Source: Alphaproteobacteria bacterium (lineage in GTDB: Bacteria > Pseudomonadota > Alphaproteobacteria > M2410). From it: a stretch of 64,000 nucleotides of DNA. Made by a program: the position numbers and the translations under genes. The DNA is taken from NCBI GenBank assembly GCA_030614785.1, contig JAUWTJ010000001.1:1-64000 (forward strand), given 5' to 3'. Below the pieces are notes generated by a model that saw only the letters and a program-made list of their open reading frames with translations, ran no database searches and was not told the DNA's origin. Shown in pieces: positions 1-64,000 of this stretch; within the stretch, counting starts at the first letter, position 1; each line of letters opens with the position of its first letter.

Positions 1-612
1 CGCAACATCATCAAATGTAAGACCATATTTTCGCAGAGCGAACTCCGAGACCTCAATGGCAAGCTCAGGTTCACGTGTGCCACTGACCTGGGTCACATTG
101 ACACCGGAAAGTCTGGAGACCTCTTGTTCAATCTCCTGAGCAAGTTTCAGGAAAGTGTGCTCATCCACATCACCTGTAATGGCCAGAGAAATAATGCGGT
201 TTCGAAATGCCGCCTGATGCACTTTGGGATTGTCAGCCTCAGGAGGAAACGTATTGATCGTATCAACGCGCATTTTTATTTCGTTGGCAACGCGCTGGCG
301 TTCCGAGGCATCCAGATCAATTTCGGTCCAAATTTCAAAGGTTCCGACACCTTCGCGAGCGCGCGAAATGATCCGGTCAATCCCTCTGATATCAGAGATC
401 GCCTCTTCTACCGGAATGAGGATGCGCTCCTCAATCTCCTCCGGGCCGCCGCCGCGGTAAGGAATAGTAATCTCAAAGAGGCCAGGTTCGATCACCGGAA
501 AGAGGTTCCGCTTCAACCCTGTGACACTGAAAGCCCCCAGAACCAGGATCGCGACCATCAACAGATTTGCGGCGACGTGGTTCTCGGCGAACCAGCGGAT
601 CAATTTGCTCAT
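1..612 (-). CDS. RND efflux transporter (AcrB/HAE1-like), N-terminal part; runs off the window start
   Basis: Reverse complement from ATG at 612 reads MSKLIRWFAENHVAANLLMVAILVLGAFSVTGLKRNLFPVIEPGLFEITIPYRGGGPEEIEERILIPVEEAISDIRGI, typical RND N-terminus; 4-nt ATGA overlap with the adaptor gene. Confidence 0.9.
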   Translation of the reverse strand, partial: MSKLIRWFAENHVAANLLMVAILVLGAFSVTGLKRNLFPVIEPGLFEITIPYRGGGPEEIEERILIPVEEAISDIRGIDRIISRAREGVGTFEIWTEIDLDASERQRVANEIKMRVDTINTFPPEADNPKVHQAAFRNRIISLAITGDVDEHTFLKLAQEIEQEVSRLSGVNVTQVSGTREPELAIEVSEFALRKYGLTFDDVA

Positions 613-1832
613 TGGGACACCTCACGAACCAGACTGGATTCCGATACAGATTCATCCCCGGCCACAGAAACCTCCATATTCTCTGTCGGCGTATCAAGCG
701 GCGAGGTGCAGACCCGTTCGCCCTCCATGATGTCGAGACGCACGAACGCTGTATCGCGGGTTGACTGCAACACCTCAACATCACGAAAATGAAGACGGTT
801 GTCGATACCAACAACAAGTACAGTGCCATTCTGGCGCACAGCTTCACGGGGGATACCCACGACTTGATCAAAATACCGCCCTTCAATTCGCGCTTCGACA
901 AACATGCCCACCGTCAGCGGAAGATAGTCATCCGTTTTCTCCATCGGAGCGGGATCAACGCCGGCAACCGCATAGACAACCCGGCTCTTCGCGTCGATCA
1001 TGCCTTCGGTCCGTACAATCCTTGCCGTCCAGGATCTTTCCTGACCCGCAAAAGTCGCCTGCAATTGCACAAACGGCATGTCAGCCCTGTCCGGGTTGGC
1101 GGTGAAGGGCAGGTCAAGAAGGGCAACCTGCGCATCTGTCAGCGGCAAACGTACTTCGAGTGATTGCGTGGAATAAATATCGGCGGCCTTGAGGTCGGTT
1201 GAAATAATCTGCCCGAGGTCCACATATTTGCGAACCACGCGGCCCGTGAAAGGAGCCTTCAGTTCAGTTCGCTCCAGACTCAAATGAGCCTCACTCAAGT
1301 CAGCCCTCGCTGATTTCAGGCGGGCTTCTGCCTCAAGCATTTGAGGCTTGCGCAGCACCAGATCATTGGCCTCGCCGGTTCCCAATTCGGCCCATTCTTT
1401 GGCCGCCTGCTCTGCCTCTGCCCTTTGCCGTGCAAGGTTCTGGGCAGCCTCGGCAACCCGCGCCTCGGCCTTGATTACGTCAAGCTCATAGTCCCGCGGG
1501 TTAATACGCAGAATGACGTCGCCCTCTTGAAAGAAGCCGCCGGCCACAAAACTGTCACTCACTTCGACAATCCGCCCGCTAACTTCGGACTGCAGGGATA
1601 TCGCAACCCTCGGCGCGACGGTTCCCTGGCTGGTCACAACGATCTGCCGGGTTGACGGGATCGCTTCAACCGCGCGGACGATGCGAGGTTTGATCTCCTT
1701 TTCAGCATCCTCAATCTTGGGCTTCATGACTGTTAAAAGCGAAATTACCCCCCCGCCAATCATTACCACCGCCAGGAAAGGCACGAGGCGCAGGAGCCAA
1801 TTTTTTAGAACGGGGGAGAAGGAAGGCATCAT
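609..1832 (-). CDS. RND efflux periplasmic adaptor (HlyD/MFP family)
   Basis: ORF 609..2048; likely start MMPSFSPVLKNW at 1832; TM helix, VEAIPSTRQIVVTSQGTVAPRVAISLQSEVSGRI and LKAPFTGRVVRKYVDLGQ motifs; next to RND and outer-membrane factor genes. Confidence 0.88.
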   Translation of the reverse strand: MMPSFSPVLKNWLLRLVPFLAVVMIGGGVISLLTVMKPKIEDAEKEIKPRIVRAVEAIPSTRQIVVTSQGTVAPRVAISLQSEVSGRIVEVSDSFVAGGFFQEGDVILRINPRDYELDVIKAEARVAEAAQNLARQRAEAEQAAKEWAELGTGEANDLVLRKPQMLEAEARLKSARADLSEAHLSLERTELKAPFTGRVVRKYVDLGQIISTDLKAADIYSTQSLEVRLPLTDAQVALLDLPFTANPDRADMPFVQLQATFAGQERSWTARIVRTEGMIDAKSRVVYAVAGVDPAPMEKTDDYLPLTVGMFVEARIEGRYFDQVVGIPREAVRQNGTVLVVGIDNRLHFRDVEVLQSTRDTAFVRLDIMEGERVCTSPLDTPTENMEVSVAGDESVSESSLVREVSQ

Positions 1833-1839
1833 CTGTATC

Positions 1840-3363
1840 CTAATCAACGTGTGAAACAATTTGCTGAAGATCTGCTTCAACATGCTGGGGGGGCGCTGGT
1901 TCTTCAACATTCGGGATCCCGCCGCCAAGGGCGAGGTAAAGAGTAACGCGGTTGGACAGCTGTTGGCGTCTGACCTCGAGATAGGAACTGCGCGCATTGA
2001 GGCTGCGTCTTTGAGCCTCAAGCAATTCGAAAATACCGGTGAGGCCACGGCTATAAAGATCAGAGGCGAGTTTTTCGGCTTCTACCGCCTCATGGGCAGC
2101 TTCGCCCATACTCGTTACCCTGACCGCAAGGGCCTCTTCCGCAAAAAGCGTCGTCTCAACCTCCCGGAAAGCGATAAGCAGTGACTGGGCATAACGCGCC
2201 AACGCCTGATCGCCTCGAGCATCCGCAGCAGCGCCCTGCGCCCTGAGCGCCCCACCCTGGAAGAGTGGCTGAATAACACCTCCCGCCAGCGACCATATGA
2301 GGTTGGATGGATTTTCCAGGTCTTTAAGCTCTCCATCCTGATAACCGCCTGATGCACTGATGCGAAGCGACGGAAGAAGGTCCCTGAGTGCGGCGCTATG
2401 ACGAAGTTCTGCCGCCACAGCCTGAGCTTCAACCGCCGCCAGGTCCGGCCGCCGGGCCAGCAATTCTGTCGGCAGCGCATCAGTCGTCCTGGGTGTCAGG
2501 ATCGGCAGCTTGCCGTCACCCGAAAGAGACCCTTCAGGATAACGGCCCAGCAATACCTCAAGCGCTGTGCTTGCACGGCGAACCTGTTCAGCGCGCGCAG
2601 CCGAAAGCGCTCTCGCCGAAGCAGCGTTGCTTGCCGCAAGTCGCACATCAAGACCCTTGCGCAGACCCTGTTCATAGCGACTGCGCACCATCCGGGCGGC
2701 ACGAGTAAAACTTTCCTCTGTCTCTCTGGCAAGCTTGTGCTGGTTCTCTGCCTCAACAAGCGCAAACCACGACTGAACCACACCGCCCGCCAGTGACAAT
2801 TGGGCGTAGCGAAAATTGGACCTCTGTGCTTCATATTCGAGGGCGGCGGCCCGTCGTTCATTGTTCAGTTTACCCCACAGATCCAGCTCCCAGGAAAGCG
2901 AGAGATCTGTGCTGAAGGCATTGCTCTGTACTTCCCTTACGCGCGACCGCCCTGCAGAGCCTCCCGCACTGAGAGCCGGGAGCATGGGCGCAATTTGTAG
3001 CCGGGCGATGGCCTGGGCCTCTTCAACCCTGGCAGCAGTCACTTGAAGGTCGCGATTGTTGTGAAGGGCCTCCACCACAAGAGTTTCCAGCCCGGGCGAC
3101 TGAAAGTCGAGCACCCAATCATCAAGCCTAACCGTCTCGCGTTCCGAGGCGCCCTCAAGAGAGGCCCAGGTTTCAGGCATATCAATGCCGTGACCCTGAC
3201 TTATTTCAGAAGCGTTAACACAGGCTGCAAGGCCAAGCGCAGCCGCGACAGCAAGTGCCAGTCGCAGTCGCAGTCGCAGTCGCAGTCGTGCGGTTCCTGC
3301 GCCAGCACGCCTCCCAATCTTTGTCTCACAGGTCTTCACTTCAACACTCCCGGGCCAGGGCAA
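1840..3363 (-). CDS. Outer membrane efflux lipoprotein (NodT/OprM-type TolC family)
   Basis: 507-aa ORF; lipobox LGLAAC; DWVLDFQSPGLETLVVEALHNNRDLQVTAARVEEAQA and LPTELLARRPDLAAVEAQ motifs. Start uncertain (ATG 3363 or a downstream GTG). Confidence 0.88.
   Translation of the reverse strand: MPWPGSVEVKTCETKIGRRAGAGTARLRLRLRLRLALAVAAALGLAACVNASEISQGHGIDMPETWASLEGASERETVRLDDWVLDFQSPGLETLVVEALHNNRDLQVTAARVEEAQAIARLQIAPMLPALSAGGSAGRSRVREVQSNAFSTDLSLSWELDLWGKLNNERRAAALEYEAQRSNFRYAQLSLAGGVVQSWFALVEAENQHKLARETEESFTRAARMVRSRYEQGLRKGLDVRLAASNAASARALSAARAEQVRRASTALEVLLGRYPEGSLSGDGKLPILTPRTTDALPTELLARRPDLAAVEAQAVAAELRHSAALRDLLPSLRISASGGYQDGELKDLENPSNLIWSLAGGVIQPLFQGGALRAQGAAADARGDQALARYAQSLLIAFREVETTLFAEEALAVRVTSMGEAAHEAVEAEKLASDLYSRGLTGIFELLEAQRRSLNARSSYLEVRRQQLSNRVTLYLALGGGIPNVEEPAPPQHVEADLQQIVSHVD
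3259..3288. repeat. Hexanucleotide tandem repeat (CAGTCG)x5 in the signal-peptide region of the efflux lipoprotein
   Basis: Five perfect cagtcg copies; encode (Arg-Leu)5 on the minus strand. Confidence 0.97.
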
Positions 3364-3383
3364 TGGGCAGACAACCCGCCTTT

Positions 3384-3405
3384 GTCACCTACCATATAAG
3401 GTAAC
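3384..3405. promoter_or_regulatory. Imperfect palindrome upstream of the RND operon, candidate operator
   Basis: GTCACCT-N8-AGGTAAC (6/7 symmetric) just upstream of the efflux operon. Confidence 0.4.
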
Positions 3406-3598
3406 CGTCACAGTCTTTATGCAAACGGGTTATCACTATGTAGCATATTTCTCAAAAACGCAGATTTCCGCCCTGAACAATCGTATGGCGGGTATTTTGA
3501 ATTCAACGCGGACAATCATTATTAATTAAGGAACCCCGGCTAGGATCAGCCACGAAGAGACGATTTTCCCTTCGAAACAGAAAAGTTTGAGCTCGCCT

Positions 3599-4552
3599 AT
3601 GTCTGCCGCTGAGTCCCAGAAACAATCGCAAGGCCAGCCCCTTGATGCAAATACGCACTTTGTATTTGAAAACAAGGTGTTCCAGGTTGAAGGCTGTTTT
3701 TTCTCGCTGACGGAAGGATCCCGCGAGGTCATCCTGAATATTCCGATGGGCGACATTACCGGTTCGATAAAATTGGCGTCCCTTTGCGCAGAATTCGGAA
3801 TTGAAAAAGGGTCCAGCGACGACACCCTTCTGAACCTCGTCAAACGCGGCATTCCCTATGTCCGCCAGATCAGACCGAATGATGTCATCCCGTCGGAGGT
3901 TCTTGACGGCAGCGCCTCCTGGCAAATCGACAATCGGCACGCGACTTTGGCGATGAGCCGCCTTTCCATGCGCCTTGTGAACTGGCTTACGGGATCGGAC
4001 GTGGACACCATGGATGCTGCAGCCGTTTTGTCCATCGTCGAAGACAAGGAAATGGCAAACAGGGTCAATCAGGGGCTCGAGAAAGCTGCAAGCATCATCA
4101 AGAAAAGAAAAGAAGAAGTCATCGTCCGCTTTGAGAATCTGGCCAAGGAGCTAGCCTATATCGAAGCGCTGAGAGATTACTACGCGACCATCTATAAACT
4201 CTTCGGACGTCTCAAGAAGTTTCAAAGTATCTATAGCGACGATGCCAATCTCGTTCAGGAAATCGAACGCATGCGGCAACTCATGAAGCCACCAATTGCC
4301 GATATCAGAGCCACATTCGAAAATATCGACCTTCAGACCATGGAAGTTCTACCGCTCATCAAATCCTATGAGGCCAAAATCTCCCTTATCCGGACAACAC
4401 GCGACAACTTGCATCTTGAGACTACGATCTGGGAGGATTTGATGAATATCTGGGAGGGTGTCCCGGATTACCGCTCTGATGAGGCGAAAATCGCTCTCCA
4501 GAACACCTACAAGTTCCTTGCGAAAAACTTTACCGTCAGTCACAGCTGGTAG
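3599..4552 (+). CDS. Hypothetical protein, helical/coiled-coil C-terminal half
   Basis: ORF 3587..4552 (TTG start); ATG at 3599 (MSAAESQKQSQ...) preferred; charged helical segments; no family recognised. Confidence 0.7.
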   Translation: MSAAESQKQSQGQPLDANTHFVFENKVFQVEGCFFSLTEGSREVILNIPMGDITGSIKLASLCAEFGIEKGSSDDTLLNLVKRGIPYVRQIRPNDVIPSEVLDGSASWQIDNRHATLAMSRLSMRLVNWLTGSDVDTMDAAAVLSIVEDKEMANRVNQGLEKAASIIKKRKEEVIVRFENLAKELAYIEALRDYYATIYKLFGRLKKFQSIYSDDANLVQEIERMRQLMKPPIADIRATFENIDLQTMEVLPLIKSYEAKISLIRTTRDNLHLETTIWEDLMNIWEGVPDYRSDEAKIALQNTYKFLAKNFTVSHSW

Positions 4553-4848
4553 CCTGCGACCCTGCGCCTCAGCAAATCAGCTATAATTCGGGAAATTGTG
4601 CCTTCGCGATTCCCCCGCGCAGGTCTATACTTCACATAACAAAATGAATAGTCGGTCGATCAAGTGGATTCCGCGCGATCACACGCCGGTAAAGAGACGG
4701 TTTTTCGCGCGGCTGCTACAGCCAGAAGTTTTCGGCGGCGAACCCTTCATGGCTGCACAGTTTGGCAGTCAACTCCTCTTGAACGGTCGATTTCGAAATT
4801 TGCGCATTCCTGCGCAGGATTTCCAATCGTACCGAAGGAGGTTTTGTT

Positions 4849-6870
4849 ATGTCTTTCAAAGGATCCACCCAACGTGTCATTGCTTTAGTTGGCCCTCAAT
4901 CAGCCGGTAAAACAACACTGCTTGAAGCCATACTGCAACAAACGAAAAAACTGGATGCAAATCAAAAAGGGTCATCTCGCCCTTTTGGCGATACGTCAGC
5001 TGAATCAAAATCCCGCGACATGGGGGTGGAGCTGAATCTCGCAACCACTGAATTCATGGGCGACGCCTTTACCTTCATCGACTGCCCTGGCGCTACAGAT
5101 CTGGTGCAGGACACCATTTCCGCCCTTGTCGGCGTCGATGCTGCGGTCGTGGTCACAGAAGCCGATCCCACAAAAATCACGGGTCTCTCCCCGCTTCTCA
5201 AACACCTTGAACATCGGGGCATTCCCCATCTCATATTCGTCAACAAGATTGACCGTTCCGTCCTTTCTATTTCCGAGCTTGCAGATGCCCTCAATGCAGT
5301 GACTGGCGAGCAGGTCCTCCTGCGACAAATACCAATTTCCGAAGGCGAAAAAATCACCGGTTACGTCGATTTGGCAAGTGAGCGGGCCTATGTCTACAAG
5401 GATAATTCACCATCCGAAGTCATTGCGGTTCCCGGATCTGCGCAGGATGCGTTCAGCAAAGCGCGATATTCAATGCTTGAATCCATGGCAGATTTTGACG
5501 AACACCTCATGGAAGAACTTCTGGACGATATTACTCCGCCAAAGGAGGAAATTTTTCAAGACCTCACATCTGATCTCAGGCAAGATCTCATTATCCCTGT
5601 TTTCCTGGGCTCCGCATTGAAGCAAAACGGCGTCTTCCGCCTTCTGAAGGCGATCCGTCACGAAGCGCCGGACATAACCGCTCTGTCCGAACGACTAAAA
5701 CTGGATATGTCGCAAACATCTCCGGTGGCTCCTGTGTTGAAAACTATCCATTCATCGCACGGCGGCAAGGTATCCTTTGTCCGCATCCTGCGCGGTGAAA
5801 TTCGGGAAGGTGACACTCTGAACGACGAGCGGGTTGCCGGAATTCAACGCGTGCATGGCGACAGCGTTGAGAAAGTCTCCGTGGCACGGACGGGTGATTT
5901 TGTCGGCCTTGCCAAACTGGAAACGATAACCACAGGCGCAATCCTTACGGACGCCAAAACGACCGTCGACCTTGAGCATGAACAACCCTTGAGCCCCGTC
6001 TACTCTCTGGCTCTCCAGATCGACAATCGCAATAATGAGGTCAAGCTCGCGACCAGCCTGGCAAAACTCTGCGACGAAGACCCGTCTTTAATCTATGAGC
6101 AGGTCTCCGACACTCACGAAACCGTTCTGCGCGGGCAAGGGGAAATCCACCTTCAAATCGCTTGCGAAAAACTTCAATCCAAATTTGGGCTTGAGGTCAC
6201 AACGCAGACACCTCGCGTGCCTTACAAGGAAACCATCCGTTCCGGTACGACCCACCATAGTCGTTACAAAAAACAGTCCGGTGGTCACGGCCAGTTTGGT
6301 GATGTTGTGATCGAAATCAACCCACGCGGCACCGGAGATGGCTTTGCCTTCGACAGTCGCATCACCGGCGGTGCCGTTCCAAAACAATATATCTCGAGCG
6401 TCGAGGCAGGCATCAAGGAATATATGGCAAAGGGCCCGCTGGGATTTCCGGTCGTCGATGTTGGTGTTGTCCTGACCGACGGGTCCTATCATGCAGTCGA
6501 CAGTTCTGATATGGCCTTCAAAACCGCAGGGCGGCTCGCCATGAGTGAAGCCATGCCGGGTTGCCAGCCGGTTCTTCTGGAGCCTGTCATGGAGGTTCAC
6601 GTCTATGTACCGTCGGAATATACGCCGAGGGTCAACAGCCTGATCAGCGGGCGACGCGGACAGATCCTTGGTTTCGACGGCCGCAAGGGATGGCAGGGAT
6701 GGGATGACGTATACGCCTATCTTCCCGAGTCAGAACTTCAAAACATGATCATTGAATTGAGATCAATGACCCAAGGGGTCGGAACGTTCAAGGCCAGTTT
6801 CGATCATTTAAACCAACTTACCGGTCGCCTTGCCGATGAAGTTATGACACAAAGGCAGGCCGCAGAATAA
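4849..6870 (+). CDS. Elongation factor G-like translational GTPase (paralog type)
   Basis: 673 aa; G1 GPQSAGKTT, DCPG, NKID, C-terminal EF-G domains (YKETI, GGHGQFGDV, EPVMEVHVYVPSEY); strong SD gaaggagg before ATG. Confidence 0.9.
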   Translation: MSFKGSTQRVIALVGPQSAGKTTLLEAILQQTKKLDANQKGSSRPFGDTSAESKSRDMGVELNLATTEFMGDAFTFIDCPGATDLVQDTISALVGVDAAVVVTEADPTKITGLSPLLKHLEHRGIPHLIFVNKIDRSVLSISELADALNAVTGEQVLLRQIPISEGEKITGYVDLASERAYVYKDNSPSEVIAVPGSAQDAFSKARYSMLESMADFDEHLMEELLDDITPPKEEIFQDLTSDLRQDLIIPVFLGSALKQNGVFRLLKAIRHEAPDITALSERLKLDMSQTSPVAPVLKTIHSSHGGKVSFVRILRGEIREGDTLNDERVAGIQRVHGDSVEKVSVARTGDFVGLAKLETITTGAILTDAKTTVDLEHEQPLSPVYSLALQIDNRNNEVKLATSLAKLCDEDPSLIYEQVSDTHETVLRGQGEIHLQIACEKLQSKFGLEVTTQTPRVPYKETIRSGTTHHSRYKKQSGGHGQFGDVVIEINPRGTGDGFAFDSRITGGAVPKQYISSVEAGIKEYMAKGPLGFPVVDVGVVLTDGSYHAVDSSDMAFKTAGRLAMSEAMPGCQPVLLEPVMEVHVYVPSEYTPRVNSLISGRRGQILGFDGRKGWQGWDDVYAYLPESELQNMIIELRSMTQGVGTFKASFDHLNQLTGRLADEVMTQRQAAE

Positions 6871-6917
6871 GCTCGGACGTATTTGATAGAATAACAAAAG
6901 TTGAGGACTTCGCCCGA

Positions 6918-7706
6918 ATGAATAGTTCCGTGCCTGCGCACAACTCCGCGCGTGATGTTGGTCTCTTCGTCACGTGCACGGTCGATCTGTTCCGCCCGTC
7001 TGCCGGATTTGCCGCGATCAAGCTCCTGGAAGATGCCGGATGCAAGGTCTCTGTTCCGCCGTCCCAGACCTGTTGCGGTCAGCCTGCCTATAATTCAGGT
7101 GATACGAAAGATGCAAAGAGCATCGCCCGGGCGGTCATCGAGGCTTTCGAGGCTTTCGACTATGTGGTCGCGCCGAGCGGATCGTGTGCCGGGATGCTGC
7201 GCCTCCATTATCCGGCCCTCTTCAAGGGCGATCCGGCGTGGGCAGAGCGGGCCGAAAAGCTTGGCCAAAAGAGCTTTGAACTGACCTCGTTTCTCACCGA
7301 TATTTGCGGCGTGACGTCAGTTAATGTCACACTTGAGGCCAGTGTGACCTACCATGACAGCTGCTCGTCCTACCGCGAAATGAACGTCAAATCCCAGCCG
7401 CGCAAATTGCTCGAAACCGTCTCGGGACTGACGCTCACAGAGCTGGAAGATCAGGAAAGCTGTTGCGGTTTCGGCGGGCTTTTTTCGGTCAAATATGACG
7501 ACATTTCCGCCCGCATTGTCGGCCGAAAGACCGATGACGTAAAGGCGACCGGCGCATCCTTGCTGGTTGGCGGTGACATGGGCTGCCTGATGAATATTGC
7601 CGGCCGCCTGAAGCGCGAAGGCCAGAATGTAGAAGTGCGCCACGTCGCAGAAGTCCTGGCAGGCATGACCGATACCGCCCCGATCGGTGGCTCAGGGGGC
7701 GACTGA
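6918..7706 (+). CDS. (Fe-S)-binding CCG-domain protein, LutA/YkgE family
   Basis: Two CCG modules: SQTCCGQPAYNSG and ESCCGFGGLFSVK; SGSCAGMLR; DSCSSYREM. Confidence 0.88.
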   Translation: MNSSVPAHNSARDVGLFVTCTVDLFRPSAGFAAIKLLEDAGCKVSVPPSQTCCGQPAYNSGDTKDAKSIARAVIEAFEAFDYVVAPSGSCAGMLRLHYPALFKGDPAWAERAEKLGQKSFELTSFLTDICGVTSVNVTLEASVTYHDSCSSYREMNVKSQPRKLLETVSGLTLTELEDQESCCGFGGLFSVKYDDISARIVGRKTDDVKATGASLLVGGDMGCLMNIAGRLKREGQNVEVRHVAEVLAGMTDTAPIGGSGGD

Positions 7707-8030
7707 CGCCGGACCATAGGCGCGCTCGACTTTCGCCACTCGCAAGCGATAGTCGTTGTACCAGGACTGGCGGCCCGTGCGGCGCGCCTCGACATGCTCG
7801 CCATGGTCTCTCCAGGCGGCGATAGCCGCCTCGTCTCGCCAGTAGGACACCGTGATGCCGTCCGCACCAGCGCCGAGGGTCTCAACTCCCAGGTAGCCAT
7901 CGACCTTACTTGCAAGCTCCAGCATCCGCGCGGCGGTAGCGCTGTATCCATCAGGATCCTTGTCGGTCCTTACCGAAGAAAAAATAACGGCGTAGTAGGG
8001 CGGCTCGAAAAGGTCGGCGAGAAAAGTCAC
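7692..8030 (-). CDS. Antibiotic biosynthesis monooxygenase (ABM) family protein
   Basis: MTFLADLFEPPYYAVIFSSVRT...YLGVETLGAGADGITVSYWRDEAAIAAWRDHGEH, typical ABM fold. Confidence 0.85.
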   Translation of the reverse strand: MTFLADLFEPPYYAVIFSSVRTDKDPDGYSATAARMLELASKVDGYLGVETLGAGADGITVSYWRDEAAIAAWRDHGEHVEARRTGRQSWYNDYRLRVAKVERAYGPASVAP

Positions 8031-8126
8031 AACAAAAACCTTTGCTTAAGGGTGGTTAATGCGGGATATACTCACTCATACATTCATTGACGCCCCGCGC
8101 AAAGCCAAGCCAACCGAAGCCCAGAC

Positions 8127-9125
8127 ATGCCACAAACCGAACAGCCAGCCAGCGCGTTGCCTACCGAAGATGACGTCATTGACGCAGCGAGGCAAATCTC
8201 GGGCGTTGCTGTCAAAACGCCCACTCTGGAATTCCCGGTCCTGAACGAGCGCATCGGGGCCCGGATCCTGCTGAAACCCGAAATTTTTCAGATCACAGGG
8301 TCTTTCAAATTCAGGGGCGCCTGGAATTGCCTGTCCCGGCTGTCCGAGGCACAGCGTGCAAAAGGGGTCGTGGCATTTTCCTCCGGCAACCACGCTCAGG
8401 GCATCGCCGCAGCGGCAAAACGGCTGGGTATCCCTGCAACCATTGTCATGCCGCAGGACGCCCCACAGATCAAAATCAACCGAACACAATCTCTGGGTGC
8501 CGAGATTATTTTCTACGACCGCTATGCCGAAAGCCGTGAGGAAATCAGCAAAAACTTCGCGGATAAACACGGCGCAGTCCTGATCCCGTCCTACGACGAC
8601 CCGCATATTATTGCCGGTCAGGGCACTGCGGCCCTTGAGCTGTTCGAGGATGCTGCCCGTGCAGGTATTGAGGTCGGGACATTGCTTGCCCCCTGTGGAG
8701 GAGGAGGCCTTGCCGCCGGCTCAGCCCTTGCCCGTGATGCAAAATCCCCGCAAACTGGCCTTTTTACTGTCGAACCCGAAGGATATGACGACCACGCCCG
8801 CTCCTTCGCCAGCGGCACGAGAGAAACCGCAGATACAACCCGAGCGTCCCTGTGCGATGCCTTGCTGGCTCCCATGCCCGGCGAAATGACCTTCGCAATC
8901 AACCAGCCGCGCGTGAAGGCAGGCCTTGTTGTCAGCGAGGAAGACGTCCTCACCGCCATGCGATTCGCTTTCACGGAGCTCAAACTGGTAATCGAACCCG
9001 GCGGCTGCGTGGCCCTGGCCGCTCTTCTGGCCAAAAAGGTGACTGTGCAAGGGGGCGTGGCTGCAGTAATTCTGAGTGGCGGCAACGTCGAAATCTCAAC
9101 ATTCAGCAGAGCTTTGACCGGCTAG
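8127..9125 (+). CDS. Threonine/serine dehydratase, PLP-dependent
   Basis: ITGSFKFRGAWNCLSRL (PLP Lys motif), SSGNHAQGIAAAAKRLG, APCGGGGLAAGSAL. Confidence 0.9.
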   Translation: MPQTEQPASALPTEDDVIDAARQISGVAVKTPTLEFPVLNERIGARILLKPEIFQITGSFKFRGAWNCLSRLSEAQRAKGVVAFSSGNHAQGIAAAAKRLGIPATIVMPQDAPQIKINRTQSLGAEIIFYDRYAESREEISKNFADKHGAVLIPSYDDPHIIAGQGTAALELFEDAARAGIEVGTLLAPCGGGGLAAGSALARDAKSPQTGLFTVEPEGYDDHARSFASGTRETADTTRASLCDALLAPMPGEMTFAINQPRVKAGLVVSEEDVLTAMRFAFTELKLVIEPGGCVALAALLAKKVTVQGGVAAVILSGGNVEISTFSRALTG

Positions 9126-9272
9126 CCGACCGCGCGGCCGGACAGTGAAGCCGATTCAGACGAGCCGATACCTGTGACCTGAACGCCGTTCAGATTCATA
9201 ACCGTCATCCTGCATCATCTGATTTCGACTTCATTTCCGGCTATTTGGCAACATCTGGAAAGCAATTGTGCC

Positions 9273-9286
9273 TTTTCAGCAACGCC
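9273..9286 (+). promoter_or_regulatory. Conserved element TTTTCAGCAACGCC upstream of TonB-dependent receptor 1
   Basis: TTTCAGCAACGCC recurs upstream of all three tandem receptors, 155-156 nt before each ATG. Confidence 0.6.
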
Positions 9287-9442
9287 TGCCATAGCTTTCT
9301 GCTGTCTTTGATTAGAAGACTTCAACTTTCCGTGAGAACCATGTTACTTTTGCGGCGGTGCCGTGCGACTTCATGAGGGATACGCAGGGCAGCAAGTCAG
9401 GTTTTTAAAGCCATTTGGACTGAAATCTTAGGGGAGACAGAT

Positions 9443-12241
9443 ATGTCTAACAAGTTAACCAAGCGGGTCCTGTCCTGCGCTGTTGCGAGCTCTGCGCTCA
9501 TAACGGCAATCGGGGCCTTCACGCCGGCTATGGCGCAGATTGAGGAAATCATTGTGACCTCGCAAAAGCGAGAGCAGTCGATCCAGTCAATCCCGATTTC
9601 GGTGACCGCATTTGATGCGTCCGCACTGGAATCAAAGCAGATCGACAGTTTTTCCGATCTGCAATTCAACACACCAAACGTAACCTTCTCGAAGACCAAC
9701 TTCACCGGATCAAACTTCTCGATCCGCGGTATTGGTTCTGCTGCTGTTGCAGCATCGGGTGATGGCGGCGTTGGTATCCATATCAATGATGCGCCAATGA
9801 GAACTGCGGCGTTGTTCGAAACTGAATATTTCGATCTCGAACGTCTGGAAATTCTTCGTGGCCCACAGGGCACCCTGTTTGGTCGCAATGCGACCGGCGG
9901 CGTGGTCAACATGATCACCAAGAAGCCAACGCAAGAGTTTGAACTCGGAACCACTATCTCGGTTGCTAACTACAATCACCGGAAAATCAGCGGCGTGCTG
10001 AATATTCCTCTGGGCGACAATCTGGCTGTTCGGTTTGCCGGCCTTGACCTGACACGGGACGGTTATACCGAAAACACTTACACCGGAAATGATATCGATG
10101 GCCGCGATCAATATGCTGTTCGTGGATCCTTGCGCTGGACACCCGGCGATGCGACCACTATCGACTTCATGTATTCCTATTTTGATGAAACGTCCACGCG
10201 GTCACGGACGTCCAAGCAAATGTGCCACCGGGATCCAACTGCCATCCTCGGCTGTCTGCCTGACAAGCTGGATTTTGAAACCACAAACCAGTGGTCGACA
10301 CTTGGCGGTATCCTCAGTTCCGAGGAAGTCCTTGGCCCACTCCTTGGCTGGGGTTCAATCTTTGCTGATCCGGACGGCGCAAGTGGTTCGATCAACCCGA
10401 GAGACCTTCGCAAGGTCTCCACAGACTTCGAGCCGGAATATGATTCCGACGAGACGCTCTGGACACTCCAGCTGGAACGTCAGTTTGACAACCATACCCT
10501 GACCATTTTGGGCAGCCAAAAGACAGCAGGCAGTGGCACGCGGACTGACTATAACTGGGCTGTCAATGATCCTTTAGCCAAGGACCTTGAAGCCAACTTG
10601 ATCGCTGCCGGTTTCCCGATCATTGCGGGCTTGTACGCAAACGGGGTTCCAACATCTGTGATTACGGATACTGATACAGGTCTTATCGGTGGTAACTACA
10701 CAACATCCCCGCGTCCTGACGGATATGACTGGTCCGGTGGTGAGAGCGAGCAGTGGACGGCTGAAGTCCGGTTGGCTTCAGATTTGGACGGCAGCATTAA
10801 CTATCTCATTGGTGGTCTGATGATGCACACGGAAAGCGCTGGCTCCTACTACGTTGTTGCCAGTTCGCTTGACTACGCTTCGCTCGTTCTGGGTTCAGGT
10901 GCCGTCTTTGATGGCGTTGGGCTCATGACACCCTATTACGAAAATGAAACCAGGGTGAATGAGCTGGATGCATGGGCGATCTTTGGTGAAGCCTATTTTG
11001 AGGTCAATGACGAGTTCAAGATCACTGCGGGTATTCGTGTGAACGATGACGAAAAGACAGTGTCTGATCGTCAAACTCTGCTTTCGCAAGGCATTGCGTT
11101 TCTCAATACTACTGACAATCCGCAACCGATCAGTGAGGTCGCCTTCCCTTACCACGAGGACACAAATCAGTGGCAGGAAGTAACCGGTCGCCTGTTGTTC
11201 GAGTGGACACCTGATCTTGGCCGTACGGACGACACCTTGATCTACGCATCCTACTCGCGTGGCTACAAGGGTGGCGGGTTTAACCCGGCATCTTCCTCCG
11301 GTGCCATACCGCTGACCTTCGATCCGGAGTTCATCAATGCCTTTGAAGTTGGCATGAAGAACACCATGATGGACAATACCTTGACAGCCAATTTCACGGC
11401 CTTCCGGTATGATTACGAAGGTTATCAGGTCTCCAAAATTGTTGACCGGTCTTCGCTCAATGAAAACATTGATGCGGAAATCTGGGGCCTTGAAGCAGAG
11501 TTCGTCTATGCTCCAAACGAGAAATGGGCGTCCAATCTGACCATGTCCTACCTCAACACAGAGATCGGTGATGCAGAATCAATCGATCCTCGCGATCCGA
11601 CAAACAATCTGCCGGGTTATCTGTTGGTCAAGGATCTGTCCAATGCGTCGCATTGTGTTCTTGATCCAGGGGCCATGGATATTGCGGTTGCTACCGGCAT
11701 CATTAGCGCCACTGCACCTGCAGCACTCTTCTTCCAGACACCAATTCCAGGTCTTGCATCTAACGGCACCATGACCACTTGTGCAGGTTTGCAATCTGTA
11801 ATCGATGCGCTTGAAGGCTCAGGTGCTCCTGGCTGGATCGATAGTGAAGCTACAATCACTGGCGGTAACGCTGCGAACCTCAAAGGCAACGCTCTGAACA
11901 ATTCTCCAGAGTGGAGCTTCAATGTCGGTTCTCAACGGACGTTCTTCTATGATAACGGTTATGCTCTTACAGCGCGTCTTGATTACTACAAGCAAGCCGA
12001 GATGTACGGACGTATCTATAACCGTGCTGTCGACAAGATCGATAGCTGGGGCCAGCTGAACCTTTCAGCAACCCTGGTATCACCGGAGCAAAACTGGGAG
12101 ATGAAAGCTTTCGTCCAAAACGTTCTGGATGATGACAACATCACCGGGCATTACTTCACAGATGCTTCATCAGGTAACTTTACCAACGTCTTTATCCTCG
12201 AACCTCGTCTGTATGGTCTGACCATTACGAACAAGTTCTAG
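9443..12241 (+). CDS. TonB-dependent receptor, tandem paralog 1
   Basis: 932 aa; signal peptide ending AMAQ; IEEIIVTSQKREQSIQSIPISVTAF TonB box/plug; C-terminal LYGLTITNKF. Confidence 0.95.
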   Translation: MSNKLTKRVLSCAVASSALITAIGAFTPAMAQIEEIIVTSQKREQSIQSIPISVTAFDASALESKQIDSFSDLQFNTPNVTFSKTNFTGSNFSIRGIGSAAVAASGDGGVGIHINDAPMRTAALFETEYFDLERLEILRGPQGTLFGRNATGGVVNMITKKPTQEFELGTTISVANYNHRKISGVLNIPLGDNLAVRFAGLDLTRDGYTENTYTGNDIDGRDQYAVRGSLRWTPGDATTIDFMYSYFDETSTRSRTSKQMCHRDPTAILGCLPDKLDFETTNQWSTLGGILSSEEVLGPLLGWGSIFADPDGASGSINPRDLRKVSTDFEPEYDSDETLWTLQLERQFDNHTLTILGSQKTAGSGTRTDYNWAVNDPLAKDLEANLIAAGFPIIAGLYANGVPTSVITDTDTGLIGGNYTTSPRPDGYDWSGGESEQWTAEVRLASDLDGSINYLIGGLMMHTESAGSYYVVASSLDYASLVLGSGAVFDGVGLMTPYYENETRVNELDAWAIFGEAYFEVNDEFKITAGIRVNDDEKTVSDRQTLLSQGIAFLNTTDNPQPISEVAFPYHEDTNQWQEVTGRLLFEWTPDLGRTDDTLIYASYSRGYKGGGFNPASSSGAIPLTFDPEFINAFEVGMKNTMMDNTLTANFTAFRYDYEGYQVSKIVDRSSLNENIDAEIWGLEAEFVYAPNEKWASNLTMSYLNTEIGDAESIDPRDPTNNLPGYLLVKDLSNASHCVLDPGAMDIAVATGIISATAPAALFFQTPIPGLASNGTMTTCAGLQSVIDALEGSGAPGWIDSEATITGGNAANLKGNALNNSPEWSFNVGSQRTFFYDNGYALTARLDYYKQAEMYGRIYNRAVDKIDSWGQLNLSATLVSPEQNWEMKAFVQNVLDDDNITGHYFTDASSGNFTNVFILEPRLYGLTITNKF

Positions 12242-12266
12242 ATCAAAAGACAAGATCTCGACATGA

Positions 12267-12300
12267 CCCCCGGGAAGCGGAAGCTTCCCGGGGGTTTTTT
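12267..12300 (+). terminator. Rho-independent terminator after receptor 1 (12-bp stem, GGAA loop)
   Basis: CCCCCGGGAAGC-GGAA-GCTTCCCGGGGG then TTTTTT. Confidence 0.95.
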
Positions 12301-12667
12301 GTTGGCCTACGCCCCTCGCCCGATCTCTCATGACCGTGTCCCTTTTTTAGCGCAGAAAACTATCGCCTGAGCCAGCCCTCGATCGCGCAACAGGCATTCT
12401 GATGAGACGGTTCTTTAGAGTTACTAAAAACCATTCCGGATGTGACATCACAGGACTGGGCTCCTACGCTCAAAGCACGAGATTCGATTCAGGCATGGCA
12501 TCCCTTCCAGACCCACTATCTCGGCCAGCAGCATCTTCAACTCCCTGGTCTTGACACCAGGAATCCTCGGCATCCTTACCTGCAACGCACATCCGTTTAC
12601 CGAAATAATGCATCGCGCGCACCGAAGCGGGAGCCGCGCCCAGGCTCCTTCCACGGCCTGACAATAC

Positions 12668-12743
12668 ATTACTCTGTAAAGAGAATAACTATTATTAACC
12701 GCACCACCCTCCAACGCGCCAACGTGCTATTACTCTGTAAAGA
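12668..12743. repeat. Direct repeat ATTACTCTGTAAAGA x2 (12668..12682 and 12729..12743)
   Basis: 15-nt exact copies 61 nt apart, each with the TTAC-TCT-GTAA dyad. Confidence 0.85.
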
Positions 12744-12768
12744 AACTAAGTTTCATTACATTGGTGCT

Positions 12769-12782
12769 TTTTCAGCAACGCC
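12769..12782 (+). promoter_or_regulatory. Conserved element TTTTCAGCAACGCC upstream of receptor 2
   Basis: Same motif and spacing as at receptors 1 and 3. Confidence 0.6.
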
Positions 12783-12937
12783 AAACCGATTAATCCCCTC
12801 CCCTCAAACCTGCAGACTTCACGCCCAATAACTCCCATGCTAACTAACATGCGACGCCGTGCGACTTCATGAGGGATACGCGGGGCAGCAAGTCAGGTTC
12901 TTTAAGCCATCTGGGCTGAACACTTAGGGAGACAAAC

Positions 12938-15724
12938 ATGTCTAACAAGTTAACCAAGCGGGTCCTGTCCTGCGCTGTTGCGAGCTCAGCGCTCATAGCG
13001 GCAATCGAGGCCTTTACGCCAGCTATGGCGCAGATTGACGAAATCATTGTGACCTCGCAGAAGCGCGAGCAATCGATCCAGTCAATCCCAATCTCGGTGA
13101 CCGCATTTGATGCATCCGCACTGGAATCAAAGCAGATCGATAGCTTCTCGGATCTGCAATTCAACACACCAAACGTAACCTTCTCGAAGACCAACTTCAC
13201 CAGTTCGAACTTCTCGATCCGCGGTATTGGTTCTGCTGCTGTTGCAGCGTCGGGCGATGGCGGCGTTGGTATCCATATCAACGATGCGCCGATGAGAGAT
13301 GCGGCGCTTTTCGAAACTGAATATTTCGACATCGAACGTCTGGAAATTCTTCGTGGCCCACAGGGCACCCTGTTTGGTCGGAACGCGACCGGCGGTGTGG
13401 TCAACATGATCACCAAGAAACCAACGGACGAGTTTGAACTTCAAACATCCATGGCGATCGGTAATTATAACCACCAGAAGATCAGCGCCATTATCAACCT
13501 TCCGCTGACCGATAACCTGGCGATCCGTCTGGCAGGTCTTGATCTGACACGGGACGGTTACACCGAAAACATCAATACCGGCACCAATATCGATGGCCGC
13601 GATCAATATGCTGTTCGGGGATCGATCCGCTGGACACCGGGCGATGCGACCACTATCGACTTCATGTATTCCTATTTTGATGAAGAATCCAATCGCTCAC
13701 GGGTTTCCAAGCAAATGTGTCACCGGGATCCGACTGCCATTCTTGGCTGTCTACCCGACAAACTGGCCTTTGAAACCACCAATGGCTGGGCATCACTTGG
13801 CGGCATCCTGTCATCCGATGAAGTTCTCGGGGCGACACTGGGTTGGGGTTCAATCTTCATTGATCCTGATGCCTACGCCGGTTCAATAAATCCATCAGAC
13901 CTTCGCAAGGCCAACATGGACTTTGATCCGACCTACGCTGCTAACGAAAAGCTCTGGACACTTCAGCTTGAGCGTAGATTTGATGCTCATACACTGACAC
14001 TTCTGGGCAGCATGAAGGAATCCAGCAGCCGGACCTTTACCGACTACAATCAGGCCGTAAATGCTCCTCTTGGCTTCGATCCGTCAGCTACCTTCGCTGG
14101 AATAGGCTGGGCGACTGATGCCGCTCTCTACGCCCCGGGAATTCCGATCTCCAAAATTACGGACTCGGACTCAGGTATCGTGGGTGGCAACATCAAGAGT
14201 TATAGTGATGTGCCGGATGCCTATGACCAATCCGGTGGTGAAGGTGAGCAGTGGACGTTTGAGGCCCGGATGGCCTCTGAACTCGACGGCAGCATCAACT
14301 ACCTCATCGGTGGTTTGATGATGCATACAGAAGGTTCTGTTTCCTACCATGTTGTCGCCAGCTCACTTGACTATGCTGCACTTGTCTTGACCGGTGCCGA
14401 TGGCTTTGGTCTTTTGACGCCGTATTATGAGAACGAGACAGACGTCAATGAGTTGGACGCATGGGCGGTCTTTGGTGAAGCCTATTTTCAAGTCAATGAC
14501 GAGTTCAAGATCACGGCCGGTCTCCGTCTCAATAACGATGAGAAAACAGTATCTGATCGCGTAACCCTGCTGACAAGTGGTTTTACCGCACTCGTTAGTG
14601 ACGACTCCATCCCCAAGTCGCTCGCACCGGCATACCATAAGGACACCAGTGACTGGCAGGAAGTAACCGGTCGTCTGTTGTTTGAATGGACACCTGAGCT
14701 TGGCGGGACGGACGACACGTTGATCTATGCATCCTACTCGCGTGGCTACAAGGGTGGCGGGTTCAACCCACCATCCGCCTCTGGCGCAATCCCGCTGACC
14801 TTCGATCCGGAGTTCATCAATGCCTTCGAAATTGGCATGAAGAACACCATGATGGACAATACAATGACGGCTAACTTCACAGCCTTCAGGTATGACTATG
14901 AAGGGTTCCAGGTTTCAAAAATTGTTGATCGGTCTTCATTCAATGAAAACATCGATGCGGAGATTTGGGGTCTCGAAGCAGAATTTCTCTACCAGCCAAA
15001 CGAGAGATGGACCACCAATCTGACGGCTTCGCTCCTTAATACAGAGATCACAGATGCACAAACGATTGATCCTCGAGATCCTACCAATGGCCTTGCCGGA
15101 TACATCCTGATCAAGGATCTCTCAAACGCATCAAACTGTGTTGTTGATCCTGGAGCAATGGACCTTGCCACCGTTGTTCAACCATACCTTATCGGTGCTG
15201 GCGCTCTGCCATTCGGGACGACAGCAATCCCGGGCTTGGCCTCTGAAGGCGCAATGACAACCTGTGCTGGTCTTCAGGCAGCGATCGACTTCTATGACGG
15301 CACTCTGCCTGCAGGCTGGGTCGCAGGTGAAGCGACCATTACCGACGGCAACAAGGTGGATCTGAGCGGCAACTCTCTGCAGAACTCTCCTGAATGGAGT
15401 TTCAATATCGGAACCCAAAGGACGTTCTTTTACGATAGTGGTTATACCTTTACGGCGCGCGTTGACTACTTCAAACAAGCCGAAATGTACGCTCGTATCT
15501 ACAATCGTGCTGTCGACAAGATCGACTCCTGGGGCATGCTGAACCTTTCAGCAACCATCGCGTCTCCGGATCAGGACTGGGAAATGAAGGCATTTATCCA
15601 GAACGTTCTGGATGATGACAACATCACCGGGCATTACTTCACCGATGCTTCGTCCGGTAACTTTACCAACATCTTCGTCCTTGAACCGCGCCTCTATGGT
15701 CTGACCATTACCGCCAGGTTCTAG
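12938..15724 (+). CDS. TonB-dependent receptor, tandem paralog 2
   Basis: 928 aa, near-identical N-terminus/plug to 9443..12241. Confidence 0.95.
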   Translation: MSNKLTKRVLSCAVASSALIAAIEAFTPAMAQIDEIIVTSQKREQSIQSIPISVTAFDASALESKQIDSFSDLQFNTPNVTFSKTNFTSSNFSIRGIGSAAVAASGDGGVGIHINDAPMRDAALFETEYFDIERLEILRGPQGTLFGRNATGGVVNMITKKPTDEFELQTSMAIGNYNHQKISAIINLPLTDNLAIRLAGLDLTRDGYTENINTGTNIDGRDQYAVRGSIRWTPGDATTIDFMYSYFDEESNRSRVSKQMCHRDPTAILGCLPDKLAFETTNGWASLGGILSSDEVLGATLGWGSIFIDPDAYAGSINPSDLRKANMDFDPTYAANEKLWTLQLERRFDAHTLTLLGSMKESSSRTFTDYNQAVNAPLGFDPSATFAGIGWATDAALYAPGIPISKITDSDSGIVGGNIKSYSDVPDAYDQSGGEGEQWTFEARMASELDGSINYLIGGLMMHTEGSVSYHVVASSLDYAALVLTGADGFGLLTPYYENETDVNELDAWAVFGEAYFQVNDEFKITAGLRLNNDEKTVSDRVTLLTSGFTALVSDDSIPKSLAPAYHKDTSDWQEVTGRLLFEWTPELGGTDDTLIYASYSRGYKGGGFNPPSASGAIPLTFDPEFINAFEIGMKNTMMDNTMTANFTAFRYDYEGFQVSKIVDRSSFNENIDAEIWGLEAEFLYQPNERWTTNLTASLLNTEITDAQTIDPRDPTNGLAGYILIKDLSNASNCVVDPGAMDLATVVQPYLIGAGALPFGTTAIPGLASEGAMTTCAGLQAAIDFYDGTLPAGWVAGEATITDGNKVDLSGNSLQNSPEWSFNIGTQRTFFYDSGYTFTARVDYFKQAEMYARIYNRAVDKIDSWGMLNLSATIASPDQDWEMKAFIQNVLDDDNITGHYFTDASSGNFTNIFVLEPRLYGLTITARF

Positions 15725-15749
15725 AACAAAAGACAAGATCTCGACATGA

Positions 15750-15783
15750 CCCCCGGGAAGCTTCCGCTTCCCGGGGGTTTTTT
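15750..15783 (+). terminator. Rho-independent terminator after receptor 2 (same 12-bp stem, inverted loop TTCC)
   Basis: CCCCCGGGAAGC-TTCC-GCTTCCCGGGGG then TTTTTT; hairpin is the exact reverse complement of the receptor 1 hairpin. Confidence 0.95.
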
Positions 15784-15921
15784 ATTGAGGAGCGCAATAC
15801 GTGATTCGGCCTCCCATGCCCGCGCCAAACTTTTCCCGGATTGTGTGTCGTTGCAAGGACAAGGCCTTTGATCACGAAAACGTGTTCCGTGCTCACACTT
15901 CGATCACGGGACCGTGGTCCC

Positions 15922-15935
15922 ATTTCAGCAACGCC
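15922..15935 (+). promoter_or_regulatory. Conserved element ATTTCAGCAACGCC upstream of receptor 3
   Basis: Same 13-nt core and spacing as receptors 1 and 2. Confidence 0.6.
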
Positions 15936-16091
15936 TTCGCTCTATCTGATGGCCACCTCCTTTAACTGGTTTCAAGTCATCAAATAGCGGTGCTAGCCTC
16001 CCTCGCAGCGTCTTTTGCTTTGTGAGAAGCATTTTTGACAGCAAGTTACGGATACATTTTCTTCGGACTGAATTCTTAAGGGGAGACAGAT

Positions 16092-18986
16092 ATGTCTAAC
16101 AAGTTAACCAGACGGGTCCTATCCTGCGCTGTTGCGAGCTCTGCGCTCATAACGGCAATCGGAGCCCTGACGCCAGCTATGGCGCAAATTGAGGAAATCA
16201 TTGTGACCTCGCAAAAGCGAGAGCAATCGATCCAGTCAATCCCGATCTCGGTGACCGCATTTGATGCGTCCGCACTGGAATCAAAGCAGATCGACAGTTT
16301 TTCTGATCTGCAATTCAACACACCAAACGTGACCTTCTCGAAGACCAACTTCACCGGATCAAACTTCACGATCCGCGGTATTGGTTCTGCTGCTATTGCA
16401 GCGTCGGGTGATGGCGGCGTTGGTATCCATGTCAATGATGCGCCGATGAAGACTGCGGCTTTGTTCGAAACCGAATATTTCGATATCGAACGTCTGGAAA
16501 TCCTTCGTGGTCCACAGGGCACGCTGTTTGGTCGGAACGCGACCGGCGGCGTGGTCAACATGATCACCGCGAAGCCGACAGACAAGTTTGAACTTCAAAC
16601 ATCCATATCAATCGGCAATTATGATCACCAGAAGATCAGTGCTGTTATCAACCTTCCGCTTGGTGACAACTTCGGCATTCGTCTTGCTGGTCTGGACCTG
16701 ACGCGCAGTGGTTACACTGAGAATATCCATACCGGCAATGACGTCGATGGCCGCGATCAATATGCGGTTCGTGGATCGATCCGCTGGACACCGGGCGATG
16801 CGACCACCATCGACTTCATGTACTCCTACTACGATGAAGAGTCCAACCGGTCACGGACCACCAAGCAATTGTGTCACCGTGATCCGACCGCGATCCTTGG
16901 CTGTCTGCCCGACAAACTGGCCTTTGAAACCACAAATGGCTGGGCAACACTCGGTGGCATCCTGACATCGGACGAAATTCTGCAAGGGCAAACACACAAC
17001 CTTGGACTGGGCTCGATCTTCGCCGATCCCGATGCCTATGCCGGCGCAGTCAACCCGAGAGATCTTCGCAAGGTCGCTGCGGATTTTGAACCGGAATATG
17101 CGTCCGACGAGAAACTCTGGACGCTCCAGTATCAGCGTGAATTTGACGCGCACACGCTGACCCTGGTGGGCAGCCAAAAAGAAGCACGCAGCCGGACTTT
17201 CACCGACTATAACTGGGCTGTTAATGCTCCTTTCGCCAAGGATCCATTTACGGTTCTGACCGCTGCCGGACTTCCAATCGATGCTGCACTTTATGCCAGT
17301 GGAATTCCTATTTCCAAGGTAACGGATGCATCAACCGGTATCCTGGGCGGCAACATCAAGAGTTTCGACAGCCAGCCGGATGCATACGACCAATCCGGTG
17401 GCAGTAGCGAGCAGTGGACATTTGAAGCCCGGTTGGCTTCGGATCTTGACGGCAGTATCAACTACCTCATCGGCGGGCTGCTAATGCACACCGAGAGCGA
17501 GGGCGAATATAACGTTATTGCCAGTTCGCTTGACTATGCGTCGCTAGCTCTGGCAGCCAACGGTGTTCAGGCGGGCACGAATGACTTTCTGAACGCTCCC
17601 CTGGAGTTCGGCGATGTAGGATATGTCACTTTCCTGGCAAATCCCAGTGATGGCATTGGTCTTATGACACCCTATTTCGTCAACGGGACCTTTGCCAATG
17701 AGCTGGATGCATGGGGGATCTTTGGTGAGGCCTATTTTGAGGTCAACGATGAGTTCAAGATCACAGCCGGTATCCGTGTCAACGACGATGAGAAGACCGT
17801 TCTTGATCGCAACACCTTGCTCGCAAGCGGTGTGGTTCCGATCAGTGATGATGACACCATTGCCGCAACTCTCAGTGCTTCGCCACCCGTACCGGCGTTT
17901 CACCAGGACACCAATCAGTGGCAGGAAGTAACCGGTCGTCTGCTGTTCGAATGGACGCCAGATCTTGGCCGCACGGACGACACGCTGATTTATGCGTCTT
18001 ACTCGCGTGGCTACAAGGGCGGCGGTTTCAATCCACCGGCTCCCTTTGGTGATACTCCGCTTACTTTCGATCCGGAGTTCATCAATGCCTTCGAAATTGG
18101 CATGAAGAACACCATGATGAACAATACATTGACGGCGAACTTCACGGCCTTCACGTATGACTATGAAGGGTTCCAGGTTTCCAAGATTGTTAATCGGACT
18201 GCGCAAAATGAGAACATTGATGCGAAGATCTGGGGTCTTGAAGCCGAATTCGTCTACTCGCCGAGTGAAAGATGGCTCTCCAATCTGACGGTCTCGTTCC
18301 TCGATACCGAGATCACGGACGCTGACTCAGTTGATGGCCGTGATCCAACTGATGGTCTTGCCGGCTATATCCTGATCAAGGACCTCTCGAATGCTTCGAA
18401 CTGTGTGTTTGATCCAGGTGCAATGGATATCGCAACGGCTACCGCATTCATCACGGGGGCTGGCGCGTTACCATTCGGAACGACAGTAGTTCCGGGTCTT
18501 CCCTCTGCCGGTGCGTTTACGACTTGTGACGGTGTTCAGTCGGCAATCGACTTCTTTGACGGCACCGCGCCTCTTGGCTGGACCGTTGGTGAAGCAGAAA
18601 TTACCAGTGGTAATGCTCATGATCTCAGCGGCAACTCGCTGCAGAACTCACCTGAATGGAGTTTCAACATCGGGTCCCAGAGAACGTTCTTCTACGACAG
18701 TGGATACGAACTTACGGCCCGCGTTGATTACTACAAGCAAGGTGAAATGTTTGCCCGTATCTACAACAAGCCGATCGACAAGATCGACTCATGGGGCATG
18801 CTGAACCTGTCAGCCACACTGGTCTCACCGGAGCAAAACTGGGAGATGAAAGCCTTCGTCCAGAACGTTATGGATGACGACAACATCACCGGACACTACT
18901 TTACTGATCCGTCATCCGGTAACTTTACCAACGTATTTGTCCTTGAGCCTCGCCTCTATGGACTGACGATCACGAACAAGTTCTAG
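16092..18986 (+). CDS. TonB-dependent receptor, tandem paralog 3
   Basis: 964 aa, near-identical N-terminus/plug to the two preceding receptors. Confidence 0.95.
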   Translation: MSNKLTRRVLSCAVASSALITAIGALTPAMAQIEEIIVTSQKREQSIQSIPISVTAFDASALESKQIDSFSDLQFNTPNVTFSKTNFTGSNFTIRGIGSAAIAASGDGGVGIHVNDAPMKTAALFETEYFDIERLEILRGPQGTLFGRNATGGVVNMITAKPTDKFELQTSISIGNYDHQKISAVINLPLGDNFGIRLAGLDLTRSGYTENIHTGNDVDGRDQYAVRGSIRWTPGDATTIDFMYSYYDEESNRSRTTKQLCHRDPTAILGCLPDKLAFETTNGWATLGGILTSDEILQGQTHNLGLGSIFADPDAYAGAVNPRDLRKVAADFEPEYASDEKLWTLQYQREFDAHTLTLVGSQKEARSRTFTDYNWAVNAPFAKDPFTVLTAAGLPIDAALYASGIPISKVTDASTGILGGNIKSFDSQPDAYDQSGGSSEQWTFEARLASDLDGSINYLIGGLLMHTESEGEYNVIASSLDYASLALAANGVQAGTNDFLNAPLEFGDVGYVTFLANPSDGIGLMTPYFVNGTFANELDAWGIFGEAYFEVNDEFKITAGIRVNDDEKTVLDRNTLLASGVVPISDDDTIAATLSASPPVPAFHQDTNQWQEVTGRLLFEWTPDLGRTDDTLIYASYSRGYKGGGFNPPAPFGDTPLTFDPEFINAFEIGMKNTMMNNTLTANFTAFTYDYEGFQVSKIVNRTAQNENIDAKIWGLEAEFVYSPSERWLSNLTVSFLDTEITDADSVDGRDPTDGLAGYILIKDLSNASNCVFDPGAMDIATATAFITGAGALPFGTTVVPGLPSAGAFTTCDGVQSAIDFFDGTAPLGWTVGEAEITSGNAHDLSGNSLQNSPEWSFNIGSQRTFFYDSGYELTARVDYYKQGEMFARIYNKPIDKIDSWGMLNLSATLVSPEQNWEMKAFVQNVMDDDNITGHYFTDPSSGNFTNVFVLEPRLYGLTITNKF

Positions 18987-19011
18987 ATCAAAAGACAAGA
19001 TCTCGACATGA

Positions 19012-19045
19012 CCCCCGGGAAGCGGAAGCTTCCCGGGGGCTTTTT
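19012..19045 (+). terminator. Rho-independent terminator after receptor 3 (GGAA loop)
   Basis: CCCCCGGGAAGC-GGAA-GCTTCCCGGGGG then CTTTTT. Confidence 0.93.
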
Positions 19046-19070
19046 GTTGGTTGATCGCCCGTTAGAACAT

Positions 19071-19105
19071 AAAAAAGCCCGGGAGCCCTTGCAAGGGCTC
19101 CCGGG
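19071..19105 (-). terminator. Terminator of the TadE/TadG cluster (perfect 28-nt palindrome)
   Basis: CCCGGGAGCCCTTGCAAGGGCTCCCGGG flanked by AAAAAA on the plus strand, i.e. a U-tract for minus transcription. Confidence 0.9.
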
Positions 19106-19129
19106 GTATAGATCGAAGATCACCGCAAA

Positions 19130-19558
19130 CTAACTGAAATCGGACGGGTCCGATTGAGGCACTGACACCTGCGACGAAAGAGTAATCGTCTTTCCGGTAA
19201 AGAACGGCGTCATCATGGAGTAATTCGCCGTCACATTGATGACCGAATAGGTGATGCCGCCGACCACCGCCTGACTGACAGTAAACGTCGGTGATAGTGA
19301 GCCGAGATACGAGGACTGTGCGACAGCTTCCGCCTTGATTTCCGAAGTGGTCGCGGTGAGATGGATCATGGCGTAACGCCCCGCCGTTTCTATCCCCTGC
19401 TGCAAGGTCGATTTGGCAAAAAGGACATTGCCAGCCTCCAGCGTGCCGAACAGCATCACCACGAAGACCGGCAATATGAGGGCAAATTCAACCGCCATCG
19501 CCCCTTCCGTGTTTTTCCGAAGACGCCTCACCATCCGCAGGTTTGGTAATTTTTTCAT
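19130..19558 (-). CDS. TadE-like pilus assembly protein
   Basis: RLRKNTEGAMAVEFALILPVFVVMLFGTLEAGNVLFAKSTLQQGIE; 4-nt overlap with upstream gene. Confidence 0.85.
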   Translation of the reverse strand: MKKLPNLRMVRRLRKNTEGAMAVEFALILPVFVVMLFGTLEAGNVLFAKSTLQQGIETAGRYAMIHLTATTSEIKAEAVAQSSYLGSLSPTFTVSQAVVGGITYSVINVTANYSMMTPFFTGKTITLSSQVSVPQSDPSDFS

Positions 19559-20001
19559 CGCGTGCGCACCTCCGCTACACTGGTGAGAGGCCAGCTCTTG
19601 AAGAGCCGAGCCGAGACCGTAGCCGCCGATATTTGCCGGTAGACCCGCGGCGTATCATCATCGCTGCAGTTCGAATTGCAAACTGCCGCCGCATCGTCCA
19701 CCGCACAGTTGCAATAAAGCGTCACGCCAACCGTCAGGGCATCTGCGCTCAGGCCCGAACCATCTGCGATCAGAGAGGCAATCACCGTTTCATCTTCGCC
19801 GCCGACAAGAACATATTGCGAGGCGCTTCGCACACCCGAAGTCAATTTCATCTTGTCAAACGCCATCAGGCCCACCTCGGACACACCGAGAAGTGAAGCC
19901 ATCAAAAAAGGCGCAAAGAGTGCAAACTCCACGGCAGCGACACCGGATCTGTCCTTCCGAAAGACCCTCAGTCGATCCAGAAATCTCATAGTTCTGTTCA
20001 T
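19555..20001 (-). CDS. TadE-like pilus assembly protein
   Basis: FRKDRSGVAAVEFALFAPFLMASLLGVSEVGLMAFDKMKLTSGVRSAS. Confidence 0.82.
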   Translation of the reverse strand: MNRTMRFLDRLRVFRKDRSGVAAVEFALFAPFLMASLLGVSEVGLMAFDKMKLTSGVRSASQYVLVGGEDETVIASLIADGSGLSADALTVGVTLYCNCAVDDAAAVCNSNCSDDDTPRVYRQISAATVSARLFKSWPLTSVAEVRTR

Positions 20002-20013
20002 TTTCTGCTTCCT

Positions 20014-21315
20014 CTATTCAACAAGCCGCACATAGCCGGCAGATGTCACATCTCCGAAAAAACTTGAACCAACACAATTATTTCCCAGCGTCGACGTGCC
20101 GGTCACCTTGACCGTATTCGCAACAAGAAGCATGCAGCCCGGACCGGCGGCGCTCGTACCGTTGAACGTCACGCCCTGACTGGGGAAATAGAACACGCCC
20201 TCGAAATTTGAATCTGAGTTGCCGTTAATGGAATTTGTTGCATCCGGTTCATCGCGATCCTGATAGAACAGGATCCCGACATAGGGATCCGCCGGGTCCG
20301 TCGGCGCTGCCAGATTGATCTCCGCCGCACCATTCATGCTCACGGTGCCACCGCCTGTCAGAATAAATGTCACATCTGTCCCGTTGACAACCGCCGTCGA
20401 GTTTATTTCAAAATCCCCGCCATCAATTATATAGACACCCGGCTGCAACGTTTCTGTGCCCTGCAACGTCAACCCGCCACAATAGCGACCCGGCGAAAAC
20501 GTGTGGGCTGCGGTGGGAGAGCCGGCCGGCAAAGTCGCACACGGCCCTGTCAGATCCGGCATCGGTAGAGACTCATAGGGGTCCAACGACAACGCCGCAC
20601 CTTCATCGGGTACGCTGCAATCCGTCAACGTCAAGCCAGCAGACGCGCTAATGCCACCGGCGGCACTGATACAGCCGGTGGTCAACGTCGCACTCCCGGT
20701 AATACGTGCAGCATCGGCGCTCGACGAATTCGACTGAACGTCACAGCCATGCAGAATGATGTCTGCTGACCCGGAGATATCGACAGCAAAGTCGGCCGAG
20801 CGCCTAAGCGCCACAAAACACGCAGAGTTACCTGCCGAATATTGCGCCACGCCGCGAGCGGTAATCGACATCGGCTCATCGACAAAGATCGCCGAGAACA
20901 GTCGCGGCAAGCTCCGCACGATGATGACTTCGGCTGCATCCGACGTGGTTATTGCACCGGATAGTGGAGGAATATTCACCGTAACGGTATCGGTGGCAGC
21001 ATCCGCGCCATTGTCCAGCGCCTCACTCTTGCCTTCGACCATCGCATAGGAATCAAGTTTACCGCCCCGCAAGTCAACCGCTGCCGAGAAAGCGCCGAAG
21101 TCAGCGGCCGTTTGCATCGTGCGTTGATTGACATACCAATACGCCACCTCGCTACCCAGACCAAGAAAACCAATCATGATCGGCAGGGTAAGCGCAAACA
21201 CAAGAACCGACGCCCCGCGCCTGTCGCCCCTGAACCGTCGTAGAAAAGACAGAAATCCAAACTTTGAACACTGCATCATATTCACCCACTTTTTCAAACG
21301 TCCAGCGGCGACCAT
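20014..21315 (-). CDS. TadG-like putative Flp pilus-assembly protein
   Basis: FRGDRRGASVLVFALTLPIMIGFLGLGSEVAYWYVNQRTMQTAADFGAFSAA. Confidence 0.82.
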   Translation of the reverse strand: MVAAGRLKKWVNMMQCSKFGFLSFLRRFRGDRRGASVLVFALTLPIMIGFLGLGSEVAYWYVNQRTMQTAADFGAFSAAVDLRGGKLDSYAMVEGKSEALDNGADAATDTVTVNIPPLSGAITTSDAAEVIIVRSLPRLFSAIFVDEPMSITARGVAQYSAGNSACFVALRRSADFAVDISGSADIILHGCDVQSNSSSADAARITGSATLTTGCISAAGGISASAGLTLTDCSVPDEGAALSLDPYESLPMPDLTGPCATLPAGSPTAAHTFSPGRYCGGLTLQGTETLQPGVYIIDGGDFEINSTAVVNGTDVTFILTGGGTVSMNGAAEINLAAPTDPADPYVGILFYQDRDEPDATNSINGNSDSNFEGVFYFPSQGVTFNGTSAAGPGCMLLVANTVKVTGTSTLGNNCVGSSFFGDVTSAGYVRLVE

Positions 21316-21540
21316 AGCAACCGAGTGCTAACCCTGTGCAAAATCGGTACCATCAAATTTATGAAAATTTGAATGAAACCTGACAGGGTCGCGCATGGAG
21401 AAGTGTATAAAAGTACCGTGAATTCATAGTGTTATCGTCTACTGAAATCACTTTTTGTAGTGAATCCCATCTTTACCATGATCAATTTTTGATCCCGAAA
21501 CGGGACCTGGGAATTCGTCCACGGCATGTTTCGGGGCACT

Positions 21541-22209
21541 TCACCCGATCAAGTGCAACGGATTGACGCCAAATAGCAGAGGATGCAACGCGAGCAGCAA
21601 ACCAGTGACCAGAAATGATACAAGGAAAATTCTCCAGCCAATTTCCCGGCCAGCGAACCTCTGCCGCCCGGTGAAAATCGCAGCAAGCGGGAAAAATCCC
21701 GTTGCCTCAACAAACTGCCTTGCCTCCACACCAGGTTCTCTTCGAATGACATACTCATTCTTCAATAGCGCCGTGGCAGCAATGAGAGCAAAAGTGCCAA
21801 AAGCCACAACCCGCTTGATGTCTCCCGTTGCCGCAAGGTGAACAAGCGCCCACAGCAGAACACCCCAGCTCCCGGGAAACCGGGTAATACGATAAATTCC
21901 CCGCACGCCTGCCGGCCTGGCGATCTCGCCGTACGGCGTCCCGACCCGAGCCACCATCAGAAAAATCGCAATCGGGATCAGGGCCATGGCGCCCCAAATG
22001 ATCCCGGGAAGAGGTGTAAAAATCCACCCGCCCAATTCGCTCACACTGTAGGCCCACACAAACCAGACAACCGCTGCGGTCGAAACGACGGAGTAAAGGA
22101 TGCGAAACGACCGCGCACCAAGCAGTGCCACCAATCGACCCCGAACGCCCGGCGCCGACGGTATTATGTGGCTGAGATAAAGAAACAGACAGGCAGCAAT
22201 ATAGCTCAT
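21541..22209 (-). CDS. NnrU-family integral membrane protein
   Basis: 222 aa, multiple TM helices, LFLYLSHIIPSAPGVRGRLVALLGARSFRILYSVVS, GIYRITRFPGSWGVLLWALVHLAATGD. Confidence 0.78.
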   Translation of the reverse strand: MSYIAACLFLYLSHIIPSAPGVRGRLVALLGARSFRILYSVVSTAAVVWFVWAYSVSELGGWIFTPLPGIIWGAMALIPIAIFLMVARVGTPYGEIARPAGVRGIYRITRFPGSWGVLLWALVHLAATGDIKRVVAFGTFALIAATALLKNEYVIRREPGVEARQFVEATGFFPLAAIFTGRQRFAGREIGWRIFLVSFLVTGLLLALHPLLFGVNPLHLIG

Positions 22210-22215
22210 GACAAA

Positions 22216-23001
22216 CTATCCCGTGATCCGGCGGTCAAGATGCGCCGCGCCGAAGTCGCTCACGATCTGCGCGAACAGCTCAGGTCGGAAAAAAGGCGAG
22301 CCGTGACCAGTCATCTCCATCAAATGGAATTCAGAGTCGGGGACGGCCGCCGCAATCCGTCTTGCCTCATCAAGGTTCATATCCTGGCGACCGCAAGCCA
22401 CCAGAACCGGAACCTTGAGATCCCCCAACATCTCGGACGTATCAGGCTCACGGGTATGAGCCGTGTGAGCCTTCAGGGCTGCCTCCCTGTCCTCATAGAA
22501 GCGCCACGACTTGCGCATGGCGACCTCCGGCTCTCCGGCCTCCTTCAGCAACCGCCGCGCCTCGGCCCCAAGCTCCCTTTGCCCCGATTGTTCGACCGGC
22601 GGCGTCAGAGCCACATCAAAGAGACCAAGGGCTATCAGTCTGTCCTCATGGCGCAGGGCAAACTGTGCTGCAGTCCTCGCCCCGTAGGCAACGCCGAGCA
22701 CGAAGGCTTTCGGAATCCCCAGCACATCCATAATGGCAGCCAGATCATCGGCATAGTGCGAAAAACTGAACGCATCATCGCTGCCCCACCCGCTCTTGCC
22801 GGTCCCGCGAATATCGAATCTCAGAATCCGAAAATGCTGAAGCAGGCCATCCATAACCGGCTCCCAGGTCGTCAGATTGGCGCTTGCCATATTGACCAGC
22901 GCCAGCACGGGTCTGGACGCATCGCCGTCCAGCGCATAGTGAAAGCGAATGCCATTCGCCTCCACGAAATTACAGCTGTCCTCGTAGAGCACGCTCATCA
23001 A
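22216..23001 (-). CDS. Alpha/beta hydrolase
   Basis: FRILRFDIRGTGKSGWG, LGVAYGARTAAQFA, MTGHGSPFFRPELFAQ. Confidence 0.8.
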   Translation of the reverse strand: MMSVLYEDSCNFVEANGIRFHYALDGDASRPVLALVNMASANLTTWEPVMDGLLQHFRILRFDIRGTGKSGWGSDDAFSFSHYADDLAAIMDVLGIPKAFVLGVAYGARTAAQFALRHEDRLIALGLFDVALTPPVEQSGQRELGAEARRLLKEAGEPEVAMRKSWRFYEDREAALKAHTAHTREPDTSEMLGDLKVPVLVACGRQDMNLDEARRIAAAVPDSEFHLMEMTGHGSPFFRPELFAQIVSDFGAAHLDRRITG

Positions 23002-23219
23002 GCCTCCTTGTCACGCCAGATCCTGGCAATGGCGATTTTCACCAGCACTATAAGCCATGAATGAAAAAAGGCGAGGCGATGTTTTGGCGCACCATGGAGG
23101 CTTCGGAAAGCCGGTGTGCTGATCACCGAAGGGGACGCATCGGTTGCGCAAATGCGCTCATGTCAGTGTATGCATATCGACAACAGCGCCCTTACCCTCG
23201 CCATTGGCATCCATTCCTC

Positions 23220-23588
23220 TCACGTATTGAACTTGCACACCACTTCATTACCTGTTCCCCGATACTCGATAGAATCGAAGCTCATCATTTTGGACAAGGC
23301 AATGCCGCGCCCATGGCTGTGGGTCGCACGGTCGGGGTCAATTTCCATATAATGCTGCCAGTCGAAGCCATCACCGTCATCGGTAATGGTCAGGGTGATG
23401 TCGTCGTCGGACCGTTCGAAATGGACAAGTACCTTCTTATCCTTGTTCTCCGGAACCTCCCAACCTTCAACGCCGTCGCATCCCGTCAGGATTTCGTAGC
23501 CTCCATCCTCCAGATCCAGTCCAAGAATTTCGACGTTGTTGGCATCGTCATCAACAATCAGTATTGCCTTCGTCTTTTCATTCGTCAT
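23220..23588 (-). CDS. Miniature REC-HATPase protein (internally deleted paralog of 27880..28842)
   Basis: N-terminal 48 residues match the REC N-terminus and the rest matches the C-terminal HATPase part of 27880..28842; about 177 intervening codons absent. Confidence 0.8.
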   Translation of the reverse strand: MTNEKTKAILIVDDDANNVEILGLDLEDGGYEILTGCDGVEGWEVPENKDKKVLVHFERSDDDITLTITDDGDGFDWQHYMEIDPDRATHSHGRGIALSKMMSFDSIEYRGTGNEVVCKFNT

Positions 23589-23590
23589 GT

Positions 23591-25183
23591 CTATCTTCCC
23601 GACCCTTGCGTCAGTGGCAGTGAAACATGGAAGTTCGCACCGCTCCCGGAATTATTCTCGGCCCAGATCTTCCCACCGTGACCTTCCACGATTTCCTTAC
23701 AGATAGCCAACCCCAGGCCAGTGCCGCCGGCGCCTGTCTTAGTTTTGCTGCTCTGGACAAATTTATCGAACACGCTATCCAGCTCATCTTCGGGAATGCC
23801 CACCCCTTCATCACTAACGGTCAAATGCAGCACATTAGCTTTTGTGTCCTCAGAACAATCAACGCTAACTTGTTTGCCTTGGGGTGTGAATTTGATGGCG
23901 TTGGATATCAGATTCACCACGACCTGATGGATCTTCCCACGATCACACTCGGTTTTTGTCACGCGAGCAGATGTATTCGGCAGGACAAGCGTCAGCTTCT
24001 TATTGTTGGCCAATATCTCGATTTCGCTGGCCGCCGCATTGATGATCGATACTACATCCACCTTGTCAAAATCATATTCCGCACTCCCCGCTTCCAGTTT
24101 GGTAAGGTCAAGCAGATCGTTGAGCAAGCCTGACAGGCGATGGCCACTCTGATTGATCCGCGCCAGGTTTTCTGCCTGCCTGTCTTTGTCCCAGCGGTCG
24201 ATCCGCTCCATACCATGGCGCGAGAAGCTTATAATGGCATGCATGGGCGTTCTAAGCTCATGGCTCATATTCGCCAGAAATTCCGACTTCATCCTGTTGG
24301 CCTGTTCGGCAACCTCCTTGGCTACCATCAGGTCCTGCACCGCCTCTGCCAGGTCCCGGTTCACTCCGTCCAGCTCCGCGGTACGGGCGACCACTTCGTG
24401 TTCGAGGTTTTCACTGTGGGAAGCAAGCTCCCGCTCCCTGTCTCTGATTTCTCCAAGCATGTCATTGAAACTGTCGACCAGAAAGCCGAGCTCGTCATCA
24501 CTGATCTTTTCAACTGCCACCGTAAGATCCCGACGGGCTGACACATCAGCCATGGCCGACCTCAGCTGTGTGATCGGTCGTGTGATAGTGCCCTGAAAAA
24601 ACCAGGTCAGAAGGACCGCAGCGGTCAGCGCCACTCCCGAGAACCCGATGGCAAAAAGTGCATTGCGGATCTGGAGAGCGGACAATCCGGCGCGGGAGGC
24701 AACCAGGTAGAGCATACCGAGCCTCTCGCCCATCATGGAGATCTCTTCCCTCACATAAATCCGACCGCGAAGTGAGACAACCTCAACATGCCCTTCATGG
24801 GTGAGAACTTTTCCAGTGCCGCTGTCAAACAGGCGCATAACGACATCTGCATCGACGTCCTCACCATAGGTAACAAACACCTCCCTGTTTTCATCGACGA
24901 TGAATGCTGCAGCCACGTCATGTGCCCGATTCAATCCCGACAGGGATTCCCTTCCCGCCTCCCAGTCCAAAAACATAAGTGGAGCTGCTGTATAGTTGGA
25001 TATGATCTCGGCGATCGAATGCAGCTCCTGAAACCGGACCCTCTCCGCCGACGCCTTTCCCGACCAGATGACCGCTGCAGACGACATCAGGAGGGCGGAC
25101 GCTGTGGTCGCCAGAATGAGCAGAAGGATCTTCGCCTTGATACTTTTTCTCAGCCATCGGGGCGCATAACTTCGCTGCGTCAT
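23591..25183 (-). CDS. Histidine kinase with CHASE8-like periplasmic sensor and HAMP
   Basis: TM-sensor-TM-HAMP; [21 protein letters not shown]-box; [38 protein letters not shown]. Confidence 0.9.
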
Positions 25184-25752
25184 GAACGTCGCCCCTTGTT
25201 CGTAGAGAGCAGAAGAAGTTTGGAACTGATATTGAGTTCCACTTCCTTCGCCTTCTCAACATTGATGGCAAATCCGATTTTTGAGCCAGCCTGCTCGAAT
25301 TCGATAATTCCGCCTCGAGAGCGAAACCCGCTCGTATCGCTGACCGTCAGAACAGGAGCCTTTGACCAGATCCCAAAAGCAAAACTCTCCACATTTCGCC
25401 TGAGATCGGAAAAGTAAGCGACATCACATGCATACTCATTCGGATCGGGATCGCCGGTCACGACGCGAATAGCTCCGCGTGAGAATTCCTTACCGTCAAT
25501 TTCATCAAGGGCGTGATCAAGGGGGTTTTTGCCATAGGCGCACACGGTCACGGTTACAGGGGCGCCGCCTTCTACCTGGTCGGGCCAGGAGACAAACTTG
25601 ATGAAATTGTAGATATAGGCAGCCTTGATCCGCGCGTCTTTGCGCGGCGCCGCGTCAGCCCGGCCCCCATAGGGCACGAGGCTGGAGGCAAGCGCCACCA
25701 GTACGGCGATCAGAATGCTCTTTTGCCTTCGTCCCTTCATAAATCTGGCCAT
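25180..25752 (-). CDS. YfiR-like (DUF4154) protein
   Basis: [18 protein letters not shown]..., [48 protein letters not shown]; 4-nt overlap with the kinase gene. Confidence 0.85.
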
Positions 25753-25769
25753 CTCTCTGGTTTTGCAGG

Positions 25770-27848
25770 TCAGGAACCGAAAGTAAGTCGCAGGGTGAGG
25801 GAAATAGACCGCTCGGCCGGAGTATTCACAAAACCGGATTCGTTAGGAGCTGTCTCCCACCGTTCATCGTCAGTCAGGTTTTTCCCCGTCACGGAAAGCT
25901 CGACGCCTTCGCTGATCTGGTAGCCCAGCCTGATATCGAGATCCCCGTAGGCATCGACGCCAAGAGAGGAAATCTCGTCAACCCAGCGTCCCCAGACATC
26001 AAGCTCGAGCTTGTCCGTCACGTCAAAGCTCGCGCGCGCCGAGGCCTGGTTGGTGGGACCCTGATATTTCGCGCTGGAACCGGTCTTTGCACTTGTTTCG
26101 GTGTGGGTATAGGCGAACTTCAGGGTCGCAGCGTCCGCCGCACGCCAGGTGCCCGCCAGTTCGAAGCCGTTGACGTCGATGTCCCTGTTGTTACCCAGAG
26201 TGAGCGGGAGGATGAGATGGGGAATCGGCGGCCCGGGGTTGAAGACAGGTGCGCCGGCGGCGGTCGAGACAATACCTGCATACTTGTCGTAGTAGGCAGT
26301 GGCGTCGATCCACAGATTGTCCATAACGGCTTTTCGCACTCCAGCCTCGAATGCCGTCAGTTCCTCCGTATCAAGATTTTCATTGCCCTGGATCTGCATC
26401 AGAATCGGCAGGGCACCTGGATTCCCGGGCGTGAAGGGAGGAATCGATGCAATCGAAATCGCAAAGCCGTGCTCCATCCGCGAGGGTGTCCGGACCGCGC
26501 GTGCGATGGACCCCCAGATCGCCAGATCGTCCTTAAGGTAACTGACACGGATGCTCGGCTGCACCTCGAGGCCAGTGAAGTCGTTATCCTCGAATTTGCT
26601 GCCAACGGTAACTTTGGCCCTATCCTCCAGAAGAGAGAACTCGCCCTGGACGAAGCCGCTCATAAGGGCGACCGATCGGGTCAACGGGTACAGGAACACT
26701 GTATGAGAGTCAAAATAGGCATCCTCAATGGTCCGGTAGCCCAGACCCCATGTGGCCCGAACAACATCCGAGAAAGCAAAATCGTGCTGGAATTCAACGT
26801 CGAGTGTTTTGTTCTCGATTCCCTGCCCATACGAAATACGATCATCGACATCATAGTAGGCCTGGAGCGACATATTTGAGCCGCTTTCGTCCTGATGGTC
26901 CCAGCGCACGAGGATATGGCCGCCATTCTGCTGGTCTATATGACTTGCGAGCGAGTTATAGGGAGGAACCAGTTCCGGCATCGGATTTCCATTGCCGATC
27001 TCCCCGGAAAATAGATCTGCCTGCAGGGACACGCTGTTTTCGGTATCGCGGATCCAGTCGAGCCGGATCCCGCCGCGCACATGCTCGCTTTCGTCCAGGG
27101 CGCCGGGCACGGTAGTGGAAGCATCCTGGGTCCTGTATTTGAGATGGGCACGGAAATGCAGATTGGGGTTAACCTCCACGCCATGACGCAGCGAAACGCT
27201 CCTTTCGGTCTTGGTGCCGACCGAGACCTCCACCAGAGATCCCCGGGTTTCGGCAGTATTTTTTGTGATGACGTTGATCACACCGCCAACCGCATTGGCG
27301 CCCCACAGCGTCGCACCTGGCCCGCGGATAACCTCGATCCTGTCGATGTCGGCGAGAACGAGATCCTGGGTACTCCAGAACACGCCCGAGAAAGACGGCG
27401 TGTAGACGGAGCGGCCATCGATCAGGACAAGGATCTTATTGGAGAAAATATCGTTGAAGCCGCGGGCGGAAACTGCATAGTTGTTATTGTCCATACGGCT
27501 GACCTGCATGCCCGGAACCATGCGAAGCGCTTCAGGAATGTTGTGTGCGCCGCTGCGTCGGATATCCTTGGCCGTGATGACGAAGATCGCAGCCGATGCA
27601 CCGATCATCTTCTCTGCCTGTTTGGAGACCGATGTTACTTCCATGGTCATGAGATCTTCAATGTTCATGGACATGAGATCCTGGTCTTCCGGTTCACTGG
27701 CCTCGGCTGCCAAACTCAAAATCACTGACACAGAGAGTATGGTACAAGCCGCATACACACAAAAGCGTCCCAGGAGACCTGCAATTGATGTCATTACACT
27801 AACGCCTGAGCTCTGCTTTGAGAGCGAAACAGGGCGATCTGGGGCCAT
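25770..27848 (-). CDS. TonB-dependent receptor associated with the YfiR/kinase module
   Basis: ORF 25770..27953; likely start MAPDRPVSL at 27848; plug GAHNIPEALRMVPGMQVSRMDNNNYAVSARGF, RIEVIRGPGATLWGANAVGGVINVITK. Confidence 0.9.
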   Translation of the reverse strand: MAPDRPVSLSKQSSGVSVMTSIAGLLGRFCVYAACTILSVSVILSLAAEASEPEDQDLMSMNIEDLMTMEVTSVSKQAEKMIGASAAIFVITAKDIRRSGAHNIPEALRMVPGMQVSRMDNNNYAVSARGFNDIFSNKILVLIDGRSVYTPSFSGVFWSTQDLVLADIDRIEVIRGPGATLWGANAVGGVINVITKNTAETRGSLVEVSVGTKTERSVSLRHGVEVNPNLHFRAHLKYRTQDASTTVPGALDESEHVRGGIRLDWIRDTENSVSLQADLFSGEIGNGNPMPELVPPYNSLASHIDQQNGGHILVRWDHQDESGSNMSLQAYYDVDDRISYGQGIENKTLDVEFQHDFAFSDVVRATWGLGYRTIEDAYFDSHTVFLYPLTRSVALMSGFVQGEFSLLEDRAKVTVGSKFEDNDFTGLEVQPSIRVSYLKDDLAIWGSIARAVRTPSRMEHGFAISIASIPPFTPGNPGALPILMQIQGNENLDTEELTAFEAGVRKAVMDNLWIDATAYYDKYAGIVSTAAGAPVFNPGPPIPHLILPLTLGNNRDIDVNGFELAGTWRAADAATLKFAYTHTETSAKTGSSAKYQGPTNQASARASFDVTDKLELDVWGRWVDEISSLGVDAYGDLDIRLGYQISEGVELSVTGKNLTDDERWETAPNESGFVNTPAERSISLTLRLTFGS

Positions 27849-27879
27849 GTGTGGTTCTTCCTTCTTCTGAACAAATTCG

Positions 27880-28842
27880 TTATTTCGCAGCAGAGATTGA
27901 GGCCGCCGGAGTATCAGCGCTGCTGTCTTCCATTCCCTCAAATTCATATTCACAAGTCACCGTGTTGCCCGTACCCTGGAATCTAACAGCGTCGAAACTC
28001 AGCAAATTGGAAAGGGCAATCCCGCGTCCATGACTGTGCGTTGCACGCTCGGGATCAATCTTCATATACTGTTGCCAGTCAAAGCCTTCACCCTCATCGG
28101 TGATCGTCAACAGGATGCGTTCGCCTTCCCTCTTGAAATGGACCAGCACCACCTTGCCGCTGTTTTCCGGCAATTGCTGTCTGCGTTCGACCTCTGCTTC
28201 CCACCTGTCTTCACGATGCAGGTCGGTCTTCTCCCTGTAGGTAATTCCGAGATTGCCGTGTTCAACGGCATTGATCAGGAGTTCCGATATGCCGAGAATG
28301 ACCCGTTGGCTGTCGGGGTAGAAATTTGCAAGGAAGGTTGAAAGATATCGGGCATCACTCAGCGTCATGATTTCAAAATAGCTTTCCTTGACCAAATTGA
28401 GTTTCTGCTTGTGGCGCAAGAGCTCCGCCCGAAGCATGCTATAATTGGCATAGTCACTCATCGCGGCACGCACCACCGACTGCATCACTTCCACGTCGTA
28501 GGGTTTGGTCAGGTAGTAATAGACCCCGGCATTAATTCCCTCAGCAACCTGACTTTTTTCAGCCGCTGCGGTCTGCATGATGACCGGCTTTTGCGCAACA
28601 CTCTCGTCGGCCTTCAGTTTGGCCATAAACTCCATGCCATCCATGTTCGGCATCATCCGGTCCAACAGAATGACTCCGATCTCTTCCTTGTTCTGTTGCA
28701 GGACTTTCCAGCCCTCAACCCCGTCACGACCGGTCAGGATTTTCCATCCCCCGTCTTCCAGATCCAATTTGAGGATCTCGACATTGTTGATATCATCATC
28801 GATGATCAGTATTGCGTGTTTATCCGGTTCGACAACTTTCAT
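27880..28842 (-). CDS. REC domain fused to RsbW-like HATPase domain
   Basis: Start MKVVEPDKH at 28842 (ATGA overlap with kinase stop); VILLDRMMPNMDG, LTKPYD; SELLINAVEHGNLGI N-box; ITDEGEGFDW...THSHGRGIAL. Confidence 0.88.
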   Translation of the reverse strand: MKVVEPDKHAILIIDDDINNVEILKLDLEDGGWKILTGRDGVEGWKVLQQNKEEIGVILLDRMMPNMDGMEFMAKLKADESVAQKPVIMQTAAAEKSQVAEGINAGVYYYLTKPYDVEVMQSVVRAAMSDYANYSMLRAELLRHKQKLNLVKESYFEIMTLSDARYLSTFLANFYPDSQRVILGISELLINAVEHGNLGITYREKTDLHREDRWEAEVERRQQLPENSGKVVLVHFKREGERILLTITDEGEGFDWQQYMKIDPERATHSHGRGIALSNLLSFDAVRFQGTGNTVTCEYEFEGMEDSSADTPAASISAAK

Positions 28843-31800
28843 TTTGAGTTCTCCTGAGTAATTGGGAGTGCGACGTGAAAAGTCGCACCGCCTTCGATAT
28901 TGTTCTCTGCCCAGATCTTTCCGCCATGACCCAGGACGATTTCCTTGCAAATAGCCAGCCCGAGACCCGTACCTCCGGCCCCGGTCTTGGTCTTGCTGCT
29001 CTGGATGAACTTGTCAAAGACTGCATCAAGCTCTTCTTCGGGGATGCCAATACCCTCGTCGCTGACAGCAATGCAGAGCGCCTTTTCATCCTCGTCCCGA
29101 CAACAATGGACGCTCACCTGTTTGCCTTCGGGTGTGAATTTGATGGCATTGGACATCAGATTGAGCACGACCTGGTGAATCTTGCCCCGGTCACATTCCA
29201 CCTTTGCAGCGCCATCCATCTTTTCCGGCAAGGCGAGCGACAGCTTTTTGTTGTTGGCCAGGATCTCGATTTCGCTGACAGCAGCATTGATGATCGCGCC
29301 GACATCCGCATGTTTGAAATCATACTCCGCGCTGCCTGCTTCCAGTTTGGTGAGGTCAAGCAGGTCATTGAGCATACCTGACAGGCGATGCCCGCTCACA
29401 TTGATGCGTTCGAGGTTTTCTACCTGCCTGTCTTTGTCCCAGCGATCGATCCGCTCCATGCCATGGCGCGAGAAGCTCATAATGGCATGCATGGGCGTTC
29501 TGAGCTCATGGCTCATATTGGCCAGAAATTCCGACTTCATCCGGTTGGCTTGCTCGGCTGCCTCCCGAGCCTTCTTGATGGGCGTCACATCATTAGAATA
29601 GAACGTGATTGTCTTTAAATCCCTGACAGTGGTCACCACTACAGTTTGAAGATATGCAATATCGTCGATCGTAAGTTCGCGCTGGGACAAGCCATCCCTT
29701 TCCATCATGGACAAGGCACCTGAAAGAAACGGATGATCCACTCCCTTTTCCTCCAAATCATCAAAGAGTATGTCAGCCGCCGGATTAAACAGGATAATTT
29801 CACCATCCTGATTTAGCTTGATGATGGGGTGCGGGTTATTTTTCGGAATAATGGCGAAGCTTTCCGCCTCCTGACGAGCCTGTTCAGCGACTTCATGTGC
29901 AAGTGCCAAATCACGGGTCTGCTCGTCTACCATATCCTGTAGATGGTCCCGGTGTCGTTTGAGTTCCTCATCCGCCCGTTTCCGTTCTGTAATATCCCGA
30001 ATGGACGCGATGGCGTACTTCTTTCCCCCGATAAGCTGTATGAGCGACAGATTGATTTCCAGAGGCACTTCCGTGCCGTCCTTTTTCCGCCCGGAAAATT
30101 CGCGGTCGAAAGCCATTTCATACTTCTTGTCGTCATCCTGATTGAAGTATTGTCGAAGAAAACCGGCGTGGTTGGCACGGCTGATTTCAGGCAAAAGCAT
30201 ATCGAGATTACTATTCTCGATTTCAGCCTCGGTATATCCGAAGAGTTCACAAAGCGCCCTGTTCGCCGACGTGATCTTTCCATCAGATTCGACAGTCAAT
30301 ATGCCCTCTGGCACCGTATGCATAATACTGTCCAGCCAACTGTGGCTTTCCTCCAGAGACCGTTGCGTCTCCTTCATCTCGGTAATGTCCGTGGAAATTC
30401 CGCATACGACGTGCTCGCCCAGCAATTCATCGTAGATCGGGAATTTCAGCGACAAGTAATAGCGGGGATCCTGCCCCTCGAGGGCGGCGACTTCCTCCAT
30501 CTTTACGGGTTTCAGGGTCTCAAGGACCCGGTCATCGTTTCGCTTCAACGCGTCGGCGATCTCTTTTGGCAAGTAGTCATGATCGGTCTTTCCGATAATC
30601 TCTTCCGGAGTGCTATTGATCTGGTCGCAGAGCCTTTTGTTGGCCAATAGAACCCGGCTTCGAGCATCCTTTATGTAGATGAGGGCTCCTGTATTATCCA
30701 GCACATCCTGCAAACGATTGGACGTCTGCCTGCTGAATTGTTCACTTTCAGCAAGCTTTTGATTTGTGATCTCCTGATGTCTACGGTCGTGGATTGAGCC
30801 AAGGATAGCTTCGATTGTACGAAAGACAGGTTCCAGGAGGACAATATCTTTCTCCGAATATCCACCAGTCTTGTTTGCCAGACCCACGATGCAGATTACT
30901 TCACCGTCGAATACAATCGGAATGGCCATATGGTGTTCGGGTGGCGTCTTACCTTTCGACTCTTCCTTATAGGGATCATGATCCGCTGTATTGTTCGCAA
31001 TTAGTGGCTCACCGGCTATGATGGCGCGGTCATAGACGGAATCCGGCGCGCAATAGTCACAGGTCTCTTGTACTTTATCGTGTTGGCCAAAAGTAGACGC
31101 GACACGGATATCCAGGTTGTAGGTGTCGTTTCCGCTGACGAGGACTTCCCCGATAAACCCGCTTTCGCTCTGACTCAGTTCCAGCAGATATGACATCAGG
31201 ACTTCAAAGACTTTATGGCTGTCTTCGCCCTTGCTGGAAATATACGTCGACTGAACGATTGCAATCAGGTCAAGGGTTTTGCGCTGGAATTGCTTCTTCT
31301 CTTCGTCGCCTTTGATCGTCCCCGCCAACCTCTGACCATAAAGGGTCGCACTTGCCACCATCAAGAGGATGAGCCCGGCGATCAGATATTCGACAATTTC
31401 CAGGGCCGCCGCCTCTTCCAGCTGTTCGTTGAAAAGGGCTGACTGAATCTCTGACATCATTTGCACAGCATCGGAGAGACTATTGGATGCGTCGCTGGAA
31501 AGATGATCCATCCTCGCCATGTGAGCACCGGCTTCAGCCGGGTCTCCATCTTTCAAACTGGAGAAGAATGCGCTTGTTTCTCTTGCCAGAGTTTCGAAAT
31601 CGGCGCGGGACATGACCACTTTTTCTATGAGCAGCTGCTTGTAGCCCATGCCATTTGCTGCCGCTCCAGACGGAAAGTCTGACGGACCCAACTGTTCAAG
31701 GCCAGCAAGCGCGCTATCATATTGCGAGGTGATCTGAGTCGCCAAATCTCTGAGCTTTTGAGTTTCGCTCTCGATATCCGAGTCTTCAAATACTTCATCT

Positions 31801-32771
31801 CCTGGAGAGTTCGCAGCTGCTATCAGCCGTGAGATGTCCACGATCTGAGCTTGCCGCTCATGCCAGGTTTCCTCGATAGTGGCCGAGTCCTGATAGATGG
31901 TCATGATGCGGTGGTTCAAAAACAAGCTGACGACGATAGCAGAGGCGGCAAACCCGGCCAGTACATAGTAAATATAGTGCCAGCGCGGCATTCTTCTGGT
32001 GCCTTCGGTTCGTGAAAGGGTCACGAGCCGGTTCAGGCTGAGGATGAAACCCGGAACGATGATCAGGCCAAAGGTGACGAGTGTGACGGTTACGATGAGC
32101 CATGTTTGTCCTTGCGCCTCGCCAACGTGATGGCCGTGAGGTAGAAAGACTGCCGCCTCCATGCCGGTATAGTGCATTCCGCACACGGCCACGCCCATAA
32201 CGGCGGAAGCCAGAATTGACCTTTTGACAAGTGGCTTCTCCAGAAATTGCCTTATGATGATGATCGCTGCACCGGCCGCGATAATCGCGATCGCCACCGA
32301 AAGGATAAAGAGGTTGGGCTCGTAGCGTACGTCAGCGTCTATATCCATCGCGGCCATGCCGATATAGTGCATTAGGACGGCCGCCATACCGACAATGACT
32401 GTGGATCGACAAAAGGCAGTCTTTGACATGACTGGTTTCAGGATTTGATCGAACGCCGCCCATGAAAAGGCGTTGGCAATCACAAGAGACGCGAGGGTCA
32501 ACGGTGCGGAATAGGTGTGCTCCATGCCCATATCATAGGCAAGCATGCCGGTGAAGTGCATCGACCAGATGCCGCTGCCCAGGAAGAAGGCGCCCAACAG
32601 GGGGGCTCTTTTCTGTAAGGACGTATCTGTGCTGCGTATTCCTGCAACCAACGTGATGGCGATGAAGCAGGCCGCTGAGGCAATGAGGTAGGACAGCAGA
32701 ACCAGCCACCAGTTATAGTGACCGGTCAAGGCGATCTGCGGTATTTCCTTGATGAAGAAGCCTTCAGTCAT
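28839..32771 (-). CDS. Large sensor histidine kinase: MHYT, GAF, multiple PAS, HisKA, HATPase
   Basis: 1310 aa; MHFTGM, MHYIGM, MHYTGM motifs; PAS segments; [36 protein letters not shown]. Confidence 0.93.
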   Translation of the reverse strand: MTEGFFIKEIPQIALTGHYNWWLVLLSYLIASAACFIAITLVAGIRSTDTSLQKRAPLLGAFFLGSGIWSMHFTGMLAYDMGMEHTYSAPLTLASLVIANAFSWAAFDQILKPVMSKTAFCRSTVIVGMAAVLMHYIGMAAMDIDADVRYEPNLFILSVAIAIIAAGAAIIIIRQFLEKPLVKRSILASAVMGVAVCGMHYTGMEAAVFLPHGHHVGEAQGQTWLIVTVTLVTFGLIIVPGFILSLNRLVTLSRTEGTRRMPRWHYIYYVLAGFAASAIVVSLFLNHRIMTIYQDSATIEETWHERQAQIVDISRLIAAANSPGDEVFEDSDIESETQKLRDLATQITSQYDSALAGLEQLGPSDFPSGAAANGMGYKQLLIEKVVMSRADFETLARETSAFFSSLKDGDPAEAGAHMARMDHLSSDASNSLSDAVQMMSEIQSALFNEQLEEAAALEIVEYLIAGLILLMVASATLYGQRLAGTIKGDEEKKQFQRKTLDLIAIVQSTYISSKGEDSHKVFEVLMSYLLELSQSESGFIGEVLVSGNDTYNLDIRVASTFGQHDKVQETCDYCAPDSVYDRAIIAGEPLIANNTADHDPYKEESKGKTPPEHHMAIPIVFDGEVICIVGLANKTGGYSEKDIVLLEPVFRTIEAILGSIHDRRHQEITNQKLAESEQFSRQTSNRLQDVLDNTGALIYIKDARSRVLLANKRLCDQINSTPEEIIGKTDHDYLPKEIADALKRNDDRVLETLKPVKMEEVAALEGQDPRYYLSLKFPIYDELLGEHVVCGISTDITEMKETQRSLEESHSWLDSIMHTVPEGILTVESDGKITSANRALCELFGYTEAEIENSNLDMLLPEISRANHAGFLRQYFNQDDDKKYEMAFDREFSGRKKDGTEVPLEINLSLIQLIGGKKYAIASIRDITERKRADEELKRHRDHLQDMVDEQTRDLALAHEVAEQARQEAESFAIIPKNNPHPIIKLNQDGEIILFNPAADILFDDLEEKGVDHPFLSGALSMMERDGLSQRELTIDDIAYLQTVVVTTVRDLKTITFYSNDVTPIKKAREAAEQANRMKSEFLANMSHELRTPMHAIMSFSRHGMERIDRWDKDRQVENLERINVSGHRLSGMLNDLLDLTKLEAGSAEYDFKHADVGAIINAAVSEIEILANNKKLSLALPEKMDGAAKVECDRGKIHQVVLNLMSNAIKFTPEGKQVSVHCCRDEDEKALCIAVSDEGIGIPEEELDAVFDKFIQSSKTKTGAGGTGLGLAICKEIVLGHGGKIWAENNIEGGATFHVALPITQENSK

Positions 32772-33127
32772 CTCTCATCCTGATCAAGACTGTGCAAAAG
32801 GGCAGAACCCGTCGAAGAACGGCCTTGCCTGCTCGCTCCAGGCTCTTTTCTATCCACAGATTCATTTGCCGCCCCTGATTCGGCGCCGAGCACCGGCTTT
32901 GCACTACAGACATGCCATCCTGAGGGCAGGATCATGAGCGAGTACAAGCGCTTCCATCCATCCCTCATGGTAGATTAGTTACTAAAGTACATAAAAGTTA
33001 AACTGCGGTTACCGAAAGTGGCGACACAATCACATCAAAATCGGTCTTAACGGCTGTATCCTGCAGACTCCGGGTCTTAATCTTGATAGAAAGGGGAAAA
33101 TCTCAATCCAGGGAGCCAATAGTGCCG

Positions 33128-35167
33128 ATGACCGAGCAATCCAATCCATTTTTCGAAACCTGGGACGCCCCCTATGGTGTACCGCCCTTTGACCGCATCA
33201 AATCGGAGCACTTCATACCTGCTTTCGAGAAGGCCATGACAGAGCGCCTTGCCAATGTGGAGATCATCGCCAGGTCGACTGTCGCGCCCACCTTCGAAAA
33301 CACCCTGGAGGCACTGGAGCGCACCTTTGTCCCAATGCATCGGATTATGGGTGTGTTCTACAACCAGACGTCCGCCCATACAAATGACGCCCTGCAAAAA
33401 ATACAAGCCGAGATGGCGCCCAAACTGGTGCGTCACGAAGCCGCGATCCAGATGAATGTTGCGCTCTTCAAGCGCATTGAAGCCCTGTATGAAACACGCG
33501 AGACGCTCGGCCTGGGTGCCGAGCAAATGCGCCTCCTCACCGAGACCCACAAAGATTTCACGCGTGCCGGTGCCGCCCTCGACAAAACCGCTCAGGCGGA
33601 CCTTAAGGCCATCAACGAAGAGATCTCGGTCCTCACAACAAGGTTTGGCCAAAACTCACTGGCAGAAACCAACGACTTCCAGCTTGTCATCGATAATGAG
33701 GACGATCTCGCAGGTTTGCCGGACTCAGTCCAGGCTGCAGCACTTGAAACAGGCCGCGAGCTTGGCCATGAAGGCAGCTATGTCTTCACCATTTCCCGCT
33801 CATCCTTCACGCCCTTCATGCAGTCTGCAGACAATCGAGCCTTGCGCGAAAAAATGTTCCGCGCCTACACGCTGTCCGGCGATAACAACAATGAACACGA
33901 CAACAAGGCGATCACCTCGAAGATCGCAAGCCTGCGCGTGCGCCGCGCCAACATCATGGGCCACAAGACCCATGCGGAGTTTGAGCTGAGTGACCGCATG
34001 GCTGACTCACCTGACGCCGCCTACGGCCTGTTGCGCCAGCTTTGGGAGCCCGCCGTTGCCAAAGCAAAAAGAGAAGCCGAAGATTTGCAAGCGTCCATCC
34101 AGCGCTCTGGCGGCAATTTCAAACTCGCGCCGTGGGATTGGTGGTACTACACAGAAAAAGTACGGGCGGAAAACTTCGATATGAATGTCGAGGAGATCAA
34201 ACCCTACTTCGAGCTTTCGCGCGTGCGCGACGGTGCCTTCCATGTAGCGACGCAGCTCTATGGCCTGACATTCAAACAGCTCCACAATGTTCCCGTTTAT
34301 CACGAGGATGTCGAAACCTGGGAAGTCTCCGATGCAGACGGCTCCCATATCGGCGTTTTTCTCGCCGACTATTTCATGCGGCCCTCAAAGCGCGGCGGCG
34401 CCTGGATGAGCGCCTACCGAGAGCAAAAAAAAATCGACGGCGAAACAAGGCCCATCATTGTCAATGTCTGCAATTTCCCTAAAGGCTCCGGCGACCAGCC
34501 CTCACTGCTTGGTCCCGATGAAGTGCGAACCCTCTTCCATGAGTTCGGCCATGCGCTACACGGCCTGCTCGCCAATACCACTTACGAAAGCATGTCCGGC
34601 ACATCAGTAAAGCGCGATTTTGTCGAACTGCCAAGCCAGATCATGGAACACTGGGCGACAGAACCTGACGTGATGAAGGTTTACGCGCGGCACTATGAAA
34701 CCGGCGCGGTGATCCCCGATGATCTCATCGAAAAAATCCTCAAGGTTCAAACCTTCAACCAGGGCTTTGCAACAACCGAATATCTCAGTGCGTCCATCCT
34801 CGACCTCGACTGGCACTCTCTGGAAACCGCAGACGAGCAACCTGCCAATGAGTTTGAGGCAGAAGCGATGGGCAGCCTCGGTCTCGTGGAGGAAATTACG
34901 CCGCGATATCGCTCGACCTATTTCTCCCACATTTTCTCGGGCGGCTACTCGGCTGGATATTATTCCTACATCTGGGCCGAAGTTCTCGACGCAGACGGTT
35001 ACGAGGCCTTTAAGGAGAAAGGTATCTTCGATCAGGAGACGGCAAAGTCCTTCCGGGAGAACATACTCGAAAAGGGCGGCACCGAGGACCCGATGAAGCT
35101 CTACAAAAAATTCCGCGGCCGCGAACCAAAAGTCGATGCCTTGCTGGTGGATCGAGGTCTGGACTAG
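33128..35167 (+). CDS. M3 family metallopeptidase (peptidyl-dipeptidase/oligopeptidase A type)
   Basis: ORF 33083..35167; likely start MTEQSNPFFETWDAPYGVPPF at 33128; HEFGHALHGLL zinc motif. Confidence 0.92.
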   Translation: MTEQSNPFFETWDAPYGVPPFDRIKSEHFIPAFEKAMTERLANVEIIARSTVAPTFENTLEALERTFVPMHRIMGVFYNQTSAHTNDALQKIQAEMAPKLVRHEAAIQMNVALFKRIEALYETRETLGLGAEQMRLLTETHKDFTRAGAALDKTAQADLKAINEEISVLTTRFGQNSLAETNDFQLVIDNEDDLAGLPDSVQAAALETGRELGHEGSYVFTISRSSFTPFMQSADNRALREKMFRAYTLSGDNNNEHDNKAITSKIASLRVRRANIMGHKTHAEFELSDRMADSPDAAYGLLRQLWEPAVAKAKREAEDLQASIQRSGGNFKLAPWDWWYYTEKVRAENFDMNVEEIKPYFELSRVRDGAFHVATQLYGLTFKQLHNVPVYHEDVETWEVSDADGSHIGVFLADYFMRPSKRGGAWMSAYREQKKIDGETRPIIVNVCNFPKGSGDQPSLLGPDEVRTLFHEFGHALHGLLANTTYESMSGTSVKRDFVELPSQIMEHWATEPDVMKVYARHYETGAVIPDDLIEKILKVQTFNQGFATTEYLSASILDLDWHSLETADEQPANEFEAEAMGSLGLVEEITPRYRSTYFSHIFSGGYSAGYYSYIWAEVLDADGYEAFKEKGIFDQETAKSFRENILEKGGTEDPMKLYKKFRGREPKVDALLVDRGLD

Positions 35168-35281
35168 AAAGCCCCGGCATCAACTCAAATCACATTGCTT
35201 TACCGCCACTTGACCCTTGTCATTTAACCCTGCACATCTGACCCACTACATTTTCCATGCAAAGCAACAAGGTCGATAGCG

Positions 35282-36124
35282 ATGAAGGTAACGCGTGAGT
35301 TCAAGGGACATGAGGGCCTTACCCTTGTGGCTGATGCCTTCGGCGATCCCAAAGACCCGCCAGTACTGTTTGCTCACGGCGGCGGGCAAACCCGCCATGC
35401 CTGGGGCGGGGCAGCCGAGTCGCTTGGAAAAACCGGCTGGTATGCCGTATCGCTCGACCTTCGCGGCCACGGCGATAGCGCCTGGTGCCCCGATGGCAAA
35501 TACGGCATGGAATACTACAGCCGCGACCTTATCGAGGTCGCCGGCGTCTTCAGTCAAAAACCCTCCATCGTTGGCGCATCGCTCGGCGGTCTGGCGGCAA
35601 TGGTTGTCGAGGGTTTCATGGCGCCAGAAACGTTTCGAAGTCTGACTATGGTCGACATCACACCGCGCATGGAACAATCCGGCATTGATCAGATCATGGG
35701 TTTCATGTCCGCCAATATGGAAGACGGGTTTGCGACCCTCGAAGAAGCGGCGGATGTGATTGCCAATTTTCTTCCCCATCGCAAACGACCGAAGAACCTT
35801 GATGGCCTCTCAAAGAACCTGCGCCTTCGCGACGACGGCCGCTATCGCTGGCACTGGGACCCGGCCTTTGTCACAATTTCGACGGGAGCGCGGGAGGCCG
35901 GGAATGAAGGATATCTCGACCGGATCGCCGAAGGTGTCAAAATCCCGACCCATCTCATTCGGGGTCAACTCAGCCAGATCGTCAGCGAAGAAGCGGTACA
36001 ACATTTCCTCGAGGTCATCCCTCATGCGGCCTATACAGATATTCTTGATGCGGGCCATATGATCGCCGGCGACAAAAACGATGTCTTCAACGAAGCCGTC
36101 GCATCTTTCCTCACCTCACTTTGA
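35282..36124 (+). CDS. Alpha/beta hydrolase
   Basis: PVLFAHGGGQTRHAW, VSLDLRGHGDSAW, VGASLGGLAAM, DAGHMIAGDKND. Confidence 0.87.
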   Translation: MKVTREFKGHEGLTLVADAFGDPKDPPVLFAHGGGQTRHAWGGAAESLGKTGWYAVSLDLRGHGDSAWCPDGKYGMEYYSRDLIEVAGVFSQKPSIVGASLGGLAAMVVEGFMAPETFRSLTMVDITPRMEQSGIDQIMGFMSANMEDGFATLEEAADVIANFLPHRKRPKNLDGLSKNLRLRDDGRYRWHWDPAFVTISTGAREAGNEGYLDRIAEGVKIPTHLIRGQLSQIVSEEAVQHFLEVIPHAAYTDILDAGHMIAGDKNDVFNEAVASFLTSL

Positions 36125-36243
36125 CACCCCACTTTAGAACCATTCCTTAATGGCAGTAATGAGACACAATAACTTGCCCTCGTTACTCTTTGCTGGTTTT
36201 CTTGGCGAAGGAATTACTGCAAACACCGGGGAAGGCCGCCGCA

Positions 36244-37221
36244 ATGAACCTGTCCAACCTGCCAAAAGAGCGTCTTCTGGACGCCTACCGAACCATGAAG
36301 ACCATTCGTGAGTTCGAGGAACGCATTCACACCGAAAACACAACAGGTGATATAGCCGGATTTCTGCATCTCAGCGTCGGTCAGGAGGCAATCGCGGCCG
36401 GGGTCATGTCACATCTCACAACGCAGGACTATATTGCCTCAACCCATCGCGGCCACGGCCACGCCATCGCCAAGGGCAGCGATGTCAAGGCCATGATGAA
36501 AGAAATCTTTGGCAAGGCAGGCGGTCTTTGCGGCGGCAAAGGCGGGTCCATGCATATTGCCGATCTTGAGCAAGGCATGCTGGGTGCCAACGGGATTGTC
36601 GGTGCCGGCGGGCCGCTGGCCATCGGCGCAGCCCTCACCGCCAAGCTCAAAAAATCCGACGACGTTGCGGTCTGTTTTCTCGGCGACGGCGCCTCCAACC
36701 AGGGCGGCGTCTTTGAAGCCATGAACATGTCCGTCGCCCTGGGGCTCCCTGTTGTCTTTATTTTTGAAAACAACGGCTACGGAGAATTCACCGGCGCTGA
36801 TTTTTCCGTTGGTAGCAAGGACATCGCCGGGCGCGCTGCCGGCTTTGGCATTCCAACTGTCAAGGTTGACGGCACTAACTTTTTCACCATTGCCGACGCG
36901 GCCGGAACGGCTATCGACCGGGTCCGCCAGGGTTTAGGCCCACAAGGTGTTGAGGCTTTCGCCTTTCGGTTCTACGGGCACTTCGAAGGTGATCCGCAAG
37001 CCTATCGATCCAAAGACGAAATTGAAAATGTGCGTGTCGACAGCGACTGCCTCATAAATTTCCGCGCAAGTGTAGCCGAAGGCAATCGCCTTGAGATCGG
37101 TGAACTCGATGCCATTGATGCAGAAGTCGCTATTCTCATTGACGAAGCCGTCGCTGAGGCAAGAGCGGCAGACTTCCCATCGCCTGACGCCGTTCTCAAG
37201 GACGTCTACATTTCCTATTGA
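36244..37221 (+). CDS. acoA: TPP-dependent 2-oxo acid/acetoin dehydrogenase E1 alpha subunit
   Basis: Start MNLSNLPKERLLDAYRTM; TREFEE-like region, GFLHLSVGQEA, THRGHGHAIAKG, GDGASNQGGVFEAMN TPP motif. Confidence 0.85.
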   Translation: MNLSNLPKERLLDAYRTMKTIREFEERIHTENTTGDIAGFLHLSVGQEAIAAGVMSHLTTQDYIASTHRGHGHAIAKGSDVKAMMKEIFGKAGGLCGGKGGSMHIADLEQGMLGANGIVGAGGPLAIGAALTAKLKKSDDVAVCFLGDGASNQGGVFEAMNMSVALGLPVVFIFENNGYGEFTGADFSVGSKDIAGRAAGFGIPTVKVDGTNFFTIADAAGTAIDRVRQGLGPQGVEAFAFRFYGHFEGDPQAYRSKDEIENVRVDSDCLINFRASVAEGNRLEIGELDAIDAEVAILIDEAVAEARAADFPSPDAVLKDVYISY

Positions 37222-37242
37222 TCTGACACGCGGAGAAAAATC

Positions 37243-38253
37243 ATGGCTATAAAAACCATCAGACAGGCCATCGGGGAGGCTCTTCGACTTGAAATGGCCC
37301 GCGATGAACATGTCTTTATCATGGGCGAGGATGTTGCCGGGGGACGCGGTGGAACCGGTGTCCTTGACGCTGCGGGCGGCGTCCTGGGGATCACCAAAGA
37401 CCTTCTTGAAGAGTTCGGCGAGGATCGGGTCATCGATACGCCCATTTCTGAAACAGCCATCCTTGGCTGCGCGGTCGGCGCTGCGGTCTCCGGCTCGCGC
37501 CCCGTCGCCGAACTGATGTTCAACGATTTCATGGGAGTCTGTTTCGACCCGCTTCTCAACCAGGCGGCCAAGTTCCGCTACATGTTTGGCGGCAAGGCCG
37601 AGACCCCGCTTGTGGTGCGCACCATGTATGGCGCCGGTATCAGAGCCGCCGCACAGCACTCCCAGACGCTCTATCACATGTTCACATCCGTCCCTGGCCT
37701 AAAGTGCGTCTGCCCGTCCAACGCCTATGACGCCAAGGGTCTCCTCATTCAGGCCATCCGCGATAATGATCCCGTCGTCTTCCTGGAACATAAGGCGCTC
37801 TATGATATCCCCGGTGTCGAGACGCCGGACGAGGCCTACACAATCCCCTTCGGAGAGGCAAATTTCGTCCGTGACGGTACAGATATCACGATTGTTGCCA
37901 TGGGGCTGATGGTTCACATCGCATCGGGTGTCGCCGAAGAGCTCGCCAAATCAGGCGTCTCGGTCGAAATTGTTGACCCGCGCACAACATCCCCGCTCGA
38001 TACCGACAGCATTCTTGAATCAGTTGAAAAGACCGGTCGTCTCGTCGTGATGGATGAATCTGCTGCCCGCTGCGGCTTTGCCCATGACATCGCTGCGCTT
38101 GTTGCAGACCGGGCCTTCGGTTCTCTGAAAGCACCGATCAAGACCATAACACCGCCGCATACCCCGGTCCCCTTCTCCCCTGCGCTCGAGGATGCATGGC
38201 TGCCAGGCCCGGAAGATCTCGTCAAAGCCATAACGGCGGTCATGGAGTACTGA
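37243..38253 (+). CDS. acoB: TPP-dependent 2-oxo acid/acetoin dehydrogenase E1 beta subunit
   Basis: IRQAIGEALRLEMARDEHVFIMGEDVAGGRGGTGVL, DTPISE, EHKALYDIPG. Confidence 0.87.
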   Translation: MAIKTIRQAIGEALRLEMARDEHVFIMGEDVAGGRGGTGVLDAAGGVLGITKDLLEEFGEDRVIDTPISETAILGCAVGAAVSGSRPVAELMFNDFMGVCFDPLLNQAAKFRYMFGGKAETPLVVRTMYGAGIRAAAQHSQTLYHMFTSVPGLKCVCPSNAYDAKGLLIQAIRDNDPVVFLEHKALYDIPGVETPDEAYTIPFGEANFVRDGTDITIVAMGLMVHIASGVAEELAKSGVSVEIVDPRTTSPLDTDSILESVEKTGRLVVMDESAARCGFAHDIAALVADRAFGSLKAPIKTITPPHTPVPFSPALEDAWLPGPEDLVKAITAVMEY

Positions 38254-38258
38254 TCTGC

Positions 38259-39377
38259 ATGAGCGATCCTATCAAGACCATAACAGTTCCCAAATGGGGC
38301 CTGACCATGGAAGAAGGCAAGGTGGTCACCTGGCTCGTCGCCGAAGGCGAGACCTTTTCGTCTGGCGATGAATTGCTTGAGCTCGAAACCAGCAAGATCG
38401 CCAATGTCGTCGAGGCGCAAGCAGGCGGAACGCTCCGCCGGATCGTCGCCGCGCCGGATGAAACCCTCCCCGTCGGCGCCCTGCTCGGTGTTCTGGCAGA
38501 ACCGGATGTTTCAGATGAAGAGATTGACGCTTTCATCGCCGGTTTTCAGGAGAGCTTCGTTCTCGAGGAAAAACCTGAAGACGGCGGCGCCGCAGAACCA
38601 AACTATGCGGACGTCGGAGGCTTCCGCATCGCCTGGAACGTCTCCGGCCGGGCAGACAACGACGCCACTCCCGTCCTCTTCATCCACGGCTTTGGCGGCG
38701 ATGGCAACAGCTGGCTTTTCAATCTTGCGGCTCTGTCAGTGGACCACCCGGCATATGTCATTGACCTGCCGGGCCACGGCAAATCGTCAAAACAGGTCGA
38801 CGACGGCAGCGTTGAAACCCTGGCCAAAACCGTAAGTGGGTTTCTTGATAGTATCGACGCGGAAAAATCTCACCTGGTCGGCCACTCTCTCGGCGCCGCC
38901 ATCGCGCTTGAGATCGCCAGGACCAATGAGCCGCGTGTTGCGTCTCTGACGCTTGTAGCGCCCGCCGGTCTCGGCGATACGATCAACGAGGATTTCCTTA
39001 AAGGGTTTTCCGAAGCCAATTCGCGCCGCGAGATGAAAGCAGCCATGACCTGCCTCTTCGCCGACAAGGCCCTCGTCACCCGCGATCTGGTCGATGAAAC
39101 ATTAAAATCGACCCGCATTGACGGCGCCAAAGAAGCTCTTCAGAAAATCGCCGCTGCCTGTTTTGATGGCGGCGTGCAAAAAATGCATTACGATGAGTTC
39201 CTTGCAAACACCGACCTGCCAACGCTGATCATTGTCGGGGAGAACGATGAGATCGTGCCCGTTCCCGAGGGCCACTCGTCCCATATCATCAAGGGCGCCG
39301 GACACATGCCTCATATGGAGCAGGCAAGCGAAGTGAATGACCTCATTTGCACCCACATCGCCAGATCAGAGAACTGA
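38259..39377 (+). CDS. acoC: Lipoyl domain plus alpha/beta-hydrolase-fold acyltransferase (AcoC-type E2)
   Basis: KWGLTMEEGKVVTWLVAEGETFSSGDELLELETSKIAN lipoyl domain followed by FIHGFGGDGNSWLFN, VGHSLGAAIA. Confidence 0.85.
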   Translation: MSDPIKTITVPKWGLTMEEGKVVTWLVAEGETFSSGDELLELETSKIANVVEAQAGGTLRRIVAAPDETLPVGALLGVLAEPDVSDEEIDAFIAGFQESFVLEEKPEDGGAAEPNYADVGGFRIAWNVSGRADNDATPVLFIHGFGGDGNSWLFNLAALSVDHPAYVIDLPGHGKSSKQVDDGSVETLAKTVSGFLDSIDAEKSHLVGHSLGAAIALEIARTNEPRVASLTLVAPAGLGDTINEDFLKGFSEANSRREMKAAMTCLFADKALVTRDLVDETLKSTRIDGAKEALQKIAAACFDGGVQKMHYDEFLANTDLPTLIIVGENDEIVPVPEGHSSHIIKGAGHMPHMEQASEVNDLICTHIARSEN

Positions 39378-39391
39378 GTGGCTCTCCTGCC

Positions 39392-41471
39392 CTACTCGCT
39401 CCCCTCAGCCGCATCCGCTACCGCAGACTCAAGCCGCGTCTTGTAGGCCTCCAGCGTCCACGGCCGGCCGAGAAAATCCTCGACAAACTCCGCCGCTGGT
39501 TTTGAGCCCGCCGCTCCGAGGATCCGATTGCGATATTTTTTGGCAACCGCCTTGTCACGCAGACCTGCGACCTCGAACTGTGTGAACATATCTGACGCAA
39601 TGGCGAGCGACCATTGATAGGTATAGTAGATCGCTGAATAGCCGTTGAGATGTCCAAAGTTGGCAAACAGGTAAGTACCTCCGACATAGTCGAACACGGA
39701 ATATTTTGCGTAGAGCTCTTTCTGCAACTCGAGAAAATCGATCTCGTCGGGATTGCGATTGTAGAAATTGAGCGACACCGCAGCAAGGAAAGTTTGCCCC
39801 GCCGTACCTGTTGTCATACCAAAATCTCTCGCCGCTTTCATCCTGTTGAAGAGGTCTTCAGGAAGAACTTCATCGTCAACATTCCTCGCGAATGAACTGA
39901 CCATCTCATAGTCCCACACCCATTCTTCAAGCATCTGGGAAGGAGCTTCAACGAAGTCCCGCTCCATCGACATGCCCGAAACGCCGGACCATTCTTGCGT
40001 GCCCGAAAGCATATTGTGAATGAGGTGACCAAACTCGTGCAGGAAAGTTTCGACCTGCCCATGCTCCATGAGCCCGGCCGTTCCATCGCCACCGGCGAAA
40101 GTTACAAACAAGCGCCGACAACGGGATTTGTTTACCGATGACTCCACGTCTCAGGGGCATTGCGTAGGCATGTGTGCCCTTGCCATCGCGCGGGTGCATG
40201 TCGAGATAGAACCGGCCAATAAGATTGCCCTGGTCATAAACCTCAAAGCTCTCCACGCTGGCGTCCCAGACACTGGTCTCCCATGGGCGGAACTCGAGAT
40301 CGAAGAGATCCTCCATCAGCTGGAAAATACCGTCCCGGACATTGTCGTATTGAAAATACTGCCGGACCTGCTTGGCATCGACCTGATAGTCCTCCAGACG
40401 AATGAGCTCCGACACATAGGAGCGCTGCCACGGCATAACCTGCGTCGCGTCCGGGTCAATCTGTCGATAGCGCTCAAGCAGCCGTGCCTTTTCCTTTTCC
40501 GCTGGCGGGCGAACAACGGCAGAAATTTCGTCGATAAAATCAGCCGCAGCCGTGGCGCTGCCAATCATCCGGTCCTGCGTCACCGTTTCCGCGTAGTTCT
40601 CGTAGTCAAGAATTTGCGCCAGCTCGTAGCGCGTCTTCAAAAGGTTCCGCAGCACCTCTTCATTGATCGGATAGGCCCGGCCGCCATAGGCCATCCGCAA
40701 ATCTTTTCTGAGGTCATCATTGTGAGCGTAACTCATGATCGGGAAGTAATCCGGATAGTTGGTTGAAATCCGAATGACACCCTCCTCATCCGCTTGGTGG
40801 CCTTCGATAAAATCTTCCGGCAGTCCATCAAGCATCGCCACGTCTGTCAGCTCGACATAGCGCACATCCTCGCGGATATTCTTGCTGAAGTCCTGACCAA
40901 TGGCAAAAGACTGTTGAATCAGCTCGCGGATTTTGGCACGCGTGGTGTCATCCTTGTCGACGCCGGAGTTCCTGTAGTCCTTGATTGTCTCTTCGACGAA
41001 ATAGCGTGTTGTGGAATCTGCTTCCGACAGATCCACCTGTGCAAGCAAATCGAAGACCTCGCGACTAAGGCTTACATCCGTCCCAAGTGCCACAAAGCGC
41101 TGCACGCAATCATTACCCGCCGCGCGCATCTCCGCATCAGGGTGGACGCTCGACATGAAATAGGCCCAGCTGCCAAAGTCGCTCGGGCCGTAGTTCATAT
41201 TGTCATAGGGGCGCACAACGGAACCTATTGTCGGGATCTCTGTCGTTGCCTTCAGCGTCTCAAACTGCTTTGTCGAATAGTCGAGGGCCGCATCGCAGGC
41301 CTCCTTGAAAGCGGCAAGATCGAGCGTGGCATCCGGTCCGTCACTGATAACCCCCGGCCCGGCGGTTGCCGAAACGCGCGTAACGTCAACATCACTCGAC
41401 GGCTGCGGTTCGGAACACGATGCAAGAAGTGCCGACACGGCGACAAGGCCGGTAAAAAGCAGTTTTTTCAC
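39392..41471 (-). pseudogene. M3 family metallopeptidase lipoprotein, frameshifted near 40098
   Basis: ORF 39948..41582 (likely GTG start at 41471, VKKLLFTGLVAVSALLASC lipobox) continues in another frame as ORF 39392..40147, which carries FLHEFGHLIHNM; LVCNF joins AGGDGTAGLMEHGQVETFLHEFGH after a 1-nt shift. Confidence 0.8.
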
Positions 41472-41670
41472 AATTTCTCTCCTCAAGGATCTGAGCGTCA
41501 TCAACAAGTCCAAAATGTCATGATGTGTCCGCCCCGGAAACGCCCGCAAAAACCCCTTCAAAGGTCTCGAACAGTCACACACTTCCCCAAGCGCCTGCGC
41601 ATGTAAGCAGAGTCTGCCAGATTTGTCGAAGACTTCTAAACCAACCCGCTCTACCGGACCCTCAAAGAAA

Positions 41671-41702
41671 AACCGGCTGACCTCCGCAGAGACCAGCCGG
41701 TT
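41671..41702 (-). terminator. Terminator downstream of the thiolase gene
   Basis: AACCGGCTG ... CAGCCGGTT stem; minus-strand U-rich tail. Confidence 0.75.
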
Positions 41703-41726
41703 TCAAATTTTCAAACGAATGCGCCG

Positions 41727-42902
41727 TTATTGAAGGTTCTCGATAATCGTCACATTGGCAAGACCGCCGCCCTCACACATCGTCTGAAGGCCGTACTTCC
41801 CGCCTTTGACCTTGAGAGCATGAACAAGTGTCGTCATCAGTTTGGTTCCTGAAGCGCCGAGCGGATGACCCAGCGCAATGGCGCCGCCGTGAACATTGAG
41901 TTTGGCCGGGTCGGCGCCAGTTTCCTTCAGCCACGCGACAGGCACCGAGGCAAAAGCCTCGTTGACTTCGTAGAGATCAATATCATCGATGGTCATACCG
42001 GCACGCTCCAGCGCCTTTTTTGTGCCCGGGATCGGCGCTTCCAGCATGATTACCGGATCACCGCCGACAACAGTCATGGAAACGATACGGGCCATCGGCT
42101 TGAGGCCGAGTTCCTTGAGCCCGCGCTCATTGACAACCAGAACGCCCGAGGCGCCATCACAAATCTGGCTTGAGGTCGCCGCCGTGAGACTACCGTTTTC
42201 GGCAAGGATCTTCACATTGCCCATACCCTCAAGCGACACATCAAATCGGATGCCTTCGTCGGTTTTATGAATTTCTTTTTCGCCTTCTGCATTTTCAACT
42301 TCAATCGGAACAATCTCGTCTTCGAACAGCCCGCCTTGCGTCGCGGCAATGGCGCGCTGATGGCTCTCATAGCCAAAAGCGTCAAGCTGTTCACGGGTCA
42401 GATCATATTTTTTTGCCACCATTTCAGCACCGGTAAACTGGCTGAACTGAATGCCCGGGTATTTTTCACCAATACCGGGACTAACATAAAGCCCGTGGCC
42501 ATTCTTGTAGGGCAACGAGATCGGCAGGCCCATCGGTACCCGGCTCATGCTTTCAACACCGGCCGCAATGACGCAGTCCATGGTGCCGGACATAACGGCC
42601 TGAGCGGCAAAGTGCAGACTTTGTTGTGACGACCCACACTGACGATCAACAGAGGTTGCCGGAACGCTTTCTGGAAGCTTCGATGCCATGACGGCATTAC
42701 GCGCAATATTTGCTGCTTGCTCGCCCGCCTGGCCAACACAGCCCATGATCACATCTTCGACCTTCGCCGGATCAATGCCCGAACGGTCTACCAGAGCATT
42801 CAGCACCTGCGCGGCCAGATCCGCCGGATGCCAGCCTTTCAATTTGCCGTCGCGACGACCGCCAGCGGTCCGAACGGCTTCAACGATATATGCTTCGCCC
42901 AT
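41727..42902 (-). CDS. Acetyl-CoA acetyltransferase (thiolase)
   Basis: SVDRQCGSSQQSLHFAAQAVMSG, NVHGGAIALGHPLGASG, CEGGGLANVTIIE. Confidence 0.92.
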   Translation of the reverse strand: MGEAYIVEAVRTAGGRRDGKLKGWHPADLAAQVLNALVDRSGIDPAKVEDVIMGCVGQAGEQAANIARNAVMASKLPESVPATSVDRQCGSSQQSLHFAAQAVMSGTMDCVIAAGVESMSRVPMGLPISLPYKNGHGLYVSPGIGEKYPGIQFSQFTGAEMVAKKYDLTREQLDAFGYESHQRAIAATQGGLFEDEIVPIEVENAEGEKEIHKTDEGIRFDVSLEGMGNVKILAENGSLTAATSSQICDGASGVLVVNERGLKELGLKPMARIVSMTVVGGDPVIMLEAPIPGTKKALERAGMTIDDIDLYEVNEAFASVPVAWLKETGADPAKLNVHGGAIALGHPLGASGTKLMTTLVHALKVKGGKYGLQTMCEGGGLANVTIIENLQ

Positions 42903-43084
42903 GTCTGTCTCCTTTGTGAAACCTTGTCAGCTTCTTCTAATTGTTTGTTTTTACGTTATTTTTTCGCTCGCCAGCCGTTAAAAATCCTGCAAACTGCTCA
43001 AACGCGCGCAGTATGATACGCACGATCTTCTGTGGGCTCAAGGCGCAATATGGACAGAATCCGCCAGAGAGCCCAAGGAAGCCC

Positions 43085-44485
43085 TTACATGTGCAGAACG
43101 TCACCATCCGCATCAAGCACGGCTTCATGCATCATTTCCGATAGCGTCGGATGCGGGAAAATGGTCGCCCTGAGCTCCGCTTCTGTCGTCTCAAGGGTGC
43201 GTGCGATGGTGTAGCCCTGAATGAGTTCGGTCACTTCTGCGCCAATCATATGAGCGCCGAGAAGCTCACCGGTTTTCTTGTCAAACACTGTCTTGACCAG
43301 GCCTTCAGGTTCACCCAGCGCGATCGCCTTGCCGTTCCCCATGAAGGGAAACTTGCCAACCTTCACCTCATGTCCCGCAGCCTTTGCGGCGGCCTCTGTC
43401 AGTCCAACGCTGGCAATCTGGGGTAGCGAAAAAGTGCAGCCTGGAATGTTTGCAACATTCATCGGGTGAACACCCTTCACACCGGCTATTTTCTCAACCA
43501 CCATGACGCCTTCATGACTCGCCTTGTGCGCAAGCCACGGTGGACCGGCAATATCCCCGATGGCATAAAGACCCTTGATGCCGGTTTCACACCATTCGTT
43601 GACGGTGACATGACCACGATCCACCTTCACACCCAACGCTTCCAGCCCAAGCCCCTCAACATTGCCGGTGATACCGACAGCAAGAATGACCCGGTCCGCC
43701 TTGATGTCTTCTATATCACCCTTGCCCGATTTCACTTTTGCAGTGGCCCCGGTTTTTGTCACCTTGATACTCTCGACCGTTGCCCCGGTCAGAATGCGCA
43801 TGCCCTGTTTCTCAAAGCTCTTCTGCGCCAGTTTTGAAATTTCCTCATCCTCGACCGGCAGGATCCGGTCCATGACCTCGACCACAGTGACTTCTGCGCC
43901 CAAAGTTCGAAAGAAACTGGCGAACTCAATGCCGATCGCACCGGAGCCGACTACGAGAAGAGACTTCGGCATAATGTCCGGCTGCAACGCTTCGCGGTAG
44001 GTCCAGATAATCTTGCCATCGGGCTCCAGCCCCGGCAGCGTCCTTGCCCGCGCACCGGTCGCAAGGATGATGTTCTTGCCGGAGATCTCGCTGGTCTTTC
44101 CGTCGCCATCGGTGACGCTGACCTTGCCCGGGGCGGTCAAGACACCGGTTCCCATGTACACATCGACCTTGTTCTTCTTCATCAGATGGCCAACGCCGGA
44201 GGCCAGCTGCCCGGAAACCTTGCGCGAACGTTCAACAATCTTCGAAAGGTCAAAGGTCACTTCCTTGGCCGACAAAACAAAATGATCCGCCTCCTTCATA
44301 TTCTTGTAAATCTCGGCTGAGCGCAGCAGAGCCTTGGTCGGAATACATCCCCAGTTAAGGCAAATCCCGCCCAGATGTTCCCGTTCGACAATGGCCGCCT
44401 TCAACCCGAGCTGCGACGCGCGGATCGCAGCGACATAGCCGCCCGGCCCGGAACCAATAATAACGACATCATAGGAGCTGCTCAT
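43085..44485 (-). CDS. lpdA: Dihydrolipoyl dehydrogenase (E3)
   Basis: GSGPGGYVAAIRASQLG, GGICLNWGCIPTKALL, YAIGDIAGPPWLAHKASHEG, HPHPTLSE-like C-terminus (FPHPTLSEMMHEAVL). Confidence 0.95.
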   Translation of the reverse strand: MSSSYDVVIIGSGPGGYVAAIRASQLGLKAAIVEREHLGGICLNWGCIPTKALLRSAEIYKNMKEADHFVLSAKEVTFDLSKIVERSRKVSGQLASGVGHLMKKNKVDVYMGTGVLTAPGKVSVTDGDGKTSEISGKNIILATGARARTLPGLEPDGKIIWTYREALQPDIMPKSLLVVGSGAIGIEFASFFRTLGAEVTVVEVMDRILPVEDEEISKLAQKSFEKQGMRILTGATVESIKVTKTGATAKVKSGKGDIEDIKADRVILAVGITGNVEGLGLEALGVKVDRGHVTVNEWCETGIKGLYAIGDIAGPPWLAHKASHEGVMVVEKIAGVKGVHPMNVANIPGCTFSLPQIASVGLTEAAAKAAGHEVKVGKFPFMGNGKAIALGEPEGLVKTVFDKKTGELLGAHMIGAEVTELIQGYTIARTLETTEAELRATIFPHPTLSEMMHEAVLDADGDVLHM

Positions 44486-44500
44486 AGATACCTTCCAGGT

Positions 44501-45706
44501 TTACTGCCTGCTCGCTGCAACAAGGCTCAGAATTTCAAACAACATTTGCGCACCAACCATAGCCGTATTCGAGTTTGCATCATACTGCGGAGCAATCTCC
44601 ACGACATCGCCGCCCACAACATGCCTGCCGTCAAGCCCGCGCAACAACATCTGCACTTCGCGCGGGGTCAGCCCGCCAACTTCCGGCGTCCCTGTCCCAG
44701 GCGCAAAGGCAGGGTCAATGCCGTCCACATCAATTGTAATGTAATACGGCTTTTCGCCAACAACAGCCTTCGCCTTTGCGATCACGGCAGAGACGCCCAT
44801 TTCGTCAAACTCTTCTGCATGAATGACAGTCATGCCTGACTCATAGGAAAACTCCCACAAATACTCCGCACTTCCCCTGATGCCGATTTGAATGCAGCGG
44901 TCTGGGTCAAGAACCCCGTCCAGCACCGCATTGCGAAAAGGGCCACCGTGGTGGAACTTTTCGCCTTCAAATTCCCCGCTTGTGTCCGCATGAGCATCGA
45001 TATGAACCATGCCCACTGGCTCATGCTCTCCGAGAACCTTCAAAATTGGATGGGAAATGGAATGATCGCCCCCGACGGAAAGCGGTAGAGCACCTGTCTT
45101 CAAAAGATCCATGTAGAAGGCTTCGATGTCTTCGATGGATCGTTCCAGAGAATACCGCGAACGAAATGGAACATCTCCGACATCTGCCACTTTGAGAATG
45201 CCCGATGGCAAGACATCAAGCGCATGATTGTAGGGACCGATGCGCTCTACGTCGCGAACCGCGCGCGGTCCAAACCGCGCGCCAGGCCGATTGGTCACGC
45301 CAAGATCCATCGGCACGCCGATGAGTGCAACATCAAGCCCCTCAGCAGACATTTCCGAAGGCGCATCCAGAAAAGTGGACTGCCCGGAGTACGGCTTCGT
45401 TCTGACACCACCACTAAATTGCATCTCGGCGACACGGCGGAACCGTTCGTCATAGATCTGATCACCAGCCGCGCCTGCGTAGCGCGCACGCAATCGTTCC
45501 AACTTGTTGAGATCCAAACTGTCCTCCTGTAGACGTCTCTGAAGGGGTCGATTCGCCGACAGAGTCGAGACAATGTCTCTCCTACAATAAAAAGTGAGTG
45601 GATTCGATAATAATCGATGGTCGGGGAGGGAATTGCCGACTGAGACGCTGAAACTTCTCGATGGCCCCGCTGCCTCCCACACCCTGAACAGGACCGGGTA
45701 TTGCAA
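44501..45706 (-). CDS. Agmatinase/ureohydrolase family protein
   Basis: GVPMDLGVTNRPGARFGPRAVR, GGDHSISHPIL, VHIDAHADT, ITIDVDGIDPAFAPGTGTPE; N-terminal start uncertain (ORF open to 45706). Confidence 0.88.
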   Translation of the reverse strand: MQYPVLFRVWEAAGPSRSFSVSVGNSLPDHRLLSNPLTFYCRRDIVSTLSANRPLQRRLQEDSLDLNKLERLRARYAGAAGDQIYDERFRRVAEMQFSGGVRTKPYSGQSTFLDAPSEMSAEGLDVALIGVPMDLGVTNRPGARFGPRAVRDVERIGPYNHALDVLPSGILKVADVGDVPFRSRYSLERSIEDIEAFYMDLLKTGALPLSVGGDHSISHPILKVLGEHEPVGMVHIDAHADTSGEFEGEKFHHGGPFRNAVLDGVLDPDRCIQIGIRGSAEYLWEFSYESGMTVIHAEEFDEMGVSAVIAKAKAVVGEKPYYITIDVDGIDPAFAPGTGTPEVGGLTPREVQMLLRGLDGRHVVGGDVVEIAPQYDANSNTAMVGAQMLFEILSLVAASRQ

Positions 45707-45810
45707 TTTCCGGAAAAACCCGCCTTATTGGGCCAAAACAAGGACCGCCAGCTCTGTAATGTGGAGAGAGCAAAAAAGGCGGCAGAAAACCAGGGGAGAC
45801 CGTAATCCAG

Positions 45811-47520
45811 ATGAGTGAAGCCATTCCCTCACGGGCACAGGCCATTGCCACACTGTCCGCATCAGGCAAAGAGTACGAGCTTGTAGAAAAAACCATCAAT
45901 GGCAACCCCTGCAGGGTTTTCAGCAGCGCACCGGGTACCCTCCGCGACCTACTCGATCACGCGCAACAATTTGCCGATTTCACCTATCTTGCCTATGAGA
46001 GCGAGCGGTTGACCTATGCGAACACCTTCAAACAGGCCGCCCGCATCGCCCGGGTCCTGACCGAGGATTACGGCATCAAGAAGGGTGACCGCGTCGCCAT
46101 TGGCATGCGCAATTATCCTGAATGGGTTACATCCTTTCTGGCCATCACATCCATCGGCGGCGTCGCCGTGGCGCTCAATGCCCTGTGGAGTGCAGAGGAG
46201 CTAGCCTATGGGTTGGAGCTTACCGGCACCAAACTCGTCATCGCGGATCGCGAACGCATCGAACGCCTGGAGGAAACCCTCGACACCGCCGACCTGTCGG
46301 TTTTGTCGGTGCGCGCCGGTGATTTTTCCTCAAAGCGCGTCACGCCGCTCATGGAGGCGATTACGCGGAAGAACGATGAAACTTTTCCGCCCGTCAGCAT
46401 TGACCCTGACGACGACGCGCTCATCATTTTCACCTCCGGGTCGACCGGACACCCCAAGGGCGCCGTTTCCAGCCACCGCGCGGCAATCCATGCCATCATG
46501 TCGTGGGATTTTGACGCTGCGGTGGCCTATTATCGAGGCGGTCTCGAACGCCCCGTTGAGCCCTTTGACACTCAGCTTTCTTTGCTGGTCTCGGTGCCTC
46601 TATTCCACGTCGCTGGCAGTCACGTCGGTATGTTGCAGGCGCTCCTGCGCGGCCGGCTGCTTCACCTCATGTACAAATGGGACGTGATGGCGGCCCTTGA
46701 TATTATTGAGCGTGAACAGATCACACATTTCATTGCAGTCCCGACCATGACCGGTGACCTTGTCAAGGCAGCTGCGGAACACGGAAGATCCCTCGCCTCA
46801 CTGGTATCCGTAGGCGGCGGCGGCGCACCAAGATCTGCACAACAGGTTCGCGATATCGACAAGGTCTTCGAAAACGCGGCACCGGGAACCGGCTGGGGCA
46901 TGACCGAAACCAATGCCATCGGTGCCGGCATCGGCGGCGAGGATTATCTAAAGCGCCCCCTGAGCTCGGGCCAGTGCTCGGCGATCTTTGACATGCGTAT
47001 CATCGATGATGAAGACGCGGACGTACCTCCTGGGGAGCGCGGTCATCTCGTCATTCGCGGCACCTCAATATTTCGCGAATACTGGAACCGGCCTGACGCC
47101 AATGCCGAGGCCTTCATTGATGGCTGGTTCCGAACCGGTGACATCGCTCTCATTGACGAAGAGGGTTTTCTTTTCATTGTCGACCGCGCCAAGGATATTG
47201 TGATCCGGGGCGGCGAAAACATCGGCTGCGGCGAGGTCGAGGACGCGATCTATTCCCATCCTGCTGTCAGCGAGGTCATAGTCTTTGGTCTCCCCGAAGA
47301 GCGGCTTGGCGAAGAAGTTGCCACGATGATTGTGCCAAAGCCCGGACGCAGTCTCGATGAAGACGCAATCAAGGCCCACCTGCAGGATCACCTTGCCGCT
47401 TTTCAGATCCCCTCCCGGATTTTCTTCTCAAGCGATCCCTTGCCCCGCATCGCCTCCGGAAAATTCAACAAGCGCGGCGTGCGCGGCGAAATTCTCAAGT
47501 TGCTTGGGCTGGAAGGCTAG
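45811..47520 (+). CDS. Acyl-CoA synthetase/AMP-dependent ligase
   Basis: IIFTSGSTGHPKGAVSSHRA, GWGMTETNAIG, GWFRTGDIALIDEEGFLFIVDRAKDIVIRGGENI, KFNKRGVR. Confidence 0.93.
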   Translation: MSEAIPSRAQAIATLSASGKEYELVEKTINGNPCRVFSSAPGTLRDLLDHAQQFADFTYLAYESERLTYANTFKQAARIARVLTEDYGIKKGDRVAIGMRNYPEWVTSFLAITSIGGVAVALNALWSAEELAYGLELTGTKLVIADRERIERLEETLDTADLSVLSVRAGDFSSKRVTPLMEAITRKNDETFPPVSIDPDDDALIIFTSGSTGHPKGAVSSHRAAIHAIMSWDFDAAVAYYRGGLERPVEPFDTQLSLLVSVPLFHVAGSHVGMLQALLRGRLLHLMYKWDVMAALDIIEREQITHFIAVPTMTGDLVKAAAEHGRSLASLVSVGGGGAPRSAQQVRDIDKVFENAAPGTGWGMTETNAIGAGIGGEDYLKRPLSSGQCSAIFDMRIIDDEDADVPPGERGHLVIRGTSIFREYWNRPDANAEAFIDGWFRTGDIALIDEEGFLFIVDRAKDIVIRGGENIGCGEVEDAIYSHPAVSEVIVFGLPEERLGEEVATMIVPKPGRSLDEDAIKAHLQDHLAAFQIPSRIFFSSDPLPRIASGKFNKRGVRGEILKLLGLEG

Positions 47521-47670
47521 GCTTCGACGCCCTGCAACATGCGAACGCGTCGCGCCTGCGGGGGCTTTTCAGCCCCGGATAAAGCTGTATTCTGGGGCTG
47601 GAACACCGCCAGAAATAACGAGAGCGTCTGCGGCCTTCTCCTCCAGACGCCAAGAAGCGAGGAAATATCA

Positions 47671-48279
47671 ATGGCACCAACACTTTACCACTGCGCCGGA
47701 GCCCGTTCGGTCCGCGCCCTGTGGACCCTCGAGGAACTCGGCATCGACTTCGAACTCGTCACCATGCCCTTCCCGCCGCGCTATCTGCACGAGGGCTACA
47801 AGGATATGAACCCGATCGGCACCGTCCCCTATTTCAAAGACGGCGACGTGGAGATGACTGAATCAACAGGCATTGCACATTTTCTCGTCGAAAAATACGG
47901 CCCCACAGATCTTGCCGTTCGTGCCGATGAAAAGGACTATGGTTCTTATCTCAACTGGCTTTACCGGTCCGACGCCACCTTCACCTTCCCGCAAACAATT
48001 TTTCTGCGCTATACCATTCTGGAGCCCGAAGAGACACGCAATCCCAAAGTCGCAGACGACTACCGCAAATGGTTCCTCGCCCGCATGCGCACTGTAGAAA
48101 CGGCCCTTGAAGGCAAGGACTATCTCTGCTCTGATCGGTTCACCATCGCCGACATCTGTGTCGGATACGCCGTCATGCTCGCTCTTTCCCTCAAGATTGA
48201 TGAAGTTCTCACGCCAAACATCAAGGCGTGGTGGGAGCGCATCTCGGCACGTCCGGCCTTCGAGCGAGCATCACAATAG
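47671..48279 (+). CDS. Glutathione S-transferase family protein
   Basis: Start MAPTLYHCAGARSVRALWTLEELGIDFELV; MNPIGTVPYFKDGDVEMTESTGIAHFLVEKYG. Confidence 0.88.
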   Translation: MAPTLYHCAGARSVRALWTLEELGIDFELVTMPFPPRYLHEGYKDMNPIGTVPYFKDGDVEMTESTGIAHFLVEKYGPTDLAVRADEKDYGSYLNWLYRSDATFTFPQTIFLRYTILEPEETRNPKVADDYRKWFLARMRTVETALEGKDYLCSDRFTIADICVGYAVMLALSLKIDEVLTPNIKAWWERISARPAFERASQ

Positions 48280-48316
48280 TAGCCAGGTATAGACCTGCAT
48301 AAGTCGAGGAAATCTC

Positions 48317-49507
48317 ATGTCTGACACCTATACCGACGGCGAAAATCCGTTCGACTTCGACCACCGCTATCAGAGCCCTTTCTATACAGAAGACCACCAC
48401 GCCTGGCGCGCAACCCTGCGCCGCTTCGTTGAAAAAGAATTGAAGCCGCATGTCAATGAATGGGAGGAAGCGGGCGAAATCCCGCGCGAACTCTATAAAA
48501 AGGCGGCTGACATCGGCCTCATTGGCATGGGATATCCCGAAGAGTTCGGCGGCACACCGGTTTCTGACGGTTTCTTTGGTATTGTCACTGCAGAAGAAAT
48601 GGGACGCCTTGGCGCGGGCGGGGTTAATGCAAGCCTGCTCATCCATGGCATCGGCCTGCCCCCGGTCATCAACTTCGGTTCCCAGGAGATGAAGCAGCGC
48701 GTCGCCCCGCAAGTCCTTGCGGGCGAAAAAATCCATGCGCTCGCCATCACCGAACCCTCAGGCGGTTCCGATGTTGCCAATGTCAAGACGTCTGCCGTTC
48801 TCGACGGCGATCACTATGTAGTCAACGGCTCCAAAATGTTCATCACATCGGGCGTCAATGCAGATTTCTACTCCGTCGCTGTGCGCACCGGCGGCGAGGG
48901 TCGCGGCGGTCTCTCGCTCTTGCTTCTGGAACGCGACATGCCAGGCTTCACCCGCACGCCGCTCAAGAAACAGGGCTGGTGGGCATCGGACACGGCAGCG
49001 CTCTATTTCGATGATGTGCGCGTCCCGAAAGAAAACATGATCGGCGAAGAGGGCCAGGGCTTCGAGGCCATCATGAAGAACTTCAATGCCGAACGTCTGG
49101 GCATGGCGGCATCGGCCAACGCACAGGCCCGGGTCTGTCTGGAAGATTCCCTCGCCTGGGCCCGCGACCGGCATACGTTTGGCAAGCGCCTCGCCGATCA
49201 TCAGGTCATCCGCCACAAATTTGCCGAGATGGCCCGTAAGATCAATGCGACCCAGGCCTATCTGGAACAATGCGCCATCCGTGTTCATGCGGGAGAAACT
49301 CCGGTTGCGGATCTTTCTCTTCTCAAGGTGCAGTCTTCCCTCGCCATGGAATATTGCGCCCGAGAAGCGATGCAAATCTTCGGCGGGGCTGGATTCATGC
49401 GCGGCATCCGCGTCGAACGCATCTACCGGGAAGTGCGCGTTATGGCAATTGGCGGCGGATCAGAAGAGATTATGAGGGATCTCGTGGCTCGGCAGATGAA
49501 AATATAG
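48317..49507 (+). CDS. Acyl-CoA dehydrogenase
   Basis: ALAITEPSGGSDVANVKTSA, RHTFGKRLADHQVIRHKFAEM, QIFGGAGFMRGIRVERIYREVRVMAIGGGSEEIMRDL. Confidence 0.94.
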   Translation: MSDTYTDGENPFDFDHRYQSPFYTEDHHAWRATLRRFVEKELKPHVNEWEEAGEIPRELYKKAADIGLIGMGYPEEFGGTPVSDGFFGIVTAEEMGRLGAGGVNASLLIHGIGLPPVINFGSQEMKQRVAPQVLAGEKIHALAITEPSGGSDVANVKTSAVLDGDHYVVNGSKMFITSGVNADFYSVAVRTGGEGRGGLSLLLLERDMPGFTRTPLKKQGWWASDTAALYFDDVRVPKENMIGEEGQGFEAIMKNFNAERLGMAASANAQARVCLEDSLAWARDRHTFGKRLADHQVIRHKFAEMARKINATQAYLEQCAIRVHAGETPVADLSLLKVQSSLAMEYCAREAMQIFGGAGFMRGIRVERIYREVRVMAIGGGSEEIMRDLVARQMKI

Positions 49508-49599
49508 TTCACTTTTTGTTAATAAAAATTCTCTTTGCAACGCCTGTTTTTCATGTCAGAATTCGACTCAATGTTCAATCAACGAAAGGAGGTGATCCA

Positions 49600-49680
49600 A
49601 TGTTCAGTGAGACATATTGGATTTTTAAGGACTCGAGTAATTCTACTTGCAAGTCGGGGCAACCTCCTTCGAGTAAATAG
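49600..49680 (+). CDS. Putative 26-aa peptide behind an unusually long Shine-Dalgarno
   Basis: ATG at 49600: MFSETYWIFKDSSNSTCKSGQPPSSK; 16-nt match GAAAGGAGGTGATCCA (49584..49599) to the complement of the 16S 3' tail, immediately before ATG. Confidence 0.55.
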   Translation: MFSETYWIFKDSSNSTCKSGQPPSSK

Positions 49681-49728
49681 ATTGCAAGATCTGGAAAGAT
49701 CACGAGTTTGAAAAATCCGGACTCGCGG

Positions 49729-49754
49729 GGGCCGCTCGAAAGAGCGGCCCTTTT
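49729..49754 (+). terminator. Rho-independent terminator between the 26-aa ORF and the thioesterase gene
   Basis: GGGCCGCTC-GAAA-GAGCGGCCC then TTTT. Confidence 0.85.
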
Positions 49755-49846
49755 CCATTTGTGCCTTTACTTCCCCCTGAGTGATGGCCTGGGATTTTAA
49801 TCCTTATACTTACGACATAAGCACCAATGACCCGGACGATACTACA

Positions 49847-50263
49847 ATGACATTCCAGCTTCCTGACGGATATGTGCCTTTTGCCGAAGATGATGGCTAT
49901 ATCGGTCACAACGGACCCTATTACGCCAAAGAGATGCCGGATGGAAAATTTCGCTATGGCTTCAAGACCGATGCGCGTCACGGCAACCCGAACGGGGTTA
50001 TCCATGGCGCCGCTCTTATAGGGTTTGCTGATACAACATTCGGTCATTTGATCGTCCGGAAAACCGGCCGTTTTTGCGCCACTGTTTCCCTCACCACCGA
50101 GTTCATCTCCGGCGCACCAGCAGGCGGCTGGGTCGAGGCAACAGTGCACCTCAAACGCGCCACAAAAAACCTGGCCTTTGCCAACGCGGAAGTCTTTTTC
50201 GAGGACCAACTCCTGCTCAGCGCAACCAGCATCTTCAAACTGTTTGGCGAGAGACCGCAATAG
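49847..50263 (+). CDS. PaaI-type hotdog thioesterase
   Basis: ORF 49781..50263; HGAALIGFADTTFGHLIVRKTGRFCATVSLTTEFISGAPAGGWVEATV; start 49781 or 49847. Confidence 0.8.
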   Translation: MTFQLPDGYVPFAEDDGYIGHNGPYYAKEMPDGKFRYGFKTDARHGNPNGVIHGAALIGFADTTFGHLIVRKTGRFCATVSLTTEFISGAPAGGWVEATVHLKRATKNLAFANAEVFFEDQLLLSATSIFKLFGERPQ

Positions 50264-50267
50264 GGAC

Positions 50268-51443
50268 TTATCCGGCCAGGCTTTCCGCAAATCGGGATAT
50301 ACGCAGGCACGCCTCTTTAAGGCGCGCCTCCGGCACCATAAGGCTAAGTCGCAAATGGCCCGCGCCCGATGGACCAAAAGCGTCCCCCGGCAAGGTTGAC
50401 ACCCCTTCTGCGTCAAGCAGACGTTCGGCAAATTCGTAGGATGTGAGACCGCTCTTGCGTACGTCTATCATACAGAACATGCCGGCAGGCGGCGTCCGGC
50501 AGACAAGACTTTCCACGCCCTCCAGCCCCGTTGCCATCGTATCCCGGCGCGCGGCAAAGGCCCGTTTCATTTCTTCAAGCTCCTCAAGATCCTGATCCAG
50601 AGCGATGATTGCAGCTTGCTGAATAAAGGACGGCAAACCGTACAGCATACAAAGCATCAGGTTAGAAAAACTCGTCCGCATGTGTTCAGGTATAATCAGC
50701 CAGCCGAACCGCCAGCCCGTCATGGCATGGCTCTTGGAGACCGAATTGATGACAATGGTTCGCTCCGCCATATCAGGCAACGAGAGCGGGCAGATATGTT
50801 CACCTTCGAAGACGAGACCGCTGTAGACCTGATCGCAGATCAGCCAGAGATCGTGAGCCTTGCAGATTTCGCCAATCCCTTCCAACACTTCTCGCGACAC
50901 CATGGCTCCCGATGGATTGTTGGGTGAATTGAGCATGATCGCTTTCGTTCGGGGCGTCACAGCCGCCCGGAGCGCCGACACATCAACCTCAAAGCCACGT
51001 TCGGGGTCGGTCGGTACAGAAACAAGCGTCGCACCCGGCGCACCGACCACCGCTTCATAGGTCACGTAGGTTGGCGAGGGCACAATCACCTCATCCCCGG
51101 GATTCAGGGTGCAAAGCGCCGAGGCAAAAAGCCCGCACTGCGCACCTGCCACCGCAACAACATTGTCAGGGTCAATCGCTACCCGCGAAAGCCTGCCCTG
51201 ATAGCTGGCGATCGCCTGGCGAAGCTTGCGCGCACCGACAAGCTCCCCATAGTGAGTATGGCCCTCGTTCAAGGCCTGGTAGGCAGCCTCTATGATCGGC
51301 CTTGGCGTCTCGAAGTCCGGATCTCCAATCGACAGGATGATGACATCCTGGCCTTCGCGCTCCATGGCTCGCGCCCGGCCGTGGGTGCGCCACGCCGCCG
51401 CGCCCTCGCCAGCTATTCGCGTGGTAAAATCAGATGGTCGCAT
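50268..51443 (-). CDS. PLP-dependent aminotransferase, class I/II
   Basis: IILSIGDPDFETPRPIIEAA, AQCGLFASALCTLNPGDEVIVPSPTY, NSPNNPSGAMVS, SVSKSHAMTGWRFGW. Confidence 0.93.
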   Translation of the reverse strand: MRPSDFTTRIAGEGAAAWRTHGRARAMEREGQDVIILSIGDPDFETPRPIIEAAYQALNEGHTHYGELVGARKLRQAIASYQGRLSRVAIDPDNVVAVAGAQCGLFASALCTLNPGDEVIVPSPTYVTYEAVVGAPGATLVSVPTDPERGFEVDVSALRAAVTPRTKAIMLNSPNNPSGAMVSREVLEGIGEICKAHDLWLICDQVYSGLVFEGEHICPLSLPDMAERTIVINSVSKSHAMTGWRFGWLIIPEHMRTSFSNLMLCMLYGLPSFIQQAAIIALDQDLEELEEMKRAFAARRDTMATGLEGVESLVCRTPPAGMFCMIDVRKSGLTSYEFAERLLDAEGVSTLPGDAFGPSGAGHLRLSLMVPEARLKEACLRISRFAESLAG

Positions 51444-51675
51444 GGGATCTCCACAGGTTAGTCGTTACAAACAGAACTTGGCGCCATAAACCCTGAAAAA
51501 CTAACGATCTCTGATCCAGTTTCCAGAACCAAGTCAGACTTTGCAGCCTCGGTACGGTTATTTGACAACTCTCGTATAGATAGTCTTGGCAAACAGGTCT
51601 AACATATACCTCTGCAGGTATAACCAGGTTACCTGAACGCTCAATGTTGATGACCACCCTTAAAACGGGGCGACA

Positions 51676-52146
51676 ATGTCAGAAGACTTTATAGAAGACC
51701 CGAAAATTGGCGACATCGAGAGCCCGGCGCTGCGCGATTTCTTCAGCATCTGGCAAACCTTGTGTGAAGAACACGGATCGCCAGCGCGCGCGGATTTTTC
51801 GCTGACCCTGTTTGCCGAGCATCTGCCCCATATGGCCATCAATGAATATGACCGGGACACCGGCCGCTTCTTCGTCAGGTTGTTTGGATCCGGCTATGTA
51901 AACGGGACTGGCGCCGACCTGACAAACAAATTTGTTGATGAAATTCCCAATACCGAAGGTCTGCTGGCCCGGTACGCATGGCTTGTCGAGAACAAGCGCC
52001 CCTATCTGTCCCGGGGCAATAAATTGGACTGGAGCTCAAAAAATTACCGAAACTACAATGTCCTCGCCTGCCCCCTGTTCGATGATCTGGGGGACGTTGC
52101 TACTTTGATGTTCAGGATCGAGTTTTCAGACCCGGCAGATCTTTGA
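51676..52146 (+). CDS. PAS-like domain protein
   Basis: 157-aa; ALRDFFSIWQTLCEEHG...RFFVRLFGSGYVNGTGADLTNKFVDEI, resembles PAS_5-type proteins. Confidence 0.6.
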   Translation: MSEDFIEDPKIGDIESPALRDFFSIWQTLCEEHGSPARADFSLTLFAEHLPHMAINEYDRDTGRFFVRLFGSGYVNGTGADLTNKFVDEIPNTEGLLARYAWLVENKRPYLSRGNKLDWSSKNYRNYNVLACPLFDDLGDVATLMFRIEFSDPADL

Positions 52147-52153
52147 AGAGTGA

Positions 52154-52999
52154 TCAGGCGAACAACTCCTTGAGATATTGTTGCAACAGTTCATTGTAGT
52201 CTTTGGGGCACTCAAGAAAAGCCGCGTGTCCTGTCCCCTCAACAACATGATATTGGCCTTTCCACAGATTGCCCCAGGTCACATCTTTCATCCAGTCCTT
52301 GTTAACGAAAGGCTCGCGCTCGCCTTGAATGACTGCAATCGGGTTCTTCCATTCTGCCACGACGGTTTTGTGGTATAGCCCCGCATCATCGTTCATTGCC
52401 CAGTCGCCGATGGACACCGCTCGCATTATCCCGTCGGTGCGCAACACCGCACCAATATAGGTCTTGTCTTGCGATGCCTCCTTGCCAAGAATTGCCTCGG
52501 CATAAAGCGCTGCATCTGCAGCATCAAAATCTTCCTTATCAGTAAGTGCCATTTCCTCGGTCGCATTGAAGGCAAGAGCAATTTCGCCGCGCCCCGGACC
52601 AAAGGGCGGCGTGCCCGTGATCACCATGCCCTTGTGTTCGGGATATGTGCCAGCCAGTTCAATCGCCAGATGACCGCCGAGCGACCACCCGACCAGGACC
52701 GCATCGCGCGCATCGAGAACTTCAAGCAGTTTCCTGATTATTAGCGTCATCGTCGCCATCCGGTAGACATCGTCTGGCACTGCAGCATCATCCGACGCAC
52801 CATGACCCGGAAGATCAAAGGCAATCATTCTGTATTGCGTTGCAAGTGATGAGTTAAACTGGTGACAAAACACTTCCTTGCAGCCTGAATTTCCGTGAAT
52901 AAACAACACCGCCGGGCCATCGACTTCGTTGTCCACAACACAAATTTCACCGTAACCGGCATCAAATTTAAACTCTCTGCCCTTCAGTTCTCTCGACAT
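52154..52999 (-). CDS. Alpha/beta hydrolase
   Basis: VLFIHGNSGCKEVFCHQF, MIAFDLPGHGASDDA, VGWSLGGHLAIELAG; likely start MSRELKGREFKFD. Confidence 0.88.
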   Translation of the reverse strand: MSRELKGREFKFDAGYGEICVVDNEVDGPAVLFIHGNSGCKEVFCHQFNSSLATQYRMIAFDLPGHGASDDAAVPDDVYRMATMTLIIRKLLEVLDARDAVLVGWSLGGHLAIELAGTYPEHKGMVITGTPPFGPGRGEIALAFNATEEMALTDKEDFDAADAALYAEAILGKEASQDKTYIGAVLRTDGIMRAVSIGDWAMNDDAGLYHKTVVAEWKNPIAVIQGEREPFVNKDWMKDVTWGNLWKGQYHVVEGTGHAAFLECPKDYNELLQQYLKELFA

Positions 53000-53167
53000 A
53001 GTTCCTCGTATTTGCTGGTAAGTTTCCCCCGACAAAGAAAAGCGCGTATCGTGATCAAGGTCAACCATGTCCCCACCGCATCAAGCGCGATAGAGGATTT
53101 TTGAATTTTCACCCCGCTATGTTAGGGTGGACTATAGTTCTGTTACGATAAAGAGGTCACAAGTCTC

Positions 53168-53614
53168 ATGATTGCAGAGAACATCCTCGAGCCACTCCGC
53201 CATGCAATTGAGCTGCGCCTTGCCGAAGTCGACGCCTTGCCTCAGGGCGTGCAGATCTGGATGATGAGCATGCGAATGTTGTTTCTTTCAAGCATCGTCT
53301 TTGCCGTGTGGAAAAAGGAAGCCCGGATTGTTCTGGCGATGGCCATAACAACAGCCATTCTCCTGTTTGGCATCAAAACCATCTTCCCTGAAATACACAG
53401 TGCACAGATCGGCAGACCAATCCATCTCACCCTGTGGACTGCAACTCTCATCTATTTGGTCACACGGCGCAGGGTATTCCTGACCGAAATCAAATCCGGA
53501 AGTCCGTTTTCAGTGACTTACGGCATCTGGGCCTGGGTCGTGGTGGCCGTCCTGACAGCCTCTCTCGTCATGGATTTTTCCGCATTGATCCGCGGATCGC
53601 TTACTTCTCCCTGA
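53168..53614 (+). CDS. Hypothetical integral membrane protein
   Basis: 148 aa with about 4 hydrophobic segments. Confidence 0.65.
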   Translation: MIAENILEPLRHAIELRLAEVDALPQGVQIWMMSMRMLFLSSIVFAVWKKEARIVLAMAITTAILLFGIKTIFPEIHSAQIGRPIHLTLWTATLIYLVTRRRVFLTEIKSGSPFSVTYGIWAWVVVAVLTASLVMDFSALIRGSLTSP

Positions 53615-53634
53615 CCGATAGTCGGGTCCTGTGT

Positions 53635-54780
53635 TCACAGGCATTCACCGTAGAGCCTTTTTGCTACCTCGACTGTAAGCTCAATCGGATTACCACCCGC
53701 GCAAGGGTCTTCGATGGCCATCGCAGCCATGTCGTTGATGCGGTCGCCGTCAGCACCCAATGCACCAAGCCTGTCAGGCACCTTGAAGTCTGCCCGCAAA
53801 TTCAGCACAAATGCGTAAAACCCGTCGAATCCGCCTGCGATGCCCATATAGGCGGCGGCGGCGCAGATCCGCTCTTCGATAGCCGCACGGTTAAACGTTA
53901 GCACTGCAGGCATGATGACCGCGTTGGTCATGCCGTGATGCGTCCCATAGAGTGCACTCACCGGATGGGAGAGGGCATGCATGGCGCCAAGACCCTTCTG
54001 AAAGGCAACCGCGCCCATGGCTGCAGCGCTCATCATATGTCCGCGCGCTTCAATATCGTTCGGGTCTGCATAAACCCGTGGCAGGTTTTCTTTCACCAGC
54101 CGCATGCCTTCGAGCGCAATACCCTGGCTCATCGGATGGTAGACCGGCGAACAATAGGCTTCCAGACAATGGATAAAAGCGTCCAGCCCGGTTCCCACTG
54201 TGATCACCTGAGGCATGCCGACCGTCAGCTCCGGATCGCAAAGCGCCACTGAAGGAAGGATCTTCGGGTGGAAGATGACTTTCTTCACATGAGTTTCGGA
54301 ATTGGTCAGAACGCCGGCCCGCCCGACCTCGGACCCTGTCCCCGCCGTCGTCGGTACGGCAATGTTGGGCGCGATGGCGCTCGCGTCAGCCCGCGTCCAG
54401 CAGTCCCCAATGTCCTCGAAGTCCCAGATCGGTCGTGATTGCCCCGCCTGGAAGGCGATCAGCTTGCCAAGGTCAAGCCCGGAACCGCCGCCAAAGGCAA
54501 TCACCCCGTCGTGGCCACCTTGCTTGAAGACTTTGATACCAGTCGCCAAATTGACATCGCTCGGGTTTGGATCAACATCGCTGAACATGGCACGGCCGAG
54601 GCCCGCTTCTTCCAGCAGATCGAGCGTGCTTCCGGTGATCGGCAGGTTCGCCAGCCCCTTGTCGGTAACAAGCAGCGGGCGTTTGATGCCGCTCGCGGCA
54701 CAAGCCTCTGCAAGTTCCCTGATCCGGCCCGCGCCAAGACGAATGGCGGTGGGCTAGCTCCAGTCAGCTGTTAAAGTCAT
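53635..54780 (-). pseudogene. Iron-containing alcohol dehydrogenase with in-frame TAG at codon 9
   Basis: ORF track starts at 54588, but the frame extends to ATG at 54780: MTLTADWS*PTAIRLGAGRIRELAEACAASGIKRPLLVTDKGLANLPITGSTLDLLEEAGLGRAMFSDVDPNPSDVN...; TAG is at 54754..54756 (complement). Confidence 0.8.
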
Positions 54781-54788
54781 GAACCTGT

Positions 54789-56201
54789 CTATGCCCTTTC
54801 AAACCCGCGCGAGACTTCCCAATCCGTCACGCGTCGGTCCTGCTCAAATTGCTCCCAACGTCCGGCATGCAGATAATGGTCTATGACATCATTACCCATC
54901 GCCGCGCGCAACATGTCTGAAGCTTCAAACGCCTCAAGCGCGCCGCGAAGCGTGCCGGGAACCTCTCTCGCGTCTTTGCCATCATAGGCATTGCCAACAA
55001 AAGCCGGTTCCAGTTCGCGCTTGTTCTCGATCCCGTCGATACCTGCAGCAAGCTGCGCCGCCATTGCCAGATAAGGATTGAGATCCGCGCCGCCAATACG
55101 GCATTCAACGCGCACACCCGATGTATCAGCGCCGCAGATACGATATCCGGCTGTGCGGTTATCCATGGACCAGATCGCCCGGGTCGGCGCAAAGGTGCCA
55201 TCCATAAAGCGCTTGTAGGAATTGATGTAGGGTGCAAGAAAATAGGTCATCTCACTGGCATGATAGAGTAGGCCCGCAAGGTATTGACGCATCAGTTCCG
55301 ACATGCCGTGCTCCGCATCCGGATCATAAAACAACGACTGGCCATCAAGGCTCCAGAGCGACTGGTGAAGGTGCGAGGAATTGCCCGCCGCATCATAGCT
55401 CCACTTTGCCATAAAACTGATTGAGCGCCCCTTTGCCCAGGCAATTTCCTTGCAACCGTTTTTGATGATCGAGTGACGGTCCGCCATGGTCAGCGCGTCG
55501 GCGTAGCGTACATTGATCTCTTCCTGACCGGAGCACGCCTCTCCCTTGGAGTTTTCCACCGGGATATCCGCACCATTCAATCCGTTGCGAATGGCGCGCA
55601 TGACGTCTTCTTCCTTGGTCGTCTGGAAGATGTGGTAGTCCTCATTGTAGCCGCTGATCGGCGTAAGGCCCCTGTGTCCTTTGGCTTGGGCCTCCTCATA
55701 ACTTTCCTTGAACAGGAAAAACTCCAGTTCCGATCCAATAGAAGCCTTCATTCCCATTGCGTTCAGGCGCGCAATTTGTTTCTTCAATATAGCGCGCGGC
55801 GAATGCGCAATCTCTTCATGAGTATGATGATCCAGCACATCGCAGATCACCAGCGCCGTGCCTTCGAGCCAGGGTATGAGGCGCAAGGTCGCCAGGTCCG
55901 GCTTCATCACATAATCACCATAACCAGCCTCCCAGCTTGTCGCCTTAAAGCCATCGATGGTGGACATCTCCATGTCAGTCGCGAGCAGGTAGTTGCAGCA
56001 ATGCGTCTCTTCCCATGCGGTCTTAACAAAAAACTCCGCATGCATCCGCTTGCCCATCAGCCGACCCTGCATGTCAACAATCACGGTGAGCACCGTGTCG
56101 ATCTCACCGTCTGCGACGGCCTTCTTCAAATCGTCAAATGTAAGTTTACCCGCCATCCCAAATGCCTCTCCACGCTGATCCAGCATCATGATACTAACCA
56201 T
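54789..56201 (-). CDS. Glutamine synthetase family protein (GS-like/gamma-glutamyl ligase)
   Basis: GSELEFFLFKESYEEA, AGNSSHLHQSLWS, SYKRFMDGTFAPTRAIWSMDNRTAGYRI, RVECRIGGADLNPYLAMAA; start may be 56156 (MAGKLTFDD). Confidence 0.9.
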   Translation of the reverse strand: MVSIMMLDQRGEAFGMAGKLTFDDLKKAVADGEIDTVLTVIVDMQGRLMGKRMHAEFFVKTAWEETHCCNYLLATDMEMSTIDGFKATSWEAGYGDYVMKPDLATLRLIPWLEGTALVICDVLDHHTHEEIAHSPRAILKKQIARLNAMGMKASIGSELEFFLFKESYEEAQAKGHRGLTPISGYNEDYHIFQTTKEEDVMRAIRNGLNGADIPVENSKGEACSGQEEINVRYADALTMADRHSIIKNGCKEIAWAKGRSISFMAKWSYDAAGNSSHLHQSLWSLDGQSLFYDPDAEHGMSELMRQYLAGLLYHASEMTYFLAPYINSYKRFMDGTFAPTRAIWSMDNRTAGYRICGADTSGVRVECRIGGADLNPYLAMAAQLAAGIDGIENKRELEPAFVGNAYDGKDAREVPGTLRGALEAFEASDMLRAAMGNDVIDHYLHAGRWEQFEQDRRVTDWEVSRGFERA

Positions 56202-56341
56202 GTTCAGGTGGTATAATAAAGATCAAAACGATCATCTGGAACAGGCAGACGAAATCTATCGCACTTCATCGTGCCGCTGGATGTTGCAGGATGACAAGAA
56301 AACGACTTCGAGGATAGACCGGATGCGAGGGATCACACGAT

Positions 56342-57469
56342 CTAAACGCGATCCTGATACGCGTCTCTGACGGCCAGGAAAGCATCCAGTTCACTGAAAA
56401 AGATATCAATGATCCGCGGCTCAAAATGTTTACCCCGCTCTTCGCGCAACAAGTCAAGAATGCGGTCCAGATCCCAGGATTTTTTATAACACCGATCACT
56501 ACCAAGGGCATCAAAGACATCGGCGAGTGCACTGATCCGTCCATAGACATGAATGTCCTCGCCCACCTTGTTGTGCGGGTAACCGTTGCCAGCCCACTTT
56601 TCATGATGCTCGAGCGCTATGATCGCACCGGCTTGAAGAATCGGGCGCTGCGAGTTTTTAAGAAGGTCATAGCCCAGTGTCGCATGGGTTTGCATGCTCA
56701 CCCATTCGTCCGGTGTCAGCGGGCCGGGTTTGTTGAGGATCGCATCGGGTATGCCGATTTTGCCAACATCGTGCAACGGCGACGCCAGTTTGACGATCTC
56801 GGCCTCCTCTTCACTCAAACCATATCCAAGCGCAAGAAGTCTTGAATACTCCGCAACACGTTTCACATGATTGCCGGTCTCCTTTGACCTGGTCTTGACC
56901 GCTTCGCCCAGGCGGTACACGACTTCCCTCTGCGTATCCTCAATATCATTTTTGAGATACATATTTTCGAAAGCAATACCAACATTCTTGCTGAAGATAT
57001 CCACCAGGCGCTGATCCAGGTCGCTCAACTCGCTAAGGCCCGTCAAATGAACGAGGCTTTCAATACCGTTCGCACTGACAAAATTGCTCGTATAGGGGCC
57101 TTCCGTCAAGACATGACCGTGACCATTTGAACCCTTCTCAATATCCGTATCCCAATCGGAAGACAGAACATCTTCCAGGTTCTGCCCGACCGAGCCTTCG
57201 AAGTCACCTGTCCCAACAAGTATCTTCATATCGTTGTGGCTTCCCTCTGCCGCCAGTCCCGAAGTTTGACAAAATACAGCTTCTTCATCCAGATAAAGAA
57301 GTGAGGTAAGCTGCTCCATGATACCACCGACAAATCGCTTCATGGACTGGGGTTCAAAAATCGTTGCTGAGGCCTCTATTATCTTTTCAAGTCCCCGCTT
57401 GTTGTCCTCAATTGTCATCAAGTCCCTGTATGACCGAAGACAGGAATAGAGCAGTGTATAGAGCTTCAA
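56342..57469 (-). CDS. HD-GYP phosphodiesterase with DUF3369-like N-terminus, receiver domain missing
   Basis: TTG at 57469 (or ATG of MTIEDNKRG); YRLGEAVKTRSKETGNHVKRVAEYSRLLA, HDVGKIGIPDAILNKPGPL, HHEKWAGNGYP. Confidence 0.85.
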   Translation of the reverse strand: MKLYTLLYSCLRSYRDLMTIEDNKRGLEKIIEASATIFEPQSMKRFVGGIMEQLTSLLYLDEEAVFCQTSGLAAEGSHNDMKILVGTGDFEGSVGQNLEDVLSSDWDTDIEKGSNGHGHVLTEGPYTSNFVSANGIESLVHLTGLSELSDLDQRLVDIFSKNVGIAFENMYLKNDIEDTQREVVYRLGEAVKTRSKETGNHVKRVAEYSRLLALGYGLSEEEAEIVKLASPLHDVGKIGIPDAILNKPGPLTPDEWVSMQTHATLGYDLLKNSQRPILQAGAIIALEHHEKWAGNGYPHNKVGEDIHVYGRISALADVFDALGSDRCYKKSWDLDRILDLLREERGKHFEPRIIDIFFSELDAFLAVRDAYQDRV

Positions 57470-57993
57470 CGCGCCCTGCGAATTGGTTTACCACCATCCC
57501 AGCCATCGGCAGCTTTTCGGATATGCTCGAAGAAAGAGCCTTTCGCGCCGCTGATATCCGACAGCTCGATAACCGTACCGCCATGCGCCTCGGTATCGAA
57601 ATAGACGAAGCGGCCCTGCTCCCCGCCAATCTGGCCTTCCTGTCCGACCTTATACCCCTGCCCTGTCAATCGGTCGTAGTCTTCCTGATAGGTTTGGGTC
57701 CAGTAGGCCATGTGCTGCAGGCCTTCATGGCCCGCATCAAGAAACTCTTTATACATTGATGGCGCATCATTGCGCTGCTGAATAAGCTCAATCTGCAAAT
57801 CACCGGAATTGCCAAGCGCGATGCTGAGCTCGACGTCAGACGGCACCCCCCGATGCGTGAAGTGATCCACCGGCACGCTGTCAATATAGTAGAAAGGCCC
57901 CACGCCCAGCACTTCAGTCCAGTGCTTCAAGGCAGCGTCGATGTCACGAACAACATAGCCGTTCTGGCGAACATTCCCAAAGAAACGACTCAT
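57466..57993 (-). CDS. VOC/glyoxalase family protein
   Basis: GNVRQNGYVVRDIDAALKHWTEVLGVGPFYYID, FVYFDTEAHGGTVIELSD. Confidence 0.87.
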   Translation of the reverse strand: MSRFFGNVRQNGYVVRDIDAALKHWTEVLGVGPFYYIDSVPVDHFTHRGVPSDVELSIALGNSGDLQIELIQQRNDAPSMYKEFLDAGHEGLQHMAYWTQTYQEDYDRLTGQGYKVGQEGQIGGEQGRFVYFDTEAHGGTVIELSDISGAKGSFFEHIRKAADGWDGGKPIRRAR

Positions 57994-58571
57994 AACGCCT
58001 CTCCGCCCGGTCCGGTCACAGCGCCCTGCGCGTTATTGAAAACGGACATCCCCGCCGCTGGATCGAGATCCGTTTGCGTCGCCTCGGTCAGCCGCGCCAT
58101 CGTCATGTAAAATCCGATGGCAAGAATTGCCTCGACAATCTCCTGCTCGGAAAAGTGTGACTTCATTTTGAAAAACACAGCATCCTCAACACGCACGTTT
58201 TCGATCACCTGCCTGCCAAACGCCAGCAGCGCCAACTCCGCAGCGTCAAAGCACGCCGCCGACAAGTCGAGAGATTCAATCGCGGCAATCCTTTCCTCTG
58301 ACAGCCCGACCCCCTCGGCAATCGGGACATGCTGGCGCCACTCGTACTCGCCGCCCTCGATTTTGGCTACCAGCAGGATCAGGAGTTCGCGAGGCCCGTG
58401 GCCAAGATCCTGTTTCGCCAGGATCGCACCGCCAAGACGCATCTGGGGGATCATGCAGGTCTCGGCGTGAGCCATCATGCGGAATATGTTGAGTTGAACC
58501 GGCATTGAAGCGAAGGCTTTTGCCACCTCACCATCTGTCTTACCCGGGTCGATAAGCGATAATCTCGCCAT
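57990..58571 (-). CDS. Carboxymuconolactone decarboxylase/AhpD-like family protein
   Basis: Start MARLSLIDPGKTDGEVAKAF; RELLILLVAKIEGGEYEWRQHVPIAEGVGLSEERI; ATGA overlap with VOC gene. Confidence 0.87.
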   Translation of the reverse strand: MARLSLIDPGKTDGEVAKAFASMPVQLNIFRMMAHAETCMIPQMRLGGAILAKQDLGHGPRELLILLVAKIEGGEYEWRQHVPIAEGVGLSEERIAAIESLDLSAACFDAAELALLAFGRQVIENVRVEDAVFFKMKSHFSEQEIVEAILAIGFYMTMARLTEATQTDLDPAAGMSVFNNAQGAVTGPGGEAL

Positions 58572-58927
58572 AGTGTTCCTCCAGACTTTTGTTGTTGCGT
58601 TGCGGGTCACCCTGTGGGCCCTGCCTGCATGTTCGGCGCAGCCGAAACCGCAAGGAGTATGACAGAAAGGACCCGCAACTGAACCAAAAAATGAACCTGT
58701 GGGGAGAGAGTTTCTATCGTTCTTCAAGGCCCTCGAGTCTGAATTCACTCACGCTGACGTCCTGTCAAGTCTCGAGTCACACTATTGAACGTCAACTTGA
58801 CCGCGAAGCGTTATCGAGTACTCTGTGTCGGGATATTGCCCCCTTACTGACAAAAGCACGGTCTACGAAAACTCGCCTCCAAACGAACATCCCGCAACAC
58901 ACTCGATTCTTTACACAGGAGACAAAT

Positions 58928-59230
58928 ATGATCCTGATCACCGCCAAAGCCATTGTTTCACACGAGAACCGCAAAGCATATTGTACCATCTCACAAACGC
59001 AGGTGGAAAATTCCCGCAACGAGCCAGGCTGTATTGACTATGGCTACTATGAGGATGCCATGGCGCCAGGAACATTTATCTTCATTGAAAAATGGCAGGA
59101 TCAGGCCGCGCTTGATTTTCACTTCGCGCAAGACTACTGCCTCGACTTCATCAAGAGCGCCCGCAATCTCGCAAACATCAAGTCCCCGATTGAAATCCAC
59201 TACGTATCCCAAACCAAAACACCCGGGTAA
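58928..59230 (+). CDS. Antibiotic biosynthesis monooxygenase family protein
   Basis: MILITAKAIVSHENRKAYCTISQTQVENSRNEPGCIDYGYYEDAMAPGTFIFIEKWQDQAALDFHFA. Confidence 0.85.
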   Translation: MILITAKAIVSHENRKAYCTISQTQVENSRNEPGCIDYGYYEDAMAPGTFIFIEKWQDQAALDFHFAQDYCLDFIKSARNLANIKSPIEIHYVSQTKTPG

Positions 59231-59383
59231 TCGCAGTTCCAGCCGAGTAGTCTTAACGTGCTCGATAAACCGGAAGGGTTCACCCACGCCACATGAGAGC
59301 TGATGGCCGTGCACGCAAGGCGAATTGATTGGATGCGGGAAGTCACCGACAGATGACTACAGCTTTGACGTGCGCACTCAACC

Positions 59384-62084
59384 TTGCCAGGATTCGATCC
59401 TCATTTTGGCAGAGCCCTGGAGAAAAACTTGTCCAACAGAAAGTTCGATTTCTCACTCCCGACACAACTGTCACAAGTAATAATGAGACACGCAACCGCG
59501 CTTTCGACCGCCATTATATTGTCTTTTCTGCTCGTTGCAATTTCGATGAATATTCAAACGCGCATGCGCGAAGCGGCCCAACGCGACCTTGAAAAATCCC
59601 TGGTTACAATTGCCGAAACCTCTCAGCATGCACTGGTATCGTGGATAGAAGAACAAAAACGAGCCCTTCGACTATTTGCCGACAGTGAGGAGGTTCGTTC
59701 TTATACCGAGGCTTTGTTGGCCGCCGATAGAAACCACGGTGATCTTCTAAAATCCCCCGCGCAGTCAAAGCTCCGAGACTGGTTTGCCCCGGTTATGGTG
59801 ACAAAAAACCACCTGGGATTCTTTGTCGTCGCACCCGACGGGGTCAGCATAGCCTCTACGAGAGACACAAATATTGGTTCAGAGAACCTCTTGATCCAGC
59901 AAAAGGATTTTTTGACGAACATCATGTCGGGGCGTGCATTGATGAGTCTTCCCCTGAGATCAGATGTTCCCCTCCCTGACAAGCGCGGGGTTCTGACTGA
60001 TGGACTACCAACAATGTTCGTTGGGGCACCGGTGCGGGATAAAGATGCCAACGTGATAGCCGCACTGTTGTTTCGGATCAATCCTCAGGATGATTTTGAC
60101 TCCATCCTGCGACGAGGCCGAATGGGAACTTCAGGGGAAACCTACACGTATGATGCCGACGGAAATATGCTTAGTGAAAGCCGTTTTATGGCGCAACTCA
60201 TCGACGCCGGCTTGCTGGACAAGACAGCCCCGGACACTCTCAGTCTGCCAATACGTGACTCTGGTACAAATCTCACAAAAGGGTCTTTGAGGACAAATGA
60301 TAGAGGGAATTGGCCTCTAATCCTTAGCGCGCTTGATGCAATCACGAAGAGATCCGGAAAAAATCTCACAGGGTATCGAGACTATCGCGGCGTGCCAGTC
60401 GTGGGCGTGTGGCTGTGGAACGAAGACTATAACTGGGGTATAACCACCGAAATCGATGTTGATGAAGCCTATGCAGCCTTGTCGAACAATCTGGCAATCA
60501 TCAGAACGGCCACCTTTGTGGTTGTCGGGCTGATCCTTACCATTCTCCTGCTTTCCTCAATGAGCAGGCACCGCGTGGTGACGAGCGAGAAAAGGTTTAG
60601 AAATCTCTTCAACAATACCAGTGACGCCGTCATCGTCGTGGACCCTGCCTCCCGTCGATTGCTGGATGCCAATGACAGGGCATCCGGGGATTTACTCTAC
60701 AGTCGACTTGAACTTCTGGAACTGGAAATTCTTGACCTTCACTCGACGACAGCATCCGAAGAGATTCTCTCCAATTGGAATCGCATGGCGCTGGAGAATA
60801 ACATTGTTTTCGAAACAAGTATTGTCAAAAAAGATGGGTCAATTTTCGATGCAGAGATTAGCGTCAGCCTGGCCGATCTCGATGAAGGGACGGTTTGTCA
60901 GGCCTTCATCCGTGATATCACCCACCGCAAGGTCCTTGAGGAAAAACTGTCCCATTCCCAGCGAATGGAAACTGTTGGTACACTGGCTGGCGGCGTTGCC
61001 CATGATTTCAACAACCTGCTGACGCCAATCATCGGAAATGCCCAGCTTATCGCCGCCAATATTGAAGCAAACAGCAGCCTCAGGGTCTACACAGATCGGA
61101 TCATCAGCACGGGAAACCGCGCCGCGAACCTCGTGAGTCAGCTTATGACACTGGGTAGAAAGTCCGAATCTGACATGGCTCCTATCGATTTGCCGCCGGT
61201 TCTTGATGACGCAATCAAACTTATACGCACTTCAATTCCCCATTCAATAGTGCTGACTACCGATATCGATGAAGATTGCGCAGAAATTGTCGCCGACGCC
61301 AGTCAAATTCATCAGGTCATCATGAACCTGTGCATCAATGCCTCCCACGCCATGGAAAAAGAAGGGGGCGAACTAAATATCTCCCTTCATCCGATCGATG
61401 CTGATGATGCCATCGTAAAAATGATTAGCACTCTTAAAGAGGGCTCCTACGCCAAAATATCCATTAGCGACACCGGTCAAGGGATGGATGAAACTGTTCG
61501 CAGACAGATTTTTGATCCATTTTTCAGCACCAAGGAAAAGGGGAAAGGGGAAAGGAACGGGGCTCGGCCTTTCCACCGTGCATAACATCATTACGTCTCA
61601 TGGCGGTCACATAACGGTCTATAGCGAACCGGGCGTGGGGTCGACTTTCAACATTTATCTCCCGACTGCCGCATCGTCACCACTCGCCACTCCTGCGGAA
61701 AGTGAGAAAGTTACTGGCGGTGAGGAGCACATTCTAATTGTCGATGACGATAATCAGAATACGACCATGATGTATGACATGCTGACACAGCTCGGCTATA
61801 CGGTCACAGTTGCCAATGATGGTGCAGATGCCGTCAATCTATTCATCAGCAAACAATCAGATATCAATTTGCTCATTACCGACTTCGCCATGCCAAATAT
61901 GAACGGCGCCGCTGTTGTTCAGGAAATACACAACGTTCGAGCCGACACGCCTGCGATCATAATGACCGGGTTCGGGGCAGCCCTTTCCGTCGAGAAAATG
62001 CACACCCTTGATATTAAAAGCGTCTTGAATAAACCTTTTACACGCCATGCACTGGACCGCGCCATTCGCCACGCGCTCGATTGA
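59384..62084 (+). pseudogene. Hybrid histidine kinase (Cache-like sensor, PAS, HisKA, HATPase, REC) split by a 7-bp duplication
   Basis: ORF 59384..61585 ends [22 protein letters not shown] 61488..62084 continues [39 protein letters not shown] plus REC. Start may be 59483 (MRHATALSTAIILSFLL). Confidence 0.85.
61540..61553. repeat. 7-bp tandem duplication GGGGAAA x2
   Basis: ggggaaaggggaaa at 61540..61553; removing one copy restores the G-box reading frame. Confidence 0.95.
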
Positions 62085-62153
62085 GCCCGGGTTCTCCTGC
62101 CGCCTCTTGCACTCAATGAGCGCGAGGCGCTTCAATCTGAATATGATCAACGG

Positions 62154-62191
62154 AAAAAAAGGGGCTGGTATCTGGGGAGGACACCAGCCCC
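62154..62191 (-). terminator. Minus-strand terminator-like hairpin without an adjacent minus-strand gene
   Basis: GGGGCTGGT...ACCAGCCCC with A7 on the left of the plus strand (U7 for minus transcription). Confidence 0.6.
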
Positions 62192-62544
62192 TGGGAACCG
62201 AGAATGCGCTCAAGCATAACTGCATGACAAAGTGCTTGAGAGCAAACTCAAGGATGGAACAAGTTCCTTGACTCGGGCTTCTTTTGGTTTAGATACTAAA
62301 CCATATAGAAATTAACCAGAGGTTACCAACCTGCTGCCAATCGATATTTCATCCTGCATCGCGTGCTGTTCTCCTCTGCCCCATCCCCTCGGAATTGCAG
62401 CAGTACCCCCCCCGTCAAAACCGTATGGTCAAGTCATTGTGATCAATTTATCTTTCCATTCAGGATTGTATCGTGTACGCTGGCGTTCCGTTGATTGAAT
62501 ATTTTGTCTAGACAAAACCGTTCGAAATAGAAGGAGCGTCCGCG

Positions 62545-62946
62545 TTGACCGTTGCAAAAATTCTTCTAATTGATGACGAAGAGATTGTCCGAGAAACTTT
62601 GAAGGATTTTCTCGTCAGTGCCGGCCATATTGTCGTACAGGCGGAGAATGGCAAGAAGGCATTGCAACTCCTTGAAGACGCCGTTTACGATTTAATTATC
62701 ATGGATGTCTTCATGCCCGAAGTGGATGGCATTGAGCTAATTCAGATTCTGGCAAAAAAGACTAACCAACCTCCGATCATAACCATTTCCGGTGGCGGCG
62801 GCATTTTGCCACCCAATTGGTCCATTAAGCTGACTGAAGTTTTCGGAGTGGCTTACTCGCTGACAAAACCCATTGATATGAGCCTGTTCCTCAGCACCGT
62901 GGAACAGACATTACAGCCTCTGCCGCGCAGTGTCGGGCAAGGATAG
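62545..62946 (+). CDS. Single-domain response regulator (REC), TTG start
   Basis: KILLIDDEEIVRETLKDFL, YDLIIMDVFMPEVDG, YSLTKPIDM; SD aaggag upstream. Confidence 0.88.
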   Translation: MTVAKILLIDDEEIVRETLKDFLVSAGHIVVQAENGKKALQLLEDAVYDLIIMDVFMPEVDGIELIQILAKKTNQPPIITISGGGGILPPNWSIKLTEVFGVAYSLTKPIDMSLFLSTVEQTLQPLPRSVGQG

Positions 62947-62984
62947 ATCCGCGCCGTAAAATTGCCCCTCCCAGAGGGAAAGAT

Positions 62985-63422
62985 CTATTCGTGACTTCCC
63001 TGCTTCACGTAGACATCTCTGTAAAGACTGGTAATGATTTCGGCGAGTTGAGCTTGCTGGGCGACAGGCAGCTCGCCAACAGCGCCTGACAGGATATTAA
63101 TCGGGTCATTTGCCAGAAGCTTTTTACCCGACTTTGTCACCCGGAGGCTGTGCCGCCGACCGTCAGATTTATCCGGGATGCGCTCCAGACACCTCTTCGA
63201 AACAAGAGTTGTGATGGTTTGCGAAGCACTGCCATTGGTGGTAAAGTTCATTTCCGCAAACCCCGAAACAGTTCTCACGTTTGGTGCGGCCTGATCGAAA
63301 AACCTCAGAGCAGCCCATTGGCTCGGTTTGAGGCTCCGGCCAACATTGGAGCTATAGACCAAGAGACTAACCTGCTCTATGAGCTCGGCAATTGGCTTTG
63401 GTGAAATACGGCGTCTGGTCAT
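62985..63422 (-). CDS. MarR family transcriptional regulator
   Basis: SQWAALRFFDQAAPNVRTVSGFAEMNFTTNGSASQTITTLVSKRCLERIPDKSDGRRHSLRVTKSGKKLL. Confidence 0.85.
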   Translation of the reverse strand: MTRRRISPKPIAELIEQVSLLVYSSNVGRSLKPSQWAALRFFDQAAPNVRTVSGFAEMNFTTNGSASQTITTLVSKRCLERIPDKSDGRRHSLRVTKSGKKLLANDPINILSGAVGELPVAQQAQLAEIITSLYRDVYVKQGSHE

Positions 63423-63626
63423 CGAGCTGAGGGCCCCTCCCCGGGCTTCTGGACTTATCCAATCAATCTGGCAATAGCGAGCGGAACAACTTCAGCCCCA
63501 CGCTCTCTCAAATACGGCCCCTCAAATAACCAGTTTCGCTGTTAACATATGTCGGCCAAAAGGGCAATTGATACATGTCCACAACAGACCTTCAAAGTAA
63601 TTAAGTGCTTCGCCACGCTGCGCGAA

Positions 63627-64000
63627 TCACTTAATTACTCTGACCTTCTGACCAGAGGGAGATTGCCAGCCTTCTCCATGATCTTTCAACCATTTCAAAA
63701 ACTCCTTCTCCTGAAGCGGTTGACTGATTAGATAACCTTGAACCATATCGCAACCCAACTCCCGGAGGTATCTCATCTGATCCTCTGTCTCCACCCCTTC
63801 GGCCACCACCTTCATCTGAAGGTCGTGAGCAAGTTCGATCATTTTCCTGGCAATGTGTAGGTCATACTCGTCATCCAGAATATTTCCTATGAAAGACTGA
63901 TCAATTTTGAGCGTAGAGGCCCGTAGGTATTTCAGGTGTGTCAGGGAGGAATATCCGCTACCGAAGTCATCCAGCGCGATACTGATGCCCATAAATCTGA
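63627..64000 (-). CDS. EAL-domain c-di-GMP phosphodiesterase, C-terminal part; runs off the window end
   Basis: MGISIALDDFGSGYSSLTHLKYLRASTLKIDQSFI, VVAEGVETEDQMRYLRELGCDMVQGYLISQPL. Confidence 0.93.
   Translation of the reverse strand, partial: RFMGISIALDDFGSGYSSLTHLKYLRASTLKIDQSFIGNILDDEYDLHIARKMIELAHDLQMKVVAEGVETEDQMRYLRELGCDMVQGYLISQPLQEKEFLKWLKDHGEGWQSPSGQKVRVIK

Follow-up and report, generated by a model that had tools for sequence, protein, structure and literature searches.

A Divergent CC2171-Type RNA of Alphaproteobacteria with a Super-Shine-Dalgarno Sequence and a Probably Translated Mini-ORF: The Ribosome as a Possible Fold-Changing Ligand

Introduction

What is encoded by a short intergenic region in which an open reading frame (ORF) of 26 codons stands directly behind a sequence complementary to the whole free 3' tail of 16S rRNA and ends shortly before an intrinsic terminator? 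This question is raised by a locus in a 64,000-nt stretch of an alphaproteobacterial contig, which is called the window below. A sequence-only reading of this DNA had offered a leader peptide or attenuator, a stand-alone micropeptide, or a small RNA (sRNA) with an anti-Shine-Dalgarno segment, and had recognised no known peptide family. The 16-nt Shine-Dalgarno (SD) match, the ATG, the 26-codon frame and the internal ACCTCCTT were all found exactly where that reading had placed them, as was the terminator before the next gene, with its 11-bp stem and GAAA loop at 49727-49752 followed by U's. The features of the locus are collected in Table 1.

Table 1. Predicted RNA unit and its parts (positions of the window)
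Feature	Position	Strand	Composition and remarks
Promoter-like pair	49535..49562	+	TTGCAA (49535-49540) and CAGAAT (49557-49562), 16-nt spacer; putative, from sequence
Predicted CC2171-type (RF01867) RNA, about 190 nt	49569..49757	+	Ends inferred
A/C-rich conserved leader	49574..49583	+	TTCAATCAAC; family consensus TTCAACAAC
Super-SD	49584..49598	+	GAAAGGAGGTGATCC; fully complementary to the 16S tail GGATCACCTCCTTTC; match extends to 49599
Mini-ORF	49600..49680	+	ATG at 49600, 26 codons, then TAG (49678-49680); translation MFSETYWIFKDSSNSTCKSGQPPSSK
P1, 5' arm	49607..49635	+	GTGAG (49607-49611), TTGGATTTTT (49617-49626), GGACTCG (49629-49635); from the fold computed with the SD and the start kept unpaired
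Site of P2, a local hairpin of the family (CGGAG-CARC-CTCCG)	49655..49671	+	Degenerate here: CGGGGCAACCTCCTTCG; from alignments, pair counts and clade comparison
SD-complementary segment within the P2 position	49662..49669	+	ACCTCCTT; complementary to SD bases 49586-49593
P1, 3' arm	49703..49726	+	CGAGTTT (49703-49709), AAAAATCCGG (49711-49720), CTCGC (49722-49726); from fold and pair counts
Intrinsic terminator	49727..49754	+	11-bp stem with GAAA loop (49727-49752), then U tail

Identity and distribution of the RNA

The Caulobacter sRNA CC2171 is said to have been first described by Landt et al. in 2008. The Rfam scan that had been proposed for the locus was silent at the gathering threshold, while the permissive search returned the corresponding model, RF01867, over its full length (49576-49750, model positions 1-159), with 33.9 bits as against a gathering score of 75 bits; this was the only RF01867 match in the whole genome (E 2.7e-5), and neither a tRNA nor a tmRNA was found. 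The cut-off is reached in just 13 of 387 genomes of the class, which means that the curated model is narrow, and the locus, as judged by sequence comparison, is a divergent and remote homologue of RF01867, not a curated member. Because RF01867 also yields terminator-only false matches (L253-L255 and L258, with E of 5e-5 to 7e-4 per genome), an independent model, R1, was trained on 23 relatives, the window and the Caulobacter-type loci being left out. The window was recovered by R1 at 49573-49754 with 101.8 bits and an E-value (rough by the construction of the model) of 3.3e-27, and the model also detects L122 and L138, which RF01867 itself accepts at its cut-off; thus R1 and RF01867 describe one family, and by both searches the locus does have a known relative. 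At its gathering score many true homologues escape RF01867, and the present loci would allow this model to be rebuilt.

By R1, all four genomes belonging to the window's family carry one copy, and the RNA was detected in 103 of the 387 alphaproteobacterial genomes, a sample of the class, almost always in a single copy; it is therefore not indispensable to the class. Among the named carriers are Caulobacter vibrioides, Brevundimonas, Phenylobacterium, Bosea, Methylobacterium, Bradyrhizobium, Salipiger and Roseicella. As the loci were first gathered by means of the SD pattern, that collection carries a bias for the SD itself. Two R1 copies, one of the SHCH and one of the SHGS type (L073 and L074), were met in one genome only (G015).

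In plasmids only short pieces were met, none of them covering more than 19% of the query. In viral contigs the pattern matched six times; four or five of these matches look like family members, perhaps as host sequence or integrated elements; one match (L265) precedes an unrelated ORF. The Bradyrhizobium-type copies (L104, L109, L110 and L148; L261, L262 and L264) carry a near-invariant 14-codon ORF (VSYLKRCHLAGIAR) and have, about 140 nt upstream, a tRNA gene in divergent orientation; some of them lie in IMG/VR contigs; a tRNA integration site is possibly marked by these copies.

Gene context

In the window the RNA lies between genes for an acyl-CoA dehydrogenase and a thioesterase; the latter, which the sequence-only reading had taken for a PaaI-type thioesterase gene, is on the same strand, and its product has the 4HBT fold (Pfam PF03061). 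The neighbours differ among the window, G002, G006 and the syntenic pair G001/G003, and in this pair the downstream gene is convergent. Over 167 loci, the next gene, where one was called, is oppositely oriented in 85 and co-directional in 69, and 226 of the 258 neighbour clusters are singletons, all these counts being approximate, as they come from a crude ORF caller. Such unrelated neighbours argue for a stand-alone RNA, not a cis leader of the thioesterase gene. No homologues of the thioesterase were found in viral contigs. Elsewhere in the window, a 156-aa ORF with no Pfam match (51676..52146) adjoins an aminotransferase gene.

The borders of the unit are consistent with the same view. The promoter-like pair matches in 4/6 and 4/6 positions, under the limit of the promoter scanner, and coincides with a T-rich block kept 50-54 nt upstream of GGAGG in relatives; transcription is predicted to start at about 49569. 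In the leader, A and C occupy positions -11 to -9 before GGAGG at 78-89% over the family. Framed by the T-rich -35-like block, the AAC-rich leader and the terminator, the RNA of about 190 nt is, from these sequence features, most likely a stand-alone gene.

The super-SD and the 16S tail

The 16-mer GAAAGGAGGTGATCCA (49584-49599) occurs as a single perfect copy in the window and in the genome of 3.86 Mb, where the sites closest to it differ by 2 bases and a search with the reversed control pattern gives no match. The 3' tail of 16S rRNA reads ...GCGGCTGGATCACCTCCTTTCTAAGGA (...GGCTGGATCACCTCCTTTCTAAGGA) in both L312 and L313, two genomes carrying the RNA, and by these tails GAAAGGAGGTGATCC is the exact complement of GGATCACCTCCTTTC; the 16S ends were found in 2 of 24 genomes, the window's own not among them, being perhaps masked or missing elsewhere. 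The tail assumed in the sequence-only reading is thus a real one in these two genomes, and the match goes far beyond a normal SD; the SD:16S duplex is predicted at -26.8 kcal/mol. For comparison, Schrader et al. (PMC4117421) give an SD for just 24.6% of the Caulobacter coding sequences (CDSs). An rRNA remnant was also considered as the origin of the 16-mer and was ruled out, since the antisense-16S identity ends at the 16-mer borders.

The mini-ORF: frame kept, peptide free

In relatives detected with the start codon left unconstrained, ATG, GTG or TTG follows the SD, and the base that precedes it varies freely; the claims on the start codon rest mainly on the RF01867 and R1 hits, and the frame test on the SD-seeded collection. 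Among 193 members gathered with no length filter, the first stop in frame 0 falls at codons 14-36 in 99%, a share that drops to 35% and 29% when the other two frames are read, the stops being TGA in 100, TAG in 47 and TAA in 46 of them; the sister ORFs in G001, G002, G003 and G006 all have 26 codons. Conservation of the start and the frame is comparative evidence for translation, and the mini-ORF behind the extreme SD is very probably translated.

The peptide itself varies as if it were free. Across 44 independent close pairs, the synonymous fraction was 0.215 against a neutral 0.234 +/- 0.023, with 104, 132 and 105 changes at the three codon positions; at this level of comparison, no selection on the amino-acid sequence is visible, and the residues common to the ORFs of the window's clade, WIF and EQPP, fall in stretches of the RNA that belong to P1 and P2. 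The peptide had no Pfam match, and the proposed tblastn search of the 26 residues in 96 relatives returned nothing significant besides the window itself, a match in G001 with E = 0.79 later proving to be a true homologue. A length and a frame that are conserved without a conserved peptide suggest that being translated matters, not the peptide.

At four loci (L024, L041, L243 and L305), the super-SD is followed by an ORF of 55-57 aa instead of 14-36 aa, whose products look secreted or lipoprotein-like, with a hydrophobic Ala-rich start and then Cys; this points to a role of the peptide in those four loci. Five Rhodobacterales-like loci (L092, L094, L097, L100 and L127) have an 18-codon ORF (VSR..LE.GVGT) and, after its stop, a conserved CCTCC that can pair with the in-ORF TTGGAG, a part of P1. 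This CCTCC was considered as an anti-SD mimic and set aside, as the P1 pairing with TTGGAG explains it at least as well.

Helix P1 and the alternative folds

The RNA contains P1, a long-range helix between codons ~2-12 and the bases just before the terminator, which in the window consists of GTGAG:CTCGC, TTGGATTTTT:AAAAATCCGG and GGACTCG:CGAGTTT. When the arms were swapped between members, the own partners gave -25.7 kcal/mol and the swapped ones -17.4 kcal/mol, a difference reached by 0 of 20,000 permutations; within the SHC and MSS subfamilies it was 0 of 10,000 each, also for the part beyond codon 5, and for the Rhodobacterales-like loci, a smaller group, it was 19 of 10,000, these counts not being exact probabilities because the sequences are related. 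Against shuffled partners the mean z was -2.3. In 18 modelled pairs (7 of P1, 5 of P2 and 6 of the terminator), 110 cells were changed on both sides, as against 35 in shuffled and 16-56 in slid controls, on a model-fitted alignment that leans towards structure; the swap test is free of such a lean. The helix between codons 2-5 and the pre-terminator bases, which is drawn in the Rfam consensus of RF01867, is present here as well. By these comparisons P1 is strongly covarying and kept by selection. The covariance modelling that the sequence-only reading had proposed bears out the terminator as well, whose helix is 95.5% paired and whose six modelled pairs all show both-side changes across relatives.

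The sequestration of the SD by ACCTCCTT, as had been put forward, is a different matter. The 8-nt complementarity is real and, with a z of -2.7 against dinucleotide shuffles, somewhat above chance in the window. However, it is not supported as the organising principle of the RNA: it is private to the window within the clade, the sister genomes keeping there only CCTCC or ACCTCC, with the CCTCC(G) inside the local hairpin CGGAG-CARC-CTCCG, and the covarying helix is P1. Over the family, complementarity to the SD is mildly enriched (mean z -1.1), reaching at least 8 nt in 7 of 105 members as against about 1% of shuffles, and the predicted accessibility of the SD varies widely.

In the minimum-energy fold of the window RNA (-68.3 kcal/mol), the SD and the start codon are hidden through ACCTCCTT and a start-codon hairpin, while with the SD and the start held open the P1 fold is predicted at -61.1 kcal/mol, the two predicted folds being mutually exclusive. 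The energy of the SD:16S duplex could, by these models, pay for the refolding. A switch is accordingly plausible in the window and not established for the family; since the closed fold partly rests on the 8-nt match that is absent in the sisters, the switch may be window-specific or not real, and P1 alone is no proof of it.

Interpretation

Homology, the stand-alone context, conservation of the start and the frame, covariation of P1 and the lack of peptide selection are supported by the computation. The explanation favoured here, to which a probability of roughly 0.5 is given, is a stand-alone, divergent RNA of the CC2171 family that carries a very probably translated mini-ORF and for which the ribosome would be the fold-changing ligand. 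The super-SD, being complementary to the whole free 16S tail, would confer a very high predicted affinity for the 30S subunit, and selection keeps the SD, the start codon, the length and frame of the ORF and P1, leaving the peptide sequence free. In the free RNA of this genome the SD and the start are predicted to be hidden; occupation of the SD is predicted to make the body fold anew, into P1 and the terminator, and translation of the ORF would then have to reopen P1. An initiating ribosome covers the region around the first codons, and as P1 begins within these codons, it overlaps the region so covered. The output may be a report of 30S availability or translation status through the stability of the RNA or its exposed segments; alternatively, initiating ribosomes may be held in a standby state. 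The full mechanism, in which the 15-bp duplex with the 16S tail and the obligatory translation of a sequence-free mini-ORF would toggle two folds and let the RNA sense or buffer free 30S subunits or the translation status, is put forward tentatively and should be held as rather doubtful.

In a rival idea the locus is a small mRNA, a micropeptide of 14-36 aa is the functional molecule and the strong SD merely ensures a high output. The conserved start and frame, the WIF- and EQPP-type residues common to the sister ORFs and the secreted-looking products of the four loci with longer ORFs speak for it; the 44 pairs show no synonymous excess, the shared residues fall in RNA segments of P1 and P2, and tblastn brought up no clear relative in spite of the presence of the gene, a Pfam match being likewise absent. 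Thus, of the stand-alone micropeptide of the sequence-only reading, the separate transcript and the micro-ORF behind an extreme SD are retained, while a peptide kept for its sequence is not, and the micropeptide as the functional molecule is considered unlikely. Still less probable is base-pairing in trans with the ORF as a secondary feature, the RNA acting as a sponge of alphaR8-type anti-SD sRNAs in the manner of CrfA, or through pairing of its CCTCC with the SDs of mRNAs. The family is classed as sRNA by Rfam, the super-SD includes GGAGG, which is able to pair with CCUCC, and CrfA does sponge SisA-D via pairing with UUUCCUCCCU (PMC12559287); however, the conserved 15-mer complements the 16S tail exactly and not UUUCCUCCCU, the start codon and the frame are kept, and the downstream part shows over the family only the mild enrichment in SD complementarity given above.

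Two further explanations come out far weaker. Control of the thioesterase gene by a cis leader or attenuator, as the sequence-only reading had allowed, would fit the terminator that stands between the ORF and this same-strand gene; the downstream gene is not conserved in the sisters, being convergent in two of them, and the neighbours over the 167 loci are unrelated and of mixed orientation, which makes such control highly improbable. Strong SDs and stable folds can have trivial origins, and the locus might be an ordinary expression unit with a chance ORF and no regulatory meaning; the detection in 103 genomes, almost always as one copy, the covariation and frame conservation and the sparsity of SDs in the class speak so much against this that it is held to be the least credible of all. 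With regard to the favoured ribosome-responsive RNA, what Rfam holds as a narrow sRNA family spreads across much of Alphaproteobacteria, and, should the RNA indeed sense ribosomes, it would be a simple bacterial gauge of translational capacity, testable in Caulobacter.

Comparison with known systems

The open literature yielded nothing on the function of CC2171 or BjrC1505, nor any description of the CC2171 ORF or of the match to the 16S tail; as the search covered the open literature, novelty is provisional, and on this basis the complementarity to the whole 16S tail and the reading frame kept without its peptide are apparently new. Rfam 15 added one covarying pair to CC2171 (PMC11701678), a Mesorhizobium survey includes an RF01867 candidate with sequenced coordinates (PMC5596092), and two previously predicted Caulobacter ncRNAs are in fact translated, according to Schrader et al. 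(PMC4117421). The window RNA shares with RF01867 CC2171 the AAC leader, the super-SD, the start codon, the P1 arms, the terminator and homology over the full length, whereas the Caulobacter-type SHC codons and the GACAATGG arm are replaced in the window, P1 being kept by compensatory change; Rfam describes an sRNA, and the present analysis contributes the match to the 16S tail and the very probable translation of the ORF.

The rnTrpL/peTrpL of Sinorhizobium (PMC7298713; PMC10117765) is likewise a small alphaproteobacterial RNA with a short ORF (14 aa) and a terminator, but it is a leaderless trpE attenuator RNA whose peptide acts in trans, while the SD of the window RNA is extreme, no gene is linked to it and its peptide shows no selection. 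SD- or anti-SD-like sequences in small alphaproteobacterial RNAs are also known from alphaR8 (SisA-D, MmgR) and its CrfA sponge (PMC12559287); alphaR8 carries UUUCCUCCCU, with which CrfA pairs, and this core is absent from 49569-49757, where the element is instead an exact complement of the 16S tail before an ORF. Long SD:16S pairing at start codons occurs also in the extended SD motifs of Staphylococcus aureus (PMC13009471), which are reported to be a general feature of the initiation sites of that organism, whereas here a single perfect site stands in a whole genome of a class in which SDs are sparse.
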